A DNA stretch of 64,000 nt from Pseudomonas hydrolytica. Its GTDB lineage: Bacteria; Pseudomonadota; Gammaproteobacteria; Pseudomonadales; Pseudomonadaceae. Position numbers and translations under genes: made by a program. The stretch is taken from positions 2,852,001 through 2,916,000 of the forward strand of contig NZ_CP099397.1 in NCBI RefSeq assembly GCF_021495345.1. Reading direction: 5' to 3'. This document shows positions 1-64,000 of this stretch, one piece after another; position 1 is the first letter of the stretch, and each line of letters starts with the position of its first letter. The notes under the pieces were generated by a model. It searched no databases, was not told where the DNA came from, and was given only the letters and a program-made list of their open reading frames with translations.

Positions 1-384
1 AGCCGAGAACTGTTCTGGTTCGGCGTAGTCGGCGGGAGTGCGATGTTCGTGCACTTCTCGTTGGTGAGCTGGCTGCTGGTTCCGGCTGGCCTCTCGCCCC
101 TGGTCGCCAACATCCTGGGCTTCCTACTGGCCTTCAAGCTCAGCTACTGGGGGCACCGGCTGAAAACCTTCAACGCCCATCACGTTCCCCACGTCAAAGC
201 GCTGCCGCGATTCTTCCTGGTGGCGAGCCTGAGTTTCGCCCTGAACGAAACGCTGTACTTCCTGCTGCTGCGCTACAGCCAACTGGACTACAGGGAAGCG
301 CTCCTGCTGGTACTATTCGTCGTCGCGGCCGTGACCTTCCTGCTCGGGCGCTTCTGGGCCTTTCAGGGCGTGCGCCAGCCATGA
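1..384 (+). CDS. GtrA-like membrane protein (5' end outside window)
   Basis: The reading frame is open from the first base, so the gene is cut by the window edge; the internal ATG at 43 is probably not the start. About 127 residues are visible, with four hydrophobic segments and the conserved pattern of a GtrA/DPMS-type flippase (a FKLSYWGHRLKTF segment after the second helix and a GRFWAFQ end). GtrA proteins are thought to move polyprenyl-linked sugars across the inner membrane. The stop overlaps the start of the next gene (ATGA), so the two are translationally coupled. A glycosyltransferase upstream would be expected but is not in the window. Confidence 0.8.
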   Translation, partial: SRELFWFGVVGGSAMFVHFSLVSWLLVPAGLSPLVANILGFLLAFKLSYWGHRLKTFNAHHVPHVKALPRFFLVASLSFALNETLYFLLLRYSQLDYREALLLVLFVVAAVTFLLGRFWAFQGVRQP

Positions 385-1271
385 AGCGAATCACGCTCTG
401 CGCCGACGACTTCGCTCTCTCCATGGCCGGCAGCCAGCGCATCCTGCAACTGATCGACCTGGGTTGCCTCTCGGCCACCAGCGTCATGGTTCAGTCACCC
501 TATTGGCCGACCCTGGCAGCGGAGCTGGCAGCCAGATCCGGACAAGCGGACGTTGGACTGCATTTCAACCTGACCCACGCCTTCGATGACAACGCTCGCC
601 CCCTGTCCCACTGGCTGCTATTCAGCCAGGCCCGGCGGTTGCCGAGGGGCTGGCTCCGCGACCGGCTACTGGAGCAGATCGACCTGTTCACCGATCACTT
701 TCAGCGCCTGCCGGACTTCATCGATGGCCACCAGCACGTACATGCCTTTCCGGTCATTCGCGAGCTCCTGTTCGAAGTCATCGCCCGGCGCTGGAACCAG
801 ACGGCCAAACCCTACCTGCGAGCGCCCGACCGTCTCGGCCATCCAGGAGACGCACGGCTCAAGGCCTGTGTATTGAAGGTCGCCTGCGCCGGCTTTTACG
901 CACGAGCCCGCAGACACGCACTGACCAGCCCTCCCTGGTTTGCCGGGCTCTACACGTTGGCGCCCCATGCCGACTTCTCCCGACTCATGCAGCAATGGCT
1001 GGCCCGGGCACCGACACAGGCCCTGCTGATGTGCCATCCCGGTACCGCCGATCCTGGCGACGCCATAGGGCCGGCACGGGAACTGGAGTACCGCTACCTA
1101 GCGAGCCAGACATTCGTCGAGCACTGCCAGGAAAATCGGGTAGTGATCGGTCGATTCGACGAGATACAGGCGCATGTACTCGCTGCACCAGTAGCGACGG
1201 TTGGTACGAACCAGTATCTCGCCAACGAACGCCATCCCCTGGAAAAGACGCACGACAGAAATCCTCCGTAG
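381..1271 (+). CDS. ChbG/HpnK (YdjC) family carbohydrate deacetylase
   Basis: 296 residues. The N-terminal CADDF motif (about residues 7-11), GLHFNL (about 59-64) and DGHQHVH (about 115-121) supply the metal-binding Asp and His residues of the YdjC/ChbG deacetylase fold. Family members remove acetyl groups from N-acetylated sugars, in hopanoid synthesis (HpnK) or chitooligosaccharide use (ChbG). Coupling to a GtrA gene points to modification of an envelope glycoconjugate rather than chitin use; that is inference. The start overlaps the upstream stop in ATGA. The last 25 residues look non-conserved. Confidence 0.85.
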   Translation: MKRITLCADDFALSMAGSQRILQLIDLGCLSATSVMVQSPYWPTLAAELAARSGQADVGLHFNLTHAFDDNARPLSHWLLFSQARRLPRGWLRDRLLEQIDLFTDHFQRLPDFIDGHQHVHAFPVIRELLFEVIARRWNQTAKPYLRAPDRLGHPGDARLKACVLKVACAGFYARARRHALTSPPWFAGLYTLAPHADFSRLMQQWLARAPTQALLMCHPGTADPGDAIGPARELEYRYLASQTFVEHCQENRVVIGRFDEIQAHVLAAPVATVGTNQYLANERHPLEKTHDRNPP

Positions 1272-1334
1272 CGCGACGCGACGACGACCTGCCAGCAAGT
1301 ACTGCTTTACAGAGGGACCGTGTCACTGGGTATT

Positions 1335-1353
1335 ATTGAGATAGATTCTTATC
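1335..1353 (+). promoter_or_regulatory. Candidate Fur box upstream of the ECF sigma gene
   Basis: An AT-rich stretch (ATTGAGATAGATTCTTATC) in otherwise GC-rich DNA matches the 19-base Fur consensus GATAATGATTATCATTATC at only 9 positions, but keeps the TTATC end. It lies inside the longest frame of the sigma gene, which argues that translation really starts downstream at 1380. FecI-type sigma genes are normally Fur-controlled. Imperfect match, so moderate confidence. Confidence 0.4.
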
Positions 1354-1379
1354 CGCATCTATCAATCGAGCATCATCCG

Positions 1380-1916
1380 GTGACCATTCCCCTGCAACGC
1401 GCCATCGCCCCCGATGGCATCGGCGCTCTCTATCGTCGGCACCACGGCTGGCTGCACCAGTGGCTGCAGCGGCGCTTCGGCCATGCCTTCGACCATGCGG
1501 AGGCGGCCGACCTGGCCCAGGACACATTCATGCGCCTGCTGCTCAGGCCACGCGGCTTCACCAGCGATGGCGATGCGCGGGCTTTCCTGTGCAGTGTCGC
1601 ACGCGGGCTGTCCATCGACCGCTGGCGCCGCCTGCAGATAGAACAGGCCTGGCTGGAAACGCTGAGCGCGCAACCCGAGTCGTTCGCGCCGTCCGCTGAG
1701 CAACAAGTGATGCTGGTCGAGGCGCTGCATGAGATCGACGCAATGCTGCGCCGCCTGCCGGAAAAAGCACGAACGGTCTTCCTGCTGGCACAGGTTCATG
1801 GCTACGGCTACCGCGAGATCGGCGAGCAACTGGGGATTTCCGAACGCATGGTGAAGAAGTACATGGCCCGCGCCATGCTGCAGTGCGCCCTGCTGGAAGC
1901 CGGGCTGGAGGGCTGA
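1380..1916 (+). CDS. ECF sigma-70 factor, FecI-like (iron starvation)
   Basis: 178 residues from the GTG at 1380; the frame is open back to a GTG at 1320, but that stretch contains the presumed Fur box and no ECF-like sequence. Region 2 (AADLAQDTFMRLLL) and region 4 (YREIGEQLGISERMVKKYM helix-turn-helix) are clear. It directs RNA polymerase to the receptor gene downstream after a signal passes from the outer-membrane receptor through FecR. FecR and an STN-bearing TonB receptor follow in order, the classic cell-surface signalling arrangement. The FecR gene begins 3 bases after the stop. Confidence 0.88.
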   Translation: MTIPLQRAIAPDGIGALYRRHHGWLHQWLQRRFGHAFDHAEAADLAQDTFMRLLLRPRGFTSDGDARAFLCSVARGLSIDRWRRLQIEQAWLETLSAQPESFAPSAEQQVMLVEALHEIDAMLRRLPEKARTVFLLAQVHGYGYREIGEQLGISERMVKKYMARAMLQCALLEAGLEG

Positions 1917-1919
1917 GCA

Positions 1920-2894
1920 GTGGCCGAAGCGCATTTCCAGCACCTGCAGCAGGCCGCCGACTGGTATGCGCGGCTCTATAACGAGACCGCCGACGAGGCA
2001 CAGCAGGCCGCCTGGCGCCGCTGGCTGGCGGAGGACCCAGCGCACCTTCAGGCCTGGGGCGTGGTGGAGCGGGTCAGTGCACGCTTCACGCCGTTTCGCG
2101 AGGCGGGCCGCCAGGAACCTGCCTACAATGCCCTGCAGGCGCCGGGCAACACGCACATCGGCCGACGGCGCGTACTGCTCTCGATCGGCGTACTGGCGGC
2201 CGGCGGCCTGCTCGGCTGGCGTACGCTACGCGACACCCCACTGGCCGACCATCTCGTCGCGCTGACCGCCGAACACGCCACGTCCACCGGCGAGCGCCGC
2301 GACCTGACGCTGACCGATGGCAGCCGGGCCTGGCTGAACACCCTTTCCGCCCTCGATGTCGACTACGGCCAGGATCAGCGCCTGCTGCACCTGCGGGCCG
2401 GGGAGATACTGCTGGAGGCGAGCGGCGATCCGCGTGGCCCGGTACGGGTGACAACCCGTCACGGCGAAGTGGCCGGCGAGCGTGCCACCTTCGGCCTGTG
2501 TCACCAGAACGACGGCCTGTGCCTGAGCGTATTCGCCGGAACGGCCGAGGTGACCAGCACCAGCGGTGCCAAGGCGCGCGTGGAACAGGGCATGCAGTTG
2601 ACCGTCTCCCCTACCGGCGAACTCGGCGCGCCGCAACAGGTGGAAGCCGCCCGCCGCTCTTGGACCCGGGGGGTCTACGTCGCCGAGGGTGTGTCGCTGA
2701 GCCGCTTCGTCGAGGAGCTTGGCCGCCATCGCCACGGCTACCTGGGCTGCAGCCCGGAAGTCGCCACGCTGCGCGTGGTCGGCAGCTTCCCGCTGGCAGA
2801 TACCGAGCAAGCTCTGGACATGCTGCCACAGGTGCTGCCAGTGCGTATCCGCCGCATCATGCCCTGGTGGGTGATCATCGAGGCACAGGCCTGA
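1920..2894 (+). CDS. FecR-family anti-sigma/signal-transfer protein
   Basis: 324 residues, GTG start. The N-terminal cytoplasmic part (about residues 1-80) carries the sigma-binding pattern with WYARL and AWRRWLAEDPAHLQAW. A single hydrophobic segment at about 83-98 (VLLSIGVLAAGGLLGW) crosses the inner membrane, and the periplasmic FecR domain (about 110-210) includes TLTDGSRAWLNTLSALDV. A C-terminal STN-like domain follows (about 245-324). The family senses the plug/signalling domain of the TonB receptor and controls the partner sigma factor, here the gene just upstream. Confidence 0.92.
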   Translation: MAEAHFQHLQQAADWYARLYNETADEAQQAAWRRWLAEDPAHLQAWGVVERVSARFTPFREAGRQEPAYNALQAPGNTHIGRRRVLLSIGVLAAGGLLGWRTLRDTPLADHLVALTAEHATSTGERRDLTLTDGSRAWLNTLSALDVDYGQDQRLLHLRAGEILLEASGDPRGPVRVTTRHGEVAGERATFGLCHQNDGLCLSVFAGTAEVTSTSGAKARVEQGMQLTVSPTGELGAPQQVEAARRSWTRGVYVAEGVSLSRFVEELGRHRHGYLGCSPEVATLRVVGSFPLADTEQALDMLPQVLPVRIRRIMPWWVIIEAQA

Positions 2895-2982
2895 GCAAAA
2901 AACTCCATCTGCCGGTTCCCTTTTTTCATGAGCTGTTCGGTGTAGGAAGCAAACCACGATGTTTTCCCTACGGAGACCGAGC

Positions 2983-5376
2983 ATGCCCCCTTCTACGTCC
3001 CTCCCCCTGCGCCCACTGGCACTGGCTATCACCCTCGTCTACGGCGGGCTGTTGCACAGCTCGGCCGGCTTCGCGGATGCTCCACGCCAATACGCCATCG
3101 CCCCCGGCGCGTTGACCGTGCAATTGGCGCAGTTCGCCGAGCAGGCCGGCATCATACTGGTCGGCAATGCAGCCCTGACCGACGGGCGTGATGGGCAGGG
3201 CCTGAGCGGCGACTACGACACGGACGCTGGCCTGGCCGAGCTGCTGCGCGGCCATGGCCTAGCGGTGCGGCGCCAGGCCGACGGCAGCTACGTGCTGGAG
3301 GCACTGAGCGCGAGCGGGCTGGAGTTGAGCCCCATGCACATCGAAGCCAGCAACCGCAGCACCAGCTATCAGCCATCCACGACCACATCGATCCTGCGCA
3401 GCGACGCCTCCCCCCTGGAAGTCCCGCAAGTGGTCAACGTAGTACCGGCCCAGGTTCTGCGTGACCAAAGGCCACGCAACCTCGACGACGCTCTCGGCAA
3501 CGTCAGCGGTATCACCCAGGGCAACACCCTGGCATCGACCCAAGACACCATCATGAAGCGTGGCTTCGGCGGCAATCGCGACGGCTCGATCATGCGCAAC
3601 GGCATGCCGCTGGTACAGGGTCGTGGCTTCGGCGCGACGGCGGACAGCGTCGAGGTGCTCAAGGGGCCGGCATCGCTGCTCTACGGCATCATGGACCCGG
3701 GAGGCGTAATCAACGTGGTCAGCAAGCGTCCCGAGTTGCAGGCGTACAACGCCATCAGCGCACGCGCCTCGGGCTACGCCCATGGCCGGAACGGCGGTGG
3801 CGGCACGCTGGACAGCACCGGAGCCCTCGGCGACAACGGCCTGGCCTATCGCCTGGTACTCGATTACGAAGATGAAGACTACTGGCGCAACTTCGGCACG
3901 CGCCGTGAAAAGCTGGTTGCGCCATCCCTGGCCTGGTATGGCGAAACCACCCAGGTGGTGTTGTCCTATGAATACCGCGAGTACCTCACCCCGTTCGACC
4001 GGGGTACGGCGCTCGACCCACGCACCGACCGGCCACTGGACATTCCGCGCACCCGCCGCCTGGACGAGCCCTTCAACGAAATGGAAGGCCGCTCCGAGCT
4101 GACCCAGCTCACCCTCGACCATCAGTTCAACGACAACTGGAAAGGCCACTTCGGCTACAGCTGGAACCGCGAGACCTACGACGCCAACCAACTACGGATC
4201 AACGGCATTAACGCCGATACGGGCGCCGTCGCGCGCAGCAACGATGCGACCCATGGCGCGGTCAGCAGCGACAGCTATGCGATCGCCCGCCTGCAGGGCA
4301 GCTTCCGGCTGCTCGGACTGCAGAACGACCTCCTGCTCGGCATCGACGACGAGAAGCGCAAGATCTACCGCGAAGACCTGTTGCGCGAGGCAGTGACGGC
4401 GGGCTTCAACTATCTGAACCCGGTGTACGGCCTCCAACGCCCGTCGAGCACCGTCTCCGCCAGCGACAGCGACCAGACCGACAAGCTGCGCAACAACTCG
4501 GTCTTCGTGCAGGACGCTCTGTACCTGGGCGAACGCTGGATTCTGGTGGCCGGCGCACGCTTCCAGACCTACGACCAGATCGCTGGCCGCGGCCGCCCGT
4601 TCAGGGCCAACACCAACACCAGCGGGCAGGAACTCCTGCCACGACTCGGCCTGGTCTACCGCTGGAACGACGAACTGTCGTTCTACGGCAGCTACACCGA
4701 GTCGCTCAAACCGACGTCCAGCATCGCCCCGCTCAGCAGCGGCGTGGTCATCGATTCCAGCGTGCTGCCCGAGCAGGCCAAATCCTACGAGCTGGGCGCC
4801 AAGCTGGAGATTCCCGGCCGAATCACCGGCACCCTGGCTTTCTTCGACATCGACAAGAAGAACGTGCTGGTTTCCCAGTACAACACGGCGACCAACCTCA
4901 CCGACTGGCATACGTCCGGCGCGGCGCGCTCGCGCGGCATCGAACTGGACGTCAGCGGTGAACTGAACGAACGCTGGAGCCTGATCGGCAGCCTTGCCCT
5001 GCTCGACGCCAAAACCACCGACGATCCGCTGTACCAGGGTAACCGCCTATGGAACGTGGCGCGGCGCACCGCGTCGCTGTCGGCGGTGTACGACGCCGGC
5101 CCGCTCCTCGGCGGCGACAGATTGCGCCTGGGCGGCGGCGCCCGCCATGTCGGCGAGCGCCCCGGGGACTCGGCCAACTCCTTCGAGTTGCCGTCCTACA
5201 CCGTGGCCGATGCCTTTCTCAGCTACGACACCAAGATCGACGAGCACAATCTGCGCGTGCAACTCAACGTGAAGAACCTGTTCGACCGCACCTATTACAC
5301 CTCCAGCGCCAATCGCTATTTCGTCTCGATGGGCGACAGCCGGCAGTTCATTCTCTCCACCACCCTGGAGTTCTGA
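2983..5376 (+). CDS. TonB-dependent siderophore receptor with STN signalling domain
   Basis: 797 residues from the ATG at 2983, chosen because GGAG lies 7 bases upstream; an in-frame ATG at 2959 is less well placed. Order: signal peptide (cleavage near GFA-DAP), STN domain (about residues 35-105), plug domain with VEVLKGPASLLYG, then a 22-strand barrel ending in the terminal Phe (TTLEF). The STN domain shows that it signals through the FecR/sigma pair upstream. The plug and barrel resemble FpvA/FoxA-type hydroxamate receptors, but the ligand cannot be assigned from sequence. Operonic with the gene 4 bases downstream. Confidence 0.93.
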   Translation: MPPSTSLPLRPLALAITLVYGGLLHSSAGFADAPRQYAIAPGALTVQLAQFAEQAGIILVGNAALTDGRDGQGLSGDYDTDAGLAELLRGHGLAVRRQADGSYVLEALSASGLELSPMHIEASNRSTSYQPSTTTSILRSDASPLEVPQVVNVVPAQVLRDQRPRNLDDALGNVSGITQGNTLASTQDTIMKRGFGGNRDGSIMRNGMPLVQGRGFGATADSVEVLKGPASLLYGIMDPGGVINVVSKRPELQAYNAISARASGYAHGRNGGGGTLDSTGALGDNGLAYRLVLDYEDEDYWRNFGTRREKLVAPSLAWYGETTQVVLSYEYREYLTPFDRGTALDPRTDRPLDIPRTRRLDEPFNEMEGRSELTQLTLDHQFNDNWKGHFGYSWNRETYDANQLRINGINADTGAVARSNDATHGAVSSDSYAIARLQGSFRLLGLQNDLLLGIDDEKRKIYREDLLREAVTAGFNYLNPVYGLQRPSSTVSASDSDQTDKLRNNSVFVQDALYLGERWILVAGARFQTYDQIAGRGRPFRANTNTSGQELLPRLGLVYRWNDELSFYGSYTESLKPTSSIAPLSSGVVIDSSVLPEQAKSYELGAKLEIPGRITGTLAFFDIDKKNVLVSQYNTATNLTDWHTSGAARSRGIELDVSGELNERWSLIGSLALLDAKTTDDPLYQGNRLWNVARRTASLSAVYDAGPLLGGDRLRLGGGARHVGERPGDSANSFELPSYTVADAFLSYDTKIDEHNLRVQLNVKNLFDRTYYTSSANRYFVSMGDSRQFILSTTLEF

Positions 5377-5380
5377 AACC

Positions 5381-6469
5381 ATGCGCACCCTGATCACACC
5401 ATCACGACTGATCGGCGGGCTGCTGCTCGTGACCACTCTGGGCTCAGCCGCTGCCGATGCCCCAGCGCAGGAGCTGCTGTACAGCACCGAGGCGATCCAC
5501 GTGCTCGCCGGCAGCGGACACAGCTGGGGCTTCGCCGCGCTCGATCCCACCCGCCCTTACCTGTTCCTCGCCCGAAGGGAGAACGGCCTCAGCGTGTTCG
5601 ACATCGAACGCCAGGTGCTGGTGAAGCAGCTTGACGAAACGCAGGGCGCCAATGCGGTGGCCTTCGCACCGGAACTGAACCGGGCCTACGTGGCCAACAT
5701 GGACGGCACGCTCGGCATTCTCCGTCTCGACGACATGACCCTGCTGAAGCGCCTGCCGGTGGACGCCGGCAACCTCAACAACCTGCTCTACGACAGCGAA
5801 CGCAAGCGGGTGCTGATCACCAGCGGCCGGCGCGCAGAGAGCTCCACCCTGTACCTGTTCGACCCTGCCCAGGAACGCATCGTCGCCAGCCACGAATTGC
5901 CGGTCCGCAAGCTCGACGCGCCACTGCTGCTACGCAGCGGCGAATTAGTACTGCCACTACGCGACGAGGATCAGGTGGCCCTGCTATCCGGCGAGGCCCT
6001 GCAGCACCATCGCACCTGGCGCTTCGCGGCCTGCAGCAAACCCAGCGCCGTAGCGGCGGACGAACGCCACCAGCGTCTGTTCGTGGCCTGCCGTGGGGAA
6101 ACACCGACGCTGCTGGTGGTCGACCTGGCCACTGGCAACGTACTCACCACTCTGCCAGTGGATCGAGCGGTGAATGTCATGGCCTTCGACGAAGACCTGG
6201 GCCGCCTGCTGATTCCCAGCGGCCCCGACGCCAGCCTGACGGTGGTCGAACGCGGCACCGATGGCCGTTACCGGGCACGGGGCAGTGTCGGTACCCGCCC
6301 CTGGGCACACAACATGGTCTACGATGCCGCTCGTGGCCGCGTCCACCTGTTCACCATGGACTTCACCCAGCCGGCACCGGATGAGGCCAATGCCAAGCCC
6401 GACCCTATCTTCCATGCCGATACCTTCAGCATCCTGACGCTCGCCTCCCCTGAAACACCGAACCGCTGA
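5381..6469 (+). CDS. YncE-like periplasmic beta-propeller protein
   Basis: 362 residues with a signal peptide (cleavage near SAAADA). The body is made of recurrent blades of the LDPTRPYLFLARR / NRAYVANMDGTLGIL / HQRLFVACRGE type, typical of YVTN/YncE seven-bladed propellers. It starts 4 bases after the receptor stop, so it belongs to the receptor operon. In E. coli the propeller gene yncE also neighbours a TonB receptor gene (yncD/pqqU). A role in binding the receptor's ligand in the periplasm is inference; no catalytic residues were seen. Confidence 0.75.
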   Translation: MRTLITPSRLIGGLLLVTTLGSAAADAPAQELLYSTEAIHVLAGSGHSWGFAALDPTRPYLFLARRENGLSVFDIERQVLVKQLDETQGANAVAFAPELNRAYVANMDGTLGILRLDDMTLLKRLPVDAGNLNNLLYDSERKRVLITSGRRAESSTLYLFDPAQERIVASHELPVRKLDAPLLLRSGELVLPLRDEDQVALLSGEALQHHRTWRFAACSKPSAVAADERHQRLFVACRGETPTLLVVDLATGNVLTTLPVDRAVNVMAFDEDLGRLLIPSGPDASLTVVERGTDGRYRARGSVGTRPWAHNMVYDAARGRVHLFTMDFTQPAPDEANAKPDPIFHADTFSILTLASPETPNR

Positions 6470-6612
6470 GCAGTGGCCCGAATCCACGCGGGCTGGAATT
6501 ACATCCGTGAGCCAGGCCGGTCAACCGCACTGACCGACCTGGCCAAACCTCGGCTGCCTCACGTACTGGAATACGGCTCCGCTACCAACAAAAAATTAAC
6601 CTGACGCCCAAG

Positions 6613-6631
6613 CTTAATGACTATAATTCGC
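6613..6631 (+). promoter_or_regulatory. Fur box overlapping the -10 of the ferric-iron ABC operon
   Basis: CTTAATGACTATAATTCGC matches the Fur consensus GATAATGATTATCATTATC at 13 of 19 positions and contains a perfect TATAAT (6622-6627), so bound Fur would block RNA polymerase. The -35 is weak (CTGACG at 6601-6606, spacing 15). The 298-base gap 6470-6767 holds no other recognisable feature apart from a long leader of about 135 bases before the next start. Confidence 0.7.
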
Positions 6632-6767
6632 TATTAGCTTGTGATTAGATCACCCGCGCATTTGCCCTCTCCGCCATCTAGTCCACGTTAGACATGATCG
6701 GCTCTTCGGAGCATTTGCCTACGGATTTAGCGCTGTTGTTCTGACCCATTCTACGAAGGAGAAGATA

Positions 6768-7808
6768 ATGTCAAAAAGATTTCTGCCGACTCAGCTGGCT
6801 GCAGCGGCGCTTGCCGCCACAACGGCGATGGCTGCTCCACATGCACTGGCGGAAGAGGTGAACCTCTACACCACCCGTGAAGCCACGCTGATCCAGCCGC
6901 TGCTGGATGCGTTCACCAAGGAAAGCGGCATCCAGGTCAAGACGATCTTCATCGTGGAAGGCCTGCTGGAGCGGGTTCAGGCGGAAGGCCAGCGCTCTCC
7001 CGCCGACGTGCTGATGACGGTCGACATCGGCAACCTGCTGGATCTGGTCGACGGCGGCGTCACCCAGCCGCTGCAATCGCCAACCCTGGAACAGGTCATT
7101 CCGGCCAACCTTCGCGGCCAGGATGGGCAATGGTTCGCCCTGTCCCTGCGTGATCGCGTCCTGTATGCCGACAAGGATCTGCCGATCTCCAGCTTCACCT
7201 ATGAAGAACTCGCCGATCCGAAGTGGAAAGGCAAGGTCTGCATCCGCTCGGGTCAGCATCCCTACAACACCGCCCTGATCGCGGCCAAGATCGCCCATGA
7301 CGGCGCGGAGGCCACCCAGGCCTGGCTCGAAGGCGTCAAGCAGAACCTGGCGCGCACGGCCACAGGTGGCGACCGCAACGTCGCCCGCGACATCCTGGGC
7401 GGCATCTGCGATATCGGCATCGCTAACGCCTACTATGTCGGCCAGATGAAGAATGCGGCAGAGGGTTCCGAGGATCGCGCTTGGGGCAATGCCATCAAGG
7501 TAGTCCGCCCGACCTTCGCCAACAGCACCGACGGCGGCACGCACGTCAACATCACCGGAGCCTCCCTGGCGAAAAACGCGCCCAATCGCGACAACGCGGT
7601 CAAGTTCCTGGAGTACCTGGTCTCGCCAGCCGCCCAGGCGATCTATGCCAATGCGAACTACGAGTATCCGGTTCGCGACGGCGTCCAGGTCGACCCGGTC
7701 ATGGCCGCACTGGGCCCGCTGAAGGTCGACACGCTCAACATCGCCGAAGTCGCCAAGTACCGCAAGCAGGCGAGTGAACTGGTGGACAAGGTCGGCTTCG
7801 ATAACTGA
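6768..7808 (+). CDS. Fe(3+) ABC transporter periplasmic binding protein (FbpA/AfuA family)
   Basis: 346 residues, RBS GGAGAAG just upstream. Signal peptide ends near ALA-EEVNLYTTR, the usual mature start of ferric-binding proteins. Conserved family stretches include LADPKWKGKVCIRSG and the C-terminal iron-ligand region (GICDIGIANAYYVG with adjacent Tyr residues). It captures Fe(3+) in the periplasm and delivers it to the permease encoded downstream. A strong hairpin terminator separates it from the permease, so it is probably made in excess. Confidence 0.93.
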   Translation: MSKRFLPTQLAAAALAATTAMAAPHALAEEVNLYTTREATLIQPLLDAFTKESGIQVKTIFIVEGLLERVQAEGQRSPADVLMTVDIGNLLDLVDGGVTQPLQSPTLEQVIPANLRGQDGQWFALSLRDRVLYADKDLPISSFTYEELADPKWKGKVCIRSGQHPYNTALIAAKIAHDGAEATQAWLEGVKQNLARTATGGDRNVARDILGGICDIGIANAYYVGQMKNAAEGSEDRAWGNAIKVVRPTFANSTDGGTHVNITGASLAKNAPNRDNAVKFLEYLVSPAAQAIYANANYEYPVRDGVQVDPVMAALGPLKVDTLNIAEVAKYRKQASELVDKVGFDN

Positions 7809-7818
7809 TGCCACCAAT

Positions 7819-7864
7819 AAAGCCCCCGGCTGGATCGGCTTGCCGCGATCCAGCCGGGGGCTTT
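7819..7864 (+). terminator. Strong hairpin terminator between binding protein and permease genes
   Basis: Perfect 18-base-pair stem (AAAGCCCCCGGCTGGATC at 7819-7836 with its complement at 7847-7864) around a 10-base loop, with T residues in the 3' arm. It is internal to the ABC operon and would reduce permease/ATPase transcription relative to the binding protein. Confidence 0.85.
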
Positions 7865-7922
7865 GGTCATTGCGAAGGCCCCGCTTCTGGCTGACGCACC
7901 CGCTCTCCAACTAGCCACGCTG

Positions 7923-9581
7923 ATGACAGTCTACAATTTCCGCTTTTCCCGCGCCGTACGTGGCCTATGGGCACCAGCTGGCGCACTGCTCGTCGCTGCC
8001 ACGGTCATTGCGCCGATCGCTGCGCTGATCTGGCACGCCTTCGGCGGCGACCTCACCCACTGGCAGCACCTGGCCAACAATGTCATCCCTACGGCCTTGC
8101 GCGACACGCTGATCCTGCTGGCCGGCGTCGGCGTGCTGGTGACCCTGCTGGGGGTCGGCAGCGCGTGGCTGGTAACCGCCTATGAATTTCCTGGGCGGGG
8201 CATACTCCACTGGGCGCTCCTGCTGCCCCTGGCCGTGCCCACCTACATCATGGCTTATTCCTATCTGGACATCCTGCACCCGATCGGCCCGGTGCAGTCG
8301 ACTCTGCGCGACTGGCTGGGCTACAGCAGCCCCCGCGAGTTCAGGCTGCCGGACATACGCAACATGGCCGGCGCCATACTCGTGCTGGGTTTCGTGCTGT
8401 ACCCGTACGTCTACCTCACCATGCGCGCCATGTTCCTCACGCAAGCGGCCAACCTGCTGGAAGCCGCGCGGACGCTTGGCGCCAGGCGGCCCGAGGTATT
8501 CCGCCGCATCGTCCTGCCCCTGGCCAGGCCAGCCTGGGCCATCGGCCTGAGCCTGGCCCTGCTGGAGGCCCTGAACGACATTGGCGCCTCCACCTTTCTC
8601 GGCGTGAAAACCCTGACGGTGACGGTATACACCTCCTGGACCGCACGTTCGGACCTGGCCGCGGCGGCCCAGATAGCGCTGACGATGCTGCTCATCATCG
8701 TCGGGCTGATCCTCATGGAACGCAGAGGCCGCGCGCGCCAACGCTTCTCCAACACCCAGCGCATGCAGCCGATGCGTCCCCGTGTATTGCATGGCCCCGC
8801 CGCTGCAACCGCGCTCCTGCTCGGATTTCTGCCGATTCTCATCGGCTTCGCGATACCGGCCACGTACCTGGTGATGGAGGCCTGGCAACGCCTGCACAAG
8901 ATGGGCGGGGTGTCCGACAGCCTGATCAGCAGCCTGGTCAATACGGTACTGATCGCGTCATTGGCCACGGTGGTCACCCTGGCGGCCGGCCTGATGGTCG
9001 CCTGGGCCAGCCGCACCCTGCGCGAAAGCGCATGGCGCCAACCGGCGCGGACGTTCGCGCGGATCGGCAGCCTGGGCTATGCCGTGCCGGGCACCGTGCT
9101 GGCCATCGGCCTGCTGGCCCCGGTGATGCTCATCGAGGAACTCCTCGGCGGGCTGCTAGGAGGGCAGCGCCTGTTCCTGATGGGCTCCATCGGCCTGCTG
9201 GTCATTGCCTATACCATCCGCTTCCTCGCCATTCCGATCGGCGCGGTGGAGGCCGGGCTGACCCGCGTTCCGGCCTCCCTCGAACACGCCGCCCGCACCC
9301 TGGGCGAGCGCCCGGGGGGAACCCTGCGCCGCGTTCACCTACCACTCATACGCCCCGCCCTCGCTGCGAGCGCCCTGCTGGTATTCGTCGATGCGATGAA
9401 GGAGCTGCCGGCGACCCTGCTGCTGCGCCCGCTCAACTTCGACACCCTGTCCACCTGGCTGTACGCGGAGGCTTCGCGGGGCACCTACGAGGAAGGCGCG
9501 GTGGCTGCGGTGGCCATCGTACTCGCCGGCCTGCTCCCGGTGATCCTCCTTGCGCGTGCCAACCTATCCTATGGACGCTGA
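7923..9581 (+). CDS. Fe(3+) ABC transporter permease (FbpB/AfuB family)
   Basis: 552 residues from the ATG at 7923; the frame stays open back to a TTG at 7863, but that codon lies in the terminator stem. Two fused halves of six membrane helices each are visible, each with an EAA loop: EAARTLGARRPEVF (about residue 180) and EHAARTLGERPGGTL (about 455), which contact the ATPase. The length and duplicated architecture are typical of FbpB. The ATP-binding gene follows 3 bases after the stop. Confidence 0.92.
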   Translation: MTVYNFRFSRAVRGLWAPAGALLVAATVIAPIAALIWHAFGGDLTHWQHLANNVIPTALRDTLILLAGVGVLVTLLGVGSAWLVTAYEFPGRGILHWALLLPLAVPTYIMAYSYLDILHPIGPVQSTLRDWLGYSSPREFRLPDIRNMAGAILVLGFVLYPYVYLTMRAMFLTQAANLLEAARTLGARRPEVFRRIVLPLARPAWAIGLSLALLEALNDIGASTFLGVKTLTVTVYTSWTARSDLAAAAQIALTMLLIIVGLILMERRGRARQRFSNTQRMQPMRPRVLHGPAAATALLLGFLPILIGFAIPATYLVMEAWQRLHKMGGVSDSLISSLVNTVLIASLATVVTLAAGLMVAWASRTLRESAWRQPARTFARIGSLGYAVPGTVLAIGLLAPVMLIEELLGGLLGGQRLFLMGSIGLLVIAYTIRFLAIPIGAVEAGLTRVPASLEHAARTLGERPGGTLRRVHLPLIRPALAASALLVFVDAMKELPATLLLRPLNFDTLSTWLYAEASRGTYEEGAVAAVAIVLAGLLPVILLARANLSYGR

Positions 9582-9584
9582 CCC

Positions 9585-10385
9585 ATGAGACCCTCTCAAC
9601 TCCACACCCCACACCACAGCGCGAGCGACAATCACGCGTTCCTGGAGCTGTCCCACCTCCGGGTCGCCTACGACACCCCCAAGGGCGCCCTGGACGTGAT
9701 TCATGACTTTTCCCTGACACTCGCAAGAGGCCAGGTCGGTTGCCTGCTGGGGCCGTCCGGTTGTGGCAAGTCGACCATTCTCAGGGCGATCGCCGGGTTC
9801 GAGCCGGTGCTGGCAGGCCGCCTGGCCCTCGACGACAAGACCCTGTCCTCGCCGACCCAGCATGTCGCACCCGAGGATCGGCGCATCGGCATGATGTTCC
9901 AGGACTATGCGCTGTTCCCGCACCTGACGATCAGCGAGAACGTGGGCTTCGGCGTCAGGGGCGTGTCCCGCAAACAGCGCGAGGAACGCGTGGCGGAAAT
10001 GCTGGAAATCGTGCACCTGCCAGGGGTCGGCGGGCGCTACCCGCACGAGCTCTCCGGCGGCCAGCAGCAGCGCGTGGCCCTGGCTAGAGCGCTGGCGCCC
10101 TCCCCCGAGCTGCTCCTACTCGACGAGCCGTTCTCCAACCTCGATGTGAACACGCGCGAGCACCTCGCCAGCGAAGTGCGCGACATCATCAAGGCCACCA
10201 ACCATACGGCGATCGTGGTCACCCACAATCAGGACGAAGCGTTCGCCATGGCCGACCAGATCGGCGTCATGCGCGACGGGCACCTGGAGCAATGGGCAAG
10301 CCCCGCCACGCTACGCGCCAAACCCGCATCGAGCTACGTGCATCGCTTCCTCAGCGGCGAGCTGGACCATGCACAGATCGTCTAA
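9585..10385 (+). CDS. Fe(3+) ABC transporter ATP-binding protein (FbpC family)
   Basis: 266 residues. Walker A GPSGCGKST (about 57-65), Q-loop in MMFQDYALFPHL, signature LSGGQQQR, Walker B LLLLDEPFSNLD and the switch His in VVTHNQDEA are all intact. It lacks the long C-terminal regulatory domain of the 350-residue FbpC proteins, so it is a short form. It powers the permease upstream, completing a binding protein - permease - ATPase set for ferric iron. Confidence 0.92.
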   Translation: MRPSQLHTPHHSASDNHAFLELSHLRVAYDTPKGALDVIHDFSLTLARGQVGCLLGPSGCGKSTILRAIAGFEPVLAGRLALDDKTLSSPTQHVAPEDRRIGMMFQDYALFPHLTISENVGFGVRGVSRKQREERVAEMLEIVHLPGVGGRYPHELSGGQQQRVALARALAPSPELLLLDEPFSNLDVNTREHLASEVRDIIKATNHTAIVVTHNQDEAFAMADQIGVMRDGHLEQWASPATLRAKPASSYVHRFLSGELDHAQIV

Positions 10386-10404
10386 CCAATTCCGGCACTA
10401 GGGC

Positions 10405-11220
10405 ATGAACGCTTTTCTGATACGTCGCAATACGCTGAGCCATGAGGAACTGGGCGCGCTGCTGAACGCCGATCCCGCCAGCGCCGCAAACGCCATACTC
10501 TCCGCAGCCCGCACGGGCTCTACGCAGGCCCAAACGCTGCTGGGACAGATCCTGCTGAACGGCCAGGGCATCACCCAGGATCAAGAGCTGGCGAGGCAAT
10601 GGTTCAAGATCGCCATTCAGAACAGCGATGACCCCGCAGCCCACAATATGCTGGGACGCTGCCTGGAGCATGGCTGGGGTGGCGAGCAGGATCACTCGGC
10701 CGCAGCGGCACACTACCGGCGAGCAATTGCAGCAGGACTCGACTGGGCCATGTACAACTACGCTGGGCTACTGGCCACCGGCCGAGGCGTTCCCAGGGAC
10801 GACTGCCAGGCCTACGCCCTCTATCTGCGCGCAGCCGAAGCCGGACACGCCAAGTCCATGAACCTGGTTGGCCGCTACCACGAGGAAGGCATCACGGTGC
10901 CTCGCAATCCAGCACTCGCGCGGAAATGGTACAAGCGCTCGGCCGAGGCCGGGGACTTCCGAGGCCAGTTCAGCTATGCGGCCGTTCTGGCGGAAGACAG
11001 GCAGCTTGAACAAGCACAGCACTGGCTGCTGGAGGCCCTACGCACCGGCAACCTCAATTTCCTCCGTTTCGGTCGTGCAAGTCTATCCCTCGCGGATTCC
11101 ACAGCAGTTCGCGCCATCGCCCTCGCCTACTACGCCCGAGCCGCTGAAATCGGGGACGAGACGGACAAGCAGGCACTGGAGGAACATATCGCCGGCCAGC
11201 CACAGCAAATCAACACCTGA
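10405..11220 (+). CDS. Sel1-repeat protein beside the piu cluster
   Basis: 271 residues made of tandem Sel1-like helical repeats (for example ALARKWYKRSAEAGD, DCQAYALYLRAAEAGH, ELARQWFKIAIQNSD), with no signal peptide. Such repeats usually mediate protein-protein contacts. In P. aeruginosa a Sel1-repeat gene also lies next to piuA/piuC (from memory, the PA4514-PA4516 neighbourhood), so this is probably the same module in rearranged order. The start is 19 bases after the ABC ATPase stop. Its exact function is unknown. Confidence 0.8.
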   Translation: MNAFLIRRNTLSHEELGALLNADPASAANAILSAARTGSTQAQTLLGQILLNGQGITQDQELARQWFKIAIQNSDDPAAHNMLGRCLEHGWGGEQDHSAAAAHYRRAIAAGLDWAMYNYAGLLATGRGVPRDDCQAYALYLRAAEAGHAKSMNLVGRYHEEGITVPRNPALARKWYKRSAEAGDFRGQFSYAAVLAEDRQLEQAQHWLLEALRTGNLNFLRFGRASLSLADSTAVRAIALAYYARAAEIGDETDKQALEEHIAGQPQQINT

Positions 11221-11393
11221 GCGTGCCCCCCCTTTACAGCATGGTTACGAACCTGCCCGCCATACCGTAGTCACAGCCAGCGCCCCAGAAGCCTGGGGCT
11301 GGAGCGGCAGCGCGTGACCGCTTCATAGCCGCAAAGTGCAACCCAAATTCGTAAATGTTGTAAGTGTGCTTGATCTCAAAAGGCAACAAAAAA

Positions 11394-11412
11394 ACAATTG
11401 CGCATCATTCTC
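11394..11412 (+). promoter_or_regulatory. Candidate Fur box of piuA
   Basis: ACAATTGCGCATCATTCTC matches the Fur consensus at 11 of 19 positions, with the right half ATCATTCTC strong. It overlaps a likely -10 (AACAAT, 11393-11398) placed 17 bases after TTGATC (11370-11375). PiuA homologues are Fur-regulated. Confidence 0.6.
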
Positions 11413-11434
11413 ATAAAACGAGCGATGCACACAC

Positions 11435-13612
11435 ATGAGTCTCAAGCACACCGCAGGACTACCCAACTCAATCTCAGCCCGTTCCGCCCTCGGTTTGGCA
11501 ATCGCATCATGGTCTTCCCTGGGCCTGGCTGCGACTGCGGGCGAAGAGCCCAAGCAGCAGGAGTCGACGGTCGAGCTCGAAGCTCTCGACATCATCGGCA
11601 CCCAGCATGACACCTACAAGGTCGATCATGCCTCTTCCACGAAATTTACCAGCCCTCTTCGGGAAACCCCCAAGTCGATCACGATCATCAATGAGGAACT
11701 GATCAAGGACCGCGGGGCCGCCTCTCTGACCGAGGTGCTGCGCACTGTTCCAGGGGTTACCCTCGGTGCCGGGGAAGGCGGAACGCCGCTCGGGGACAGG
11801 CCGTTCATTCGTGGCTTCGAGGCCAGCACCGATATTCATGTCGACGGTCTCCGCGACCTGGGCCGGGCAAGCCACGAAGCCTTCAACCTCGAAAGTGTCG
11901 AGATCGTCAAAGGTCCTGGCTCGGCTTATACCGGCCGTGGCTCGACAGGGGGCAGCATCAACCTGGTGACCAAGAAAGCCCAGGTGGACAGCTTCGTAGC
12001 CGGCAGCGTGACAATGGGAACCGACAGCCTTTGGCGAACCACGGTCGACACCAACCACTACCTCCAAGAACAGGACATCGCCTTCCGCCTGAACGCGATG
12101 AAGCATGAAGCCGACACCCCCGGCCGCGATGTGGCCGAGGTCAGCCGCTGGGGTATCGCCCCCACCATCACCTGGGGCCTGTCCGGCCCGACCCGGGTGA
12201 CCGCCAGCTACTATCACCTGAAAAGCGATGACATCCCGGATCAGGGCCACCCTGTTTCCTTGATTACCATGAAGCCGGTCGATGTTGACCGCGAAAATTT
12301 CTATGGTCGAGCCAACCGCGATTTCCGCGAAACCTCCGCGGAAATCACCACCCTCGCCGTTGAGCACGATTTCAGCGATACCCTGACCCTGCGCAACACT
12401 CTGCGCCATGCCGATACCATGCAGGACTACATCATGGGTCGGCCGGTCTTTGCCAACGTCGCACAAGAGCAGAATGGCTTGGTGGGGAACGCCTTCCGCT
12501 CCCGCTACGTGGAAAACACCTCGTTGATCAACCAGACCGACCTGTTCGGCGAGTTTGAACTGGGTGGTATGAAGCACAGTTTTGCTAGCGGCCTGGAGCT
12601 GAGCCGGGAAACCATCGAGAACAAAAACAAATATACGGGCAACAACACCACCAACGACCTACAGAATCCCAATCCCCATGCTGATGATTGGACAGTCTCT
12701 CGGGGCGACGGCCAAACCGCGAGCAAGTTCCAGACCGATGTCGTCTCGGTCTACGCTTTCGATACCATCAGCCTGCATGAACAGTGGGATCTGAACCTGG
12801 GCCTGCGTTACGACGACTACGAGGTCAAGGATCGCGTCCCCAACGGGGCCAAGTCTTCCAGCAATCTCTGGAACTACCAGGCGGGTATTGTCTTCAAACC
12901 GCTCCCCTACGGCAGCATTTACCTGTCCTACGGCACATCGTCCAATCCCTCGGGCGAAAATACCCAGTCGGGCGGAGCCGATGGGGCGGGAGCGGGCAAC
13001 TTGCTCAACGGCAAGGATGGCCTCGATCCGGAGAAGAGCCGCAGCCTGGAACTGGGTACCAAGTGGGATCTGCTCAACCAGCAGCTGTCGCTGACAGCGG
13101 CGGTATTCCGTACCGAGAAGACCAATGCGCGGGTTACCGACCCCGTTACGGGTGACATCGTTCTGGACGGCGACCAGAAGGTTACTGGTATCGAACTGGG
13201 CGCCACTGGCAGGCTTACCGACGCCTGGTCCGTATGGGGCGGTTACACCTACCTGGATGCCGAGGTGGTCAAGGCTGGCGGCAATGGTGCCAACGATGGC
13301 AACCAGGCCAAGTTCATCGCCCCGCACAGCTTCAGTCTGTGGACCACCTATGCCCTCACTGATCGCTGGACGGTTGGCGCTGGTGCGAACTATATGGACG
13401 AGCGTTATATGAACGACGCCAACACCATCACCGTGGACGACTACTGGCGCTACGATGCCATGGTTGGCTACAAGGTGAACGAGAACCTCGATCTGCAACT
13501 GAACGTACTCAACCTGACCGACGAGACCATCTACGATGCCTCCCATGTCGGTTTGTTCGCCGTCGTTGCTCCTGGCCGCTCCGCCGAGCTGACAGCGAAC
13601 TTCAGGTTCTAA
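11435..13612 (+). CDS. piuA: Catecholate-type TonB-dependent receptor, PiuA/Fiu-like
   Basis: 725 residues. Signal peptide ends near GLAATAG; the plug (about residues 60-185) contains PKSITIINEELIKDRGA, DVDGLRDLGRASHEAFNLE-type sequence and VEIVKGPGSAYTGRGSTGGSINL, closely following E. coli Fiu and P. aeruginosa PiuA. The barrel ends ELTANFRF with the terminal Phe. There is no STN domain, so no sigma signalling. The family imports catecholate siderophores and monomeric catechols and admits siderophore-cephalosporins. The downstream piuC and upstream Sel1 gene support the Piu assignment. Confidence 0.85.
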   Translation: MSLKHTAGLPNSISARSALGLAIASWSSLGLAATAGEEPKQQESTVELEALDIIGTQHDTYKVDHASSTKFTSPLRETPKSITIINEELIKDRGAASLTEVLRTVPGVTLGAGEGGTPLGDRPFIRGFEASTDIHVDGLRDLGRASHEAFNLESVEIVKGPGSAYTGRGSTGGSINLVTKKAQVDSFVAGSVTMGTDSLWRTTVDTNHYLQEQDIAFRLNAMKHEADTPGRDVAEVSRWGIAPTITWGLSGPTRVTASYYHLKSDDIPDQGHPVSLITMKPVDVDRENFYGRANRDFRETSAEITTLAVEHDFSDTLTLRNTLRHADTMQDYIMGRPVFANVAQEQNGLVGNAFRSRYVENTSLINQTDLFGEFELGGMKHSFASGLELSRETIENKNKYTGNNTTNDLQNPNPHADDWTVSRGDGQTASKFQTDVVSVYAFDTISLHEQWDLNLGLRYDDYEVKDRVPNGAKSSSNLWNYQAGIVFKPLPYGSIYLSYGTSSNPSGENTQSGGADGAGAGNLLNGKDGLDPEKSRSLELGTKWDLLNQQLSLTAAVFRTEKTNARVTDPVTGDIVLDGDQKVTGIELGATGRLTDAWSVWGGYTYLDAEVVKAGGNGANDGNQAKFIAPHSFSLWTTYALTDRWTVGAGANYMDERYMNDANTITVDDYWRYDAMVGYKVNENLDLQLNVLNLTDETIYDASHVGLFAVVAPGRSAELTANFRF

Positions 13613-13636
13613 GCCAGGCTCTCATCCATGTGGCAA

Positions 13637-13683
13637 AGCGGGGCTTTTCTATTCGGGATCTTCCGTATAGAACAAGCCCCGCT
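13637..13683 (+). terminator. Long imperfect hairpin after piuA
   Basis: AGCGGGGCTTTTCTAT pairs with ATAGAACAAGCCCCGCT (one bulged C) around a 14-base loop. There is no T-tract after the 3' arm, so it may act as an mRNA 3'-end stabiliser or attenuator ahead of the downstream regulator rather than a classic terminator. Confidence 0.45.
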
Positions 13684-13777
13684 CTGCGTAAGCAAACATG
13701 CTTGCGTAGGATTCTGCCCGCAGACGTATAATTTCCCACGACTTATAGCACCTAATTTCTAGACAGCGTGGCCCTCC

Positions 13778-14491
13778 ATGTCGCTATCCGGTATTCAGCA
13801 TCTACTGATCATCGAGCATGACCCAACTCTTGGACAGTACCTTTACACACATCTAAATCAGCAGGGCTTTGAAGCCACGTGGTGCCAAACAGGAAAAGAT
13901 GGCGAGAACATGGCATTGCATTTCGAGTTCGATCTTATCCTGCTGAATACGCGGATGCCTGACCGAGACAGCCTGGACATACTGAAAGAGGTTCACAGCA
14001 AAAAGTTCACTCCCACTATTCTGCTGTCCGCCAAATATGAAGAGCAAGAGTGCCTGGCCGGCTTCACATATGGTGCCGACGACTACGTGCTGAAACCGTT
14101 CAACATGCCCATCTTGTGCGCCAGGATAAATGCCTTGTTGAAGCGCGTACAAATTGAACGCTTTTCGTGCCAGAACAAACGCCTTGAAGACACTGACAGC
14201 CCGTTCTATTTCGACGCAAAGCGATCCGATGTACGTTACGAGCAGAACTGGCTAGAACTAACGAGCACTGAATTTCGCTTATTGCGCAGTTTCTGGTACC
14301 ACCGGGAGTCTGTACTGAGCAAGACCATTCTGTACCAGCAGGTTTTGAACAGGACGTTAAGCCCTACTGATCGCGTATTGGATATGCACGTCAGCAACAT
14401 CCGGCGCAAAATGCAGAAAGCCAACTGCACAGACTACAATCTTCTTACGGCATTTCGCCAAGGCTATGTACTGAGGAAAGCACCTCACTAG
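13778..14491 (+). CDS. OmpR-family response regulator with Asn in place of the phospho-acceptor Asp
   Basis: 237 residues: receiver domain (about 8-125) and winged-helix DNA-binding domain (about 145-235, ending with TDRVLDMHVSNIRRK). At the phosphorylation site the sequence is FDLILLNTRMP, so residue 57 is Asn (codon AAT) rather than Asp, and the acidic pocket reads E13-H14. Ser84 and Lys106 are kept. No histidine kinase gene is adjacent. It lies between piuA and piuC and is visibly richer in A+T than its neighbours. Probably a phosphorylation-independent regulator of the piu genes (inference). Confidence 0.88.
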   Translation: MSLSGIQHLLIIEHDPTLGQYLYTHLNQQGFEATWCQTGKDGENMALHFEFDLILLNTRMPDRDSLDILKEVHSKKFTPTILLSAKYEEQECLAGFTYGADDYVLKPFNMPILCARINALLKRVQIERFSCQNKRLEDTDSPFYFDAKRSDVRYEQNWLELTSTEFRLLRSFWYHRESVLSKTILYQQVLNRTLSPTDRVLDMHVSNIRRKMQKANCTDYNLLTAFRQGYVLRKAPH

Positions 14492-14645
14492 CCACCTACC
14501 CTGGTGGCTGCCATGATAATGGCTGTCCCTCTCTTGTCCATGCCAGTACCCCACCCCTTATCTTTAAACCTTGTGTGCGTTCCTAACCTATTTAGCTTTC
14601 AAATCGCAGCCAATATTTTCGCAAACCACACAGGAGCGCCAGAAC

Positions 14646-15326
14646 ATGCTATTGCACATACCCGGTATTTTCTCGCAAGAAGAAGCAAGCAGCATCCGTC
14701 AAACACTAGAACAAGCCGATTGGGCAGACGGGAAAGCAACGGCGGGCTATCAATCTGCCCTGGCCAAGCATAACCTGCAGCTGCCACAAGATTCCGAGCT
14801 GGCCAACTCCATCAGCAGCCTGATGCTGCCGCGCATCTGGAAAAATCCTCTTTTCTACTCAGCTGCATTGCCTAGCAAGGTTTTCCCGCCGCTCTATAAC
14901 TGCTACACCGGCGGCGGAAACTTTGGCTACCATATCGATAACGCTATACGCCCTATTCGCAACAGCCCGGAACAAGTAAGAACCGATCTATCTGCAACCG
15001 TCTTCTTTAGTGATCCAGCCAGCTATGACGGCGGAGAATTGGTAATCCAGGATACCTATGGTGAGCAGCGCATCAAGTTGGCAGCCGGCGACATGGTGCT
15101 GTACCCAGGCACCAGCCTTCACAAGGTTCTTCCGGTTACAAAGGGGGCTCGCATCGCTTCTTTCTTCTGGATACAAAGCATGGTTCGTGAGGACAGCCAA
15201 CGTACTATGCTGTTCGAGATGGATCAGGCCATCCAGATGCTTACCCTCGATCACCCCGATCATCCTTCACTATTGCGCCTCACTGGCACTTACCACAACC
15301 TGCTACGCCGATGGGCAATAACCTGA
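14646..15326 (+). CDS. piuC: PiuC-like Fe(II)/2-oxoglutarate PKHD-type hydroxylase
   Basis: 226 residues from the ATG at 14646 (AGGAG upstream); the frame runs further upstream but without family sequence. The iron triad is visible as His and Asp in GYHIDNAI and His in SLHKVLPV, with the 2-oxoglutarate-binding Arg in [11 protein letters not shown]. Members of this family (PiuC, YbiX) accompany PiuA/Fiu receptors and are thought to act during use of the imported siderophore. A+T content is higher than in the flanking genes, as for the regulator before it. Confidence 0.9.
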
Positions 15327-15418
15327 CCGAGCGTTGCCGGTGCAGAGGCCTCCCGAGGTAGAGAGGGGACAGGGCGCGCGCCACTGCTAGACTCCCACGC
15401 ACGCAGGTTCGAGGCCTC

Positions 15419-16654
15419 ATGATGAGAACCGTTGAGCCCCCCCCTGCCTCGCCAGGTACCGCACCGGCCCCCACTGGCTGGAGAGCGATCCCGAGCGGGA
15501 TCTGGGCCTTAGGGTTCGTCTCGATGCTAATGGACATTTCCTCCGAAATGATCCACGCGCTGCTACCTATCTACATGGTGACAGTGCTGGGTGCGTCGGT
15601 TCTGAGCGTAGGCATCATCGAAGGTATCGCTCAGGCCACCGCCTCGATTGCCAAGGTCTTCTCGGGAGCCCTTAGCGACCGACTGGGCAAGCGCAAACTG
15701 CTGACCGCCTTGGGCTACGGCCTGGCGGCCCTCACCAAGCCAATCTTCCCGCTGGCCTCCACGCTGGACTGGTTGGTCGGAGCACGCTTCGTCGACCGCA
15801 TAGGCAAAGGTATCCGCAGCGCACCACGCGATGCACTGATCGCCGATATCACCCCTGCCCCGCTGCGCGGCGCCGCCTTCGGCCTGCGCCAAGCTCTGGA
15901 CACCGCCGGCGCCTTCCTCGGGCCGCTTCTGGCCATCGGTCTGATGTGGCTGACAGCCAGCCACTTCCAGACGGTGTTCTGGATCGCGGTCATACCAGCC
16001 TTCCTGTCCATTGGCGTGCTGTTGCTGTTCGTTCAGGAGCCTAACCGTCCAGACAGTACTCCCCGGACGAGGACGCCATTAAGCCGCCGAGAGTTGGCAC
16101 GCTTGAGTAGTACCTACTGGTGGATAATCGGGATTGGCTCCATCTTCACCCTGGCCCGTTTCAGCGAAGCCTTCCTGATCCTGCGCGCGCAATCGATCGG
16201 ACTGGCACCGATGTGGGCTCCCGCCGTACTGGTGGTCATGGCTCTGGCCTTCTCGTTTTCGGCTTATCCCGCAGGGGCCTTATCCGATCGAGTCAGCCGA
16301 GTGACGGTTCTCAGTGTGGGCCTTGCCCTGCTGTTGGCGGCAGATCTGACGCTGGCCTTCGTGCCAGGACTGGAGGGCCTGATAGTCGGCGTCGTGTTGT
16401 GGGGACTACACATGGGGTTTACCCAGGGGCTATTCGCTGCCCTGATCGCCGACAACGCACCAGCCGAGCTGCGCGGCACAGCCTTCGGTATGTTCCATCT
16501 GCTGACTGGATTGGCCCTGCTTTTGGCCAGCATCGTCGCCGGCGCGCTGTGGGATCTGGTCGGCTACCAAGGCACGTTCCTGACCGGAGCGATTTTCGCA
16601 GCAGCGACGCTGCTTGGATTGCTACTCCTGCACCAACGCCTGCATCAAGGTTGA
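15419..16654 (+). CDS. Major facilitator superfamily transporter
   Basis: 411 residues, twelve hydrophobic segments. The MFS loop motif appears as GALSDRLGKRKLL (about 82-94) and again in the second half as GALSDRVSRVTVL. Further conserved sequence DRIGKGIRSAPRDALIAD lies near residue 125. The substrate cannot be assigned. Two consecutive ATG codons (15419 and 15422) are both usable. It converges with, and overlaps by 10 bases, the Fur-like gene on the other strand. Its place among iron genes makes a metallophore or drug efflux role possible. Confidence 0.85.
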   Translation: MMRTVEPPPASPGTAPAPTGWRAIPSGIWALGFVSMLMDISSEMIHALLPIYMVTVLGASVLSVGIIEGIAQATASIAKVFSGALSDRLGKRKLLTALGYGLAALTKPIFPLASTLDWLVGARFVDRIGKGIRSAPRDALIADITPAPLRGAAFGLRQALDTAGAFLGPLLAIGLMWLTASHFQTVFWIAVIPAFLSIGVLLLFVQEPNRPDSTPRTRTPLSRRELARLSSTYWWIIGIGSIFTLARFSEAFLILRAQSIGLAPMWAPAVLVVMALAFSFSAYPAGALSDRVSRVTVLSVGLALLLAADLTLAFVPGLEGLIVGVVLWGLHMGFTQGLFAALIADNAPAELRGTAFGMFHLLTGLALLLASIVAGALWDLVGYQGTFLTGAIFAAATLLGLLLLHQRLHQG

Positions 16655-17001
16655 CGTACTGCTGGTGGCACAGCGTTGCGCGGCGGACACAAAATATCTG
16701 GGGCAAAGCAATATCGACCACGCTCCTGCAATACCAGCAATCCCTTCTGTTTCAGGCGGCTCAGCACTTGGCGCACACTGCGCACGTCCAGTGGCTCGCC
16801 GGCTACAGCCAATTTCTGGTGTAAGTCCTTGACGGAGACACCGTCCTTCCCGGCGCTATAGAGCACCGCTGCCACCTTCTGACGCGTCAGGGTGGTACGA
16901 AGCCCGGCGGCATGCAAAAGCTCACGCATAAGCCGGGGGTCAGGCTCGACGCTGCTTGCAGTCGGCTCGGGCTCAGGAACCCGCTGAGCTGAAATTAACA
17001 T
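16645..17001 (-). CDS. Short Fur-like winged-helix protein lacking the metal/dimerisation domain
   Basis: 118 residues from the ATG at 17001 (AGGAA seven bases upstream). Residues about 25-100 follow the Fur DNA-binding domain: AGLRTTLTRQKVAAVL matches the first helix pair and VRSVRQVLSRLKQKGLL the recognition and wing region. The protein then ends without the His-rich zinc/iron sites or the dimerisation strands of a 135-160-residue Fur. The tail contains one CPP but no CxxC. It may act as an auxiliary DNA-binding protein or a dominant modulator of Fur; that is inference. It is downstream of the broken FecA-like receptor on the same strand. Confidence 0.65.
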   Translation of the reverse strand: MLISAQRVPEPEPTASSVEPDPRLMRELLHAAGLRTTLTRQKVAAVLYSAGKDGVSVKDLHQKLAVAGEPLDVRSVRQVLSRLKQKGLLVLQERGRYCFAPDILCPPRNAVPPAVRQP

Positions 17002-17273
17002 GTCAATTTTCCTTGTTGGTATATGCGCCCGGGCATCCCTACCCACCTGCCCCTGCCAAGAAATAAAAGCCTACTAAATAGAGACGTATGAGCGCAGAAA
17101 AAATACAGTCAAAACGTGTAGAAAATCATTTCCATAAAGAACGGCGAGCCCTGGAGCAAGGGCTTCGGCCATACCGAGAGAAGTTGTATTTAGGTACAGG
17201 ACGTACGGCCTGGATGTGGCCATCCAGCAGGAAGGAGCTCTCCCCCTGTTGAACAGGGAGAGAGCGGAGGGGA

Positions 17274-19521
17274 TCAGAAGTTCAGGCGGATACCGAGAGC
17301 GTAGCTGCGCGGCGCATTGCCACGCGCACCATCGGCACCACGGTGGGTGATTTCCTGCTCATCGAACAGGTTGTCGACCCGAGCATACACCTCGGTCTCT
17401 TCCGACAGCGGATAAGACGCCACCAGATTCACCGTCATCAGGCTGTCGGTCTTGAGGAAGCGGTCATCCACCCCGCTACGCCCGGCCCTGTTGTGGGTGT
17501 AGGAACTGTCCGCGTAGTTCAGGGCAGCATAGGCGCGCCAGCCACGATCGGCTTCGACGCCAACCTGCAGCGAACCGATGTGCTTCGGCGTGTACTCGAT
17601 GACGTCGCCCTTGAGCACCGCACCATTATCGGAAGCGCGAGTGTACTCGCCATCCGTGTAGGTGTAGGCCAAGCGCAGCGGAACGGTGATGCCACCACCA
17701 CTGTACAGATCGGCGAACATCCCGACCTCAAGGCCATAGACTTCCTTCTCGCCGTCCTGCTGGGAGCCGTCCACCGAGCCGTCCGGGCAGGGGTTGGCGA
17801 CCATGCAGGGACGAGTGGCGTTCTGGTAATCGGTGAGGAAGGCGATCGCATCCAGGCCGAAGCTACCGTTGCGATAGCGCACACCGCCTTCATAGTTGAT
17901 GCTTTCCTCGCCCTTGGTACCATCCGCAACGCCGTTGCCGGGCGGAGCAAAACCTTCATGCACACCCGCCAGCAGGGTCCACTGGTCGTTCAGAGCGTAG
18001 TTGGCACCGAGGCCCACGGTGGTCTTGCTCAGGCTGTTGGTATTCCGCGCAGCATGCTGGGCCGGGGTCGCGTTGTGAGCAATGTTGGCCTTGGTCTCGA
18101 TATCTTCGTAGCGGACGATCGGCAGCAGGCTCCACTTGCCGAAGGTGATGCGATCACCGATCCAGGCGGACCAAGCCTCGGCCTCACCCTCTTGCCGCGG
18201 CGCCAGTCCGGTGGACTGGTGAACCAGGCTGCCATTGACCTGCTGATAGATGCTGTTGGAACGCCCCTGACCGCGTTCTTGGTGGTGTCCTCGTGCCAAC
18301 GCACGCCGGTGATGAGCTCATGCTGCAGGGCACCGGTCTCGAACCAGTGTTGCAGTTCCATCTTCACGCCTTTGGCTACGAATGCCTGATCATTATGGCC
18401 GTAGCGCACGCCGTTGGCGTGGGTGGTATCGGCCGTACCGTCGAGAATGCCCTGGATGAGGTCGGCACCTGCACCACCATTGTTGACGATGTCGGTGACA
18501 CCGCCGAGATTGATGCCGTTGATCTGGTTCAGCCGGTTGTAGTAGCGGTAGGTATCGCTCCAGTAACCTGTGGTGGTGAGGAAAGTGTTGTCGCTGAAGC
18601 CGAACACATGCTGCACGCTGGCGGCCTTGCGGCCACGATCCATCCGCTCAAGCTCGCTCAAACCATAGCGGCGGTTAGGATCGCGCTTGAAGTCGGCATC
18701 GGTCAGGCCCAGGTAGCTGACGTCGGCAGTCTCCACACCGTACTGCAGCTTGACGTCCACATGCTGGTAATAGGCTGCGTCCGGGGCGCTGGTCCAGCGC
18801 ACCTTGCCCATGTACTCCTCGATATCGTGTCCGGCAGTGTGTTTGGAACGATCGATGTCGTGAAAGCCATCACCCTTGCTCTGGTAGGTTTCCACCAGGA
18901 AGCCCCACTGGCCCTCGGTCGCACCGTAGTTGGCATGCAACTTGAGGGTGCCGAAGGAACCGTACTCCGCATTCAGCTTGCCACCAGCGGTTTCGGGAAT
19001 CGGCGTGGAGATCAGGTTGACCACACCAGAGGTCGTGTGCGGGCCATGCAACAGGATCTCCGGCCCCTTCAGCACCTCGATGCTGTGCATACGACCGACG
19101 TTGGGGAAGTAATAGGCCGAGGGTTGGCATAGGGCGACATGGCGGCGGGGATGCCATCTTCCAGCACCGAAATTCGGTCGCTGCGACCAGCAGAGGAGGC
19201 GCGGATACTGATGCGCGGGAACACGCCCTGCCCGGTCTCTTCGCGGGTGTAGACCCCTGGAACGCTACGCAGGATGTCGTTGATGTTGGTGGAGGAGAAC
19301 TTTTCCAGCTCCCGCTCGGTCAACACGTAGGCTGAGCCGGTGGAGCTCTGCGGGTCCTCCGGGTTACCGATCACGCTAACCGTGTCCAGCTGCAGCTGTT
19401 TGGTTTGAGAGGGGACGTCGCTTTCGGCGAACGCCGGAGGGGCCATGGCGATCAACAGTGCTGCAGCCAGCGGCGTGAGACGTGCTGCGGGGGCAAGATC
19501 AGAAGTGACAGTGCTTCTCAT
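17274..19521 (-). pseudogene. FecA-like TonB-dependent receptor broken by two frameshifts
   Basis: Three overlapping minus-strand frames together spell one receptor of about 749 residues: residues up to the plug (19521-19120), plug and early barrel (19120-18270) and the rest of the barrel to the terminal Phe (18270-17274). The start is the ATG at 19521 with GGAG upstream and a clear signal peptide (APPAFA). Near 19120 one base is missing (AACCCTCGG where CCC TCG is needed to reach SAYYFPN), and near 18270 a second base is missing. The plug sequence DGIPAAMSPYANP with VLKGPEILLHGPHTTSG recalls ferric-dicitrate type receptors. Either a real pseudogene or two assembly errors. Confidence 0.85.
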
Positions 19522-19628
19522 ATGCTCTCCTTTGGTCATGATTTTGGTTGGCATTATTATCTTCAAGCGCCGTCATGATGCGTTCACATCTGCGGCGGCG
19601 TGGAAGCTAACACGCAGCAATATCAATT

Positions 19629-19647
19629 AGGAATGATTATCAAAGTG
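19629..19647 (-). promoter_or_regulatory. Fur box of the FecA-like receptor
   Basis: The plus strand reads GGAATGATTATCA here, matching 11 contiguous bases (AATGATTATCA) of the Fur consensus and 12 of 19 overall, about 110 bases before the receptor start. The gap 19522-19967 between the receptor and the HU gene holds nothing else recognisable. Confidence 0.65.
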
Positions 19648-19967
19648 ATAGGAAATATCTTTGCAACAATATGTGACGACACCACCGAGCGAGTCAGCTA
19701 TCCAAGGGAGGTGAGCCGCAAGGAGGCCGATGCAGGAGGCTCTATTTCGGACATCCCAGGCTGAATTCAGGCTTGCCACAGGTCACTGCTCGATGTCGTC
19801 CAACCGGAACGGCTCAGGCACTAAAGCGCTTGGGTAGAACGCCCTCGTGTGGAATCACGAAACGACACGAACCAGCTCAGGGAGCTGACTTTCTGGATGA
19901 TGAGGCACGAGGTGGCCCCGCCAGTAGCTATACTCCCGACCTTTCAGAGCCCTACCAGGAGTACGCC

Positions 19968-20240
19968 ATGAACAAAACCGAGCTGATCGAAGCTATCTCG
20001 CGTTCCGCCGACCTGCCGAAAGCCACCGCAGGCCGTGCGCTGGAGGCCATCACCAGCAGTATCACCACCGCCCTGGAGAAAGGTGACGATGTCACGCTGG
20101 TGGGCTTCGGCACCTTCTCGGTGAAAGCCCGCGCCGAACGGGAGGGTCGCAACCCCCAGACCGGCGCGACGATAAAGATCGCGGCAGCCAAGCTACCCAG
20201 CTTCCGGGCGGGCAAGACCCTGAAGGATGCAGTCAACTAA
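19968..20240 (+). CDS. hupB: HU-family nucleoid protein
   Basis: 90 residues from the ATG at 19968 (AGGAG seven bases upstream); the longer frame is not family sequence. [10 protein letters not shown] opens the protein, [11 protein letters not shown] sits at the dimer core, and the DNA-binding beta arm ends with [12 protein letters not shown], all diagnostic of HU-beta. It bends and compacts DNA as a dimer. Pseudomonas usually has a core hupB next to lon, so this may be an additional copy; standing alone between iron genes and regulators fits that view. Confidence 0.92.
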
Positions 20241-20255
20241 TCACCTGCGACACCC

Positions 20256-20275
20256 AAGGGCCCAACCGGGCCCTT
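20256..20275 (+). terminator. Hairpin after the HU gene
   Basis: Perfect 8-base stem AAGGGCCC/GGGCCCTT with loop AACC, 15 bases after the HU stop. It is followed by C residues rather than T residues, so termination strength is uncertain. Confidence 0.5.
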
Positions 20276-20414
20276 CCCCCCGGCACCTTCCACCTGAGCG
20301 TGGCATTCATCAATACCCACTTCATCATGCGTGGAGGCTAGGCCCTACCGCCCCTCACAGGTTCGCTCATCCGGGTATCGATACGCCCCCATGAGCAAGC
20401 CCCCACCTTTCCCT

Positions 20415-20759
20415 TCAAGAATGAGCACCAGGAGTAAGTGGATTGTCAGGGGCAGAAGCGGAATCAGCCTGCAGCCGTAATTTTTTCAGGTTGCTCTCGG
20501 TATCAGCAACAAGCTGGGCAGCACTGCAATTGAGCGCCTCGGCTATCCGCAAGATAACCACCAGAGTCGGCAAGTGCTCGCCGCGTTCGATCTTTCCCAT
20601 GTGGGAACGCTCGATGTCCGCTAGGTTGGCCAGCATTTCCTGGGCGATCCCCCTTTCCGTACGCAGCGCACGAACAGCCATACCGAATGCCCGTGCTGGC
20701 TCAGCTTCGTAGGTTCTTGCGCCCTTGGGTCGGCCAGGCCGAACTGCTCGCTTCTGCAT
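20415..20759 (-). CDS. XRE-family helix-turn-helix regulator
   Basis: 114 residues. The Cro/CI-type fold spans about residues 23-85 (FGMAVRALRTERGIAQEMLA, then IERSHMGKIERGEHLPTL and the helix with ILRIAEAL). A basic N-terminus (RPGRPKGARTY) precedes it, a layout seen in small XRE proteins on integrative elements. It is divergent from the LysR-effector protein gene 106 bases away and probably shares its control region. The target is unknown. Confidence 0.85.
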   Translation of the reverse strand: MQKRAVRPGRPKGARTYEAEPARAFGMAVRALRTERGIAQEMLANLADIERSHMGKIERGEHLPTLVVILRIAEALNCSAAQLVADTESNLKKLRLQADSASAPDNPLTPGAHS

Positions 20760-20864
20760 AATCCGCAGAAGCGTCTAGTAGCGCACCAACCTAAACCACG
20801 TTTAATTTAACTCATTCTGCTATTATCGTGGAGCGGATGAATCTGCCTGTTCCGGGAGACAGTC

Positions 20865-21506
20865 GTGCTGAAAAACCATGACCATGCGCCGTTGCACATT
20901 GCCGTTTCCCACAATGCACTACTCGCCCCCCTTGGGGCGCTACTGGCAAAGCAACGGGCCGAAGAACCTGAAACCCCTGTCCGTATTATCGAGACAACCA
21001 GACAGGATCAGGCAAAGGGCTTGATAGAGGGCCGCTACACACTGGGGTTCTCCACCTCCGTCCTCGATGAAGGCTCCGTTTGCTCTGTGCCACTATGGCG
21101 CGACGAACTAGCGGTTGCCGTTCCTCTCCGGTCGCCACTACTGGCCTTTGCAGATATTCCCCTAGAACAAGTCGTCAGGTATCCCCTGATCCTCCTGAGC
21201 CTAGGAAGCCATGAAACACCAGGCCGACAGATCGACTCACTGCTGAAAACAGCAAAGACAGCGCCCAACGTTGCAGAGCAAGTGCAGTCCTTTGAGCTCA
21301 TGATGGCCCTGATTGCCGCTGGCTACGGTATCGGCATCTGTACTAGATCCCACATCAGCGCATTACGCAGGATGGGCATCGTGATGCGACCGCTGGCCGG
21401 CAAACCGCATTACGTAACCACCTACCTGATTCAGTCTCATCGACCGCCCCCAGCCGTTGTCGGCCGCCTAATCCAGCGTGCCCATGCAGTCCAGATGCCG
21501 TGCTAA
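20865..21506 (+). CDS. Stand-alone LysR-type effector-binding domain (no HTH)
   Basis: 213 residues, GTG start preceded by GGGAGA. The sequence is the periplasmic-binding-protein-like half of a LysR regulator (LHIAVSHNALLAPLG at the start, YTLGFSTSVL and AGYGIGICTRSHI further on), but there is no N-terminal winged helix either here or upstream. It could bind a small ligand and act with the divergent XRE protein; that pairing is inference. No catalytic motif is seen. Confidence 0.75.
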   Translation: MLKNHDHAPLHIAVSHNALLAPLGALLAKQRAEEPETPVRIIETTRQDQAKGLIEGRYTLGFSTSVLDEGSVCSVPLWRDELAVAVPLRSPLLAFADIPLEQVVRYPLILLSLGSHETPGRQIDSLLKTAKTAPNVAEQVQSFELMMALIAAGYGIGICTRSHISALRRMGIVMRPLAGKPHYVTTYLIQSHRPPPAVVGRLIQRAHAVQMPC

Positions 21507-21661
21507 GGGGAAAGCATTCTCCAGTTGGAGAGACGCAATCAACTGTGGTCACACACGGAACCCCGTAAGCTGAGCCATCCACAAGGACCTTCCCCCGCTA
21601 TCCACACCTGGGCGCGGCATTCATCGCCTCGACTTGACCGAAACCTGGGACAGGCCAAATA

Positions 21662-21677
21662 CTGTATTTACATACAG
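21662..21677 (+). promoter_or_regulatory. LexA (SOS) box of the imuA operon
   Basis: CTGTATTTACATACAG is an exact match to the CTGT-N8-ACAG LexA operator, 21 bases before the imuA start. DNA damage should therefore induce imuA-imuB-dnaE2. Confidence 0.92.
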
Positions 21678-21697
21678 TATTTCGGATTTCCTCTGCT

Positions 21698-22315
21698 ATG
21701 ACATCTGTGGTCGCCCTTGACCGCCTGCTTGAGGCGCGCCACGTCTGGCGCGGCCAGGCCGTCATCTCGCCATCCGCCACTCAGCCGACCGGGCATACCG
21801 AGCTGGACGCTGCCCTTCCCTGCGGCGGCTGGCCGGATTCGGCGCTGAGCGAGCTCCTCGTCGCCGCCACCGGCATCGGCGAACTGCGCTTGCTGTGGCC
21901 GACGCTGGCACGCCTAACCACCGCCGGCGAGCGGGTGGTGCTGGTCGCTCCTCCCCATCTTCCCTACCCCCAGGCTTGGCTGGCCGCCGGCGTCGATCTG
22001 CGCCACCTGGTTATCGTCCAGACAGCGGGTCGCGATGCGCTGTGGGCCACAGAGCAATGCCTACGCTCGGGGAGCTGCGGCGCCGTGCTGTGCTGGCTCA
22101 AACAAGCCGACGACCGCGCGTTACGGCGCCTGCAGGTCGCCGCCGAAAGTGGTCAAACCCTCGGTTTCGCCTACCGGCCACTGCGTGAGGCGGTGAATCC
22201 CTCGCCTGCCGCGCTGCGCCTGGCCATCGACGGCCAGCCAGCACAACTGCGCGTACTCAAGTGCCGCGGCGGTCTAGCTCCGGCCCATCCGATCACAGCC
22301 GGCGCCTGGCAGTAA
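21698..22315 (+). CDS. imuA: ImuA, mutasome accessory protein
   Basis: 205 residues. The N-terminus HTELDAALPCGGWPDSALSELLV and the core VLVAPPHLPYPQAWLAAGVDLRHLVIV are typical of ImuA/SulA-like RecA-fold proteins. ImuA supports error-prone lesion bypass together with ImuB and DnaE2. It is the first gene of the SOS operon, just behind the LexA box, and imuB starts 7 bases after its stop. The frame and length are normal. Confidence 0.92.
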   Translation: MTSVVALDRLLEARHVWRGQAVISPSATQPTGHTELDAALPCGGWPDSALSELLVAATGIGELRLLWPTLARLTTAGERVVLVAPPHLPYPQAWLAAGVDLRHLVIVQTAGRDALWATEQCLRSGSCGAVLCWLKQADDRALRRLQVAAESGQTLGFAYRPLREAVNPSPAALRLAIDGQPAQLRVLKCRGGLAPAHPITAGAWQ

Positions 22316-22322
22316 AGCCGCC

Positions 22323-23738
22323 ATGCTCTGGGCCTGTATCCTGCTACCACAGCTGGCAATGGATGGCGTACTGCGCCACCACGCCAACGCCGACGCCCCC
22401 TTGGCGCTGCTCGCCGGACCGCCGCAACGCCGCATGCTGCAAGCGGTCAGCCCCGCGGCGCGCGCACTCGGCCTGAAACCCGGCCAGTCGCTCACCGCCG
22501 CCCAGGCGCTGAGTCGCAGCTTCGCCACCGCTGACTACGACGTGGCAGCGATCGAACGGTGGCAACAGTTCCTCGCCGCCTGGGGCTATGGCTTCAGCGC
22601 TCAGGTCAGCCTGTACTATCCGCGTTGCCTGCTGCTGGAGGTGCAGTCGAGCCTGCGCCTGTTCGGCCCCTGGTCACAATTCGAGGCACGCCTGCGTGAG
22701 GAACTGACCGCGCTGGGCTTCCAGCACCGCATCACTGCCGCCCCTAATCCGGCCGCCGCACGGGTGCTGGCCAACGCCCACGACGGCCTGGCGGTGACCG
22801 ACACAGGGGAGTTACGCCAGATACTGAACTCGCAGCCGGTGGATCGCCTCGGCCTGCCCCATGAAGTGGCAACATCGTTCTCCCGTATGGGCCTGCGCCA
22901 CCTGCGACAGGTGCTCGCCCTACCCCGCGACAGCCTGGCGAAGCGCTTTCCCGCCGAGGTGCTGGTTCACCTCGACACGCTGCTCGGTAACCGGCCACTG
23001 GCCTTGGACTTCTACCAGCCGCCAGACGTGTTCGACGCGCGGATCGAGCTGAACTACGAGGTCGAGTCGCACCAGGCCCTGCTGTTCCCGCTGCGACGCC
23101 TGACCGCCGACCTCGCCGCCTATCTGACCGGACGTGACAGCGGCGTGCAGCGCTTCGCCCTGCACCTGGAACACCGTGACTTGGCCGACAGCGAGGTGCA
23201 AGTCGGTCTGCTGGCCGCCGAGCGCGACGCGGCCATGCTCTTCGAGTTGACCCGCGGCCGTCTGGAACAGGTGAAGCTGCCTGCCCCCGTGCAGGCCATA
23301 CGTCTGGTGGCACTCGAGTTGCCGACCTTCACCCCGGAACGCCGCCAACTGTTCGATGAGCGCCCCCAGCAGTCACTCCCCTGGGAGCAGCTGCGCGAGC
23401 GCCTGCGCGCCCGTTTGGGAGACGATGCCGTGCAGGGGCTCGGCGCTCGTGCCGACCACCGCCCCGAACACGCCTGGCAGCTCGGCGAACACCGGCAAGG
23501 CGGCCCGCTGCCCGTTACAGGCCCACGACCCGGCTGGCTGTTGGCCGAACCACAACCGCTGCACGAAGCCTCTCTGCGCATTCTCTCGGGACCTGAGCGT
23601 ATCGAGTCCGGCTGGTGGGATGGCGACGACGTGCGCCGCGATTACTACCTAGTGGAGACCCGCACCGGCCAACGAGGCTGGGCCTTCCGCACCGTCGACG
23701 ATGAGGGGCCACTGCTGCTGCACGGCTGGTTCGCATGA
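22323..23738 (+). CDS. imuB: ImuB, catalytically inactive Y-family polymerase homologue
   Basis: 471 residues. Fold of Y-family polymerases (palm and little-finger regions) but the N-terminal metal-binding acids of DinB-type enzymes are absent; the start reads [14 protein letters not shown]. The C-terminus ends [16 protein letters not shown] as in other ImuB proteins. ImuB is the hub that binds the beta clamp, ImuA and DnaE2. It overlaps dnaE2 by 4 bases (ATGA), so translation is coupled. Confidence 0.93.
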
Positions 23739-26700
23739 ACAGCTACGCCGAGCTGCGCTGCCTGTCCAACTTCAGCTTTCAGCGTGGCGCCTCCAGCGCC
23801 CGCGAGCTGTTCGAGCGCGCCGCACGTCTAGGCTACTGCGCCCTCGCGATCACCGACGAATGCACGCTGGCCGGCATCGTCCGCGCCTGGCAGGCCTCGA
23901 AAGACACGGGTGTGCCACTGATCGTCGGCAGCGAGGTGAAGATCGAGGACGGCCCGAAACTGGTTCTGCTGGCCGAGAACCTTGCCGGCTACCAGACATT
24001 GTGCCGGCTGATCACCCTGGCCCGACGCCGCGCAGAGAAAGGCTCCTACCACCTGCTGCGCGAGGATCTGGAGGTACCGTCGGATGGCTTGCTGGCGATC
24101 TGGCTGCCGGAGGACGATGCCCGGAACGCTCCCTGGCTGCGCGAGCGCTTTCCTGAGCGGCTTTGGCTCGGCATCGAGCTACATCGCGGCCCGGACGATG
24201 CCGCGCGGCTGCGCCGGTTGCTTGACCTGGCTGGAGCCCTCGACCTGCCGCCGGTGGCCTGCGGCGACGTGCATATGCACGCTCGTGGCCGGCGTGCCCT
24301 GCAGGACTGCATGACCGCTATCCGCCACCACTTGCCGGTGGCTGAGTCCGGCGCGTATCTGTTCCCCAACGGCGAGCGCCATCTGCGCCGACGTGAAGAA
24401 CTGGCCGAGCTGTATCCACCGGAACTGCTCGCCGAAACGCTGCGCATCGCCGAACGCTGCACCTTCGATCTCGGCCAGCTGCGCTACCACTACCCGCACG
24501 AGCTGGTGCCCACCGGCCATGACGCGGCCTCCTGGCTGCGCGCGCTGGTGGAGCAAGGCGCATGCTCACGCTGGCCGAAGGGCATGCCCTCAGAAGTGCG
24601 CGCGCTGATTGAGCACGAGCTGACGCTCATCACGGAGCTGGGCTACGAGAGCTACTTCCTCACCGTCCATGACATCGTTCGCTTCGCCCGCGAACAGGGC
24701 ATCCTCTGCCAAGGGCGCGGGTCGGCGGCAAACTCCACGGTGTGCTTTGCGCTAGGCGTCACGGAACTCGATCCCACGCACAGCAAGCTGCTGTTCGAAC
24801 GCTTCCTCTCCCGCGAGCGCAACGAGCCACCGGACATCGACGTGGATTTCGAGCACGAGCGCCGCGAGGAAGTTATCCAGTACGTGTTTCGCCGCTACGG
24901 CCGGGGGCGCGCTGCGCTCACCGCTGTGGTCAGCACCTATCACGGCGCTGGCGCGGTACGAGACGTGGCCAAGGCGCTCGGCCTGCCACCGGATCAGATC
25001 AACGCGCTGGCCGACTGCTGCGGGCGCTGGAGTGACCACGCGCCATCCGCTGAACGCCTGGCCGAAGCGGGCTTCGACGCCGACAACCCGCTGCTGCGCC
25101 GCGTGCTGGCGCTGACCGGCGAGCTGATCGGTTTCCCCCGCCATCTGTCGCAGCATCCAGGCGGTTTCGTGATCTCTGAGCATCCGTTGGAGACCCTGGT
25201 GCCGGTGGAGAACGCAACCATGGCCGAGCGCACCGTGATTCAGTGGGACAAGGACGACCTCGATCTGGTCGGTCTGCTCAAGGTCGATGTGCTGGCCCTC
25301 GGCATGCTCAGCGCGTTGCGCCGGAGCTTCGACCTGATCGGCCGATACCGCGGTATGCGCTGGACACTGGCGACCCTGCCCCAGGAGGATCGAGCGACCT
25401 ACGACATGATCAGCCGCGCCGACACCATCGGCGTGTTCCAGATCGAGTCGCGAGCACAGATGGCCATGCTTCCGCGCCTGCGCCCGAAGACCTTCTACGA
25501 CCTGGTGATCCAGGTGGCCATCGTCCGCCCCGGCCCCATCCAGGGTGACATGGTGCATCCCTACCTGCGTCGGCGAAACGGCGAGGAGCCGGTGGCCTAC
25601 CCGTCCGAAGAGTTGCGCCCGGTATTCGAGCGCACCCTCGGCGTGCCACTTTTCCAGGAGCAGGTGATGGAGCTGGCGATCGTCGCCGCCAACTACACGC
25701 CGGGCGAGGCCGACGAATTGCGCCGCAGCATGGCCGCCTGGAAGCGTCACGGCGGTCTGGAACCACACCGCCAGCGGCTGACGTCGCGGATGCTCGAAAA
25801 GGGTTACACGCCGGAATTCACCGAGCGCATTTTCCGGCAGATCGAGGGCTTCGCCAGCTACGGCTTTCCCGAATCGCACGCCGCCAGCTTCGCCCTGCTC
25901 ACCTACGCCAGCTGCTGGCTGAAATGCCACGAACCGGCAGCCTTCGCCTGCGCGCTGATCAACAGCTGGCCGATGGGTTTCTATAGCCCCGACCAGGTGC
26001 TGCAGGATGCCCGTCGACACGGTATCGAGGTTCGGCCAGCGGATATCCGCTACAGCGATTGGGACTGCACGCTGGAGCCATGCGGCAAAGAGCAGCCGGC
26101 GATCCGCCTGGGCCTGCGCTTGATCCGGGGACTGAGCGAGGGGGTTGCGCGGCGCATCGAGACGGCCCGCCATGCCGGCCCCTTCATCGATGTCCAGAAT
26201 CTCAGCCAGCGTGCCGAACTGGATGCCCGAGCCCGCGAGCAACTGGCCGACGCCGGCGCCTTACGCGGTCTCGCCGGCCACCGCTACCGCGCGCGCTGGG
26301 CAGTCGCCGGCGTCGAGCCGCAACTGCCGCTGTTCGCCGGCCTGGCCGCGCCCAACGAGGCATCGGTAGAACTACCGCTGCCCTCGGTCGGCGAGGATTT
26401 GCTCACCGACTACGCGACCCTGGGCACCACGCTGGGCCCTCATCCCCTGGCGCTATTGCGCCGTCAGCTCAAAGCGCAGCGCTGTCGCAGCTCACGCGAG
26501 CTGTCGGAGGTGGAACCCGGGCGTCCGGTCAGCGTTGCCGGCTTGGTGATCGGTCGCCAGCGCCCACAAACTGCCAGCGGGGTGATCTTCGTCACCCTCG
26601 AAGACGAATTCGGGCTGGTCAACGTGGTGGTCTGGCACGACCTGGCTGAACGCCAGCGGCGGGTGCTGGTGCAGTCGCAGATGCTACGTATCGACGGCCA

Positions 26701-26803
26701 TCTGGAAGCAGCCGATGGAGTACGTCACGTGATCGCCGGCCGCCTCACCGACCTCACTCCGCTGCTGACCGGCCTGGATATACGCAGCCGGGATTTTCGC
26801 TAA
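23735..26803 (+). CDS. dnaE2: DnaE2 (ImuC) error-prone DNA polymerase III alpha homologue
   Basis: 1022 residues, the usual DnaE2 length. Order: PHP domain ([10 protein letters not shown] near the start), palm with the catalytic pair in [11 protein letters not shown] (about residue 367) and the third acid in [13 protein letters not shown], finger and beta-binding regions, then OB domain (about 920-1000) with [18 protein letters not shown]. It synthesises across lesions and is the mutagenic polymerase of the operon. Intact frame. Confidence 0.95.
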
Positions 26804-26840
26804 GCACCGGCCCTGACTCAGAGGTATCCCCGGCACCTGG

Positions 26841-28202
26841 TTACTCAACGGATAAAGCCGGCACCATAGGTATAGCCCCCGGATCTTGCATTGCTGCCAC
26901 CAAAAGACCAAACAAGAAATTGGACATTGTTGGGTTCCAAATATCGTTGTGGTCACCAATCACTGTGGCATCGGTTCGGACATTGGCAATTGGAAATCTC
27001 TTGGGAATATATCCCTCCACGGCGGGTCCCCGCGCAAGATAGTGCTCGTCAACGACGTACCTGCAATCCCCGCGCACATCACACCGTGTTAGAACCACTG
27101 ATGCCGCATCGTTATGACCTGGGAAGCAACTGCTCGCTGGCTTATTCAATGCTTCGAGAAGAGAATCGCCACCCTCGTCCGCAAGAGAGTTACTGCCCTC
27201 TTGCCGATCATCACACTTACCCGCAGTTAACTGATGTGTAACGTAAGGCACATAGTGCCCAATGGCAGTTGTATTGAGGGCTCTCGACGGGCCTTCCGGA
27301 TATCGTTGAAACAGCGTTCCCAAGTGCCGCCCCCCAGGAAACGCGTATCGGGTAGCCCAGTCTGCGGTCGTTGTTACCACTACAAGTCTCGGCGGCAAAT
27401 CAGGGGGATATTCATATGACCTGGCAAGCGCATACAGAGGTGCCATGCGCATCGCTTCAAATGCTGGATTCGCCAATACAACCAAGTCAGCGACTGATCT
27501 AAAATCTTTCTTTACGAAACTCTTTTCGCCTGACGCGGAATCAAGACGTATCTGCTCAGCCAAAATTTGAGAAACTGCCGAATAGAGAATCGCACCACCG
27601 AAGCTGTGCCCTATCACCATCAAGCTGGATTCTTTATTTTTCGCCCTGATATCAGACAGTTTTCGTATCAGCTCCGATACACCACCACCGTGACCGACCG
27701 TATGCGCCGTGGACTTTCGATCCCAAAACGTCAACACATAGCTCGACCAACCAAACAGCGCATTTTCCGCATCAATAGAATCACCGCGCCACCCAACATA
27801 GATACCTACCGCCCCTTTTCCACTATGTTCTGAGGCTTGAGACACTATTGAATGAAAGTGCTTAATGTCCCCATCCCCTGGACTGGCCGAGTGATGCCAG
27901 CCATGAACATAAACGATAACCGCCCCACCATTCTCAGCGACGGCCTCTGCAGCCGATACTCCTGCCTGCAACTGCTCGCGACTGAACGCGTTGCCGAACT
28001 CATCGTACTCGACGAACTGAACGCAATCATTGCCAGCGCTGCCGCACTCTCTCGATCTATCGAGAGAAAATGGAGGCTGCTCTGGCAGTCTCCCATCGAG
28101 GCCCGGAGGGTGGTCAGCCTCTACGCGATACGGATCAAGCTGCGTGCAGCCAACCAGAAGCGCAGCCCCCAACAGCGCCATTACATTCCTCATGCTAACC
28201 AT
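26841..28202 (-). CDS. Lipoprotein with alpha/beta-hydrolase domain
   Basis: 453 residues, RBS GGAGG before the ATG at 28202. The lipobox LVGC (Cys19) predicts a lipid anchor. The hydrolase core is seen as VIVYVHGWHHSA (about residue 98) and the nucleophile elbow GHSFGG (about residue 200), with a possible catalytic His in GHNDAASV or GHYVPYV. Base composition is about 45% G+C in the sampled part, far below the surroundings, so it looks horizontally acquired. It is the only cargo-like gene between dnaE2 and the integrase. The substrate is unknown; an esterase or lipase-like effector is possible. Confidence 0.75.
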   Translation of the reverse strand: MVSMRNVMALLGAALLVGCTQLDPYRVEADHPPGLDGRLPEQPPFSLDRSRECGSAGNDCVQFVEYDEFGNAFSREQLQAGVSAAEAVAENGGAVIVYVHGWHHSASPGDGDIKHFHSIVSQASEHSGKGAVGIYVGWRGDSIDAENALFGWSSYVLTFWDRKSTAHTVGHGGGVSELIRKLSDIRAKNKESSLMVIGHSFGGAILYSAVSQILAEQIRLDSASGEKSFVKKDFRSVADLVVLANPAFEAMRMAPLYALARSYEYPPDLPPRLVVVTTTADWATRYAFPGGRHLGTLFQRYPEGPSRALNTTAIGHYVPYVTHQLTAGKCDDRQEGSNSLADEGGDSLLEALNKPASSCFPGHNDAASVVLTRCDVRGDCRYVVDEHYLARGPAVEGYIPKRFPIANVRTDATVIGDHNDIWNPTMSNFLFGLLVAAMQDPGAIPMVPALSVE

Positions 28203-28306
28203 CGTTTCCTCCGTGAGATCACACGACGCTATTATTCCGCCAGCATGAGTGAATATAGCCAGTATTCAAAGAAGTGAAACCAGAGCCGTCCATGGCTCGC
28301 CAAAAT

Positions 28307-30136
28307 CTACGCGACCTCTCCGGAGCAATCCTTCACAAGCTCGCCACTGACCATCTGGATCATTTCAATGAGATTGCTGGATGAGACAGCTTCGATGGCA
28401 GAGCGCCCTTCCAGCGTCTCGCGGGGTTGCGACAACACCCGATAAAGCCGCCACGAATTGACATCCTCTACCTGATGCAGCACGGCACGCACCAACGCCT
28501 GCTTGAGCGGATCAAGCTGCCAGTCAGGAATCCGTTGGCCGCGGTTGCCCACGCTCAACGTCAGCAGCTTGCCGGCCTTGATCTCGCGGTTGATCTGGTC
28601 GCGTGATTTGCCGGCCAGCCTGGCGAACTGCACCACCGGCAGGTTGTGAGGCGCCTCATAGATTTCGAGCATTTCCATTCGCTCGCGCTGGAAGTCCGAA
28701 ATCGCAACCTCCGCAGGTGCCACTGGCTCAGGAACGGCCGGCACTGCCGACAGGCGTTTGGCCGACGTACTGATCGCCGATGACACCACAACAGGCAACG
28801 TATCAGTTGCTCTCGAATCCACAGCCGCCCCGTCACCATCATCCAGAACCGGCATACCATCAATGCGGATGGACAGATGCGCGCTTGCTGCACATACCTC
28901 GCCCTGCTCCAGCAGGTCGAGCCGATCAGCCCAGTCTTGAACCATCTTCCGACGTGGCTCCACGTACAGGGCGTGGTTATAGGTGGCGCTTACCTTGTCA
29001 GGGTCTGCGTGCGAGAGCTGAGCATCCACCCAGGTCTTGAGGTAACCGATTTCGTTGAGCGCAGTAGAAATCGTGGCACGAATACCGTGGCCGGTGAGCA
29101 GCCCCTCGTAGCCCATACGCTTGAGCGCTGCATTCAGCGTGTTTTCGCTGATGCGCTTTTTCAGATCGCTGCGGTGAGCCAGCAGGTAGCACTGTGCAGG
29201 CTTGACCTGCGCCAGCAAGTAGCGAGCAACCTCGATCGCCTGAACAGATAGCGGCACGATGTAGGGGGGAATGTCCTGCAGCCGCTTCCCGCGCTTGCGC
29301 GCGCTGTCCTGCAGCTGCTTGACCACCTCGGCCGGAATGATCCACAGGCCACGCTCAAGATCGAACTGATCTGGCGTCGCCTGGCGCAATTCGCCGGTGC
29401 GCACGCCGGTCAACAACAGCAGCCGGATACCCAACTGCGTGGTGACCGTTCCTCCATAACGACGCAGCTTGCGCAGCAGGTCGGGCAACTCTTCCAGTCG
29501 CAGGAACGGGTTGTTGACAACGGGGGGCACAGGCAAAGCAACCACATCCAGGTCTGATGCCGGGTTGCCCTCCAACCCTTCAACCTTCACCAGGGCATAG
29601 CGGAACAACTGCCTGAACCAGGTGCGCAACTTCTCGGCAGTCGTGAACGCCTTGCGCCGCTCGACCCGGGCAATCACCTCCAGCAAATCAGCGCGGCGGA
29701 CGTTGTAGATCGACATGGAGCCCAGCGTGGGCAACACGTTCTTGTCGAAGATGCGCTGGATCTGCGAGAGCGTGCTCTGCCGCCCCTCCTTGAGTTCGAG
29801 CTTGCGATGCGCCAGCCACTGCAGATACACCGATTTGAAGCTGTGCTCCGCCGCCAGACACACAGCTCGGAACTTCTGCTTCCGGTCGATCTTCGGGTTA
29901 ATGCCCTTGGCCAGCAGGGCTCGGCCCTCGTCGCGTAATTCACGCGCTTCCCGGAGACTGATCTCCGGGTAGGTGCCCAGGGACATCCGTTGTTGTCGGC
30001 CAGCCCAGTAGTACCTGAAATGCCAAGACCTGCCGCCTTTGGCAGAGATGGCCAGCGAAAGGCCATCGCTATCACGGAGAGTATAGTCTTTGCCCGTAGG
30101 CCGGGCGTGCCTGATGGAGAAGTCGGTGAGAGCCAT
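28307..30136 (-). CDS. Large tyrosine integrase of the ICEclc/IntB13 type
   Basis: 609 residues from the ATG at 30136. The N-terminal DUF4102-type arm-binding domain (about 5-85) leads to the core and catalytic domain: Arg in LLLLTGVRTGEL, the HGIR box (LLTGHGIRATIST), His in QLSHADPDK and Tyr in the NHALYVEPRR region. A C-terminal extension of about 200 residues follows, longer than in P4-type integrases (about 400 residues) but like IntB13 of ICEclc. Its gene starts 227 bases from the 3' end of tRNA-Gly(GCC), the ICEclc target, which supports that site as its attachment site. Confidence 0.9.
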   Translation of the reverse strand: MALTDFSIRHARPTGKDYTLRDSDGLSLAISAKGGRSWHFRYYWAGRQQRMSLGTYPEISLREARELRDEGRALLAKGINPKIDRKQKFRAVCLAAEHSFKSVYLQWLAHRKLELKEGRQSTLSQIQRIFDKNVLPTLGSMSIYNVRRADLLEVIARVERRKAFTTAEKLRTWFRQLFRYALVKVEGLEGNPASDLDVVALPVPPVVNNPFLRLEELPDLLRKLRRYGGTVTTQLGIRLLLLTGVRTGELRQATPDQFDLERGLWIIPAEVVKQLQDSARKRGKRLQDIPPYIVPLSVQAIEVARYLLAQVKPAQCYLLAHRSDLKKRISENTLNAALKRMGYEGLLTGHGIRATISTALNEIGYLKTWVDAQLSHADPDKVSATYNHALYVEPRRKMVQDWADRLDLLEQGEVCAASAHLSIRIDGMPVLDDGDGAAVDSRATDTLPVVVSSAISTSAKRLSAVPAVPEPVAPAEVAISDFQRERMEMLEIYEAPHNLPVVQFARLAGKSRDQINREIKAGKLLTLSVGNRGQRIPDWQLDPLKQALVRAVLHQVEDVNSWRLYRVLSQPRETLEGRSAIEAVSSSNLIEMIQMVSGELVKDCSGEVA

Positions 30137-30294
30137 GATCGTGATCCTGAACATGAGTCAGAAGCAGATACTTTTCCCGTCGCCCCCACTCCTCCCAGCA
30201 ACAATCCGGAAACCAAACCGCCCGTATTGATGTACTTAAAAAAGGACTCAATTTTCGCGGCTTGGAGTGGTTTCCAGTGGCTTTCGCTGGAACG

Positions 30295-30320
30295 AAAAAA
30301 GGGCCTTGCGGCCCTTTTTT
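30295..30320 (-). terminator. Bidirectional terminator of the tRNA-Glu/Gly operon
   Basis: AAAAAAGGGCC and GGCCCTTTTTT flank the loop TTGC, giving a T-tract on both strands. On the minus strand it ends transcripts coming from the tRNA genes, between tRNA-Gly and the integrase. Confidence 0.85.
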
Positions 30321-30328
30321 CAATGACT

Positions 30329-30352
30329 TACAGACGTTAGTGGAAGTCTGTA
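30329..30352. repeat. Inverted repeat next to the attachment site
   Basis: TACAGAC (30329-30335) and GTCTGTA (30346-30352) form a 7-base inverted repeat 11 bases from the tRNA-Gly 3' end. It could be an arm site for integrase or excisionase, or a small RNA-processing stem; the sequence alone does not decide. Confidence 0.4.
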
Positions 30353-30362
30353 GATCATAATT

Positions 30363-30438
<76 letters not shown>

Positions 30439-30452
30439 AGTACAACTTGAAG

Positions 30453-30528
30453 TGGCGTCCCCTAGGGGACTCGAACCCCTGTTACCGCCGTGAAAGGGCG
30501 GTGTCCTAGGCCACTAGACGAAGGGGAC
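30453..30528 (-). tRNA. tRNA-Glu (TTC)
   Basis: 76 bases with encoded CCA, beginning GTCCCCTTCGTCTAGTGG on the minus strand, anticodon loop CCTTTCACG and T-loop GTTCGAGTC. Acceptor stem GTCCCCT/AGGGGAC pairs fully. First gene of a two-tRNA operon with tRNA-Gly. Confidence 0.97.
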
Positions 30529-30600
30529 ATACCCCGGAACATCAAGCAACTTTCCGGCTTCCTTCGCTCTGTTTCTGGCATTGCGCTGGAAGTGGCGCGC

Positions 30601-30629
30601 ATTCTAGGGAGCCTTTGCAGGGTCGTCAA
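30601..30629 (-). promoter_or_regulatory. Sigma-70 promoter of the tRNA operon
   Basis: On the minus strand TTGACG (30629-30624) is separated by exactly 17 bases from TAGAAT (30606-30601), followed by a GC-rich discriminator as in stable-RNA promoters. Confidence 0.8.
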
Positions 30630-30750
30630 CCACTCTCTAAAAAATTTTTAAAATCAAAGACTTCAGCCCATAAATTGACATGCCACTAGGAGCCTCGCAG
30701 CCAAGCCACTACACTCGGACGAAAAGCCAGTGCTCGAGAGGTCCCAAGCA

Positions 30751-31518
30751 GTGTCCGCACTCGTGATAACCCTGCTGATAGTCGGCGGCATCGCCCTGTT
30801 GATGGTGATTGCCTATATCAACCATGCCGTCGAGAACAGCAAGCTGGAAAAGGCCCGTCAGCGTGCCGACCTGCTCGACCGCATTCGTCGCTGCCAGGAC
30901 ATCTCCGAGCGCATGCCCGGTCAGTTGATGACGCCACAGCTGAAACTGTTGCTGACCCAGCTGCAGCTGCAGGTCAGCGAGCGTCTGCTACCGCTAGACA
31001 AGCAGAGCGCGACGCTCAAGGCCGACATCGAAACCCTTCGCGCCCAGGTTGCTCAGGGCGAATCCATCGCGGTGAAGAACCCGCCACAGCCCATCGCCAA
31101 CGAAGCCAAGGCCAAGGACGTACGCTTTCTGCTGGAAAACCTGCACGCCCTGATCACCGGTTCGGTGCAGAGCGGTCTGTTGCCCGCCAATGAAGGCAAG
31201 CAGTGGATCAAGCAGATTCGCCAGATGCTGGTGCTGGTACACATCGAGTTTTTCAACACGCTGGGCCAGACAGCCCTGCAGCAGAATCAGCCCGGCCAGG
31301 CCCGTCTGGCCTTCGAGCGCGGCGTGCAATATCTGCGCAAGCAACCGGAGCCGGCGGCATACCAGACGCAGCTCAAGCGTTTCGAGGAACAGCTGGCGCG
31401 CGCCAACGCCATGGTGCTCAACAGCAATATTCCAGCCGCAGACGAGCCCAGCGAGCTGACCGAGGGCCTGAAGAACCTGGAAGACGACGACTGGAAGAAG
31501 AAGAACATCTACGACTGA
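30751..31518 (+). CDS. Conserved membrane-anchored protein of unknown function
   Basis: 255 residues from the GTG at 30751 (GAGAGG upstream; a GTG at 30730 is in frame). One N-terminal helix (LVITLLIVGGIALLMVIAYI) anchors a long, mostly helical, charged body with coiled-coil tendency (about residues 80-105) and a TPR-like stretch (ALQQNQPGQARLAFERGVQYL). In P. aeruginosa a similar gene lies beside the same tRNA pair (from memory). I do not recognise a function. Confidence 0.7.
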   Translation: MSALVITLLIVGGIALLMVIAYINHAVENSKLEKARQRADLLDRIRRCQDISERMPGQLMTPQLKLLLTQLQLQVSERLLPLDKQSATLKADIETLRAQVAQGESIAVKNPPQPIANEAKAKDVRFLLENLHALITGSVQSGLLPANEGKQWIKQIRQMLVLVHIEFFNTLGQTALQQNQPGQARLAFERGVQYLRKQPEPAAYQTQLKRFEEQLARANAMVLNSNIPAADEPSELTEGLKNLEDDDWKKKNIYD

Positions 31519-31572
31519 CCCCCCCGCATGGTCCACGCGACCAGCCGATCACCCAGCCTGCAAGGAGCTTTG

Positions 31573-32235
31573 ATGAGCCTGACCGTCTATGGCGCCCCGC
31601 TTTCCCCCTTCGTCCGCAAGGTACGTTTGTGTCTGATCGAGAAAGGGCTGGATTACGAACTGGAAGTGGTCATGCCCTTCGCCCAACCCGACTGGTATCG
31701 CGAGCTCAACCCGCTGGGCCGGATTCCCGCCTTTCGCGACGGCGATCTCAAGCTGGCGGACTCCAGCGTGATCTGTCAGTACCTTGAAGAACGCTACCCC
31801 GAGCACAAACCGCTGTACGGCGAGGATGCGCAGCAACGCGCCAGGGTGCGCTGGCTGGAGAAGTACGCCGACTACGAGCTGGCGCCCCTGTGCACCTTCA
31901 CGGTGTTTCGCAACCGCGTACTGAAAGCCACCATGGGCCAGCCGTGCGACGAGGAAAAGGTGCAGCAGGCGCTCAAGGACAAGCTGCCCAGCCACTTCGA
32001 CTATTTCGAGACCACGCTGGGTGATGCGCCCTACTTCCTTGGCGAACAACCGTCCATGGCCGATCTCGCACTGGCCAGCCAGTTGATCAACATGGAGCAC
32101 GGCGGCGAAACCCTGGATGCCGAACGCTGGCCGAACCTGGTTGCCCACTACCAGCGCATCAAGGCGCGACCCTCGATGCAAGAGATACTGCCGCGAGAGC
32201 TGCGCACGCTGGAGAAGATCGGCGTCAAGCGCTGA
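31573..32235 (+). CDS. Glutathione S-transferase family protein
   Basis: 220 residues from the ATG at 31573 (AAGGAG upstream). The thioredoxin-like N-domain carries GAPLSPFVRKVRLCL with Ser as the likely glutathione-contacting residue, the cis-Pro loop in NPLGRIPAF and the DSSVICQYLEE motif that holds glutathione. The all-helical C-domain includes QPSMADLALAS. It probably conjugates or reduces electrophiles with glutathione; the substrate is not assignable. Confidence 0.9.
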   Translation: MSLTVYGAPLSPFVRKVRLCLIEKGLDYELEVVMPFAQPDWYRELNPLGRIPAFRDGDLKLADSSVICQYLEERYPEHKPLYGEDAQQRARVRWLEKYADYELAPLCTFTVFRNRVLKATMGQPCDEEKVQQALKDKLPSHFDYFETTLGDAPYFLGEQPSMADLALASQLINMEHGGETLDAERWPNLVAHYQRIKARPSMQEILPRELRTLEKIGVKR

Positions 32236-32326
32236 TAGCCAAACGCCGCATATGCGGCCGTCCGCTTGTCGGGCGCGCCGCGCATGTATCAGCCATTAGC
32301 GGCCCGCAGCGGCGAGCCTGGCCTCT

Positions 32327-33025
<699 letters not shown>

Positions 33026-33089
33026 TTATGCTGGAAATCGATAGATTCAGGGGCGAAGATGACAGCATCCTACTTCAGGAGCCAGTGCC

Positions 33090-33857
33090 ATGCTGCCTTC
33101 GCTGTTCATCTCACACGGCTCGCCCATGCTCGCGCTGCAGCCCGGTGCCAGCGGCGAAGCGCTCACCAGACTGGCGGCCGACCTGCAGCGCCCCGAAGCC
33201 ATTCTGATCGTCTCGGCACACTGGGAAAACGAAAGCCTGCTGCTGACCGCTGGCGAGCAGCCGCGAACCTGGCATGACTTCGGCGGCTTCCCGCTCGCTC
33301 TGTATGCGCTGCAGTACCCTGCCCCCGGCGCTCCGGCGCTGGCCGGCGAAATCGCTCGGCAGCTGAGCGACGCCGGCCTGCCGGCTGCCCTGGATGCGCA
33401 GCGGCCGTTCGACCATGGCGCCTGGGTGCCGCTCTCCTTGATGTATCCCGCAGCCGATATCCCCGTGCTGCAGTTGTCGCTGCCCAGTCGCCTCGGCCCC
33501 GAGCTGCAAACGCGCGTGGGGCGCACGCTGGCCGGGCTGCGCGAGCAAGGCGTCCTGTTGATCGGTTCCGGCAGCATCACTCACAACTTGGGCGAGCTGG
33601 ACTGGCGGGCGGGACCGGAGGTCATCACTCCCTGGGCCCAGGAATTTCGCAACTGGATGGTGGAAAAGCTCGAAACGGACGACGAAGAGGCCCTGCATCA
33701 TTACCGTCGCCTGGCACCGAGCGCCGTGCGCAACCACCCAAGTGAGGAGCATCTGCTGCCACTGTTCTTCGCACGCGGCGCTGGCGGTGCCTTTTCCGTG
33801 GCTCACTCGGGCTTCACCTATGGCTCACTGGGCATGGACATCTATCGCTTCGATTAG
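33090..33857 (+). CDS. DODA-type extradiol aromatic ring-opening dioxygenase (YgiD-like)
   Basis: 255 residues. Metal-binding His residues are seen in SLFISHGSPMLA (His9), SAHWENE (about 47) and FDHGAWVPL (about 112), with a further conserved GSGSITHNL near residue 160, as in 4,5-DOPA dioxygenases of LigB type. The enzyme cleaves catecholic rings; the natural substrate here is unknown. Its last 4 bases overlap the 3' end of the convergent TetR gene. Confidence 0.9.
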   Translation: MLPSLFISHGSPMLALQPGASGEALTRLAADLQRPEAILIVSAHWENESLLLTAGEQPRTWHDFGGFPLALYALQYPAPGAPALAGEIARQLSDAGLPAALDAQRPFDHGAWVPLSLMYPAADIPVLQLSLPSRLGPELQTRVGRTLAGLREQGVLLIGSGSITHNLGELDWRAGPEVITPWAQEFRNWMVEKLETDDEEALHHYRRLAPSAVRNHPSEEHLLPLFFARGAGGAFSVAHSGFTYGSLGMDIYRFD

Positions 33858-34438
33858 CCGCCGCTTTTCACGCTTTCCCAGGCGATCTGCGCCAGCAGCT
33901 CGCGGCATTCGCCCAGCTCGCTTTGGGTGCGGCCAGCCAGCCAGTTGCGCGCCAGATCCTGCGTCGGCCCAATCACCACCGAGGCGAAGCAGTCGTCCGG
34001 CAACGTCCTGAACAGCCCCTGGCGACGATACTCGGCAAGCGCCGCAAGTATCCGAGCAAAGTGCTCACGGTTGGCCTCACGCAGCGTATCCCCCATCTCG
34101 CCCGCTTCGACCCGACTGCGGCTGTGCAGGATAAAACGCGCCCAATCCGGGTTGGTCACCACCCAGTCGATGTAGCTGGTTACCAGCAGTTTGACGCAGG
34201 CCTCGGCACTGGCAGCTTCGGCGAACCCGCGCTGCAGCAGATCGGCATACTGCGCGGTACCGGCCAGATAGAGCGCGGCGATGATCCGTTCCTTGTTGCC
34301 AAAGTGGTGATACAGACTGCCGATGCTCGCCCCAGAGCGGTCGCGGATCATCTCGATAGTGGTGGCATCGACGCCGTGCTCGGTGAAGCAGGCCAGCGCA
34401 GCCTGCAGAATCTCGTCTTTGCGCGATGAACGGGGCAT
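33854..34438 (-). CDS. TetR/AcrR-family repressor
   Basis: 194 residues from the ATG at 34438, chosen for its GAGGA site; a TTG at 34450 is in frame. The DNA-binding domain is clear (DEILQAALACFTEHGVDATT, then GASIGSLYHHFGNKERI). The ligand domain is unassigned. It is divergent from the hotdog thioesterase-like gene, and tandem palindromes lie between them, so it likely represses both itself and that gene. Confidence 0.93.
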   Translation of the reverse strand: MPRSSRKDEILQAALACFTEHGVDATTIEMIRDRSGASIGSLYHHFGNKERIIAALYLAGTAQYADLLQRGFAEAASAEACVKLLVTSYIDWVVTNPDWARFILHSRSRVEAGEMGDTLREANREHFARILAALAEYRRQGLFRTLPDDCFASVVIGPTQDLARNWLAGRTQSELGECRELLAQIAWESVKSGG

Positions 34439-34453
34439 GCCAATCCTCAATGA

Positions 34454-34482
34454 CTAGAATATTTTTCTAGAATAATTTTCTA
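34454..34482. promoter_or_regulatory. Tandem palindromic operator for the TetR regulator
   Basis: CTAGAATATTTTTCTAG (34454-34470) is a perfect 6-5-6 palindrome, and its right arm is reused in a second one, TAGAATAATTTTCTA (34468-34482). The pair sits between the divergent TetR and hotdog genes, just before a TATACT -10 (34490-34495). Confidence 0.7.
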
Positions 34483-34542
34483 ACACTCGTATACTGCCTC
34501 GGCGCGCGCTCTTCTTCAATCGCAGCACCCAGGAGATAGCCC

Positions 34543-34980
34543 ATGAGTCAGATGTTGCAGATGTTTCAGCAGGCAGGCGCTGCCCAGTTCAGCGCGATGA
34601 TCGGTCAGGTCGCCCCCTACTTCGCCAGCATCGCCCCGCAAATGGTCGAGCTGCGCCCCGGCTACGCCGAGGTCCACTTCGCCAAGCGCCGCGAAGTGCT
34701 CAATCATATCGGTACGGTACATGCCATCGCCCTGTGCAACGCCGCCGAACTCGCTGCCGGTAGCATGACCGACGCATCCATTGCGCCCGGCTGCCGCTGG
34801 ATTCCCAAGGGTATGACGGTGCAATACCTGGCCAAGGCCGATGGCGATATCCGCGCGGTGGCCGATGGCAGCGAGGTGGATTGGAGCCAGACCGGCGACA
34901 TCATGGTGCCGGTGATGGCCTACGTGGGAGAGAAGCCGGTGTTTCGCGCAGAGATCACCATGTACGTCAGCCAGGCCTGA
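34543..34980 (+). CDS. Hotdog-fold thioesterase-like protein (DUF4442)
   Basis: 145 residues. The pattern of a DUF4442/PaaI-like hotdog is visible: VELRPGYAEVHFAKRREVLNHIGTVHAIALCNAAELAAG with the Asn-His-x-Gly-Thr-x-His stretch near residues 54-60, where thioesterases place the catalytic helix. It may hydrolyse an acyl-CoA. Divergent from, and probably repressed by, the TetR gene through the palindromes upstream. Followed by a terminator. Confidence 0.8.
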   Translation: MSQMLQMFQQAGAAQFSAMIGQVAPYFASIAPQMVELRPGYAEVHFAKRREVLNHIGTVHAIALCNAAELAAGSMTDASIAPGCRWIPKGMTVQYLAKADGDIRAVADGSEVDWSQTGDIMVPVMAYVGEKPVFRAEITMYVSQA

Positions 34981-34986
34981 AACGAC

Positions 34987-35009
34987 GAGGCCCGTCATTG
35001 ACGGGCCTC
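34987..35009. terminator. Bidirectional hairpin between convergent genes
   Basis: GAGGCCCGTCA pairs with TGACGGGCCTC; it lies between the hotdog gene (+) and acuI (-), and can serve both. Neither side has a long T-tract. Confidence 0.65.
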
Positions 35010-35013
35010 TCGC

Positions 35014-36003
35014 TCAATCCAGCCGCACCAGCACGCGGCCGACCATGCCACCGGACAATATGCGCTCGATGGAGCCCGGCAGTTCCGCCAGTTCCACCTC
35101 CTGACACAGCTCGGAGAGATCGAGCTTCCATTGCAGCGACAGCTTGTCCCACATCGAGGCCTTGACCACCAGCGGCAGCTCCACCGAGTCCACGCCCAGG
35201 AGGTTGACGCCGCGCAGGATGAAGGGCAACACGCTGGCCTGGAAGGCGACACCGGCGGTAAGGCCGCAGCAGGCCACGCTGCCACCGCGCTGCAGCGACT
35301 TGACCACGTTGAACAGAATGTCGCCGCCAACGGTATCCACCGCTGCGGCCCAACGCTCCTTGAGCATCGGACGGTCGACACCCTGCTGCAGCTCTGCGCG
35401 GTCGACGATCTCGTCGGCACCCAGCTTACTGAGCCAAACGCCCTGCTCGGCCTTCCCGGTAGCCGCTGCCACCTGATAGCCGAGCTTCTTCAGCAGCACC
35501 ACGGCGATGCTGCCGACGCCGCCCGTGGCGCCGGTCACCAACACCGTGCCGGCCTCCGGGGTGACACCGGCCTGCTCCAGCTTGTCCACGCACAGGGCGG
35601 CGGTGAGGCCGGCGGTGCCGAGGATCATCGCATCGCGCAACGGCAGCCCCTGCGGCCGCTTGATCGCCCAACTCGCCGGCACGCGGATGTACTGGCCGAA
35701 GCCGCCGGCGGTGTTCATGCCCAGGTCGTAACCGGTGACGATCACCTCGTCGCCCACGGCGAATTCGGCCACGCTGGAGGCTTCTACCACGCCTGCCGCG
35801 TCGATCCCCGGCGTGTGCGGATAGTTCTTGGTTACACCGCGGTTGCCGCTGGCCGACAGGGCATCCTTGTAATTGAGCGAGGAATAACGCACCCGGATCA
35901 GCAGATCACCAGCCGGCAGGTCCTCGACCTGCCGCTCCACCACTTCGCACTGGAAGACGTTGTCGGTGATTTCGCTGATCTGCAGGGCCTTGAATTCAGT
36001 CAT
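35014..36003 (-). CDS. acuI: Acrylyl-CoA reductase AcuI / YhdH-family quinone oxidoreductase
   Basis: 329 residues from the ATG at 36003 (GAGGAGAAG upstream). Medium-chain dehydrogenase fold without zinc ligands: SSLNYKDALSASGNRGV early on, HTPGIDAAGVV, and the nucleotide loop VTGATGGVGSIAV (about residues 150-162), characteristic of YhdH/AcuI. Such enzymes reduce acryloyl-CoA with NADPH. Transcribed alone; sohB lies upstream on the same strand 92 bases away. Confidence 0.88.
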   Translation of the reverse strand: MTEFKALQISEITDNVFQCEVVERQVEDLPAGDLLIRVRYSSLNYKDALSASGNRGVTKNYPHTPGIDAAGVVEASSVAEFAVGDEVIVTGYDLGMNTAGGFGQYIRVPASWAIKRPQGLPLRDAMILGTAGLTAALCVDKLEQAGVTPEAGTVLVTGATGGVGSIAVVLLKKLGYQVAAATGKAEQGVWLSKLGADEIVDRAELQQGVDRPMLKERWAAAVDTVGGDILFNVVKSLQRGGSVACCGLTAGVAFQASVLPFILRGVNLLGVDSVELPLVVKASMWDKLSLQWKLDLSELCQEVELAELPGSIERILSGGMVGRVLVRLD

Positions 36004-36095
36004 TACCTTCTCCTCTTGTCGTCGTTCGGTAGCGCCGTGCACCTGGGGCCATCTTCAATGCGAAAGGGTCGACGCCGCAAACCCTCGATGGGCTC

Positions 36096-37115
36096 TTACC
36101 AGAACCGCTGCTGATTGAGTCTGCTCAGCCAGGTCAGCACGAAGCGATCCAGAGCCGCGCTGGCAGCCAGGCCGACGCGCTCCTGCAGGCTCTTTTTCTG
36201 AGCGAAATGCAGATGAAACAGTTCAGCCTCGACGGCACGCTCGGCCAGATACTGGTCGCTGGTCTTGAGCTCGTCCACCAGCAGGCGCTCCTGAGCGGCC
36301 ATGCCCAGCCAGACCTCGCCGGTGGCGATTGCGTCTATATCCAGCTGCGGGCGATAGCGGGCGACGAACCCCTTGAACAGATCGTGGGTGGTCTGCAGAT
36401 CTTCCTGAAACTTCTCTCGGCCCTTCTCGGTGTTTTCGCCGAAGATGGTCAGGGTGCGCTTGTACTCGCCCGCCGTGAGAACTTCGAAGTCGATGTCGTG
36501 CTTCTTCAGCAGACGATGGACATTGGGCAGCTGCGCCACCACACCGATGGAGCCGAGGATGGCGAAGGGCGCGGCGAGGATCTTCTGGCCGATACAGGCC
36601 ATCATGTAGCCGCCGCTGGCCGCTACCTTGTCGACACAAACCGTCAGCGGAATGCCGGCGTCGCGGATGCGTACCAGTTGCGAGGATGCCAGCCCGTAGC
36701 TGTGCACCATGCCGCCGCCGCTTTCCAGACGCAGCACCACCTCGTCGTCGGCCTTGGCCAGCGACAGCAGAGCGGTCACTTCGTGGCGCAGGTTGTCGGT
36801 AGCAGACGCTTTGATGTCACCATCGAAATCCAGCACGAAGACCCGCGGCTTGCTTGCCGGCGCCTTTTTCTCCAGCTTGGCGGCCTTGGCTTCGGCCTTG
36901 CGCGCAACCTTGAGCTGCTCCTTGTGCAGCACGCTCTGCTCGAGACGCTCGCGCAGGTCTCTGTAGAAATCGTTGAGCTTCTGTACCTGCAACTGCCCGC
37001 TGCTGCGCCGGCCCTTGCCGCGCGTGGCAGCGAGCGCAACCAGCACCAGGACGATGGCGACCACCAGGGTCAGGGTTTTGGCCAGAAAGCTGGCGTACTC
37101 GCTAAGAAACTCCAC
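36096..37115 (-). CDS. sohB: SohB, inner-membrane S49-family peptidase
   Basis: 339 residues from the GTG at 37115, which gives the SohB-typical start xEFLSEYASFLAKTLT; the longer frame adds 34 non-family residues. One N-terminal membrane helix, a basic linker, then the S49 domain: VFVLDFDGDIKAS, the LESGGGMVHSYG oxyanion region, DKVAASGGYMMAC and the catalytic-Ser region AILGSIGVVAQ, with the Lys in the GEYKRTLT segment. SohB degrades signal peptides or damaged membrane proteins. Confidence 0.93.
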   Translation of the reverse strand: MEFLSEYASFLAKTLTLVVAIVLVLVALAATRGKGRRSSGQLQVQKLNDFYRDLRERLEQSVLHKEQLKVARKAEAKAAKLEKKAPASKPRVFVLDFDGDIKASATDNLRHEVTALLSLAKADDEVVLRLESGGGMVHSYGLASSQLVRIRDAGIPLTVCVDKVAASGGYMMACIGQKILAAPFAILGSIGVVAQLPNVHRLLKKHDIDFEVLTAGEYKRTLTIFGENTEKGREKFQEDLQTTHDLFKGFVARYRPQLDIDAIATGEVWLGMAAQERLLVDELKTSDQYLAERAVEAELFHLHFAQKKSLQERVGLAASAALDRFVLTWLSRLNQQRFW

Positions 37116-37313
37116 GGATCCCCCTTGGACAATGCGGCTGCGCCCAGGCGCACAAAGGCTCAAGCATACCGACGCAGGCGGCGGGCGGCCAGGTTTGGCG
37201 GCACGAGCGGGCGCCATACGAGCAATTCAAACAAGCGTATGTTTTTTCGTTGACAGCCCCCGAGCTTCCTCATAACCTCGCGGAACTTTCAACGTGCCGA
37301 GACCAGTACGGAC

Positions 37314-38012
37314 GTGGGCAGCATTTACCTGATTCGACATGGCCAGGCTTCATTCGGTGCAGACGACTACGATGTCCTGTCTCCCGTCGGTGTGCGCCAG
37401 GCCGAAGTACTGGGCGAGCACCTCAGCCAGCTCGGCATCGTCTTCGACCGCTGCGTCAGCGGCAGCCTGCGCCGACAGCAGCATACCGCCAATGCCGCAC
37501 TGCAGCGCATGAACGACGCCCCGGCGCTGGATATCGACGAAGCCTTCAACGAGTTCGATGCCGACGCGGTGATCCGCACCCTGCTCCCCGATCTGCTGCC
37601 GGAAGAACCCGAAGCCCTGCACATCCTGCGTAACGGCGCGCAGAACCGCGCCGAATTCCAGCGCCTGTTCGCCAAGCTGATCCAGCGCTGGGTCTCCGGC
37701 GAACACGACAAACCCGGGCTGCAGAGCTGGCAGGCCTATGTCGAGCAGGTCGAGGGCGGCCTGCGGCGCATTCTCGAACAGGCCCAGAGCAAACAGAACA
37801 TCGCCGTATTCACCTCCGGCGGCACCATCACCGCCCTGCTGCGCCTAGTCACCGGCGTACCGGCGCACAAAGCTTTCGAACTGAATTGGCAAATCGTCAA
37901 CACCTCGCTCAGCCAGCTGAAGTTTCGTGGCAACGAGGTGAGTCTGGCTTCCTTCAACAGCCATGTGCATTTACAGCTGCTGAAGGCGCCGGAGCTCATT
38001 ACCTACCGGTGA
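37314..38012 (+). CDS. Histidine phosphatase family protein
   Basis: 232 residues, GTG start. The RHG catalytic motif (IYLIRHGQASFG, His9) opens the protein, and the second catalytic His region is reduced to VFTSGGTITALL, where phosphoglycerate-mutase-like enzymes usually have a His (VxHGG). That replaced His makes activity uncertain. It is followed 58 bases later by the SCP2 gene on the same strand, a pairing seen in other pseudomonads. Confidence 0.85.
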   Translation: MGSIYLIRHGQASFGADDYDVLSPVGVRQAEVLGEHLSQLGIVFDRCVSGSLRRQQHTANAALQRMNDAPALDIDEAFNEFDADAVIRTLLPDLLPEEPEALHILRNGAQNRAEFQRLFAKLIQRWVSGEHDKPGLQSWQAYVEQVEGGLRRILEQAQSKQNIAVFTSGGTITALLRLVTGVPAHKAFELNWQIVNTSLSQLKFRGNEVSLASFNSHVHLQLLKAPELITYR

Positions 38013-38070
38013 GTTCCGGCCCACTGCGGCCGCGAGGCTGCGCGAAAAACCTGAAAAGAAGGATAAGACC

Positions 38071-38382
38071 ATGAGCGTTGCTGACATCGTCCAAACCATG
38101 CAATCCAAGTTCAACGCCAGCGCCGCTGCCGGCCTGGATCTGGTATTCCAGTTCAACATCGAAGACGGCGAGAACTACGCCCTGATCGTCAAGGACGGCA
38201 CCTGCGCCGTCGAGCAAGGCGACAACCCGAACGCCAACGTGACCCTGATCATGGACAGCGAAACCCTCAAGGGCATCACCAGCGGTGAAACCGATGGCAT
38301 GCAGGCCTTCATGGCCGGCAAGCTGCGCGCCGAAGGCGACATGATGCTGGCGATGAAACTGGGCGAGCTGTTCCCGGTTTAA
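38071..38382 (+). CDS. SCP2 sterol-binding-domain protein
   Basis: 103 residues comprising a single SCP2 fold: FNASAAAGLDLVFQFNIEDGENYALIVKDG, then PNANVTLIMDSETLKGITSGETDGMQAFMAGKL-type sequence in short blocks. Such proteins bind hydrophobic ligands such as acyl chains. RBS AGAAGGA precedes the ATG. A strong terminator follows. Confidence 0.92.
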   Translation: MSVADIVQTMQSKFNASAAAGLDLVFQFNIEDGENYALIVKDGTCAVEQGDNPNANVTLIMDSETLKGITSGETDGMQAFMAGKLRAEGDMMLAMKLGELFPV

Positions 38383-38408
38383 GCCGTCTGGCTGACCTGA
38401 TGCAGACG

Positions 38409-38439
38409 AAAACCGGAGTCCCTGGACTCCGGTTTTTTT
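38409..38439 (+). terminator. Rho-independent terminator after the SCP2 gene
   Basis: AAAACCGGAGTCC pairs with GGACTCCGGTTTT and is followed by more T residues (TTTTTTT in total). Classic strong terminator, also separating this operon from the convergent Fil-like operon. Confidence 0.93.
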
Positions 38440-38473
38440 ATGGGCGCCTCGAAGTATCTGGCCTGCGCCGATC

Positions 38474-39625
38474 TCAGCGCACTATGGCGAGTTCGAAAGC
38501 GCCCTCGTCGGCGTGGGCATGGCGCTGCATGCCTGTCTCATCCAGCGCCAGCGGTTGCAGCGGCCGCTTGAAGGGCTTGTTGTCGAGCGTCTGCAGGCTG
38601 CGATCCTGATCAGTGGTAATCAGCAGCACGTAGCGCTCGCCACGCTCGGCGCGGACCTGCACCGTGCCTTCGATGAAGGCGTAGCGGTACCAGGTTTCCG
38701 GATGCAGTTGGTACACCGCGTCACTGACCAGGCGGGTCGGCCGCTTGGCCTCGTCGAGAAACAGCAGCGACGGGTAGACCACCTGGCGATTGGCGAAACT
38801 GCGCACGCGCAGGCCGTAGCTCTGCCGCGAGGCGGGCAGTCTCAGCGCCGCGTAGTAGCTGCGCCCCATGGGGAAATCGAAGCTGGGGGAAAAGCGATCC
38901 AGCTCCTCGAAGCGCGGCTCGTCGGCCGACAGGGGCTTGAAATCGCTGTCGCGCAGCTGGCCGCAGCAGCGCGCCACCAGCTCGCCGTAGAGCCCCTCCT
39001 CCCGCACTTCGCTACCGGCGAGCAGCGCCTGCATGGCAGCCGTCGGCTGGCCATCGAGCATCGGCAACGAAGGCTTGCTGCGCTCGAATTCGATCTGCCG
39101 GCCTTCGCTGAAGCGCACCGGTGCAGCGGTCTGGCTGGAATCGGGCGCGCGTTGCCGGGTCGGCACCGGCGAGTTGTGCATCCGCCCCTGCTCGTCGACC
39201 CAGGTGTAATAGGGGCTTTCGTAGCTGTCGCGGGCAAAGCCGCGCCCCTCCAGCACGGCCGAGTCGATGTACTCCCCTGCCCGCTCTCCGCTGGCCAGTA
39301 CCTGATCGCGACCCGACGCACCGGCGACCTGGGCGCCGGCATAGAAACTGTTGTGCAGTTGGCCATTGCCATCGACCCAGGTGAAATAGCGGCGCTTGCT
39401 CTCCCCCGTGCCTGGCGCACTGCCCGGCCAGGCACCGCCGTCACCGAGCCGCGCCTGGTCGCTCTGTTCGGCGCGGCGCCTGGCCTGGCTCTGCTGCTCG
39501 GCGAAACGGCCGTCGACGAAGGTGTTGTGCACCCGCCCAAGGTCATCGACCCAGGTCAGGTAGCGGCTGCCGGCCGTGGCCGGCATCAGGGGCAGCAAGG
39601 CCAGGATGAAGATCAGACTGCGCAT
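38474..39625 (-). CDS. FilE-like periplasmic protein: three WVD repeats plus MalM-like domain
   Basis: 383 residues with a signal peptide (cleavage near ATA-GSR). Three copies of a short module follow: YLTWVDDLGRVHNTF (about 22), YFTWVDGNGQLHNSF (about 80) and YYTWVDEQGRMHNSP (about 140), a DUF4124-like pattern. The C-terminal half (about 225-360) resembles the maltose-operon protein MalM (FPMGRSYYAALRLPAS, VRSFANRQVVYPSLLFLDE). It is the last gene of the five-gene operon, 4 bases behind the FadL-like gene. Annotated relatives elsewhere are called 'pilus assembly protein FilE', but no function is proven. Confidence 0.75.
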   Translation of the reverse strand: MRSLIFILALLPLMPATAGSRYLTWVDDLGRVHNTFVDGRFAEQQSQARRRAEQSDQARLGDGGAWPGSAPGTGESKRRYFTWVDGNGQLHNSFYAGAQVAGASGRDQVLASGERAGEYIDSAVLEGRGFARDSYESPYYTWVDEQGRMHNSPVPTRQRAPDSSQTAAPVRFSEGRQIEFERSKPSLPMLDGQPTAAMQALLAGSEVREEGLYGELVARCCGQLRDSDFKPLSADEPRFEELDRFSPSFDFPMGRSYYAALRLPASRQSYGLRVRSFANRQVVYPSLLFLDEAKRPTRLVSDAVYQLHPETWYRYAFIEGTVQVRAERGERYVLLITTDQDRSLQTLDNKPFKRPLQPLALDETGMQRHAHADEGAFELAIVR

Positions 39626-39629
39626 CGCC

Positions 39630-41219
39630 TCAGAACCTCGAGGTATAGGTCATGGCGAAGATATAGGCCTTGACCGTGGTTTCGATATTGAGCCCGGCAT
39701 AGGGGTTGTAGACTAGGTTGTCCAGGCCTTCGCAGCTGACGTTGCAGCTGCTGCCCGCGGGAATGCTCTGCCTGGAAACGAAGTAGTTGAAGCCGACGTC
39801 GATGGTGGTGTCCTTGTCCCAGCGATAGCCCAGACCGAGCCCGTAGAGATCGGCATCGCCCACCGGCGCCAGCACGTCCGCCCGGTTCTTCGGGATGGCC
39901 GAGGGGCGATATTCGTAGCCGGCGCGCAGGGCCAGGCGATCATTGACGTCGTATTGCGCACCGACGCCCCAGCTCCAGGTATCGCGGTAGCGACGGTCGA
40001 GAATGAGGCTGCGATCGGTGGCCTTGCCACCGCCGAAGGTCTTGGCGATGCGCAGCAGATCCAGCTCGCGATCGAACTCGATCTCGAAGCTGTTCCAGTC
40101 GCTGTAGCCGACCCAGCGCAGGTCCAGGTTGAACTGCCACTTGTCGAACGGGCGCAGCTTGATGCCGGTGCTGAAGGCGTCCGGATAGGTCAGTTTGAGC
40201 GAGGCGTTGCCGCTCTCCTCGTCCGCGCCGTAGGGAAACAGCGGGCTGAGGATCTGACCGAACAGCGAGCCCTGCAGGCCGGACCAGAAGCCTGCCCAGT
40301 CCTCGCTGTAGTCGACGCGGTACTTGCCCTGCAGGTTCATGCGCGCCTCGCTCTGGTAGGTCGCTCCCCAGGCGAACCAGTCGCTGGGCTCCCAGAGAAT
40401 GCCCAGGTTGTAGGTTGGCGACAGGCTCTGCTGCAGATCCAGATCGAGGTTGGCCAACGAGTCGAAGGGGCCGATCTTGCCATTGCAGACGTTGATGAAT
40501 GGCCCGGTGATCTCTTCCAGCCCCGGCAGGCACAGCGCCTCGTTGAGGATTCGGGTCAGACCGGTGAGCATGCCGGGGTTGCGAAAGTCCTGGTTGAGCG
40601 CCACGGCCTGATGCGAGAAGCCGATGGACAGCCCCAGCGACAGCTCGTCATTGACCTGATAGGCCAGCGATGGCGAGAAGTAGGTGATGCGCTGCAACGA
40701 CACCTGACGCCCCTGGAAACGCCCGGGATCGCTGTCCGAATCGCGCGAGTAGCCCAAGGCCATGGGCGCGTAGACGTTGGTGGCGAAGGTGAATTTCGAA
40801 CCGGGCGGGTTGATCGACAGCCCGGCCAGCGGCGCCACCAGCACCGGCAGCTCGGTCATGCCGCCGACACCCGGCAGGTACATGGTCGGAGTCAGGGTAC
40901 GGCTGCTGGAATGCTTGAACGGGTCATCGTCGTAACCCATGAAGCCGTAATCCTCCTTGGCGTCGAACTTGGCGCGGATGTCCATCACCCCGCTGAGCAG
41001 CTTGACCGTGGTCTGCCGCCCCTTGAGCTTGCTCAGCGCCGCGGGGTTGTAGTGCACCGCATCGATACCGGTGACATCGGCGGTAACGGCGTTGCCCATG
41101 GCCATGGCCTTGGGGTTGCCGATGGTCAGGTTGTTGGCCAGTTGCGCCTGGGCAGGCAGGACGCAGGCCGCGCCCAACCCCACCAGCAGCAGAGCCTGCA
41201 GCTTGGCTAGATGAGTCAT
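39630..41219 (-). CDS. FadL/OmpP1-family outer-membrane transport protein
   Basis: 529 residues, signal peptide ending near PAQAQLANN. The FadL hatch-type start (NPKAMAMGNAVTADVTGIDAVHYNPAALSKLKG) and the C-terminal aromatic residue of a beta barrel (MTYTSRF) are clear. FadL homologues pass hydrophobic molecules such as fatty acids or hydrocarbons; in this operon it may be the exit or entry channel for a partner product. Two Cys residues (CNVSCEG) near the C-terminus may form a loop disulfide. 18 bases separate it from the upstream gene. Confidence 0.85.
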   Translation of the reverse strand: MTHLAKLQALLLVGLGAACVLPAQAQLANNLTIGNPKAMAMGNAVTADVTGIDAVHYNPAALSKLKGRQTTVKLLSGVMDIRAKFDAKEDYGFMGYDDDPFKHSSSRTLTPTMYLPGVGGMTELPVLVAPLAGLSINPPGSKFTFATNVYAPMALGYSRDSDSDPGRFQGRQVSLQRITYFSPSLAYQVNDELSLGLSIGFSHQAVALNQDFRNPGMLTGLTRILNEALCLPGLEEITGPFINVCNGKIGPFDSLANLDLDLQQSLSPTYNLGILWEPSDWFAWGATYQSEARMNLQGKYRVDYSEDWAGFWSGLQGSLFGQILSPLFPYGADEESGNASLKLTYPDAFSTGIKLRPFDKWQFNLDLRWVGYSDWNSFEIEFDRELDLLRIAKTFGGGKATDRSLILDRRYRDTWSWGVGAQYDVNDRLALRAGYEYRPSAIPKNRADVLAPVGDADLYGLGLGYRWDKDTTIDVGFNYFVSRQSIPAGSSCNVSCEGLDNLVYNPYAGLNIETTVKAYIFAMTYTSRF

Positions 41220-41237
41220 ATCAGGTTCGCTCGCTGC

Positions 41238-42239
41238 TTACTCGGCCTTGAGACCCTTGATATCCAGGGGCATGGAGATGCCGAGCAGGACGTCGGGCGA
41301 ATCCTCGGTCATGCCGAAACCGGCATTGACGTTGACGATATTGTTCGGCGAGGTGCGCAGGCCGAGGGAGAAGTTCATCACCGCACTGGTCTGCTCCTTG
41401 CCCTCCAGGGTGGCGTCGCTGAACTTGAACTTCGGCGCCAGGTTGTGCGCCATCTGCAGGGAAGTGGCCAGCGACACGTCATAGGACAGCGCATAGGCGA
41501 AGCCCATGCTCAGCGACAGGCTCGAGCCCGGCTCGACCTCTTCCAGCAGGCGTCCGCCGCGCACCTGATCGGCATCGCGAATCGGCAGGTTGTAGGTGTA
41601 TCCAAGCGAGCCGAACAGCACCACCGGATCGATCACGTAGGACAGGTTGGCGCCGACACCCAGGCTGTAATAGCCGTTACCGGTGGCCAGACCGTTGTCC
41701 AGGCTGACGTCGTACGGGCTGTCCCCGGTGGGCAGGCCGAGCGTGGCGAACAGCGTGGTGACCGGGCGCCCGCGCGCCGACGACCAGGGCTGCCAGCGAA
41801 AACTGGCGGAAATGTCGCCGAGGCTGTAGCTGCTCAGGTCGCGTTCGGTGTCGTACTTGGCCAGGAACGGCACGCGCATGCTGAAGGTTAGGTTGTCCCA
41901 CACCCCGTAGTCGAAGGTGAAGGAATTGGTGAAGGTATGCTGCGCCTCGCTCTGGCCGATCACGCTGAATACGTTCTGCCCGGTGCGCACGGTCTGGATC
42001 TGCGTATCGCGCAGCAGCGCGTAGTCGAACCCGTAGGTCAGGGTGCGTTCACCCTTCTTGAGCAGGGTGTAACTCTTCTCCGCGGCCTGGAACACCTCTT
42101 CCAGCGCCTTGGCGCTGTCGGCGTCGTCGTCCTTCTTGGTCAGCGCCTCACGTGCATCGTCGACCGTAGCCTCGTCGGCAAGTGCCGGCTGCATCATCAG
42201 CGCCAGCGCGGCCAGCCATGCGTATCCCCAAACTCCCAT
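41238..42239 (-). CDS. FilC-like outer-membrane/transporter protein
   Basis: 333 residues, signal peptide ending near PALA-DEA. A helical, charged segment (about 25-60, DAREALTKKDDDADSAKALEE-type) precedes a body of alternating amphipathic strands (TLTYGFDYALLRD, FTFDYGVWDNLTFSMRVPFLAKYD, DISASFRWQPW) typical of a small beta barrel. It resembles proteins annotated as putative pilus-system transporter FilC. It sits between the peptidase and the FadL-like gene, same strand, short gaps. Confidence 0.65.
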   Translation of the reverse strand: MGVWGYAWLAALALMMQPALADEATVDDAREALTKKDDDADSAKALEEVFQAAEKSYTLLKKGERTLTYGFDYALLRDTQIQTVRTGQNVFSVIGQSEAQHTFTNSFTFDYGVWDNLTFSMRVPFLAKYDTERDLSSYSLGDISASFRWQPWSSARGRPVTTLFATLGLPTGDSPYDVSLDNGLATGNGYYSLGVGANLSYVIDPVVLFGSLGYTYNLPIRDADQVRGGRLLEEVEPGSSLSLSMGFAYALSYDVSLATSLQMAHNLAPKFKFSDATLEGKEQTSAVMNFSLGLRTSPNNIVNVNAGFGMTEDSPDVLLGISMPLDIKGLKAE

Positions 42240-42277
42240 GACGCTATCCCCAGGTCGTTATTGTTATGCCGGGTGAA

Positions 42278-43039
42278 TCATTTGCGGCGAATGTATTGAA
42301 TGTCGCCACCCGACCCCAACTGGTCGGCCTGATTGCTGGTGAACTTGGCCATCTGCGGGAACTCGCGAAAGGCCAGCAGACTGATGGTGCGGTCATCGAT
42401 GATGCGCAGGTCGCGGTCGGTGAGCGCCAGGGCATTGGGTGGCTCGTTGCCGCTGGGAAAGATCACGAACAGAACGTTCTGATCCCAGATCTGTTCGAAA
42501 CGCACGCGGGTGAAACTGATGTTGCCCAACGCCGGATCGGCGACGAAGACGTGGTCGTTGTAGACATCGCGCACCACCACGAAATGTTTGAAGCCGGCGT
42601 ACTCGATCGGCACGATGGCCGGGTGTTCGAGCTGGGCGAGATCATCGAACCCGGCGCGAAAGCCCCCGCTCTGATACCCCAGCGCGGTGACGAAGCGCTT
42701 CATGTCGAGCAGCGAGAACCCGCGGCGCTCGATGATCTTCTCGGCCTCGCCGAAATGCAGCAGCCCTTCCATCACCTGGCGCTCTTGCAGATTGCGCCCG
42801 AGGTAGTAATCCAGCAGCATGGTCAACGCCGCGGAGCCGCAGCTGTAGTCGTAGGCCTGGCGGATGACGTTGCGAAACTGCAACTGGCTCATCGGCTCGA
42901 CCATCACCGATTCGCGCAGCGGGCCATTGGGCAGCAGCGGCTGGGTGATGTTCACGACACCGGCGGGCTGCGGTTTGATGTCGACAGCCTCGGTGAAACC
43001 GTACAAACCGATCAGGCTGCCCACGAGAATTTCGATCAT
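42278..43039 (-). CDS. C39-type cysteine peptidase without ABC transporter (FilB/FapD-like)
   Basis: 253 residues with an N-terminal hydrophobic segment that may be a signal or anchor. The catalytic triad of a C39 peptidase is visible: Cys in QAYDYSCGSAALTMLL (about residue 68), His in GFKHFVVVRD and Asp in FVADPALGN. C39 domains normally cleave double-glycine leaders as part of ABC exporters, but here the domain stands alone, as in FapD of the Pseudomonas amyloid system. It follows the small secreted-protein gene by 84 bases. Substrate unknown. Confidence 0.85.
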   Translation of the reverse strand: MIEILVGSLIGLYGFTEAVDIKPQPAGVVNITQPLLPNGPLRESVMVEPMSQLQFRNVIRQAYDYSCGSAALTMLLDYYLGRNLQERQVMEGLLHFGEAEKIIERRGFSLLDMKRFVTALGYQSGGFRAGFDDLAQLEHPAIVPIEYAGFKHFVVVRDVYNDHVFVADPALGNISFTRVRFEQIWDQNVLFVIFPSGNEPPNALALTDRDLRIIDDRTISLLAFREFPQMAKFTSNQADQLGSGGDIQYIRRK

Positions 43040-43123
43040 TGGTCAATCCGCAACTGCGTACAACGGAGCAGGAGCCCGGCCGCAGCCGGCGGCAAGGCTC
43101 CTGTGGATCAGGTCAGGCGAGGA

Positions 43124-43546
43124 TCAATGACCCCAGACCTTGACGGTGGAGCCGGCCATGTCCAGACCGTTGATGGCCACGCCACCGATGCTGTTGGCGC
43201 CGATCTTCACCGAGTCGACCGAGACGCCACCGTTGATGCCCGGCAGGCCGATTTCCAGCTTGTTGTCCACCACGTCGATGGTCAGCGGGTTGCTTTCGCT
43301 GATGTTGAAGCCGGTCAGCTTGACGGTGTTCAGGCTCAGGCTGTTGCTGCCGTCGTCGACGCCGGTTGCGGTATCGGTGTAGACGATGGAACCGATGGTG
43401 GCATCGAAGTTACCGGCGATGCTGATACCGGCCTGACCGGTCACATCGGCCAGGGCTGCGTCGTCGAGGGACTGCATCTGTGCCTGAGCCATAAACGGAA
43501 CGGCCATGACGGCGGCGGCGAGAGCGATTTTCTTCAGGGTCATCAT
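43124..43546 (-). CDS. Small secreted Asp/Gly/Ser-rich protein (FilA-like, DUF6160-type)
   Basis: 140 residues from the ATG at 43546 (GGAG nine bases upstream). Signal peptide (KKIALAAAVMAVPFMAQA) is followed by MQSLDDAALADVTGQAGISI, a signature of small secreted proteins that precede barrel/peptidase operons. The body is Val/Ile/Gly/Ser-rich with alternating hydrophobic residues (SLSLNTVKLTGFNISE) that could form a beta structure. First gene of the five-gene operon and likely its secreted product. Confidence 0.75.
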   Translation of the reverse strand: MMTLKKIALAAAVMAVPFMAQAQMQSLDDAALADVTGQAGISIAGNFDATIGSIVYTDTATGVDDGSNSLSLNTVKLTGFNISESNPLTIDVVDNKLEIGLPGINGGVSVDSVKIGANSIGGVAINGLDMAGSTVKVWGH

Positions 43547-43786
43547 TGTTGTTATCTCCACAGTTCGAATGGGGGTTCCCCGGGCTCTGCCGGTGACGTC
43601 CTGTCACGAGCAGCCTGATCGGCTCATGCCGACCACCAGACCTGTCACGGCTTCCCTAGTTGCGCCAGGTTTGGATTCGCGAAACGCGCTGCGCTTCGAG
43701 ATGGCTACAAGCTACTGACCCGCTATCGCACTGCCAGCCCATCCAAGGGATGGAGCATGGCATCTCCCCCTCTACCCCGGTCTTTC

Positions 43787-46510
43787 TCAGGCCTCGCTCA
43801 AAAGGCCGAGACTCTTGCCCTTGAGCACGGCCTGAGTCCGGCTGCGCACGCCCAGCTTGGAAAACAGGTTGTGCAGGTGCCACTTGATGGTGGCTTCCGA
43901 CAAATGCACCGTCTGGGCAATGTCGCGGTTCGACAGCCCCGCCGCCACGAGCCGCAGGATCTCTCTTTCGCGATGGCTAACATCCTGATTTTCCTCGAAA
44001 CTTTCAGGATCTATGGCCATCCGGCGGCACTGCTCGCGGAGCAGTTCGGCCAGCCCCTGCCAGGCCGCCGCGCGCTTGGGCTCGGCGCTGCACCAGGCGT
44101 CCCAGAGCGGCAGCAGCCACAAGGCATCGTCCTGGAACAGACGGCGATAGCCGCACTGCCAGGCCTCTTCGAGGGTGGCACGCAGCAGGGCGAAGGCCTT
44201 TTCGCTGTTACCTTTGCGCCAGTACGCCACAGAAAGTAACAGGCTCAGACGCAGGCGCCGGTCGCGCTGGTGCTCGGCGCCCTGCTTGGCCAGGCAGGCT
44301 TCCAGGCTGGCCTGGGCCCTGTCCACGCGCCGCTCGCTCAAGGCCAGACGCGCCTGACTCAGCGCCAGTGCGGTATGGGCATCGCCATAGCGTTCGATGG
44401 GCAGCGTGGCGAGATGACGCTCCAGTTGCAAATAGATGCGCTGGGCCTCGTTGGGCCGGCGCAGCCACAGCAGGAACTGCACCTTGCAGCCCATGCCGAT
44501 GGCGAACACGCGTTCGTAGCCGGGCCCCTGCAGCCCGGCCAGCCACTCGTCGAGCTCTTCCAGCCCCTGCTCCGCCGCGCCGGCAAAGAAGCGCGCGCGT
44601 GCCATCACCAGCTTGCCGCGACTGATCAGCTCCACCGGGGTGGCGACGTCGCGCCAGGTGGTGGCCAGCGGCAGCTCGGCGAGTATCGCGCCATGGCGAT
44701 CCTGCTCGTAGAGCAGGTCGGCATAGGCCAGGCCCAGCGGGCCGCCGACCCGGCTGCGTCGTCCGAACACCTGCTCCACCCGCGCCCGTGCGGCCTCGGC
44801 CAGGGCGCGTCCGCGCTCCAGTTCGCCGTATTCCTTGCAGATCAGCGCCTCGATCAGGCTGGCCATCACATGCAGGTACTCGCTCTCGCACTGGCGCAGG
44901 TTTTCCCGCGCCACGGCAATGGCCTTGGCCGCTTCGCCAAACTCGCCGAGCAGGGCGAAGGCCGCAGCCTGCACGCAGGCCAGGCTGGCGCGAAAGACCG
45001 GCTGGTTCTGCGGCACCAGGGCCAGCCAGTGACCGGCGACCTTGAGGCAGGCTTCCAGCTTGTCCTGATACAAGAGCACCAGGGCCTTGAGCACCTGGGC
45101 GGCGGCCAGCAGCTCGATCAGACCGAAGTGCATGCCCTTGCCGCGCCCCTGGGTCAGGCGCGTGCTGACCTCCTCGATCAGCGCCTCGGATTCGGCGAAC
45201 TTCTGCTCGAAGGCCAGCTGCCAGGCATAGAAGATCTGGAACACCGGCTGCTCGGCGATCACCACCGGCGGTATGTCCTTGAGGATGGCGAGAATGCCGT
45301 ACACCCGGTTGCCGGCGATCAGGCGCGCGCCCTGACGCTCCAGTAGCTCGGCGGCAAAGCCATAGTCGCGTGCTCGCAGGGCATACTTGATCGACTTGTC
45401 GGCGAGATCGCGCGCCTCGCACCAGCGCGCGGCTGCGTGCAGCAGATGCGCCGGGTCGCCGCGCTTGGCCAGCCGCCCCTGGAGAAACTCGGCGAACAGA
45501 TGGTGATAACGAAACCACTCGCCCTGCTCGTCCAGCGGAATGACGAACAGCTGCTCGCTCTGCAGCCGGCGCAGCATGTCACGGCCATCGCGGCGGCCGG
45601 TCAGTGCATTGCACAGTTCGGCGTTGAATTCATCGAGCACCGAGGTCTGATCGAGGAACAGCTGCTGCGCCTCGGGCAGACTGGCCACCACATCCTCGGC
45701 GAGGTAATCGGCGATATTGCGCTCGGCGCCGGACAGCCCGGCGAGAAAGGCGGCACGGTCACGCTGCCGCGGCAGCGCCAGCGCCGCCAGATGCAGCGCG
45801 GTGATCCAGCCCTCGGTACGGGCATGCAGCTGATCGAGCTCAGCCTCATCGAGCGCCAGCTGCTTGATGGTGCGCAGGTAGGCGGCGGTTTCCCCGCGAG
45901 ACAGGCGCAGATCCTCGGCCCTTAGCCAGAACGCCCAGCCGCCGAGCGACGGCGGCTCATCGAGAAACCGCGGCTGATAGCGGGTGCTGACCACCAGACG
46001 CACATGCCTGGGCAGGCGCTCGATCAGGTAGCGGGCGCCCTGGCCGAGGGAGGGATGACGGATGCGGTGAAAGTCGTCCAGCATCAGATAAAGCTCGCCA
46101 GGCAGCGCCTTGAGGTCATCGAGGAAGGCGTCGATCACCGCCTCCAGCGGCCAGCTGATCTCACCCTGCAGCAGCGCCGAGGCGCTACTGCCGAAGCCCG
46201 GACAAGCCGACTCGATGGCCGCCACCAGGTACTGCAGGAATCTCGCCGGTTCGCTGTCGGCCTCGTCGCATGACAACCAGGCGACGCGCGCGCCCTGCTC
46301 CTGCAGGCGGCGGCGCAACTGGCTGAGGACGGTGCTCTTGCCGAAGCCGGCCGGCGCGCTGAGGACGATCAGACGCTGCTCGCGCGCGGCCAGCAGTCGC
46401 TCGAGCAATGCCGAACGCTCCAGCAGAGGCGCTCCCTCTCCATGGGCCGGATAGAGTTTGGTGCGCAGCAGGGGCACCGTGGACTGACGAGGCTGGTTCT
46501 GGCTGGTCAT
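43787..46510 (-). CDS. MalT-type LuxR-family ATP-dependent regulator (second of tandem pair)
   Basis: 907 residues. N-terminal STAND NTPase with Walker A SAPAGFGKST (about 54-63) and Walker B-like LYLMLDDFHRI, a long TPR-like helical region, and a C-terminal LuxR HTH (HREREILRLVAAGLSNRD then HLSEATIKWHLHNLF). MalT and AlkS belong to this class: they bind an inducer and ATP, then activate nearby operons. Its start overlaps the stop of the upstream paralogue by 4 bases, and its 3' end is 240 bases from the Fil-like operon. Confidence 0.9.
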   Translation of the reverse strand: MTSQNQPRQSTVPLLRTKLYPAHGEGAPLLERSALLERLLAAREQRLIVLSAPAGFGKSTVLSQLRRRLQEQGARVAWLSCDEADSEPARFLQYLVAAIESACPGFGSSASALLQGEISWPLEAVIDAFLDDLKALPGELYLMLDDFHRIRHPSLGQGARYLIERLPRHVRLVVSTRYQPRFLDEPPSLGGWAFWLRAEDLRLSRGETAAYLRTIKQLALDEAELDQLHARTEGWITALHLAALALPRQRDRAAFLAGLSGAERNIADYLAEDVVASLPEAQQLFLDQTSVLDEFNAELCNALTGRRDGRDMLRRLQSEQLFVIPLDEQGEWFRYHHLFAEFLQGRLAKRGDPAHLLHAAARWCEARDLADKSIKYALRARDYGFAAELLERQGARLIAGNRVYGILAILKDIPPVVIAEQPVFQIFYAWQLAFEQKFAESEALIEEVSTRLTQGRGKGMHFGLIELLAAAQVLKALVLLYQDKLEACLKVAGHWLALVPQNQPVFRASLACVQAAAFALLGEFGEAAKAIAVARENLRQCESEYLHVMASLIEALICKEYGELERGRALAEAARARVEQVFGRRSRVGGPLGLAYADLLYEQDRHGAILAELPLATTWRDVATPVELISRGKLVMARARFFAGAAEQGLEELDEWLAGLQGPGYERVFAIGMGCKVQFLLWLRRPNEAQRIYLQLERHLATLPIERYGDAHTALALSQARLALSERRVDRAQASLEACLAKQGAEHQRDRRLRLSLLLSVAYWRKGNSEKAFALLRATLEEAWQCGYRRLFQDDALWLLPLWDAWCSAEPKRAAAWQGLAELLREQCRRMAIDPESFEENQDVSHREREILRLVAAGLSNRDIAQTVHLSEATIKWHLHNLFSKLGVRSRTQAVLKGKSLGLLSEA

Positions 46511-49221
46511 GATTCGAGTAGGCTCAGTTCGCGGGCACGGCGGATGGCTTGAGTGCGATTACGCACCTTGAGCTTTTCGTAGATGTTGTGCAGGTGCCAT
46601 TTGACGGTGCCCAGGGCCAGCGACAGCTGCTGGCCGATCTCTTCGTTGGATAGGCCCTTGGCCGCCAGGCAGACCACCTCGCGCTCGCGCTCGGTCAGGC
46701 CCTCCTCCAGCACGTCCAGTGCCTGGCGCAACTCCTGCCCCGGCCAGATCACCAGCAGGCTGCGCAGAAAGCCCTGCAGCGCCGGCTGGCGCTCGGCCGA
46801 TTCGAGTTGCTGCAGCAGTTGGCGAATGGCTTCGCCTTCCTCGATGAACAGGCTGCGCGCTTCTTCCCGCTCGGCGCCGATCAGGCATTGCACCAGCAGG
46901 CTCTGTGCGCGCTCCTGATAACCCAGGCGCTGATAACTGAGCGCGGCCAGCAGATCCAGGCGCAGACGGTGCAGACCGTGCCAGTCGTTCTGCAACTGGC
47001 TGCGCAGCTGGGTGATCTCGTGCAGCGCTTCGCTGTAATGGCCGCGCGCCTGCTGCAGGCGGATGCGGGTCAGGCCCAGCACCCAGAGCACGGGGTTGAA
47101 CTTGCGCTGCTTGTAGTGCGCAGCCAGCTTGGCCCAGTCCACCGACTTCAGGCGCTGCTCGGCCCGCCGGCTGCGGTCGGCCGCCGGCTCCTGCAGGATC
47201 AGGGCGATTTCCTCGCCGACCGCCTGCGCGTAGAAGCGCCAGGAGTGGTTGCGCGCCGCCAGGTTCTGCATCAGCACCAGGGTCGCGGCCGCCTCCTTGG
47301 GCGCATCGTGCAGGCGCTGCACCCGCGCCAGGCAGAGCATGGCCTGCGCATAGAGATCGATGGGGTTGATCACGTCGACCGCGGCCAGGGCCCAGCGCAA
47401 CCGCTCCGGCAAGCCGTCCAGGCGCCCCTGGTGGTAGGCGATCAGCGCGTCGCTGATGGCCGGCAGCACCAGGGCCCGGGACTGCTCGCCGAACCAGGGC
47501 ATCATCCGCGTGCGCAACTGCTCGAAGAGCAACTGCGCCTGCTTGATCCGCCCCTGTTCCAGGCACAGGAGGATCTCCACGTTGGCCAGCTGCATGTCCA
47601 GGTAACGGCCTTCGAGGAAGTGGTTGCGCTGCTGCGCCAGCGCCAGCAGCTTGCGCGCCTGCTCGGCCTGGCCGAGCATGACGTGGGCCAGGGCGCCGAC
47701 GGTGAGGATCGCCACCTCGAGAAACGCGGTGTGCTGGCCGAGCTGCGCCTCGATGCGCCGCGCCAGGCTCACGCAGGTATCCAGGTCGTCCTTCTGCATG
47801 GCGATCACCGCCTTGACCGCCAGGGCGGCGAACATCTGCTCGCTCAGCGGCCCGCTGTCGCCGCCCTGCCCCCAGCGCTGCAGCAACTCGTCGAGCAGAC
47901 GGTTGGCCTCGGCCAGGCCCAGCTCGGCCGCGCGGCTCCAGACATCCACCAGCACCAGCATCGGATAGCGCTCGGCAATGGCGTCGGGCACGTGCTGGCG
48001 CCAGCTGTGGATCAGGTGCAACTGGCCACGGTTGATCAGCTCCAGGCCGCAGCCGTCGAGCAGCGCGGCGAGCATCTCGGCATCCTCGGCCAGGCAGGCG
48101 TGCTCGATGGCCAGGTTCTGCATGTGGTGGTTGGTGAACCACAGGCTGGCATTGAAATGCAGCTGCTTGAAGCGCTCCGGGTCACGCTCCCGGAGGCGGG
48201 TGCGCAGGAACTCGGCGAACAGGTTATGGAAGCGATACCACTGCCGCTCGCGGTCCAGCGGCAGGAGAAACAGCTGCATGGCCTCCAGCTCCTCCAGCAA
48301 CTGCTGGCCATCGTGGCGGCCGGTCAGCGCGTTGGCCAGATCGCCGCTGAGCTGCTGCGCCACGCCCAACGCCAGCAGCAGCTCCTGACGCTCCTGCGGC
48401 AACTGCTCGAACACCGAACGCAGCAGGTAATCGCCCACCGCGCCCTGGTCCGCGCCCATCTCGGCCATCTGCTGCACCGGCTGGGGCTGATGGCGCAGCC
48501 ACAGGCTGGCCAGGTGCATGCCGATCATCCAGCCCTCGGTATGGCTGTACAGCGCGGCGAAGGCCTCGCCATCGAGCTGCAGGCCGCTGCGTTCAAGGTA
48601 GCTGCGCGCCTCCTCCGGGTTGAGCCGCAGCTCCTCGCTGCCGAGCTCCAGCAACTGGCCCTTGGCGCGCAGCGTGGCCAGGCTCAGCGGCGGTTGCGAA
48701 CGACTGCCGATGGCCAGGGTGAAGTTCGGCGGCGCCAGCTTGACCAGGCGGTTGAGCGCGGCGAGCAGTTCCGCGTCCTGGATCAGGTGCAGATCGTCGA
48801 GCACCAGCAGCAGCGGCTCCTGGCGCTGCGCCAGGTCGACCAGCAGGCTCTCCATGACGGCCTCGACCGGCACCCGCATGGTGTTGCGCAGATAGCCCAG
48901 GGCATCCTCGCCCAGGCCGGGCAGCGCGCGGCCGAGGGCGTCTATGAGCTGCTGGAAGAAGCGCACCGGCTCGTCGTCGCCGGGGCCGAGCGACAGCCAG
49001 GCGACGGCGGCGCCGGCATGGCGGCGTTCGCTGGCGAGCATCGCCAGGGCAGTGGTCTTGCCAAAGCCCGCCGGGGCGGAAAACAGCACGAGACGGGCAT
49101 GCGGATGGGCTAAAAGCGCAGCTTCGACCTGGGGCCTTGCCAGATAGTCCGAAGCGGCCTGGGGTGGCGAGAGTTTCGAACGTAGCAGGCTTCCAGCGGC
49201 TGGATCGATAACTTCATCCAT
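46507..49221 (-). CDS. MalT-type LuxR-family ATP-dependent regulator (first of tandem pair)
   Basis: 904 residues from the ATG at 49221; an upstream TTG at 49266 is less likely. Walker A SAPAGFGKTT, Walker B-like LLLVLDDLHLIQD, helical sensor region and C-terminal LuxR HTH (LTEREREVVCLAAKGLSNEE, then LALGTVKWHLHNIYEKL). It is a clear paralogue of the next gene and co-transcribed with it (ATGA overlap). From memory, P. aeruginosa has two such regulators next to pabB (PA1758-PA1760), so the pair appears conserved. Inducer unknown. Confidence 0.9.
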   Translation of the reverse strand: MDEVIDPAAGSLLRSKLSPPQAASDYLARPQVEAALLAHPHARLVLFSAPAGFGKTTALAMLASERRHAGAAVAWLSLGPGDDEPVRFFQQLIDALGRALPGLGEDALGYLRNTMRVPVEAVMESLLVDLAQRQEPLLLVLDDLHLIQDAELLAALNRLVKLAPPNFTLAIGSRSQPPLSLATLRAKGQLLELGSEELRLNPEEARSYLERSGLQLDGEAFAALYSHTEGWMIGMHLASLWLRHQPQPVQQMAEMGADQGAVGDYLLRSVFEQLPQERQELLLALGVAQQLSGDLANALTGRHDGQQLLEELEAMQLFLLPLDRERQWYRFHNLFAEFLRTRLRERDPERFKQLHFNASLWFTNHHMQNLAIEHACLAEDAEMLAALLDGCGLELINRGQLHLIHSWRQHVPDAIAERYPMLVLVDVWSRAAELGLAEANRLLDELLQRWGQGGDSGPLSEQMFAALAVKAVIAMQKDDLDTCVSLARRIEAQLGQHTAFLEVAILTVGALAHVMLGQAEQARKLLALAQQRNHFLEGRYLDMQLANVEILLCLEQGRIKQAQLLFEQLRTRMMPWFGEQSRALVLPAISDALIAYHQGRLDGLPERLRWALAAVDVINPIDLYAQAMLCLARVQRLHDAPKEAAATLVLMQNLAARNHSWRFYAQAVGEEIALILQEPAADRSRRAEQRLKSVDWAKLAAHYKQRKFNPVLWVLGLTRIRLQQARGHYSEALHEITQLRSQLQNDWHGLHRLRLDLLAALSYQRLGYQERAQSLLVQCLIGAEREEARSLFIEEGEAIRQLLQQLESAERQPALQGFLRSLLVIWPGQELRQALDVLEEGLTEREREVVCLAAKGLSNEEIGQQLSLALGTVKWHLHNIYEKLKVRNRTQAIRRARELSLLES

Positions 49222-49387
49222 GGCCTGGATCCCTTCATTAATTATTGTTTTGGTGATGGTGCGCAATGTTACGGCTGGGCCTCATACTAATCAGCTCCGG
49301 GCATCCGGGCAAACCCTCGCGCAAGCTCTAGGATGAATGTTAGCGGCAGACTACAATCGCTTCCCCCAGCCCCTTCGACTGCCACGC

Positions 49388-50737
49388 ATGCCTAGCTGCT
49401 CCCTGCATCCTCTGCCCTACCGGGCCGACCCCGCCGAGTACTTCCAGCGTATCCGCCAGGCGCCCGGCGCCGTCCTGCTGGATGCCGGGCGGCCGGGTGC
49501 CGAGCGTGGACGCTATGACCTTATGAGCGCCTGGCCATTGGCAGAGCTGGCACCGAGTGCCGACGAATCGGCCAACGATTTCCTGCAACGCCTGCGCGGC
49601 GCCTTGCAGAGCCTCGGCCATGCCGACGCGCCGGACGGTCATGAACTACCGTTCGTCGGCGGGCTCATCGGCTATCTGGCCTACGACTTCGGCCGCCGCC
49701 TGGAAAGCCTGCCCGGCCACAGCCGCGACGACCTCGGCCTCGAGGATGCGCGCTTCGGCCTGTACGGCTGGGCGCTGGTCAGCGACCACCTGCTCGGCAG
49801 CAGCGCCCTGCTGTTCCATCCGGCCCTGCCACGGGCCGAGCGCGAGCGCCTGCTGGCGCTGTTCGAGGCGCCCCATGACGAGAAACCCGCGCGCTTTCGC
49901 CTGACCCAGGCCTTCCGGGCCGATCTGGATCAGGCCGGCTACCGCCGGGCCATCGAGCGCATCCAGGCCTACATCCTGGCCGGCGACTGCTACCAGGTGA
50001 ACTTCGCCCAGCGCTTCCAGGCGCCCTGCGCGGGCGATCCCTGGGCCGCCTACCTGGCATTGCGCCAGGCCTGCCCGACGCCCTTCTCCGGCTTCCAGGC
50101 CCTGGCCGACGGCGGCGCGATCCTCAGCCTGTCGCCCGAGCGTTTCATCAAGGTCAGCGCGGGCCAGGTGGAAACCCGGCCGATCAAGGGCACCCGCCCG
50201 CGCGGCCGCGATGCGCTGGACGACCAGGCGCAGGCGCAGGCGCTGCTGGGCAGCGGCAAGGATCGCGCGGAAAACCTGATGATCGTCGACCTGCTGCGCA
50301 ACGACCTCGGCCGCAGCTGCCGCACCGGCTCGGTGCGGGTGCCGGAGCTGTTCGCCCTGGAGAGCTACCCCAACGTGCACCACCTGGTCAGTTGCGTCAC
50401 CGCCGAGCTGGCCCCCGGCAAGGACGCGCTCGACCTGCTCGCTGGCAGCTTCCCTGGCGGTTCGATCACCGGCGCGCCGAAGATCCGCGCGATGCAGATC
50501 ATCGACGAGCTGGAACCGACGCGGCGCGGCCTCTACTGCGGCTCGCTGCTGTATCTGGACGTGCGCGGCGAGCTGGACAGCTCCATCGCCATCCGCAGCC
50601 TGCTGGTCAAGGATGGCCAGGTCAGTTGCTGGGGCGGCGGCGGCATCGTCGCCGACTCCAGCTGGCAGGCCGAGTATCAGGAGTCGATCACCAAGGTCAA
50701 GGTGCTGCTCGACACCCTGGAACGCCTGGGCCGCTGA
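49388..50737 (+). CDS. pabB: Aminodeoxychorismate synthase component I
   Basis: 449 residues from the ATG at 49388; the 17 codons upstream are not family sequence. The chorismate-binding domain shows YQVNFAQRF, ETRPIKGTRPRGRD, ENLMIVDLLRNDLG and PGGSITGAPKIRAMQIIDEL with the end GGIVADS. It converts chorismate to 4-amino-4-deoxychorismate for folate synthesis, with ammonia from PabA. Transcribed divergently from the regulator pair 166 bases away. Confidence 0.95.
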   Translation: MPSCSLHPLPYRADPAEYFQRIRQAPGAVLLDAGRPGAERGRYDLMSAWPLAELAPSADESANDFLQRLRGALQSLGHADAPDGHELPFVGGLIGYLAYDFGRRLESLPGHSRDDLGLEDARFGLYGWALVSDHLLGSSALLFHPALPRAERERLLALFEAPHDEKPARFRLTQAFRADLDQAGYRRAIERIQAYILAGDCYQVNFAQRFQAPCAGDPWAAYLALRQACPTPFSGFQALADGGAILSLSPERFIKVSAGQVETRPIKGTRPRGRDALDDQAQAQALLGSGKDRAENLMIVDLLRNDLGRSCRTGSVRVPELFALESYPNVHHLVSCVTAELAPGKDALDLLAGSFPGGSITGAPKIRAMQIIDELEPTRRGLYCGSLLYLDVRGELDSSIAIRSLLVKDGQVSCWGGGGIVADSSWQAEYQESITKVKVLLDTLERLGR

Positions 50738-50742
50738 GCCCC

Positions 50743-50808
50743 GTGGGAGCGAGCGTCGCGAGCGAAGCTTTTGCGGCACCGATATTCGCGAGCAGAGCTC
50801 GCTCCTAC
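50743..50808. repeat. REP-type inverted repeat
   Basis: GTGGGAGCGAGC at 50743 pairs with GCTCGCTCCTAC ending at 50808, the familiar Pseudomonas REP core, between the convergent pabB and alkB-like genes. The last 4 bases overlap the alkB-like stop codon. Confidence 0.85.
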
Positions 50809-51968
50809 AGACTCCGCTGCAGCGCGGCGATGCCGCTGCGCGCGTTGGCCTGGGCGGCCAGCTCGCGCTCCTCCGCCGTGGCGTAGTCGCGGTCCCAGGC
50901 CAGCACCTTGGGCGTCATCAGGCGGTGCCACAGCGGCGGGATCATCGCCACGATGATGGTGGTCAGGTAGCCGCCGATCATCATCGGCGCCTCGGCGAAG
51001 GGTTGCAGGTCCTGGTAGGGCACTTCGCCCTGGGCGTGGTGGTGGGAGTGGCGGGTCAGGTTGAACATGGTCCAGGAGCTGATGCGCCGGTTGCTGTTCC
51101 ACGAGTGGCGCGGCTGCACCGGCGTGGCCGGGTTGCGCACCATGCCGTAGTGCTCCATGTAGTTGACGATCTCCAGCAAGGCCTTGCCCCACAGCGCGCA
51201 GGCGACGAAGAACAGCGCCGCCACCACCCCGCCCATGGCCCAGGCGGCCAGCACCAGCAGCGCGCTCATCAGGTGGCCGCGCAGCAGCGCGTTGCGCCAG
51301 CCGAACAGGGCATGGCCCTTGCGCTGCAGGCGCTTCTTCTCGATCTGCCAGGCGCTGAGGTTGCCCTTGAGGGTGGAGGCGAGGATATGGAAGTAGACGT
51401 TGCGCCCGCGCGGCGCGGTGGCCGGGTCCTCGCGGGTGGAAACGTAGCGGTGGTGGCCGTAGACGTGCTCGATGGCGAAGCTGGTGTCGAAGCTGAAGGC
51501 CAGCAGCCAGCGGCCGATCAGCATGGACACCGGGTCCCAGGTGCGGTGGGTCAGCTCGTGGGCGGTGATGGTGCCGATCATGCCGATCATCAGGCCGGTG
51601 AGGATCACCGCCGCGACGTGGTGGCCGAAGGCGGTCGCCTCGCGCGCGGCGAGCACGTCGTAGCCGCTCAGCGCGCTGGCCCAGGCGCCGAAGCCCAAGG
51701 GGTCGCCGCCGCTCACCGTCCATACCGCGGTGAACACGATCAACGCCAGCAGCGGCAGGGCCAGCCACAGTTGCACGGTGAGAATCCACGGATGCTTGAA
51801 GCGCGGGGTCGAGGTGTCGTCGCCGCAGACGGCATCGCCCAGCAGGTAGATCGCCAGCACCGTCAGCAGGCCGCCGGTGGTGTAGGCGCCGCCGGCGAGC
51901 AGCGCCAGCACGGCGAACAGGCCGATGGCATGGAACAGGAAGTACTTCAGGTAATGCAGGATATTCAT
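50805..51968 (-). CDS. alkB: AlkB/XylM-type membrane di-iron hydroxylase
   Basis: 387 residues with six hydrophobic segments. All histidine boxes are present: HELTH (137-141), EHVYGHH (167-173), NYMEHYG (269-275) and RHSHHH (306-311). The C-terminal sequence PPLWHRLMTPKVLAWDRDY and ERELAAQAN is close to XylM of toluene/xylene monooxygenase, so alkyl-aromatic methyl groups are possible substrates besides alkanes. It is followed upstream by its reductase gene and faces a divergent AraC regulator. Substrate not certain. Confidence 0.88.
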   Translation of the reverse strand: MNILHYLKYFLFHAIGLFAVLALLAGGAYTTGGLLTVLAIYLLGDAVCGDDTSTPRFKHPWILTVQLWLALPLLALIVFTAVWTVSGGDPLGFGAWASALSGYDVLAAREATAFGHHVAAVILTGLMIGMIGTITAHELTHRTWDPVSMLIGRWLLAFSFDTSFAIEHVYGHHRYVSTREDPATAPRGRNVYFHILASTLKGNLSAWQIEKKRLQRKGHALFGWRNALLRGHLMSALLVLAAWAMGGVVAALFFVACALWGKALLEIVNYMEHYGMVRNPATPVQPRHSWNSNRRISSWTMFNLTRHSHHHAQGEVPYQDLQPFAEAPMMIGGYLTTIIVAMIPPLWHRLMTPKVLAWDRDYATAEERELAAQANARSGIAALQRSL

Positions 51969-52007
51969 GGCGGTTTCTCTTGTTATGGGTAACGGGTCTG
52001 GCGGCTC

Positions 52008-53042
52008 TCAGGCCGAAGCCGCCAGGGTGTCCTGCTGCGTGGTGAAACGGTCGGCATGGATGTGCGCGCGGGCCACGCCGTGGCGCACCAGCTGCGCCAC
52101 GGCGGCGTCGATCATCGCCGGCGGGCCGCACAGATAGGCGTGGGCGCCGGGCTCCAGCACCTGCGCCAGATGCTCGGTGACCAGCCCGCGCGCGCCCTGC
52201 CAGGGCGCATCGGCGGGCAACGCCGAGAGCACCGGGAGAAAGCGGAAGGGGCCGCGCCACTGCGCGGCGATGGCGCTGATTTCCTCCAGGGCGTAGAGGT
52301 CGCGCTCCTCGCGTGCGCCGAACAGCAGGGTCAGCGAGCGCGTCACGCCGCTGGCCAGGGCCTCCTGCAGCAACGCCAGGATCGGCGCCAGGCCGCTGCC
52401 GCCGGCGATCAGCAACAGCGGCGCAGCGCCCTGGCGCAGCCAGAAATCGCCCAGCGGCCCTTCCAGGCTGACGCGCTCACCGAGCAGGTTGTGTTCATGG
52501 ACAAAGCTGGAGAACCGCCCGTCCGCCACCCGGCGCACGAAGAAGCTGACCTTGGCATCGGCCTGCGGCGGGCTGGCGAAGGAGTAGCTGCGCACCACGC
52601 CGGGCAGCGCCTCGATAGCGAGGTTGGCGTACTGGCCCGACTTGTACGGCAGGCTGGCGTCGAGCTGCAGCAGCAGGCGAGTGATGTCGTGGGTCAGGCG
52701 CTCCTGCGCCACCACGCGCCCCTCGACGCGGCGCCGGGCCTGCTGAACGCTCATGTCCACGGCGATGCGCACGTCGCTTTTCGGCACGCTCTGGCAGGCG
52801 AGGATATAGCCCTGGTCCAGCTCCTCGTCGGAGAGGATGTAGCCGGTTTCGGTCAGCTCCCTGACCTGCCCCTCCAGCAGCCGGCACTTGCAGCTGGCGC
52901 AGCCGCCCACGCGGCAACTGTGGGGGAAATCCAGGCCCTGGCGCAGGGCGGCCTGCAGCAGGGTCTCCTTGGGCTCGACGCCGATCGTCCGGCCATTGAT
53001 GCTGGCCGTGCTCGGGCGCCGCCTGGCGAACAGTGAAAACAT
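52008..53042 (-). CDS. XylA-like ferredoxin-NAD(P)H reductase for the hydroxylase
   Basis: 344 residues. N-terminal plant-type [2Fe-2S] domain with PHSCRVGGCASCKCRLLEG (four Cys ligands including a distal ACQS), then FAD-binding (RSYSFASPP) and NAD-binding (LLIAGGSGLAPILALL, AYLCGPPAMID) domains. This fused ferredoxin reductase is the usual partner of XylM-type hydroxylases and replaces separate rubredoxin and reductase. It is transcribed just ahead of the hydroxylase gene, 39 bases apart. Confidence 0.9.
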   Translation of the reverse strand: MFSLFARRRPSTASINGRTIGVEPKETLLQAALRQGLDFPHSCRVGGCASCKCRLLEGQVRELTETGYILSDEELDQGYILACQSVPKSDVRIAVDMSVQQARRRVEGRVVAQERLTHDITRLLLQLDASLPYKSGQYANLAIEALPGVVRSYSFASPPQADAKVSFFVRRVADGRFSSFVHEHNLLGERVSLEGPLGDFWLRQGAAPLLLIAGGSGLAPILALLQEALASGVTRSLTLLFGAREERDLYALEEISAIAAQWRGPFRFLPVLSALPADAPWQGARGLVTEHLAQVLEPGAHAYLCGPPAMIDAAVAQLVRHGVARAHIHADRFTTQQDTLAASA

Positions 53043-53192
53043 GCGACCTCCTGTTGTAGTTGTGCGAATGAGGTGTCAGGCGTTTTCAGGTTAAGCGCGG
53101 CGCGGCGCGGGCGTGAGGTTCGGGGTTGACATCGATGGGTCATTTATTGACATTGTTCGCCGCAGTGATTCGCTTCCAGCACAGGAGCCGCG

Positions 53193-54203
53193 ATGCAGAG
53201 CTTCACCCTACCCGCGCAGTACCTGCGGCAGATCGTCGGCCTGGTCGGCGACATGGGCGCCGACGTGCCGGGCTGGCTGGCGCGGGCGCAACTGCACGAG
53301 GCGCGACTGGGCGACAGCGACCTGCACCTGTCGCTGGCCACCTTCGAGCGCTTGATCGAGGACGCCATGGCGCGTACCGACGAGCCGGCCTTCGGCCTGC
53401 TGGTGGGCGAGCGCCTGGTGGTCAATACCCACGGCCTGCTGGGCTATGCGGCGATGAACAGCACCACCCTGCGCCAGGCCGCCCAGCTGATCGAGCGCTA
53501 CATCGCCCTGCGCACCAGCCTGGTGAGCATCCGCCTGGTGGAGACGGAGGGGGAGGCGCGCCTGGTCTTCGCCGAGGCGGCGCCGCTGGGCGGCATCGCC
53601 CGGCCGGTGCTGGAGGCGGTGATCCTGGCGATCAAGAACGTGCTGGACTTCATGACCCTGGGCAGTTGCCCGCTGGAGCGGGTCAGCTTCGCCTTCGCCA
53701 GGCCCGCCTACGCCGGACTGGCCCATCAGCTGTGCCGCTGCGAGGTGCGCTACGACGCCGACTGGAGCGGCTTCGTCCTGCCCGCGCAGAGCATCGACCA
53801 GCCGCTGAAGACCGCCGACGCCGCCAGCTTTCGTGATACCGAACAGATACTCCAGCGCGAACTGGCCAAGCTCACCGCCGAGCAGTCCATGAGCAGCCGG
53901 GTACGCCGGGTGCTGCTGGAAAAACAGGGTGGCTTTCCCTCGCTCAGCCTTACCGCCCGCCTCTTCCACCTGACCCCGCGCACCCTGCACCGCCGCCTGC
54001 AGGCCGAAGGCACCTCGTTCAAGAGCCTGCTCGAGGAGGTGCGCCACACCCTGGCCCAGGAGCATCTCAAGGCCGGGCGCATGACGGTGGAAGAGATCGC
54101 CTACAGCCTGGGCTACACCGACCTGGCCAACTTCCGCCGCGCCTTCAAGCGTTGGCAGCGCCAGTCGCCCTCGGCCTATCGCGCCGAACAGCAGGCGCTG
54201 TAG
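53193..54203 (+). CDS. AraC-family regulator of the hydroxylase operon
   Basis: 336 residues. The N-terminal arabinose-type effector domain (about 20-200) leads to a C-terminal AraC DNA-binding domain with SLTARLFHLTPRTLHRRLQAEG and VEEIAYSLGYTDLANFRRAFKRW. Divergent from the reductase gene over 150 bases, so it likely activates the hydroxylase/reductase operon in response to a hydrocarbon, as AraC-type AlkR does in Acinetobacter (inference). Confidence 0.92.
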   Translation: MQSFTLPAQYLRQIVGLVGDMGADVPGWLARAQLHEARLGDSDLHLSLATFERLIEDAMARTDEPAFGLLVGERLVVNTHGLLGYAAMNSTTLRQAAQLIERYIALRTSLVSIRLVETEGEARLVFAEAAPLGGIARPVLEAVILAIKNVLDFMTLGSCPLERVSFAFARPAYAGLAHQLCRCEVRYDADWSGFVLPAQSIDQPLKTADAASFRDTEQILQRELAKLTAEQSMSSRVRRVLLEKQGGFPSLSLTARLFHLTPRTLHRRLQAEGTSFKSLLEEVRHTLAQEHLKAGRMTVEEIAYSLGYTDLANFRRAFKRWQRQSPSAYRAEQQAL

Positions 54204-54272
54204 GAGCGGATTTATCCGCGAAATTCGCGATGAAATCGCGAATAAAGCGGAACACCGCCCGTTCGCTCCTAC
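54200..54272. repeat. REP-type inverted repeat
   Basis: GTAGGAGCG at 54200 and CGCTCCTAC ending at 54272 enclose a further ATTCGCG/CGCGAAT inverted repeat. It lies between the convergent araC and thrH genes and overlaps the ends of both. Confidence 0.8.
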
Positions 54273-54886
54273 AGACTCAGCTTGCGGTCCGACGCCTTGA
54301 GGAACTCGCCCTTGAGGTCTTCATAAGTGTGCACCGCCGGGAACTGCGGGAACTCGCGGATCACGTTGTCCGGCGCATGGAACAGGATGCCGGCATGGGC
54401 CTCGCTGAGCATGGTGGTGTCGTTGTACGAGTCACCGGCCGCGATCACCCGGTAGTACAGGCTCTTCAGGGCAATTACCGACTGACGCTTGGGATCCTTC
54501 TGGCGCAGCTGGTAACTCACCACGCGGTCGCTTTCGTCGGTGATCAGACGGTGGCACAGCAGGGTCGGGAAACCGAGCTGACGCATCAGCGGCTGGGAGA
54601 ACTCGTAGAAGGTGTCGGAGAGGATCACCACCTGGAAACGCTCGCGCAGCCAGTCGACGAACTCCACGGCGCCTTCCAGCGGCTCGAGGGTGGCGATCAC
54701 GTCCTGGATGTCCTTGAGCTTCAGGCCATGCTCATCGAGGATGCGCAGACGCTGCTGCATGAGCACGTCGTAGTCGGGAATGTCGCGGGTGGTCGCCTTG
54801 AGCGACTCGATACCGGTTTTTTCCGCAAAGGCGATCCAGATCTCCGGGACCAGTACGCCTTCCAGGTCGAGACACGCGATTTCCAC
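54269..54886 (-). CDS. thrH: ThrH, phosphoserine phosphatase / phosphoserine:homoserine phosphotransferase
   Basis: 205 residues from the GTG at 54886 (AGGAG upstream). HAD-type motifs: motif I EIACLDLEGVL (Asp7/Glu9 region), motif II in VVILSDTFYEF, motif III and IV in QKDPKRQSV and AAGDSYNDTTML. Sequence is nearly the P. aeruginosa ThrH I remember. The enzyme hydrolyses phosphoserine and can phosphorylate homoserine. Next to cysH and cysB as in other pseudomonads. Confidence 0.95.
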   Translation of the reverse strand: MEIACLDLEGVLVPEIWIAFAEKTGIESLKATTRDIPDYDVLMQQRLRILDEHGLKLKDIQDVIATLEPLEGAVEFVDWLRERFQVVILSDTFYEFSQPLMRQLGFPTLLCHRLITDESDRVVSYQLRQKDPKRQSVIALKSLYYRVIAAGDSYNDTTMLSEAHAGILFHAPDNVIREFPQFPAVHTYEDLKGEFLKASDRKLSL

Positions 54887-55062
54887 AGGACACTCCTCGG
54901 TTGAGCCAAAAAGGAGCCGGCACTCTAGCCGCTGGGCTTGGCCCACGCAATCTGTCACCACTTATAACCATATGAAAGGACATCCATATAGCTAGTTATT
55001 TAGAGGCATAACCAGGCTTTGCTACCATCGCGTCCTCACGCACACGACCTGGAGTCCTCAGC

Positions 55063-55683
55063 ATGGAACTCGACCTGGACGCGCTCAACGCCGAATACGG
55101 CAACCAGCCGGAAAAGCTGGTTCAGTGGGCCATCGGATTGGGCAAACCCGCCATCTGCACCACCAATTTCCGTCCCTTCGAAGCGGTGATCCTGCACATG
55201 GTCAGCCAGGTCAAGCCGGATATCCCGGTGGTCTGGATGGACAGCGGCTACAACACCGAAGCCACCTACCGCTTCGCCGACGAGGTGACGCGCAAGCTGA
55301 ACCTGAATCTGATCACCTACCTGCCCAAGCGCTCGCGCGCACACCGCGAGGCCATCGACGGCCCGGTGCCCGGTCTGGACGATCCGCGCCACGCCGCGTT
55401 CACCGAAGAGGTCAAGCTGGAGCCTTTTGCCCGCGCCCTGCGCGAGATGGCACCAGGTGTCTGGTTCACCGCCCTGCGCGCCACCGATACGGCCGTGCGA
55501 GCGCAGATGGACCCGATCAGCATCAACCCGGACGGTCTGATCAAGGTCGCACCGCTGCTGCACTGGTCGTCCAAGGATCTGTACCAGTACCTGGTCGCCC
55601 ACGACCTGCCGAACGAGTTCGATTACTTCGACCCGACCAAGGGTGAGGACAATCGCGAGTGCGGCCTGCACCTGAGCCACTGA
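55063..55683 (+). CDS. cysH: Phosphoadenylyl-sulfate reductase, short form
   Basis: 206 residues. PAPS-reductase fold: PDIPVVWMDSGYNTEATYRF, WFTALRATDTAVRAQ and the C-terminal catalytic Cys in RECGLHLSH. It lacks the CC...CxxC ligands of the [4Fe-4S] enzyme usual in P. aeruginosa (267 residues) and also the segment before the catalytic Cys found in the 244-residue E. coli type, so it is truncated or a distinct subfamily. It would reduce PAPS to sulfite with thioredoxin. Adjacent to cysB, its expected activator. Confidence 0.8.
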   Translation: MELDLDALNAEYGNQPEKLVQWAIGLGKPAICTTNFRPFEAVILHMVSQVKPDIPVVWMDSGYNTEATYRFADEVTRKLNLNLITYLPKRSRAHREAIDGPVPGLDDPRHAAFTEEVKLEPFARALREMAPGVWFTALRATDTAVRAQMDPISINPDGLIKVAPLLHWSSKDLYQYLVAHDLPNEFDYFDPTKGEDNRECGLHLSH

Positions 55684-55698
55684 TCATCGGTGGCTGAA

Positions 55699-55732
55699 AC
55701 GAAACATGGCGCCCTTGGGCGCCATGTTTCGT
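55699..55732. terminator. Perfect hairpin between cysH and cysB
   Basis: 16-base stem ACGAAACATGGCGCCC with its exact complement around loop TT. It can terminate both convergent genes. Confidence 0.85.
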
Positions 55733-55746
55733 TATGGTCTGCGGCC

Positions 55747-56730
<984 letters not shown>

Positions 56731-56825
56731 TCAAAGCAGTAAGGCAGGCCGGCAGCCGCCAATGCCTTATATAACCATATTATTGGTTTAAGCGCGCATC
56801 TATATCTTTTACCAGGTATATCCCC

Positions 56826-57326
56826 CTACAGTTCGCCTCGCCCCCGATGCTGAAGCATGGGCACCAGATACACTGGCGCCTCGGACAGCTGCACTACCCG
56901 CGCCGCCGTACGCCCCAGCGGTACGGCAAGATCGGCACCGTGGCTGTGACTGCCTACGACCAGTAGATCCACCCCGAGTTTCTGTGCCTCTTCGAGAATC
57001 ACCGCAGGCGGATCACCCTGCAGCACGCGCACGGCCCGAATCAGTTGCAGATCCTGCTGCCCGTCCCCCAACTCGTCGCGAAAGCCCTCCAGCACGCGCT
57101 GCTCGATGCTGGCCATGACCGTGCTCAGACCGTTGCGCCGCAACTCTTCCAGCGTCTCTTCATCCAGATAGGTCTGCAGGACCGACTCGGCGAACAGCCC
57201 CATCGGCTCGACGGCATGCACCACGTACAGATCGGCCTTGAAGCTGCGCGTCAGCGCCAGTGCATGTTGCAACACATAGGAAGCGTAGAGACCTAGATCG
57301 GTGGCATAGAGTATCGAGCGGATCAC
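56826..57326 (-). CDS. Universal stress protein (UspA family)
   Basis: 166 residues, single Usp domain: IRSILYATDLGLYASYVLQHALAL at the start, DLLVVGSHSHGAD and the ATP-binding loop region VPLGRTAARVVQLSEAPVYLVP. The glycine spacing differs from the canonical G-2x-G-9x-G(S/T), so ATP binding is likely but not certain. Transcribed alone upstream of cysB on the same strand. Confidence 0.9.
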   Translation of the reverse strand: MIRSILYATDLGLYASYVLQHALALTRSFKADLYVVHAVEPMGLFAESVLQTYLDEETLEELRRNGLSTVMASIEQRVLEGFRDELGDGQQDLQLIRAVRVLQGDPPAVILEEAQKLGVDLLVVGSHSHGADLAVPLGRTAARVVQLSEAPVYLVPMLQHRGRGEL

Positions 57327-57504
57327 ACGGCCTCCTTGACTGCTGGCGCAGGCCCTTGATTGAGCTTAGCAGCGCATCAGACAAAGCAAGGTCGGCGGCA
57401 GTATTTAGGACGAATGGCTATATGCAGAACGATGAACGCGCGCAGGCGTCGGCTGTCTCGCCCGGCAGCCACCGATGGAGGCGGCCTCTAGCGACCCGCG
57501 CAGG

Positions 57505-58410
57505 CTAAGGCTGCAGTTCGTTGCTGACGCCGTGCGGCACGTGCCCGGTCGCCACCACCTGCCGCGCCTTCTCGCAATGGCCGGTCTGGTCGTCGAAGAA
57601 CACATCGGCGGCGAAGGCTTCGAGCACGGCCGACTTGTCCAGCCCGCCGAGGAAGAAGGACTCGTCCAGGCGAATGTTCCATTCGCGCAGGGTGCGAATC
57701 ACCCGCTCGTGGGCAGGCGCCGAGCGTGCGGTCACCAGCGCAGTACGGATGGGGCAGTCCTGTTCGGGGAATTCCTGCTGCAGATTGTGCAGCGCCGCCA
57801 GGAACGGCTTGAACGGCCCACCGGGCAACGCCTGGCGCGCCGCCTCACGCTCATGACTCTGGAAGGCATGCAGCCCGCCGTTCTGATACACGCGCTCGGA
57901 GTCGTCGGAAAACAGCACCGCGTCACCGTCGAAGGCGATGCGCAGCTCATTGCTGTTGGCCCGACGCGTGCCGCCGGACAGCAGCGTCGCCGCGCCAAAG
58001 CCGGCCTTCAGTGCATTGCGCACGTCATCGGCATGGGTGGAAAGAAACAGATGGCAGCCAAACGCCGCCAGATAAGGATCGGGGCTGCGGCCGCCAACGA
58101 AGGCCGCGCGGGAAATCCCCAGACCGTAATGCTGGATCGAGTTGAAAGCACGCAGGCCGGTATCGGCGCTGTTGCGCGAGACCAGAATCACTTCGACGCG
58201 CTGCTCGCTCAGGCGCGTGTTGAGCCCGAGCAGCTTCTCCACGAGAGGAAAGGCGTCGCCCGGCATCAGCACTTCGTCCTCGTGCTCGATCTGGTAACGG
58301 CGGTAAGCCTCCACCCCCTCGCTCTCGTAGATCTGATGGCTTTCACTGAGATCGAACAGCGCGCGCGAGGAAATCGCCAGCACCAGCTTGTCAGCCAACC
58401 CCTTGCCCAT
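57505..58410 (-). CDS. 5'-nucleotidase (NT5C1 family)
   Basis: 301 residues. Shares the cytosolic 5'-nucleotidase type 1 pattern: LVLAISSRALFDLSESHQIYE at the start, VILVSRNSADTGLRAFNSI, ELRIAFDGDAVLFSDDSERV and DVFFDDQTGHCEKAR, HAD-superfamily acid residues included. It hydrolyses nucleoside monophosphates. It ends an operon headed by the reductase gene 2 bases upstream. Confidence 0.88.
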   Translation of the reverse strand: MGKGLADKLVLAISSRALFDLSESHQIYESEGVEAYRRYQIEHEDEVLMPGDAFPLVEKLLGLNTRLSEQRVEVILVSRNSADTGLRAFNSIQHYGLGISRAAFVGGRSPDPYLAAFGCHLFLSTHADDVRNALKAGFGAATLLSGGTRRANSNELRIAFDGDAVLFSDDSERVYQNGGLHAFQSHEREAARQALPGGPFKPFLAALHNLQQEFPEQDCPIRTALVTARSAPAHERVIRTLREWNIRLDESFFLGGLDKSAVLEAFAADVFFDDQTGHCEKARQVVATGHVPHGVSNELQP

Positions 58411-58412
58411 GA

Positions 58413-59366
58413 CTAGGCCTCCTGACGAGCCTGAATGAAACGCAGCGCCTGATACAGCGCGCGCACCCTGGGCATCTCGAAGCCCACGGTAGCGGCCGCC
58501 GCCAGAGGCGCCGCATAAATGGCGTGCAACTCCGCCGGCCGCCTCTGGGCGAAGTCGTGATACATGCTGGGCAGATAGTCGGGCATGCGCTCGGTGGCTG
58601 CCAGCAGCTTGTCGGCGTAGTTATCCGGCATGCCATGACCCAGCGCCTGGGCGGCCTGCACCACCTCCAGCATCATGTCGCGGATCAACGCACGACTGTC
58701 GGGGTTGCCCATCAGCTGGCGGGTATCGGCATCGAGCAACACCGACAGGCCGTTGTAAGGAACGTTCCACACCAGCTTCTGCCAGCGCGTCTGCGCCAGA
58801 TCGGGCATGGCGGCCGAATCCAGGCCGGCGCTGCGGAACATGGCAGCGCCCTCCTCGACCAGCGCCAGACGCTCGTCATCAGCCGTCGGGCCGGAGTGAT
58901 AGGCCAGATTGATCGCGCCCAGCGCCTGGTGTTCGATCACGCCGGGGCCACTGCGATGGACGCAGATATAGCAGAGCCCGCCGAGCAGATGCAGCCCCTC
59001 CGCCAGCAGCGGGCGCAGCTCGTCCTCCACCGCCAGGCCGTTCTGCAGCAGGACGACCTTGGCGCCAGGCGCCGCCGCCCTGGCGATCAGTGGCGCGAGT
59101 TCGGCATTGGCGGTGGTCTTGGCGCCAACCAGCAGCCAGTCGCACGCCGGCATGTCCTCGACCCGCTGATAGGCCTGCACCGGCGCCAGCTGCAGGGCGC
59201 CGTGCACCTTGCTGTTGAGCTGCAGGCCGCGCTCGGCGACTGCGGCGTATTCGCTGCGCAGCAGGAAATGCACGTCGAGCCCGGCGCGGGCCAGCAGCAG
59301 ACCATAGAAGCCGCCGATGGCACCGGTGCCGATGATGCCGACGCGCGGCGCGGGGGATTGAGACAT
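58413..59366 (-). CDS. 2-dehydropantoate 2-reductase family protein (PanE/ApbA)
   Basis: 317 residues. NAD(P)-binding GIIGTGAIGGFYGLLLARAG at the start, LLVGAKTTAN and VVLLQNGLAVEDEL, then the helical C-domain with TRWQKLVWNVPYNGLSVLL containing the catalytic Lys region of PanE. It may make pantoate, but many pseudomonads carry several paralogues, so the substrate is not certain. Its start is at the stop of the thioredoxin gene (one-base overlap). Confidence 0.88.
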   Translation of the reverse strand: MSQSPAPRVGIIGTGAIGGFYGLLLARAGLDVHFLLRSEYAAVAERGLQLNSKVHGALQLAPVQAYQRVEDMPACDWLLVGAKTTANAELAPLIARAAAPGAKVVLLQNGLAVEDELRPLLAEGLHLLGGLCYICVHRSGPGVIEHQALGAINLAYHSGPTADDERLALVEEGAAMFRSAGLDSAAMPDLAQTRWQKLVWNVPYNGLSVLLDADTRQLMGNPDSRALIRDMMLEVVQAAQALGHGMPDNYADKLLAATERMPDYLPSMYHDFAQRRPAELHAIYAAPLAAAATVGFEMPRVRALYQALRFIQARQEA

Positions 59367-59752
59367 CAGGGAAGCTCCTCAGCCGGGCGAAGCAGCGCCT
59401 CGCTCATGGCGGCAACCAGATCGGTTTGGGTAAGGGGCGCATGCAACGCGCCAAAGAACTGACCATCGCGAATCAGAAACAGCGCTGGCAGATGAAATAC
59501 CTCGTAGCGCGTCACCAAACCGGCATTACGGCCGGCGTCCACCCAGCACAGCCGCGTCACCGGCAGCGGCAAATGCGGCAGGGTCCGGCGCGCCCAGCGG
59601 CAGCTGGCACAGCCCGTGCTAGTGAACAGCAGTAGCGACGTACCGGGCAGATCGAGCAGATGGCGATCCGCATCGAGATCGGTCAGCTCCAATTGCGCCG
59701 CTATACTGAAATCAGTGATATCAGTTTGCCTGCATTCGAGGTCGGTGTTCAT
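59366..59752 (-). CDS. Thioredoxin-like protein with CASC motif
   Basis: 128 residues as drawn. The fold is recognisable from LLLFTSTGCASCRWARRTLPHL (redox motif CASC at about 48-51), the cis-Pro in HLPALFLIRDG and a C-terminal helix. The start ATG at 59752 overlaps the divergent PilZ start by sharing CATG, and codons 10-16 coincide with a palindrome, so translation could begin at a later non-ATG codon. First gene of an operon with the PanE-like and nucleotidase genes. Target unknown. Confidence 0.75.
   Translation of the reverse strand: MNTDLECRQTDITDFSIAAQLELTDLDADRHLLDLPGTSLLLFTSTGCASCRWARRTLPHLPLPVTRLCWVDAGRNAGLVTRYEVFHLPALFLIRDGQFFGALHAPLTQTDLVAAMSEALLRPAEELP
59706..59724. promoter_or_regulatory. 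19-base near-perfect palindrome over the PilZ promoter
   Basis: CTGAAATCAGTGATATCAG has arms CTGAAATCA and TGATATCAG that match in 8 of 9 pairs. It overlaps a TATACT -10 (59702-59707) for the PilZ gene and lies inside the first codons of the divergent thioredoxin frame, so it could be a shared operator. Confidence 0.5.
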
Positions 59753-60164
59753 GCGTAAGTTTCTGCGTCATCCAAGCGACATGCCGGTTGAACTGGTGCT
59801 ACGCAGGCAGGCCTGCATTCCGCGGCAACGGCTGAACAATATCAGCCTGGGCGGGGTCGCGTGCAACTCGTCGCGCGGTTTTCGCCGAGGCACCTCGGTG
59901 GAGTTGCGCATTCCCCTGCTGGGCGAACAGGCCCGCTATCCCGGCGTGGTCGCCTGGTGCCGACGGCAGGAAGAGGATTACCTGGTCGGTATCGCCTTCA
60001 TCGACGAAGACACCCTGTTCCGCGCGCGCATGGTGGAGCAGGTCTGCCAGATTCAGCACTATCGCCAACAGCTGGAGCAGGAATCGGGCGAATCCATGGC
60101 CATCGAGCAATGCGCCCGCGACTGGATCGCCAAGCATGCCGCCGAATTTCCCTATCTGGCCTGA
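59751..60164 (+). CDS. PilZ-domain protein (c-di-GMP binding)
   Basis: 137 residues from the ATG at 59751; 45 further codons upstream are the antisense of the thioredoxin gene. RxxxR is seen as RKFLR (residues 2-6) and NxSxxG as NISLGG (about 29-34), so c-di-GMP binding looks intact. The rest is a PilZ barrel and a helical tail. Likely a small c-di-GMP effector; the partner is not identifiable. Confidence 0.88.
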   Translation: MRKFLRHPSDMPVELVLRRQACIPRQRLNNISLGGVACNSSRGFRRGTSVELRIPLLGEQARYPGVVAWCRRQEEDYLVGIAFIDEDTLFRARMVEQVCQIQHYRQQLEQESGESMAIEQCARDWIAKHAAEFPYLA

Positions 60165-60325
60165 TACTCCCAAGCTATCGGCCTTATTGGACTTAACGCC
60201 CATTGTCGCGCAGCCCCGTACGCGCTAAGGTTCGGCTCCCCCTGCACCAACTAGCTGTGCACCGCCATAGGGGATCGCTGGCGGCCGGCACCCGTGACCT
60301 GACGACTGACCCGATGAATAGCACG

Positions 60326-61402
60326 ATGGCTGATTTACCGATCGACGACCTCAACGTCGCCTCCAACGAAACCCTGATCACCCCCGACCAGCTCAAACGC
60401 GAGATTCCTCTGACCGATGCCGCGCTCAAGACCGTGGCCCATGGTCGTCAGGTGGTGCGCGACATTCTCGATGGCAAGGACCATCGTCTGTTCGTGGTGG
60501 TCGGCCCCTGCTCGATCCATGACATCAAGGCCGCCCACGAATACGCCGAGCGCCTCAAGGGGCTGGCCGCCGAGCTGTCCGATACCCTGTTCCTGGTCAT
60601 GCGCGTGTACTTCGAGAAGCCGCGTACCACGGTTGGCTGGAAAGGCCTGATCAACGATCCCTATCTGGACGACTCGTTCAAGATCCAGGACGGCCTGCAC
60701 ATCGGTCGTCAGCTGCTGCGCGATCTGGCGGAGATGGGCCTGCCCACCGCCACCGAAGCGCTCGACCCGATTTCCCCGCAGTACCTGCAGGACCTGATCA
60801 GCTGGTCGGCCATCGGCGCGCGTACCACCGAATCCCAGACCCACCGCGAGATGGCTTCCGGCCTGTCCTCGGCCGTCGGCTTCAAGAACGGCACCGACGG
60901 TGGCCTGACCGTGGCGATCAACGCCCTGCAGTCGGTTTCCAGCCCGCACCGTTTCCTCGGCATCAACCAGGAAGGTGGCGTTTCCATCGTCACCACCAAG
61001 GGCAACGCCTACGGCCACGTGGTACTGCGCGGCGGCAACGGCAAACCCAACTACGACTCGGTCAGCGTCGCCATTTGTGAGCAGGAACTGACAAAAGCCG
61101 GCATCCGCCCGAACATCATGGTCGACTGCAGCCATGCCAACTCCAACAAGGACCCGGCCCTGCAGCCGCTGGTGCTGGAGAACGTCGCCAACCAGATTCT
61201 GGAGGGCAACAATTCCATCGTCGGCCTGATGGTCGAGAGCCACCTGGGCTGGGGCAACCAGTCGATTCCGAAGAATCTGAGCGACCTCAAGTACGGTGTC
61301 TCCATCACCGATGCATGCATCGACTGGGATACCACCGAGAAGAGCCTGCGCAGCATGCACGCCAAGCTCAAGGACGTGCTGCCCAAGCGTCAGCGTGGCT
61401 GA
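60326..61402 (+). CDS. aroF: 3-deoxy-7-phosphoheptulonate (DAHP) synthase, class I
   Basis: 358 residues from the ATG at 60326 (an ATG four codons earlier at 60314 is possible; neither has a strong RBS). Conserved motifs: VVVGPCSIHD, the RVYFEKPRTTVGWKGLINDP loop, ARTTESQTHREMASG, and IMVDCSHANSNKDP with the metal ligands. It condenses PEP and erythrose-4-phosphate, the first step of aromatic amino-acid synthesis. Which amino acid inhibits it cannot be seen. Followed by a strong terminator. Confidence 0.94.
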   Translation: MADLPIDDLNVASNETLITPDQLKREIPLTDAALKTVAHGRQVVRDILDGKDHRLFVVVGPCSIHDIKAAHEYAERLKGLAAELSDTLFLVMRVYFEKPRTTVGWKGLINDPYLDDSFKIQDGLHIGRQLLRDLAEMGLPTATEALDPISPQYLQDLISWSAIGARTTESQTHREMASGLSSAVGFKNGTDGGLTVAINALQSVSSPHRFLGINQEGGVSIVTTKGNAYGHVVLRGGNGKPNYDSVSVAICEQELTKAGIRPNIMVDCSHANSNKDPALQPLVLENVANQILEGNNSIVGLMVESHLGWGNQSIPKNLSDLKYGVSITDACIDWDTTEKSLRSMHAKLKDVLPKRQRG

Positions 61403-61418
61403 TCCAGGCGGCACCAAT

Positions 61419-61447
61419 GAAAACGCCGGGCAATGCCCGGCGTTTTC
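61419..61447 (+). terminator. Terminator after DAHP synthase
   Basis: GAAAACGCCGGGC pairs with GCCCGGCGTTTTC around AAT, ending in TTTT. Strong and symmetrical, 17 bases after the stop. Confidence 0.92.
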
Positions 61448-61468
61448 GTATCCGCGCTCAACTCGTAG

Positions 61469-61486
61469 GGTGGGCTTCAGCCCACC
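61469..61486. repeat. Short Pseudomonas-type hairpin repeat
   Basis: GGTGGGCTTCAGCCCACC, embedded in GTAGGGTGGGCTTCAGCC, is a common intergenic repeat unit in pseudomonads. It lies between DAHP synthase and the GNAT gene. Confidence 0.75.
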
Positions 61487-61516
61487 GTCACGGTCAGCGA
61501 GGGCTAACCCCCTGCG

Positions 61517-61801
61517 TTATGGCGCCTCCTGCTGGTGACGCGAACGACGCTCCATGTAGCGCTCGACGTAGGAACAGGACGGAATCACCGTATACCCCTT
61601 GCCCTCGGCATAGCGCAGCGCATGTTCGGTCAGTGCCGCCGCGATACCGCGACCGCGCAGCGAGTTGGGTACGAAGGTGCGATAGATGTCCAGGGTCTGC
61701 TTGCCTAGATCCATATAGGCCAGATAGGCACGATCACCGCCGACGGTCGTCACGAATTGATGACTGGCCTGATCGTGGTGAATGGACAACCCCTCGCTCA
61801 T
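61517..61801 (-). CDS. Small GNAT-family N-acetyltransferase
   Basis: 94 residues from the ATG at 61801 (AGGAG upstream). Single compact GNAT core: LAYMDLGKQTLDIYRTFVPNSLRGRGIAAAL with the acetyl-CoA loop (RGRGIA), then ALRYAEGKGYTVIPSCSYVERYM. It corresponds to the short YjdJ/NATD1-like class. Substrate unknown. Confidence 0.85.
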   Translation of the reverse strand: MSEGLSIHHDQASHQFVTTVGGDRAYLAYMDLGKQTLDIYRTFVPNSLRGRGIAAALTEHALRYAEGKGYTVIPSCSYVERYMERRSRHQQEAP

Positions 61802-61942
61802 CTTCACTCCTCTAGCCGCGAACCCATCGCGACGCGTCTGTATTTCATACCGGCGCTTCGACCAAAGCGCAAATTCACGCCCGACCAACGGACGCCCAAT
61901 GCACTCAGCTTAACAGGCGGCAGGCCGCCCAGCCACGCGCAA

Positions 61943-63316
61943 TCACAGGCTCAACAGCGCAATGCACAGCAACGCTGCCACCACCGGAATGAGTACGGTG
62001 ATCACGAAGATGTCCTTGTACGCCTGTTTGTGGGTCAGCCCCATGATCATCAGCATGGCGATCACCGCGCCGCAATGCGGCAGCGAGTCGAGCCCGCCTG
62101 CGGTGATGTTGGCGATACGGTGCAGCACCTCCGGCTCCACGCCCATTTCCAGATAGCGCGGCGCCAGGGTCTGCATGAATATCTGCAGCCCGCCCGAGGA
62201 CGAACCGACGATACCCGACACCACGCTGACCGAGGCGAACACCGACAGCAGCGGCGGCAGCTCGACCGCCAGTATCCACTGCGCGAACTGGGCGAAGCCG
62301 GCGGTCTGTGTCACCACCCCACCGAAGCCGATCACCGCCGCGGTATTGAGCAGCGGCATGATGGCGTCATCGGCGCCCTGACCGAGCAAGCCCATGGTGT
62401 TGCGCCGTAGCGCCGGGAACATCACCACCGCCACGCCCGTGGCGATGACCAGCGCCAGACTCGGCCAGAGGATCGGCTGTGCCTGGCTGAACGCCAGCAG
62501 CTGGCCCAGCGCACCCTGCCCCGGCATCACCATGCCGGACAGCGCGATCACGCGGGGCAACAGAATGATCCCCAGCACCACGACGATCGGCACCAGCGCC
62601 ATGCCCCAGTGCGGGCCGCTGCCCGGCGTGCCGGCCAGCTGCTCCATGCGCACGTCCTGGACATTGGCCTCGAAACCCTCTCCACGCTCGCGGGCCAGGC
62701 GCCACTCGCGCTGCAGATAGGCCATGCCCAGGCCGATCATCACCAGCGAAGCGAACAGACCGATCCAGGCACCGGCGAACAGATCGGTGCCCAGAGCGCT
62801 GGCAGCGATCACGTTGTGAATCGAGGGCGAGCCCGGCAATGCGGTCATGGTGAAGGTGCCGGCGCCCAGCGCCGTCGCGGCGCAGAACAGTCGCTTCGGC
62901 AGGTTGGCCTCGCGCATCAGGGTGATGCCCAGCGGATACATGGTGAAGATCACCACGAACACCACCACCCCGCCATAGGTCAGCACCGCGCAGACCAGCA
63001 TCGCCACCCACAGCGTGCGCTGGGTGCCGAGGCCGCGCGTGATCGCCTGGGCAATGCTGCTGGCCGCCTGGCTGGCGGCCATGACCTTGCCAAAGATGGC
63101 GCCGCAGAGAAACAGCACGAAGAACTTGCCGGCGAATGTGAACGCCCCCAGCGGCCCGAACGGAAAATGCTCCAGAAGCGCCTTGGGCACTGCAACGCCA
63201 TTGCTCAATGCCACCAGAATCGAACACAGCAGCGCCGCTATGAAAATGTTCACGCCACGCAGCGCCATGAAGATCAGCAGCGCCAAGCCCAGCAACAGCC
63301 CCAGATTACCCAACAT
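61943..63316 (-). CDS. GntP-family organic-acid/gluconate permease
   Basis: 457 residues with about twelve membrane segments. The GntP pattern is visible: FVLFLCGAIFGKVMAAS (about 70-85), ALPGSPSIHNVIAASALGTD and the C-terminal AGGLDSLPHCGAVIAMLMIMG. The substrate could be gluconate, citrate or a hydroxy acid such as 3-hydroxybutyrate; no linked catabolic gene is present to decide. Transcribed alone, divergent from oprI over 279 bases. Confidence 0.88.
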   Translation of the reverse strand: MLGNLGLLLGLALLIFMALRGVNIFIAALLCSILVALSNGVAVPKALLEHFPFGPLGAFTFAGKFFVLFLCGAIFGKVMAASQAASSIAQAITRGLGTQRTLWVAMLVCAVLTYGGVVVFVVIFTMYPLGITLMREANLPKRLFCAATALGAGTFTMTALPGSPSIHNVIAASALGTDLFAGAWIGLFASLVMIGLGMAYLQREWRLARERGEGFEANVQDVRMEQLAGTPGSGPHWGMALVPIVVVLGIILLPRVIALSGMVMPGQGALGQLLAFSQAQPILWPSLALVIATGVAVVMFPALRRNTMGLLGQGADDAIMPLLNTAAVIGFGGVVTQTAGFAQFAQWILAVELPPLLSVFASVSVVSGIVGSSSGGLQIFMQTLAPRYLEMGVEPEVLHRIANITAGGLDSLPHCGAVIAMLMIMGLTHKQAYKDIFVITVLIPVVAALLCIALLSL

Positions 63317-63498
63317 TGCCGTCCCCCACTCTCGTCTTATTGTTTTGACTTGCGAATCCGGACAGTTATAACAGCTCCGACAGTAGCGTGCGCCGAGAGA
63401 CCGCCCTCGACTGTTTGTTTTTTATACAAACCAGGCACTTCACACCCAGCCACGGGCATCGAGCAATAAAAAAAAGCGCAACTCTTGCCTTGCCTCCG

Positions 63499-63526
63499 TT
63501 TACTTACTAAAAGTAATAGGTAGTAT
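63499..63526 (+). promoter_or_regulatory. Likely oprI promoter
   Basis: TTTACT (63499-63504), 16-base spacer, TAGTAT (63521-63526), about 70 bases before the oprI start. A TTACTAAAAGTAA inverted repeat lies in the spacer. The rest of the gap 63317-63595 is AT-rich and shows nothing else definite. Confidence 0.55.
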
Positions 63527-63595
63527 GTAGGCCGGCTAATTTCCCGCAGTTGGGGAATTGCTTTTTATGGAAAACTCCACCTCAAGGGGAACACG

Positions 63596-63847
63596 ATGAA
63601 CAACGTTCTGAAATTCTCTGCTCTGGCTCTGGCCGCAGTTCTGGCTACCGGTTGCAGCAGCATGTCCAAAGAAACCGAAGCTCGTCTGACTGCTACCGAA
63701 GACGCAGCTGCTCGCGCCCAAGCCCGTGCCGACGAAGCCTACCGCAAGGCTGATGAAGCTCTGGCTGCCGCTCAGAAGGCTCAGCAGACCGCTGACGAAG
63801 CCAACGAGCGCGCTCTGCGTATGCTGGAAAAAGCCAGCCGCAAGTAA
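63596..63847 (+). CDS. oprI: OprI, murein/outer-membrane lipoprotein (Lpp-like)
   Basis: 83 residues. Lipobox LATGCSS (Cys20) anchors it in the outer membrane; the mature protein is an Ala-rich heptad coiled coil ([19 protein letters not shown]) ending in Lys (KASRK), the residue that can link to peptidoglycan. Codon use is highly biased, as in a very strongly expressed gene (RBS AAGGGGAA). Structural role tying the outer membrane to the wall. Confidence 0.97.
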
Positions 63848-63866
63848 TAGGCGACTCGGCTTCTCG

Positions 63867-63898
63867 AAAGCCGCCCCAGGTAACTGGGGCGGCTTTTT
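63867..63898 (+). terminator. oprI terminator
   Basis: AAAGCCGCCCCAG pairs with CTGGGGCGGCTTT around GTAA and is followed by T residues. Strong terminator. Confidence 0.95.
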
Positions 63899-63950
63899 TA
63901 TCGCCTGTAGTTAGTTGCCCATCAGTGGCCTAGTTGTCTATCGCGCAATA

Positions 63951-63981
63951 AAAAGCCCGCCGGCACAAGTGCGGGCGGGCT
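63951..63981 (-). terminator. Terminator of an off-window minus-strand gene
   Basis: AAAGCCCGCC and GGGCGGGCT flank a short loop; on the minus strand the stem is followed by TTTTTATTG. A gene convergent with oprI must lie just beyond base 64000. Confidence 0.7.
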
Positions 63982-64000
63982 GTTTACCGGCGGCGAGTTA

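Follow-up and report, generated by a model that had tools for sequence, protein, structure and literature searches.

The fil genes of Acinetobacter are labelled a “putative pilus system”, which we take to be the set covered by the NCBIfam models NF050077–NF050080. In the Fap system, the target of the periplasmic C39 peptidase FapD is stated to be unknown (PMC5557850, PMC6173800). The former source reports that no canonical C39 sequence was found in the Fap proteins, and considers the FapF linker, too, as a FapD target (PMC5557850); the legend of a figure in another paper has FapC modified by FapD (PMC10638192). In our literature search, partly limited to 2018 onward, neither an identified FapD substrate nor anything on the processing of FilA/DUF6160 was found. 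The nap island of Neisseria gonorrhoeae (NapP, NapF, NapA-C) resembles the fil genes in its C39 peptidase, FapF-related channel and GG-motif peptides; it differs in that these peptides are small, cationic and below 10 kDa, and the accessible portion of its description makes no mention of a signal peptide before the leader (PMC11798529). In the C39 exporters of the PCAT/AMS type (LahT, PCAT1, ComA), which share with fil a sequence-related peptidase and the same leader rule, i.e., hydrophobic residues at positions −12, −7 and −4 and Gly at −2, one enzyme likewise serves many precursors (PMC10885120). Their peptidase, however, is the cytosolic part of an ABC transporter (PMC5557850), whereas the fil genes lack an ABC part and the fil leader comes after a Sec signal.

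The window analysed here is a stretch of 64,000 nucleotides from Pseudomonas hydrolytica (contig NZ_CP099397.1, positions 2,852,001 to 2,916,000), in which seven genes, a row of five and two regulators, lie on the minus strand as originally predicted. The row consists of filA (43124..43546), encoding a 140-aa secreted protein and proposed substrate (DUF6160, PF19657, 5e-25); filB (42278..43039), encoding a stand-alone C39 peptidase, the proposed leader peptidase (Peptidase_C39, 1e-20); filC (41238..42239), encoding a FapF-like outer-membrane barrel, the proposed channel; filD (39630..41219), encoding a FadL-type outer-membrane barrel (Toluene_X/FadL, 4e-109); and, in the FilE position, the gene of a periplasmic DUF4124/MalM protein (38474..39625; MalM 2e-26, DUF4124 1e-9), in which one DUF4124-type segment is detected by Pfam and three by eye. 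The FilA, FilB, FilC and FilD models are the best NCBIfam matches of the first four genes, in that order, which supports the Fil label suggested earlier; the five genes are a Fil operon. The gene order filA-B-C-D is shared with the NCBIfam set, and the FilB-C-D order with three Acinetobacter loci (L244, L248, L249). The differences include the scores, none of which reaches the curated cut-off (45 of 220 bits for FilA, at 7e-12, 289 of 475 for FilB, 319 of 630 for FilC and 524 of 970 for FilD), and the length of FilA (140 aa vs. 279 model positions). FilF is absent beside the operon, the next downstream gene (38071-38382) encoding an SCP2 protein on the opposite strand, and the FilE model gave no NCBIfam match to the MalM-domain protein. 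Since no pilin or usher family, nor any pilus ATPase family, was found among the seven genes with Pfam and NCBIfam, the pilus label is unsupported here, and a reading of the locus as a chaperone-usher or type IV pilus was rejected.

What is chiefly new is that the signal peptide of FilA is followed by a proposed C39-type leader. The signal peptide (residues 1-22, 43481..43546), which is apparent from the sequence and ends with AQA at the presumed cleavage point, is directly followed by LDDAALADVTGQ, with hydrophobic residues at −12, −7 and −4, Gly at −2 and Gln at −1. Residues 23-38, QMQSLDDAALADVTGQ (43433..43480, minus strand), are the proposed leader, with a predicted cut after Q38. The FilA N-terminus fits the double-glycine leaders read by C39 peptidases at −12, −7, −4 and −2, but its Q at −1 lies outside the known residues G, A and S, which counts against this reading. 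Among the 121 signal-peptide-like ORFs of the window, FilA is the only one fitting such a pattern. The leader is present in 119 of 120 FilA homologues among the matches listed (126 found). In the loci retrieved by the Pfam model, 38 of 42 fit the four positions with Q, A, G, S or R at −1, a count in which T was also allowed at −4 (T occurs there in ~10 of 100 leaders) and which includes the chance fit of L007, a rejected candidate with a weak match in the host genome (E 0.2) and a frame opposite another ORF. The Q at −1 is found in 36 of these 42 loci; this count is unbiased, whereas the 98% Q of a merged leader table is biased because the table mixes patterns permitting two, eight or nine residues at −1. 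In an AlphaFold2 model of FilA and FilB as one chain, the leader forms a short helix at a pLDDT of about 40, and its docking is uninformative.

The C39 active site noticed in FilB was confirmed: Q61, C67, H152 and D168 show no variation across 19 diverse FilB proteins, and the same Gln, Cys, His and Asp are also invariant in 44 FilB and 40 FapD-like proteins. FilB shows sequence kinship to the peptidases of the PCAT/AMS exporters (6mpz, 7.5e-5; 4ry2, 2.5e-4). Of the signal peptides claimed earlier, that of FilA stands, whereas FilB does not possess a classical one; its N-terminus, read by eye, displays a short hydrophobic segment with no positive start, so the membrane side of FilB is uncertain.

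The host genome harbors six leader proteins at three places, five of them encoded far from the fil operon, along with one FilB and one FilC; a C39 search revealed no second match below E 0.1, hence no FapD. The six leader proteins argue against the proposal of an export system dedicated to the single 140-residue protein. The leader profile used for this count yielded 17 matches in G121 and 21 in G221, each with one FilB and leader genes unlinked to it; the matches in these two genomes, the host, G008, G006 and G187 arise partly by construction, because sequences of all six genomes went into the profile (six proteins of the host and rows of the other five). With the Pfam model alone, five of the six host proteins exceed the cut-off, the sixth being found at E 0.04, and 13 matches remain in each of G121 and G221 (13 candidates scored in each).

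The co-occurrence of the five genes elsewhere, as anticipated in the original prediction, was traced in 80 named loci chosen by FilB. FilB-FilC-FilD lie on one strand in all 80, so a chance arrangement is excluded; the MalM gene is present in 72, a FilA homologue inside the locus in 43, and all five genes on one strand in 37. Outside the 43 loci with a FilA homologue, none was found in the remaining 37, one of which (L248) has a leader protein by pattern. At the genome level, DUF6160 and FilB share 6 of 6 genomes (370 class-level genomes searched) and 40 of 40 (293 order-level genomes searched), and where the C39 matches of a genome are all lower-scoring and FapD-like, DUF6160 is absent (0 of 42 genomes in the one set, 0 of 19 in the other). 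The thresholds for FilB proper were set after seeing the gap in scores (at least 211.6 vs. at most 136.6 bits in the class set, at least 174 vs. at most 125.5 bits in the order set). The sole extra DUF6160 genome without FilB (G418) was a false candidate, its signal-peptide protein lacking the leader spacing of the family and presumably resembling a SIMPL/DUF541 protein; in the FilB-less G115, the one profile match (9.7e-4) covered the signal peptide only. FilC proper is present in the same 40 order-level genomes as FilB, and co-occurrence cannot tell these two apart as the reader of the leader.

The two regulators, R2 (43787..46510, 907 aa) and R1 (46507..49221, 904 aa), assigned by Pfam/NCBIfam and locus comparison, are 32% identical over their length, and their genes overlap by 4 bases. 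Scoring 307 and 364 bits against the MalT equivalog cut-off of 537 bits (NCBIfam), both are, by sequence, LuxR regulators of MalT architecture but not MalT. The pair stands in front of the fil genes in 23 of the 24 loci L171-L194 (the titles name Pseudomonas for 22 and Gammaproteobacteria for two MAGs; the one exception, L174, ends at a contig edge) and in 0 of the 56 remaining named loci, none of which is titled Pseudomonas; nine of these 56, all titled Marinobacter, have a single MalT-type regulator on the opposite strand. Accordingly, the view of the twin regulators as a part, or even the core, of the system was abandoned, the pair being confined to Pseudomonas-type loci. In the host, they may drive the operon; a scan of 38000-49500 for sigma-70 consensus sites found none.

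The kinship with Fap proposed at the outset holds. FilB, with 289 bits for the FilB model, reaches 118 bits with the FapD model, and FilC, with 319 bits for its own model, reaches 63 bits with that of FapF (NCBIfam); FilC also matches FapF crystal chains (1.5e-12), and its AlphaFold2 model shows barrel strands, with N-terminal helices at low confidence. Both systems comprise a C39 peptidase, a FapF-type barrel and a secreted protein with a C39-type leader after the signal peptide. The leaders of FilA mostly end with GQ and those of FapE with RGR or RGK; in the host, unlike Fap, the proposed substrates are scattered across the genome, genes of the FadL and MalM types are added and no match to FapA, FapB or FapC was found among the five genes (Pfam/NCBIfam). 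Membership of the window genes in Fap was rejected: the scores (118 of 330 bits for FapD, 63 of 700 for FapF) fall short of the cut-offs that genuine FapD and FapF from this genus exceed, and FapB and FapC are missing from the row.

In the fap loci of the genus and family of the host, the gene between fapD and fapF carries a leader in 5 of 5 cases, no other ORF there fits, and FapD, FapE and FapF exceed the curated NCBIfam cut-offs in the two loci tested. On this basis, FapE is predicted to be the FapD substrate, with the leader LKDxE[ML]AxLRG[RK] and a putative cut after residue 40. In its favor, FapE is the Fap protein reported to lack N-terminal peptides in mass spectrometry; the length of the reported gap, about 70 residues, counts against the predicted cut (PMC5557850). 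Matching leaders were found in 11 of 109 signal-peptide ORFs near FapD-like C39 genes vs. 2 of 452 others in a first set of loci, and in 13 of 111 vs. 1 of 431 in 20 further loci; the p-values (5e-7 and 7e-9) are descriptive, because the pattern was written after reading the first set, parts of the second had been scanned earlier (G133 and G359 had given matches) and several loci in both sets belong to one genus. This pattern misses the FapE proteins of the five fap loci, since it disallows K at −11. With K allowed there, or with a looser scan, 14 of 20 loci of the first set have a leader-bearing neighbour; in the second, 11 of 20 do, L266 with an amyloid-like protein only. The remaining loci, 6 of 20 and 9 of 20, have no adjacent leader protein. 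At three FapD-like loci, the pattern is matched by neighbouring amyloid-like proteins as well. These are included in the near/other counts but are not taken as substrates, since FapB and FapC are reported to be unprocessed (PMC5557850).

Overall, we consider a two-step export the probable function of the locus. Sec would carry FilA and several proteins encoded elsewhere across the inner membrane, and removal of their signal peptide would expose a second N-terminal signal of the double-glycine type with the consensus [LM]DDxx[LM]xxVTGQ. FilB, presumably on the periplasmic side, would bind this leader and cut after GQ, and the mature proteins would exit through FilC and act at the cell surface, possibly as a surface polymer. 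FilD and the MalM protein may assist export, and FapD/FapE/FapF would represent a sister system. The nap island, with its comparable gene set, is in favor of this reading; against it count the fil loci with no FilA homologue, the FapD-like loci with no adjacent leader protein and the other FapD targets named or considered in the literature.

Unlikely, though the best of the alternatives, is that the shared N-terminus is a retained targeting tag read by FilC or a chaperone, FilB cutting elsewhere or itself acting as a chaperone. The co-occurrence of FilC is as exact as that of FilB, and removal of a FapF targeting sequence has been suggested with its reader and cutter left open, and C39-like domains without activity are mentioned (PMC5557850). 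The tag, however, agrees with the C39 rule at its individual positions, no catalytic residue is lost in FilB, and secretion requires the active-site Cys of FapD (PMC5557850).

An uptake of hydrophobic compounds, with FilC and FilD as importers of lipids or alkanes, FilA as a periplasmic carrier and the regulators as sensors of the substrate, seems quite improbable, since it leaves unexplained the C39 peptidase, the leaders on unlike mature parts and the FapD/FapF kinship. It draws on FilD being of FadL type, on the additional Phenol_MetA_deg match of FilC (Pfam) and on a fatty-acid-desaturase-family gene nearby (50805-51968). Many fil carriers belong to marine genera known as oil degraders, which would also suit uptake; nothing on Fil in oil degraders was found in the literature. 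Among relatives of solved structure, the one nearest to FapF is, in addition, an importer (PMC5557850). The initial idea, a machine devoted to a single surface polymer of the 140-residue protein and under the control of the twin regulators, is very improbable: the Fap kinship and the increase in FilF in Acinetobacter baumannii pellicles (PMC3203104) and in filA upon exposure to mucin (PMC5757984) are in its favor, against which stand the numbers of leader proteins, the confinement of the regulator pair and the lack of a FilA match to any amyloid-repeat family (Pfam/NCBIfam).

Regarding the wider meaning of two-step export, we lean slightly towards FilB and FapD representing a general Gram-negative route of periplasmic sorting, with a Sec signal and a C39-read leader in tandem and FapE as the FapD substrate. 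One fixed peptidase and channel would then serve surface proteins that are dispersed, can expand in number and are unrelated apart from the leader, addressed in leader dialects (VTGQ for FilB, LRG[GRK] for FapD); placing a second signal behind that of Sec would be an uncommon way of sorting proteins. From the leader common to FapE and the FilA family, the FapD cut can be predicted to the residue. The DUF6160 proteins, at present without an assigned function, would share a role with the “putative pilus” Fil genes, a role that would be common to Acinetobacter, Marinobacter, Alcanivorax and Pseudomonas, and the clients of the system could be listed for each genome from the sequence alone.

The seven-gene cluster of the original prediction was recovered in full, each gene lying on the minus strand where it had been placed. 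According to Pfam and NCBIfam, the five genes of the fil operon (38474-43546) encode FilA (DUF6160), the C39 peptidase FilB, FilC, the FadL-type protein FilD, and a MalM plus DUF4124 protein, and the two genes in front of them, R1 (46507..49221) and R2 (43787..46510), encode LuxR regulators of the MalT architecture. The nearest named relatives are those of Ectopseudomonas mendocina and E. guguanensis; the host genome (5.29 Mb) has a single FilB and a single FilC, two further FilB matches having E > 0.1. FilB also matched the NCBIfam model of FapD (118 bits), the C39 peptidase of the functional amyloid export system (Fap) of Pseudomonas, and FilC that of the channel FapF (63 bits); all these NCBIfam scores, those for the Fil models included, lie under the curated cut-offs. 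FapF crystal chains matched FilC at 1.5e-12. The Fil genes are already known by name, e.g., FilF is described, in the accessible part of PMC4751259, as an uncharacterised putative pilus assembly protein tried as a vaccine antigen. The published Fil observations, so far as these excerpts go, are in line with a role at the surface, without demonstrating a pilus.

The N-terminus of FilA comprises, in this order, MMTLKKIALAAAVMAVPFMAQA, which is a signal peptide as judged by eye, QMQSLDDAALADVTGQ, and AGISI. Assuming a cut after Q38, QMQSLDDAALADVTGQ bears L at -12, L at -7, V at -4, and G at -2, i.e., it follows the rule for C39 leaders (hydrophobic residues at -12, -7, and -4, G at -2) given in the consulted part of a review (PMC10885120). 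The same part places the established C39 cuts after GG, GA, or GS, whereas FilA has Q at -1. Only FilA matched the leader pattern among the 121 signal-peptide-like ORFs of the window, and the leader was present in 119 of the 120 FilA homologues among the matches listed (126 found). In 100 unique leader windows, collected with patterns that fixed G at -2 and restricted -12, -7, and -1, T occupied -3 in 83, and -4 was V (73), I (10), T (10), A (5), or M (2). Independently of these patterns, 38 of 42 Pfam-retrieved loci obeyed the -12/-7/-4/-2 rule (with L/I/V/M/T/A at -4) and had Q/A/G/S/R at -1, which was Q in 36/42; the remaining four included two with E at -1, one without the G, and one misplaced by the script. 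One of the 38 (L007) is a chance match. Many FilA-type C-termini close in GH or GK (VKVWGH, ITVAGK, MVVYGH). For a FilA-linker-FilB chain, AlphaFold2 modelled the FilB core at a block pLDDT of 76-90, FilA as strands (~55-66), and a short helix (~40) for the leader.

The leader is not confined to FilA: the host genome encodes six leader proteins, namely FilA in the fil operon, a FilA paralogue of 178 aa encoded at 4.87 Mb, and the products of four tandem genes near 1.18 Mb (L012:6778-11768, G000:C1), which are 336, 353, 196, and 775 aa long. The tandem genes encode unlike proteins, each with a signal peptide and a leader, which ends in GQ, GA, GQ, and GR, respectively, and stand apart from the sole FilB and FilC of the genome. 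Five of the six exceed the cut-off of the Pfam model, the sixth having E 0.04. A signal-peptide-plus-leader profile built from 26 sequences, these six included, recovered them at E <= 3e-10 and no seventh host protein below E 0.065. Applied to 16 chosen genomes (E up to 0.01), it found matches in all six with FilB (G472 5, G006 7, G121 17, G221 21, one of them with an internal stop, G008 4, and G187 5) and in two of the ten without FilB proper (G418 and G115, one each), both false once the proteins were read. No match was obtained in G593, G628, G496, G421, G145, or G611, which belong to the host's genus or family and are without FilB proper. The mature parts behind the leader are, by eye, mutually unlike.

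Across 370 Gammaproteobacteria, six genomes had FilB proper (at least 211.6 bits), and exactly these six also had DUF6160 at E up to 1e-3; DUF6160 was absent from the 42 genomes holding solely C39 matches at 136.6 bits or less, labelled FapD-like. In the order-level set (293 genomes), FilB proper (at least 174 bits) occurred in 40 genomes, FilC proper (at least 184 bits) in the same 40, and DUF6160 in 41, with none in the 19 holding solely lower-scoring C39 matches; the DUF6160 genome without FilB proper (G418) is a false match. The FilB match of G574 runs across one TAA, which may be its normal end. Operon linkage explains part of this co-occurrence, because FilA sits inside the operon at many loci; set against this are the 37 of 80 loci (best 80 of 570 confirmed FilB loci) where no FilA homologue was found (26 carry the title Marinobacter) and the finding that in G121 and G221 every leader protein is >35 kb from FilB or on a different contig.

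The 80 best of the 570 FilB loci, retained in the named-genome scan, represent Pseudomonas, Marinobacter, Alcanivorax, Thalassolituus, Bermanella, Hahella, Kistimonas, Acinetobacter, and other genera. The expectation that the five genes co-occur with the regulator pair held for the core of the set: FilB, FilC, and FilD share a strand in 80/80, while 72 loci have the MalM gene, 43 a FilA homologue, and 37 all five genes on one strand. It did not hold for the regulators: within L171-L194 (24 loci, of which 22 are titled Pseudomonas and two are MAGs titled Gammaproteobacteria), the pair precedes fil in 23, the exception being L174, where a contig end cuts the locus, leaving R2 alone visible; none of the other 56 loci has the pair. 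Since the pair is so confined, it looks like a Pseudomonas addition. Nine of the 56, all titled Marinobacter (L205, L210, L212, L213, L215, L218, L220, L231, and L242), have a single MalT-type regulator that resembles R1, no more than 9 kb from filB and encoded on the opposite strand. Among 43 further FilB loci, FilC was present in all, and the five with both regulators come without exception from the genus or family of the host. A pabB relative (49385-50737 in the window) is divergent to fil in 45 of the 80 loci; as these span several genera, the arrangement seems to be old and vertically inherited. Behind it lies a membrane fatty-acid-desaturase-family gene (50805-51968; PF00487, 2e-30), with no NCBIfam match at 1e-10, which we take to be AlkB-like.

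A counterpart in the Fap system is suggested by FapE. The FapF paper of 2017, in the part available (PMC5557850), calls the FapD target unclear, finds canonical C39 sequences missing from Fap proteins and FapE alone among them without N-terminal peptides (~70 residues), and considers FapF another possible cleavage target; the accessible part of a 2018 review (PMC6173800) still gives the FapD substrate as undetermined and adds five more phyla in which fapD accompanies fapF. Against an open target counts a figure legend of a docking paper (PMC10638192, seen in part), where FapC is modified by FapD. In all five fap-type loci (four from the host's genus, one from its family), the gene between the C39 and barrel genes reads IELKDxE[ML]AxLRG[RK]YVMPG behind a signal peptide, and no second ORF there fits the leader; in the two loci tested (L151, L153), the three genes passed the FapD, FapE, and FapF curated cut-offs. 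FapE is predicted to be cut after residue 40.

Neighbours at other FapD-like loci read, e.g., LDDDTLDTLRGGF or VSNQELDQLRGGF. One fixed pattern, applied to signal-peptide ORFs, was matched by 11/109 of those that share the strand of the C39 gene and lie no more than 1.5 kb from it vs 2/452 others in the first 20 FapD-like loci, and by 13/111 vs 1/431 in 20 further ones, i.e., at 9/20 and 11/20 loci, the former rising to 14/20 once K at -11 and a looser scan were admitted. Near some FapD-like peptidases, secreted proteins that by eye resemble amyloid repeats also fit the pattern (ALxxVxGA; L158:9147-9806, L264:9013-9711, L266:8842-9582), and this fit may be the repeat itself. FilB (44 sequences) and FapD-like proteins (40) have all four catalytic residues in common; several positions distinguish the two groups consistently, and some of these are close in sequence to the active-site Cys and His. 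Both enzymes occur in the genome G448, where a GQ leader adjoins FilB (L079, L118) and FapE carries an RGK leader (L153). FilC was modelled (mean pLDDT 74.9) as a barrel with low-confidence N-terminal helices; the well-conserved LEEVFQAAEKSYTLLKKG ahead of its first strand aligned with the region ahead of the first barrel strand in FapF-like proteins.

Literature searches covering open-licence PubMed Central papers turned up neither a tandem Sec-plus-C39 leader nor a link between it and FilB, nor FapE as the Fap counterpart. What is shown are the sequence patterns and their distribution; export probably proceeds from Sec via FilB to FilC. Leader proteins would be exported by Sec, signal peptidase would uncover the leader, and FilB would cut it off in the periplasm, where the cut is placed because cleavage before Sec would take off the signal peptide. 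The protein would then be released through FilC, with FilD and the MalM protein in an assisting role.
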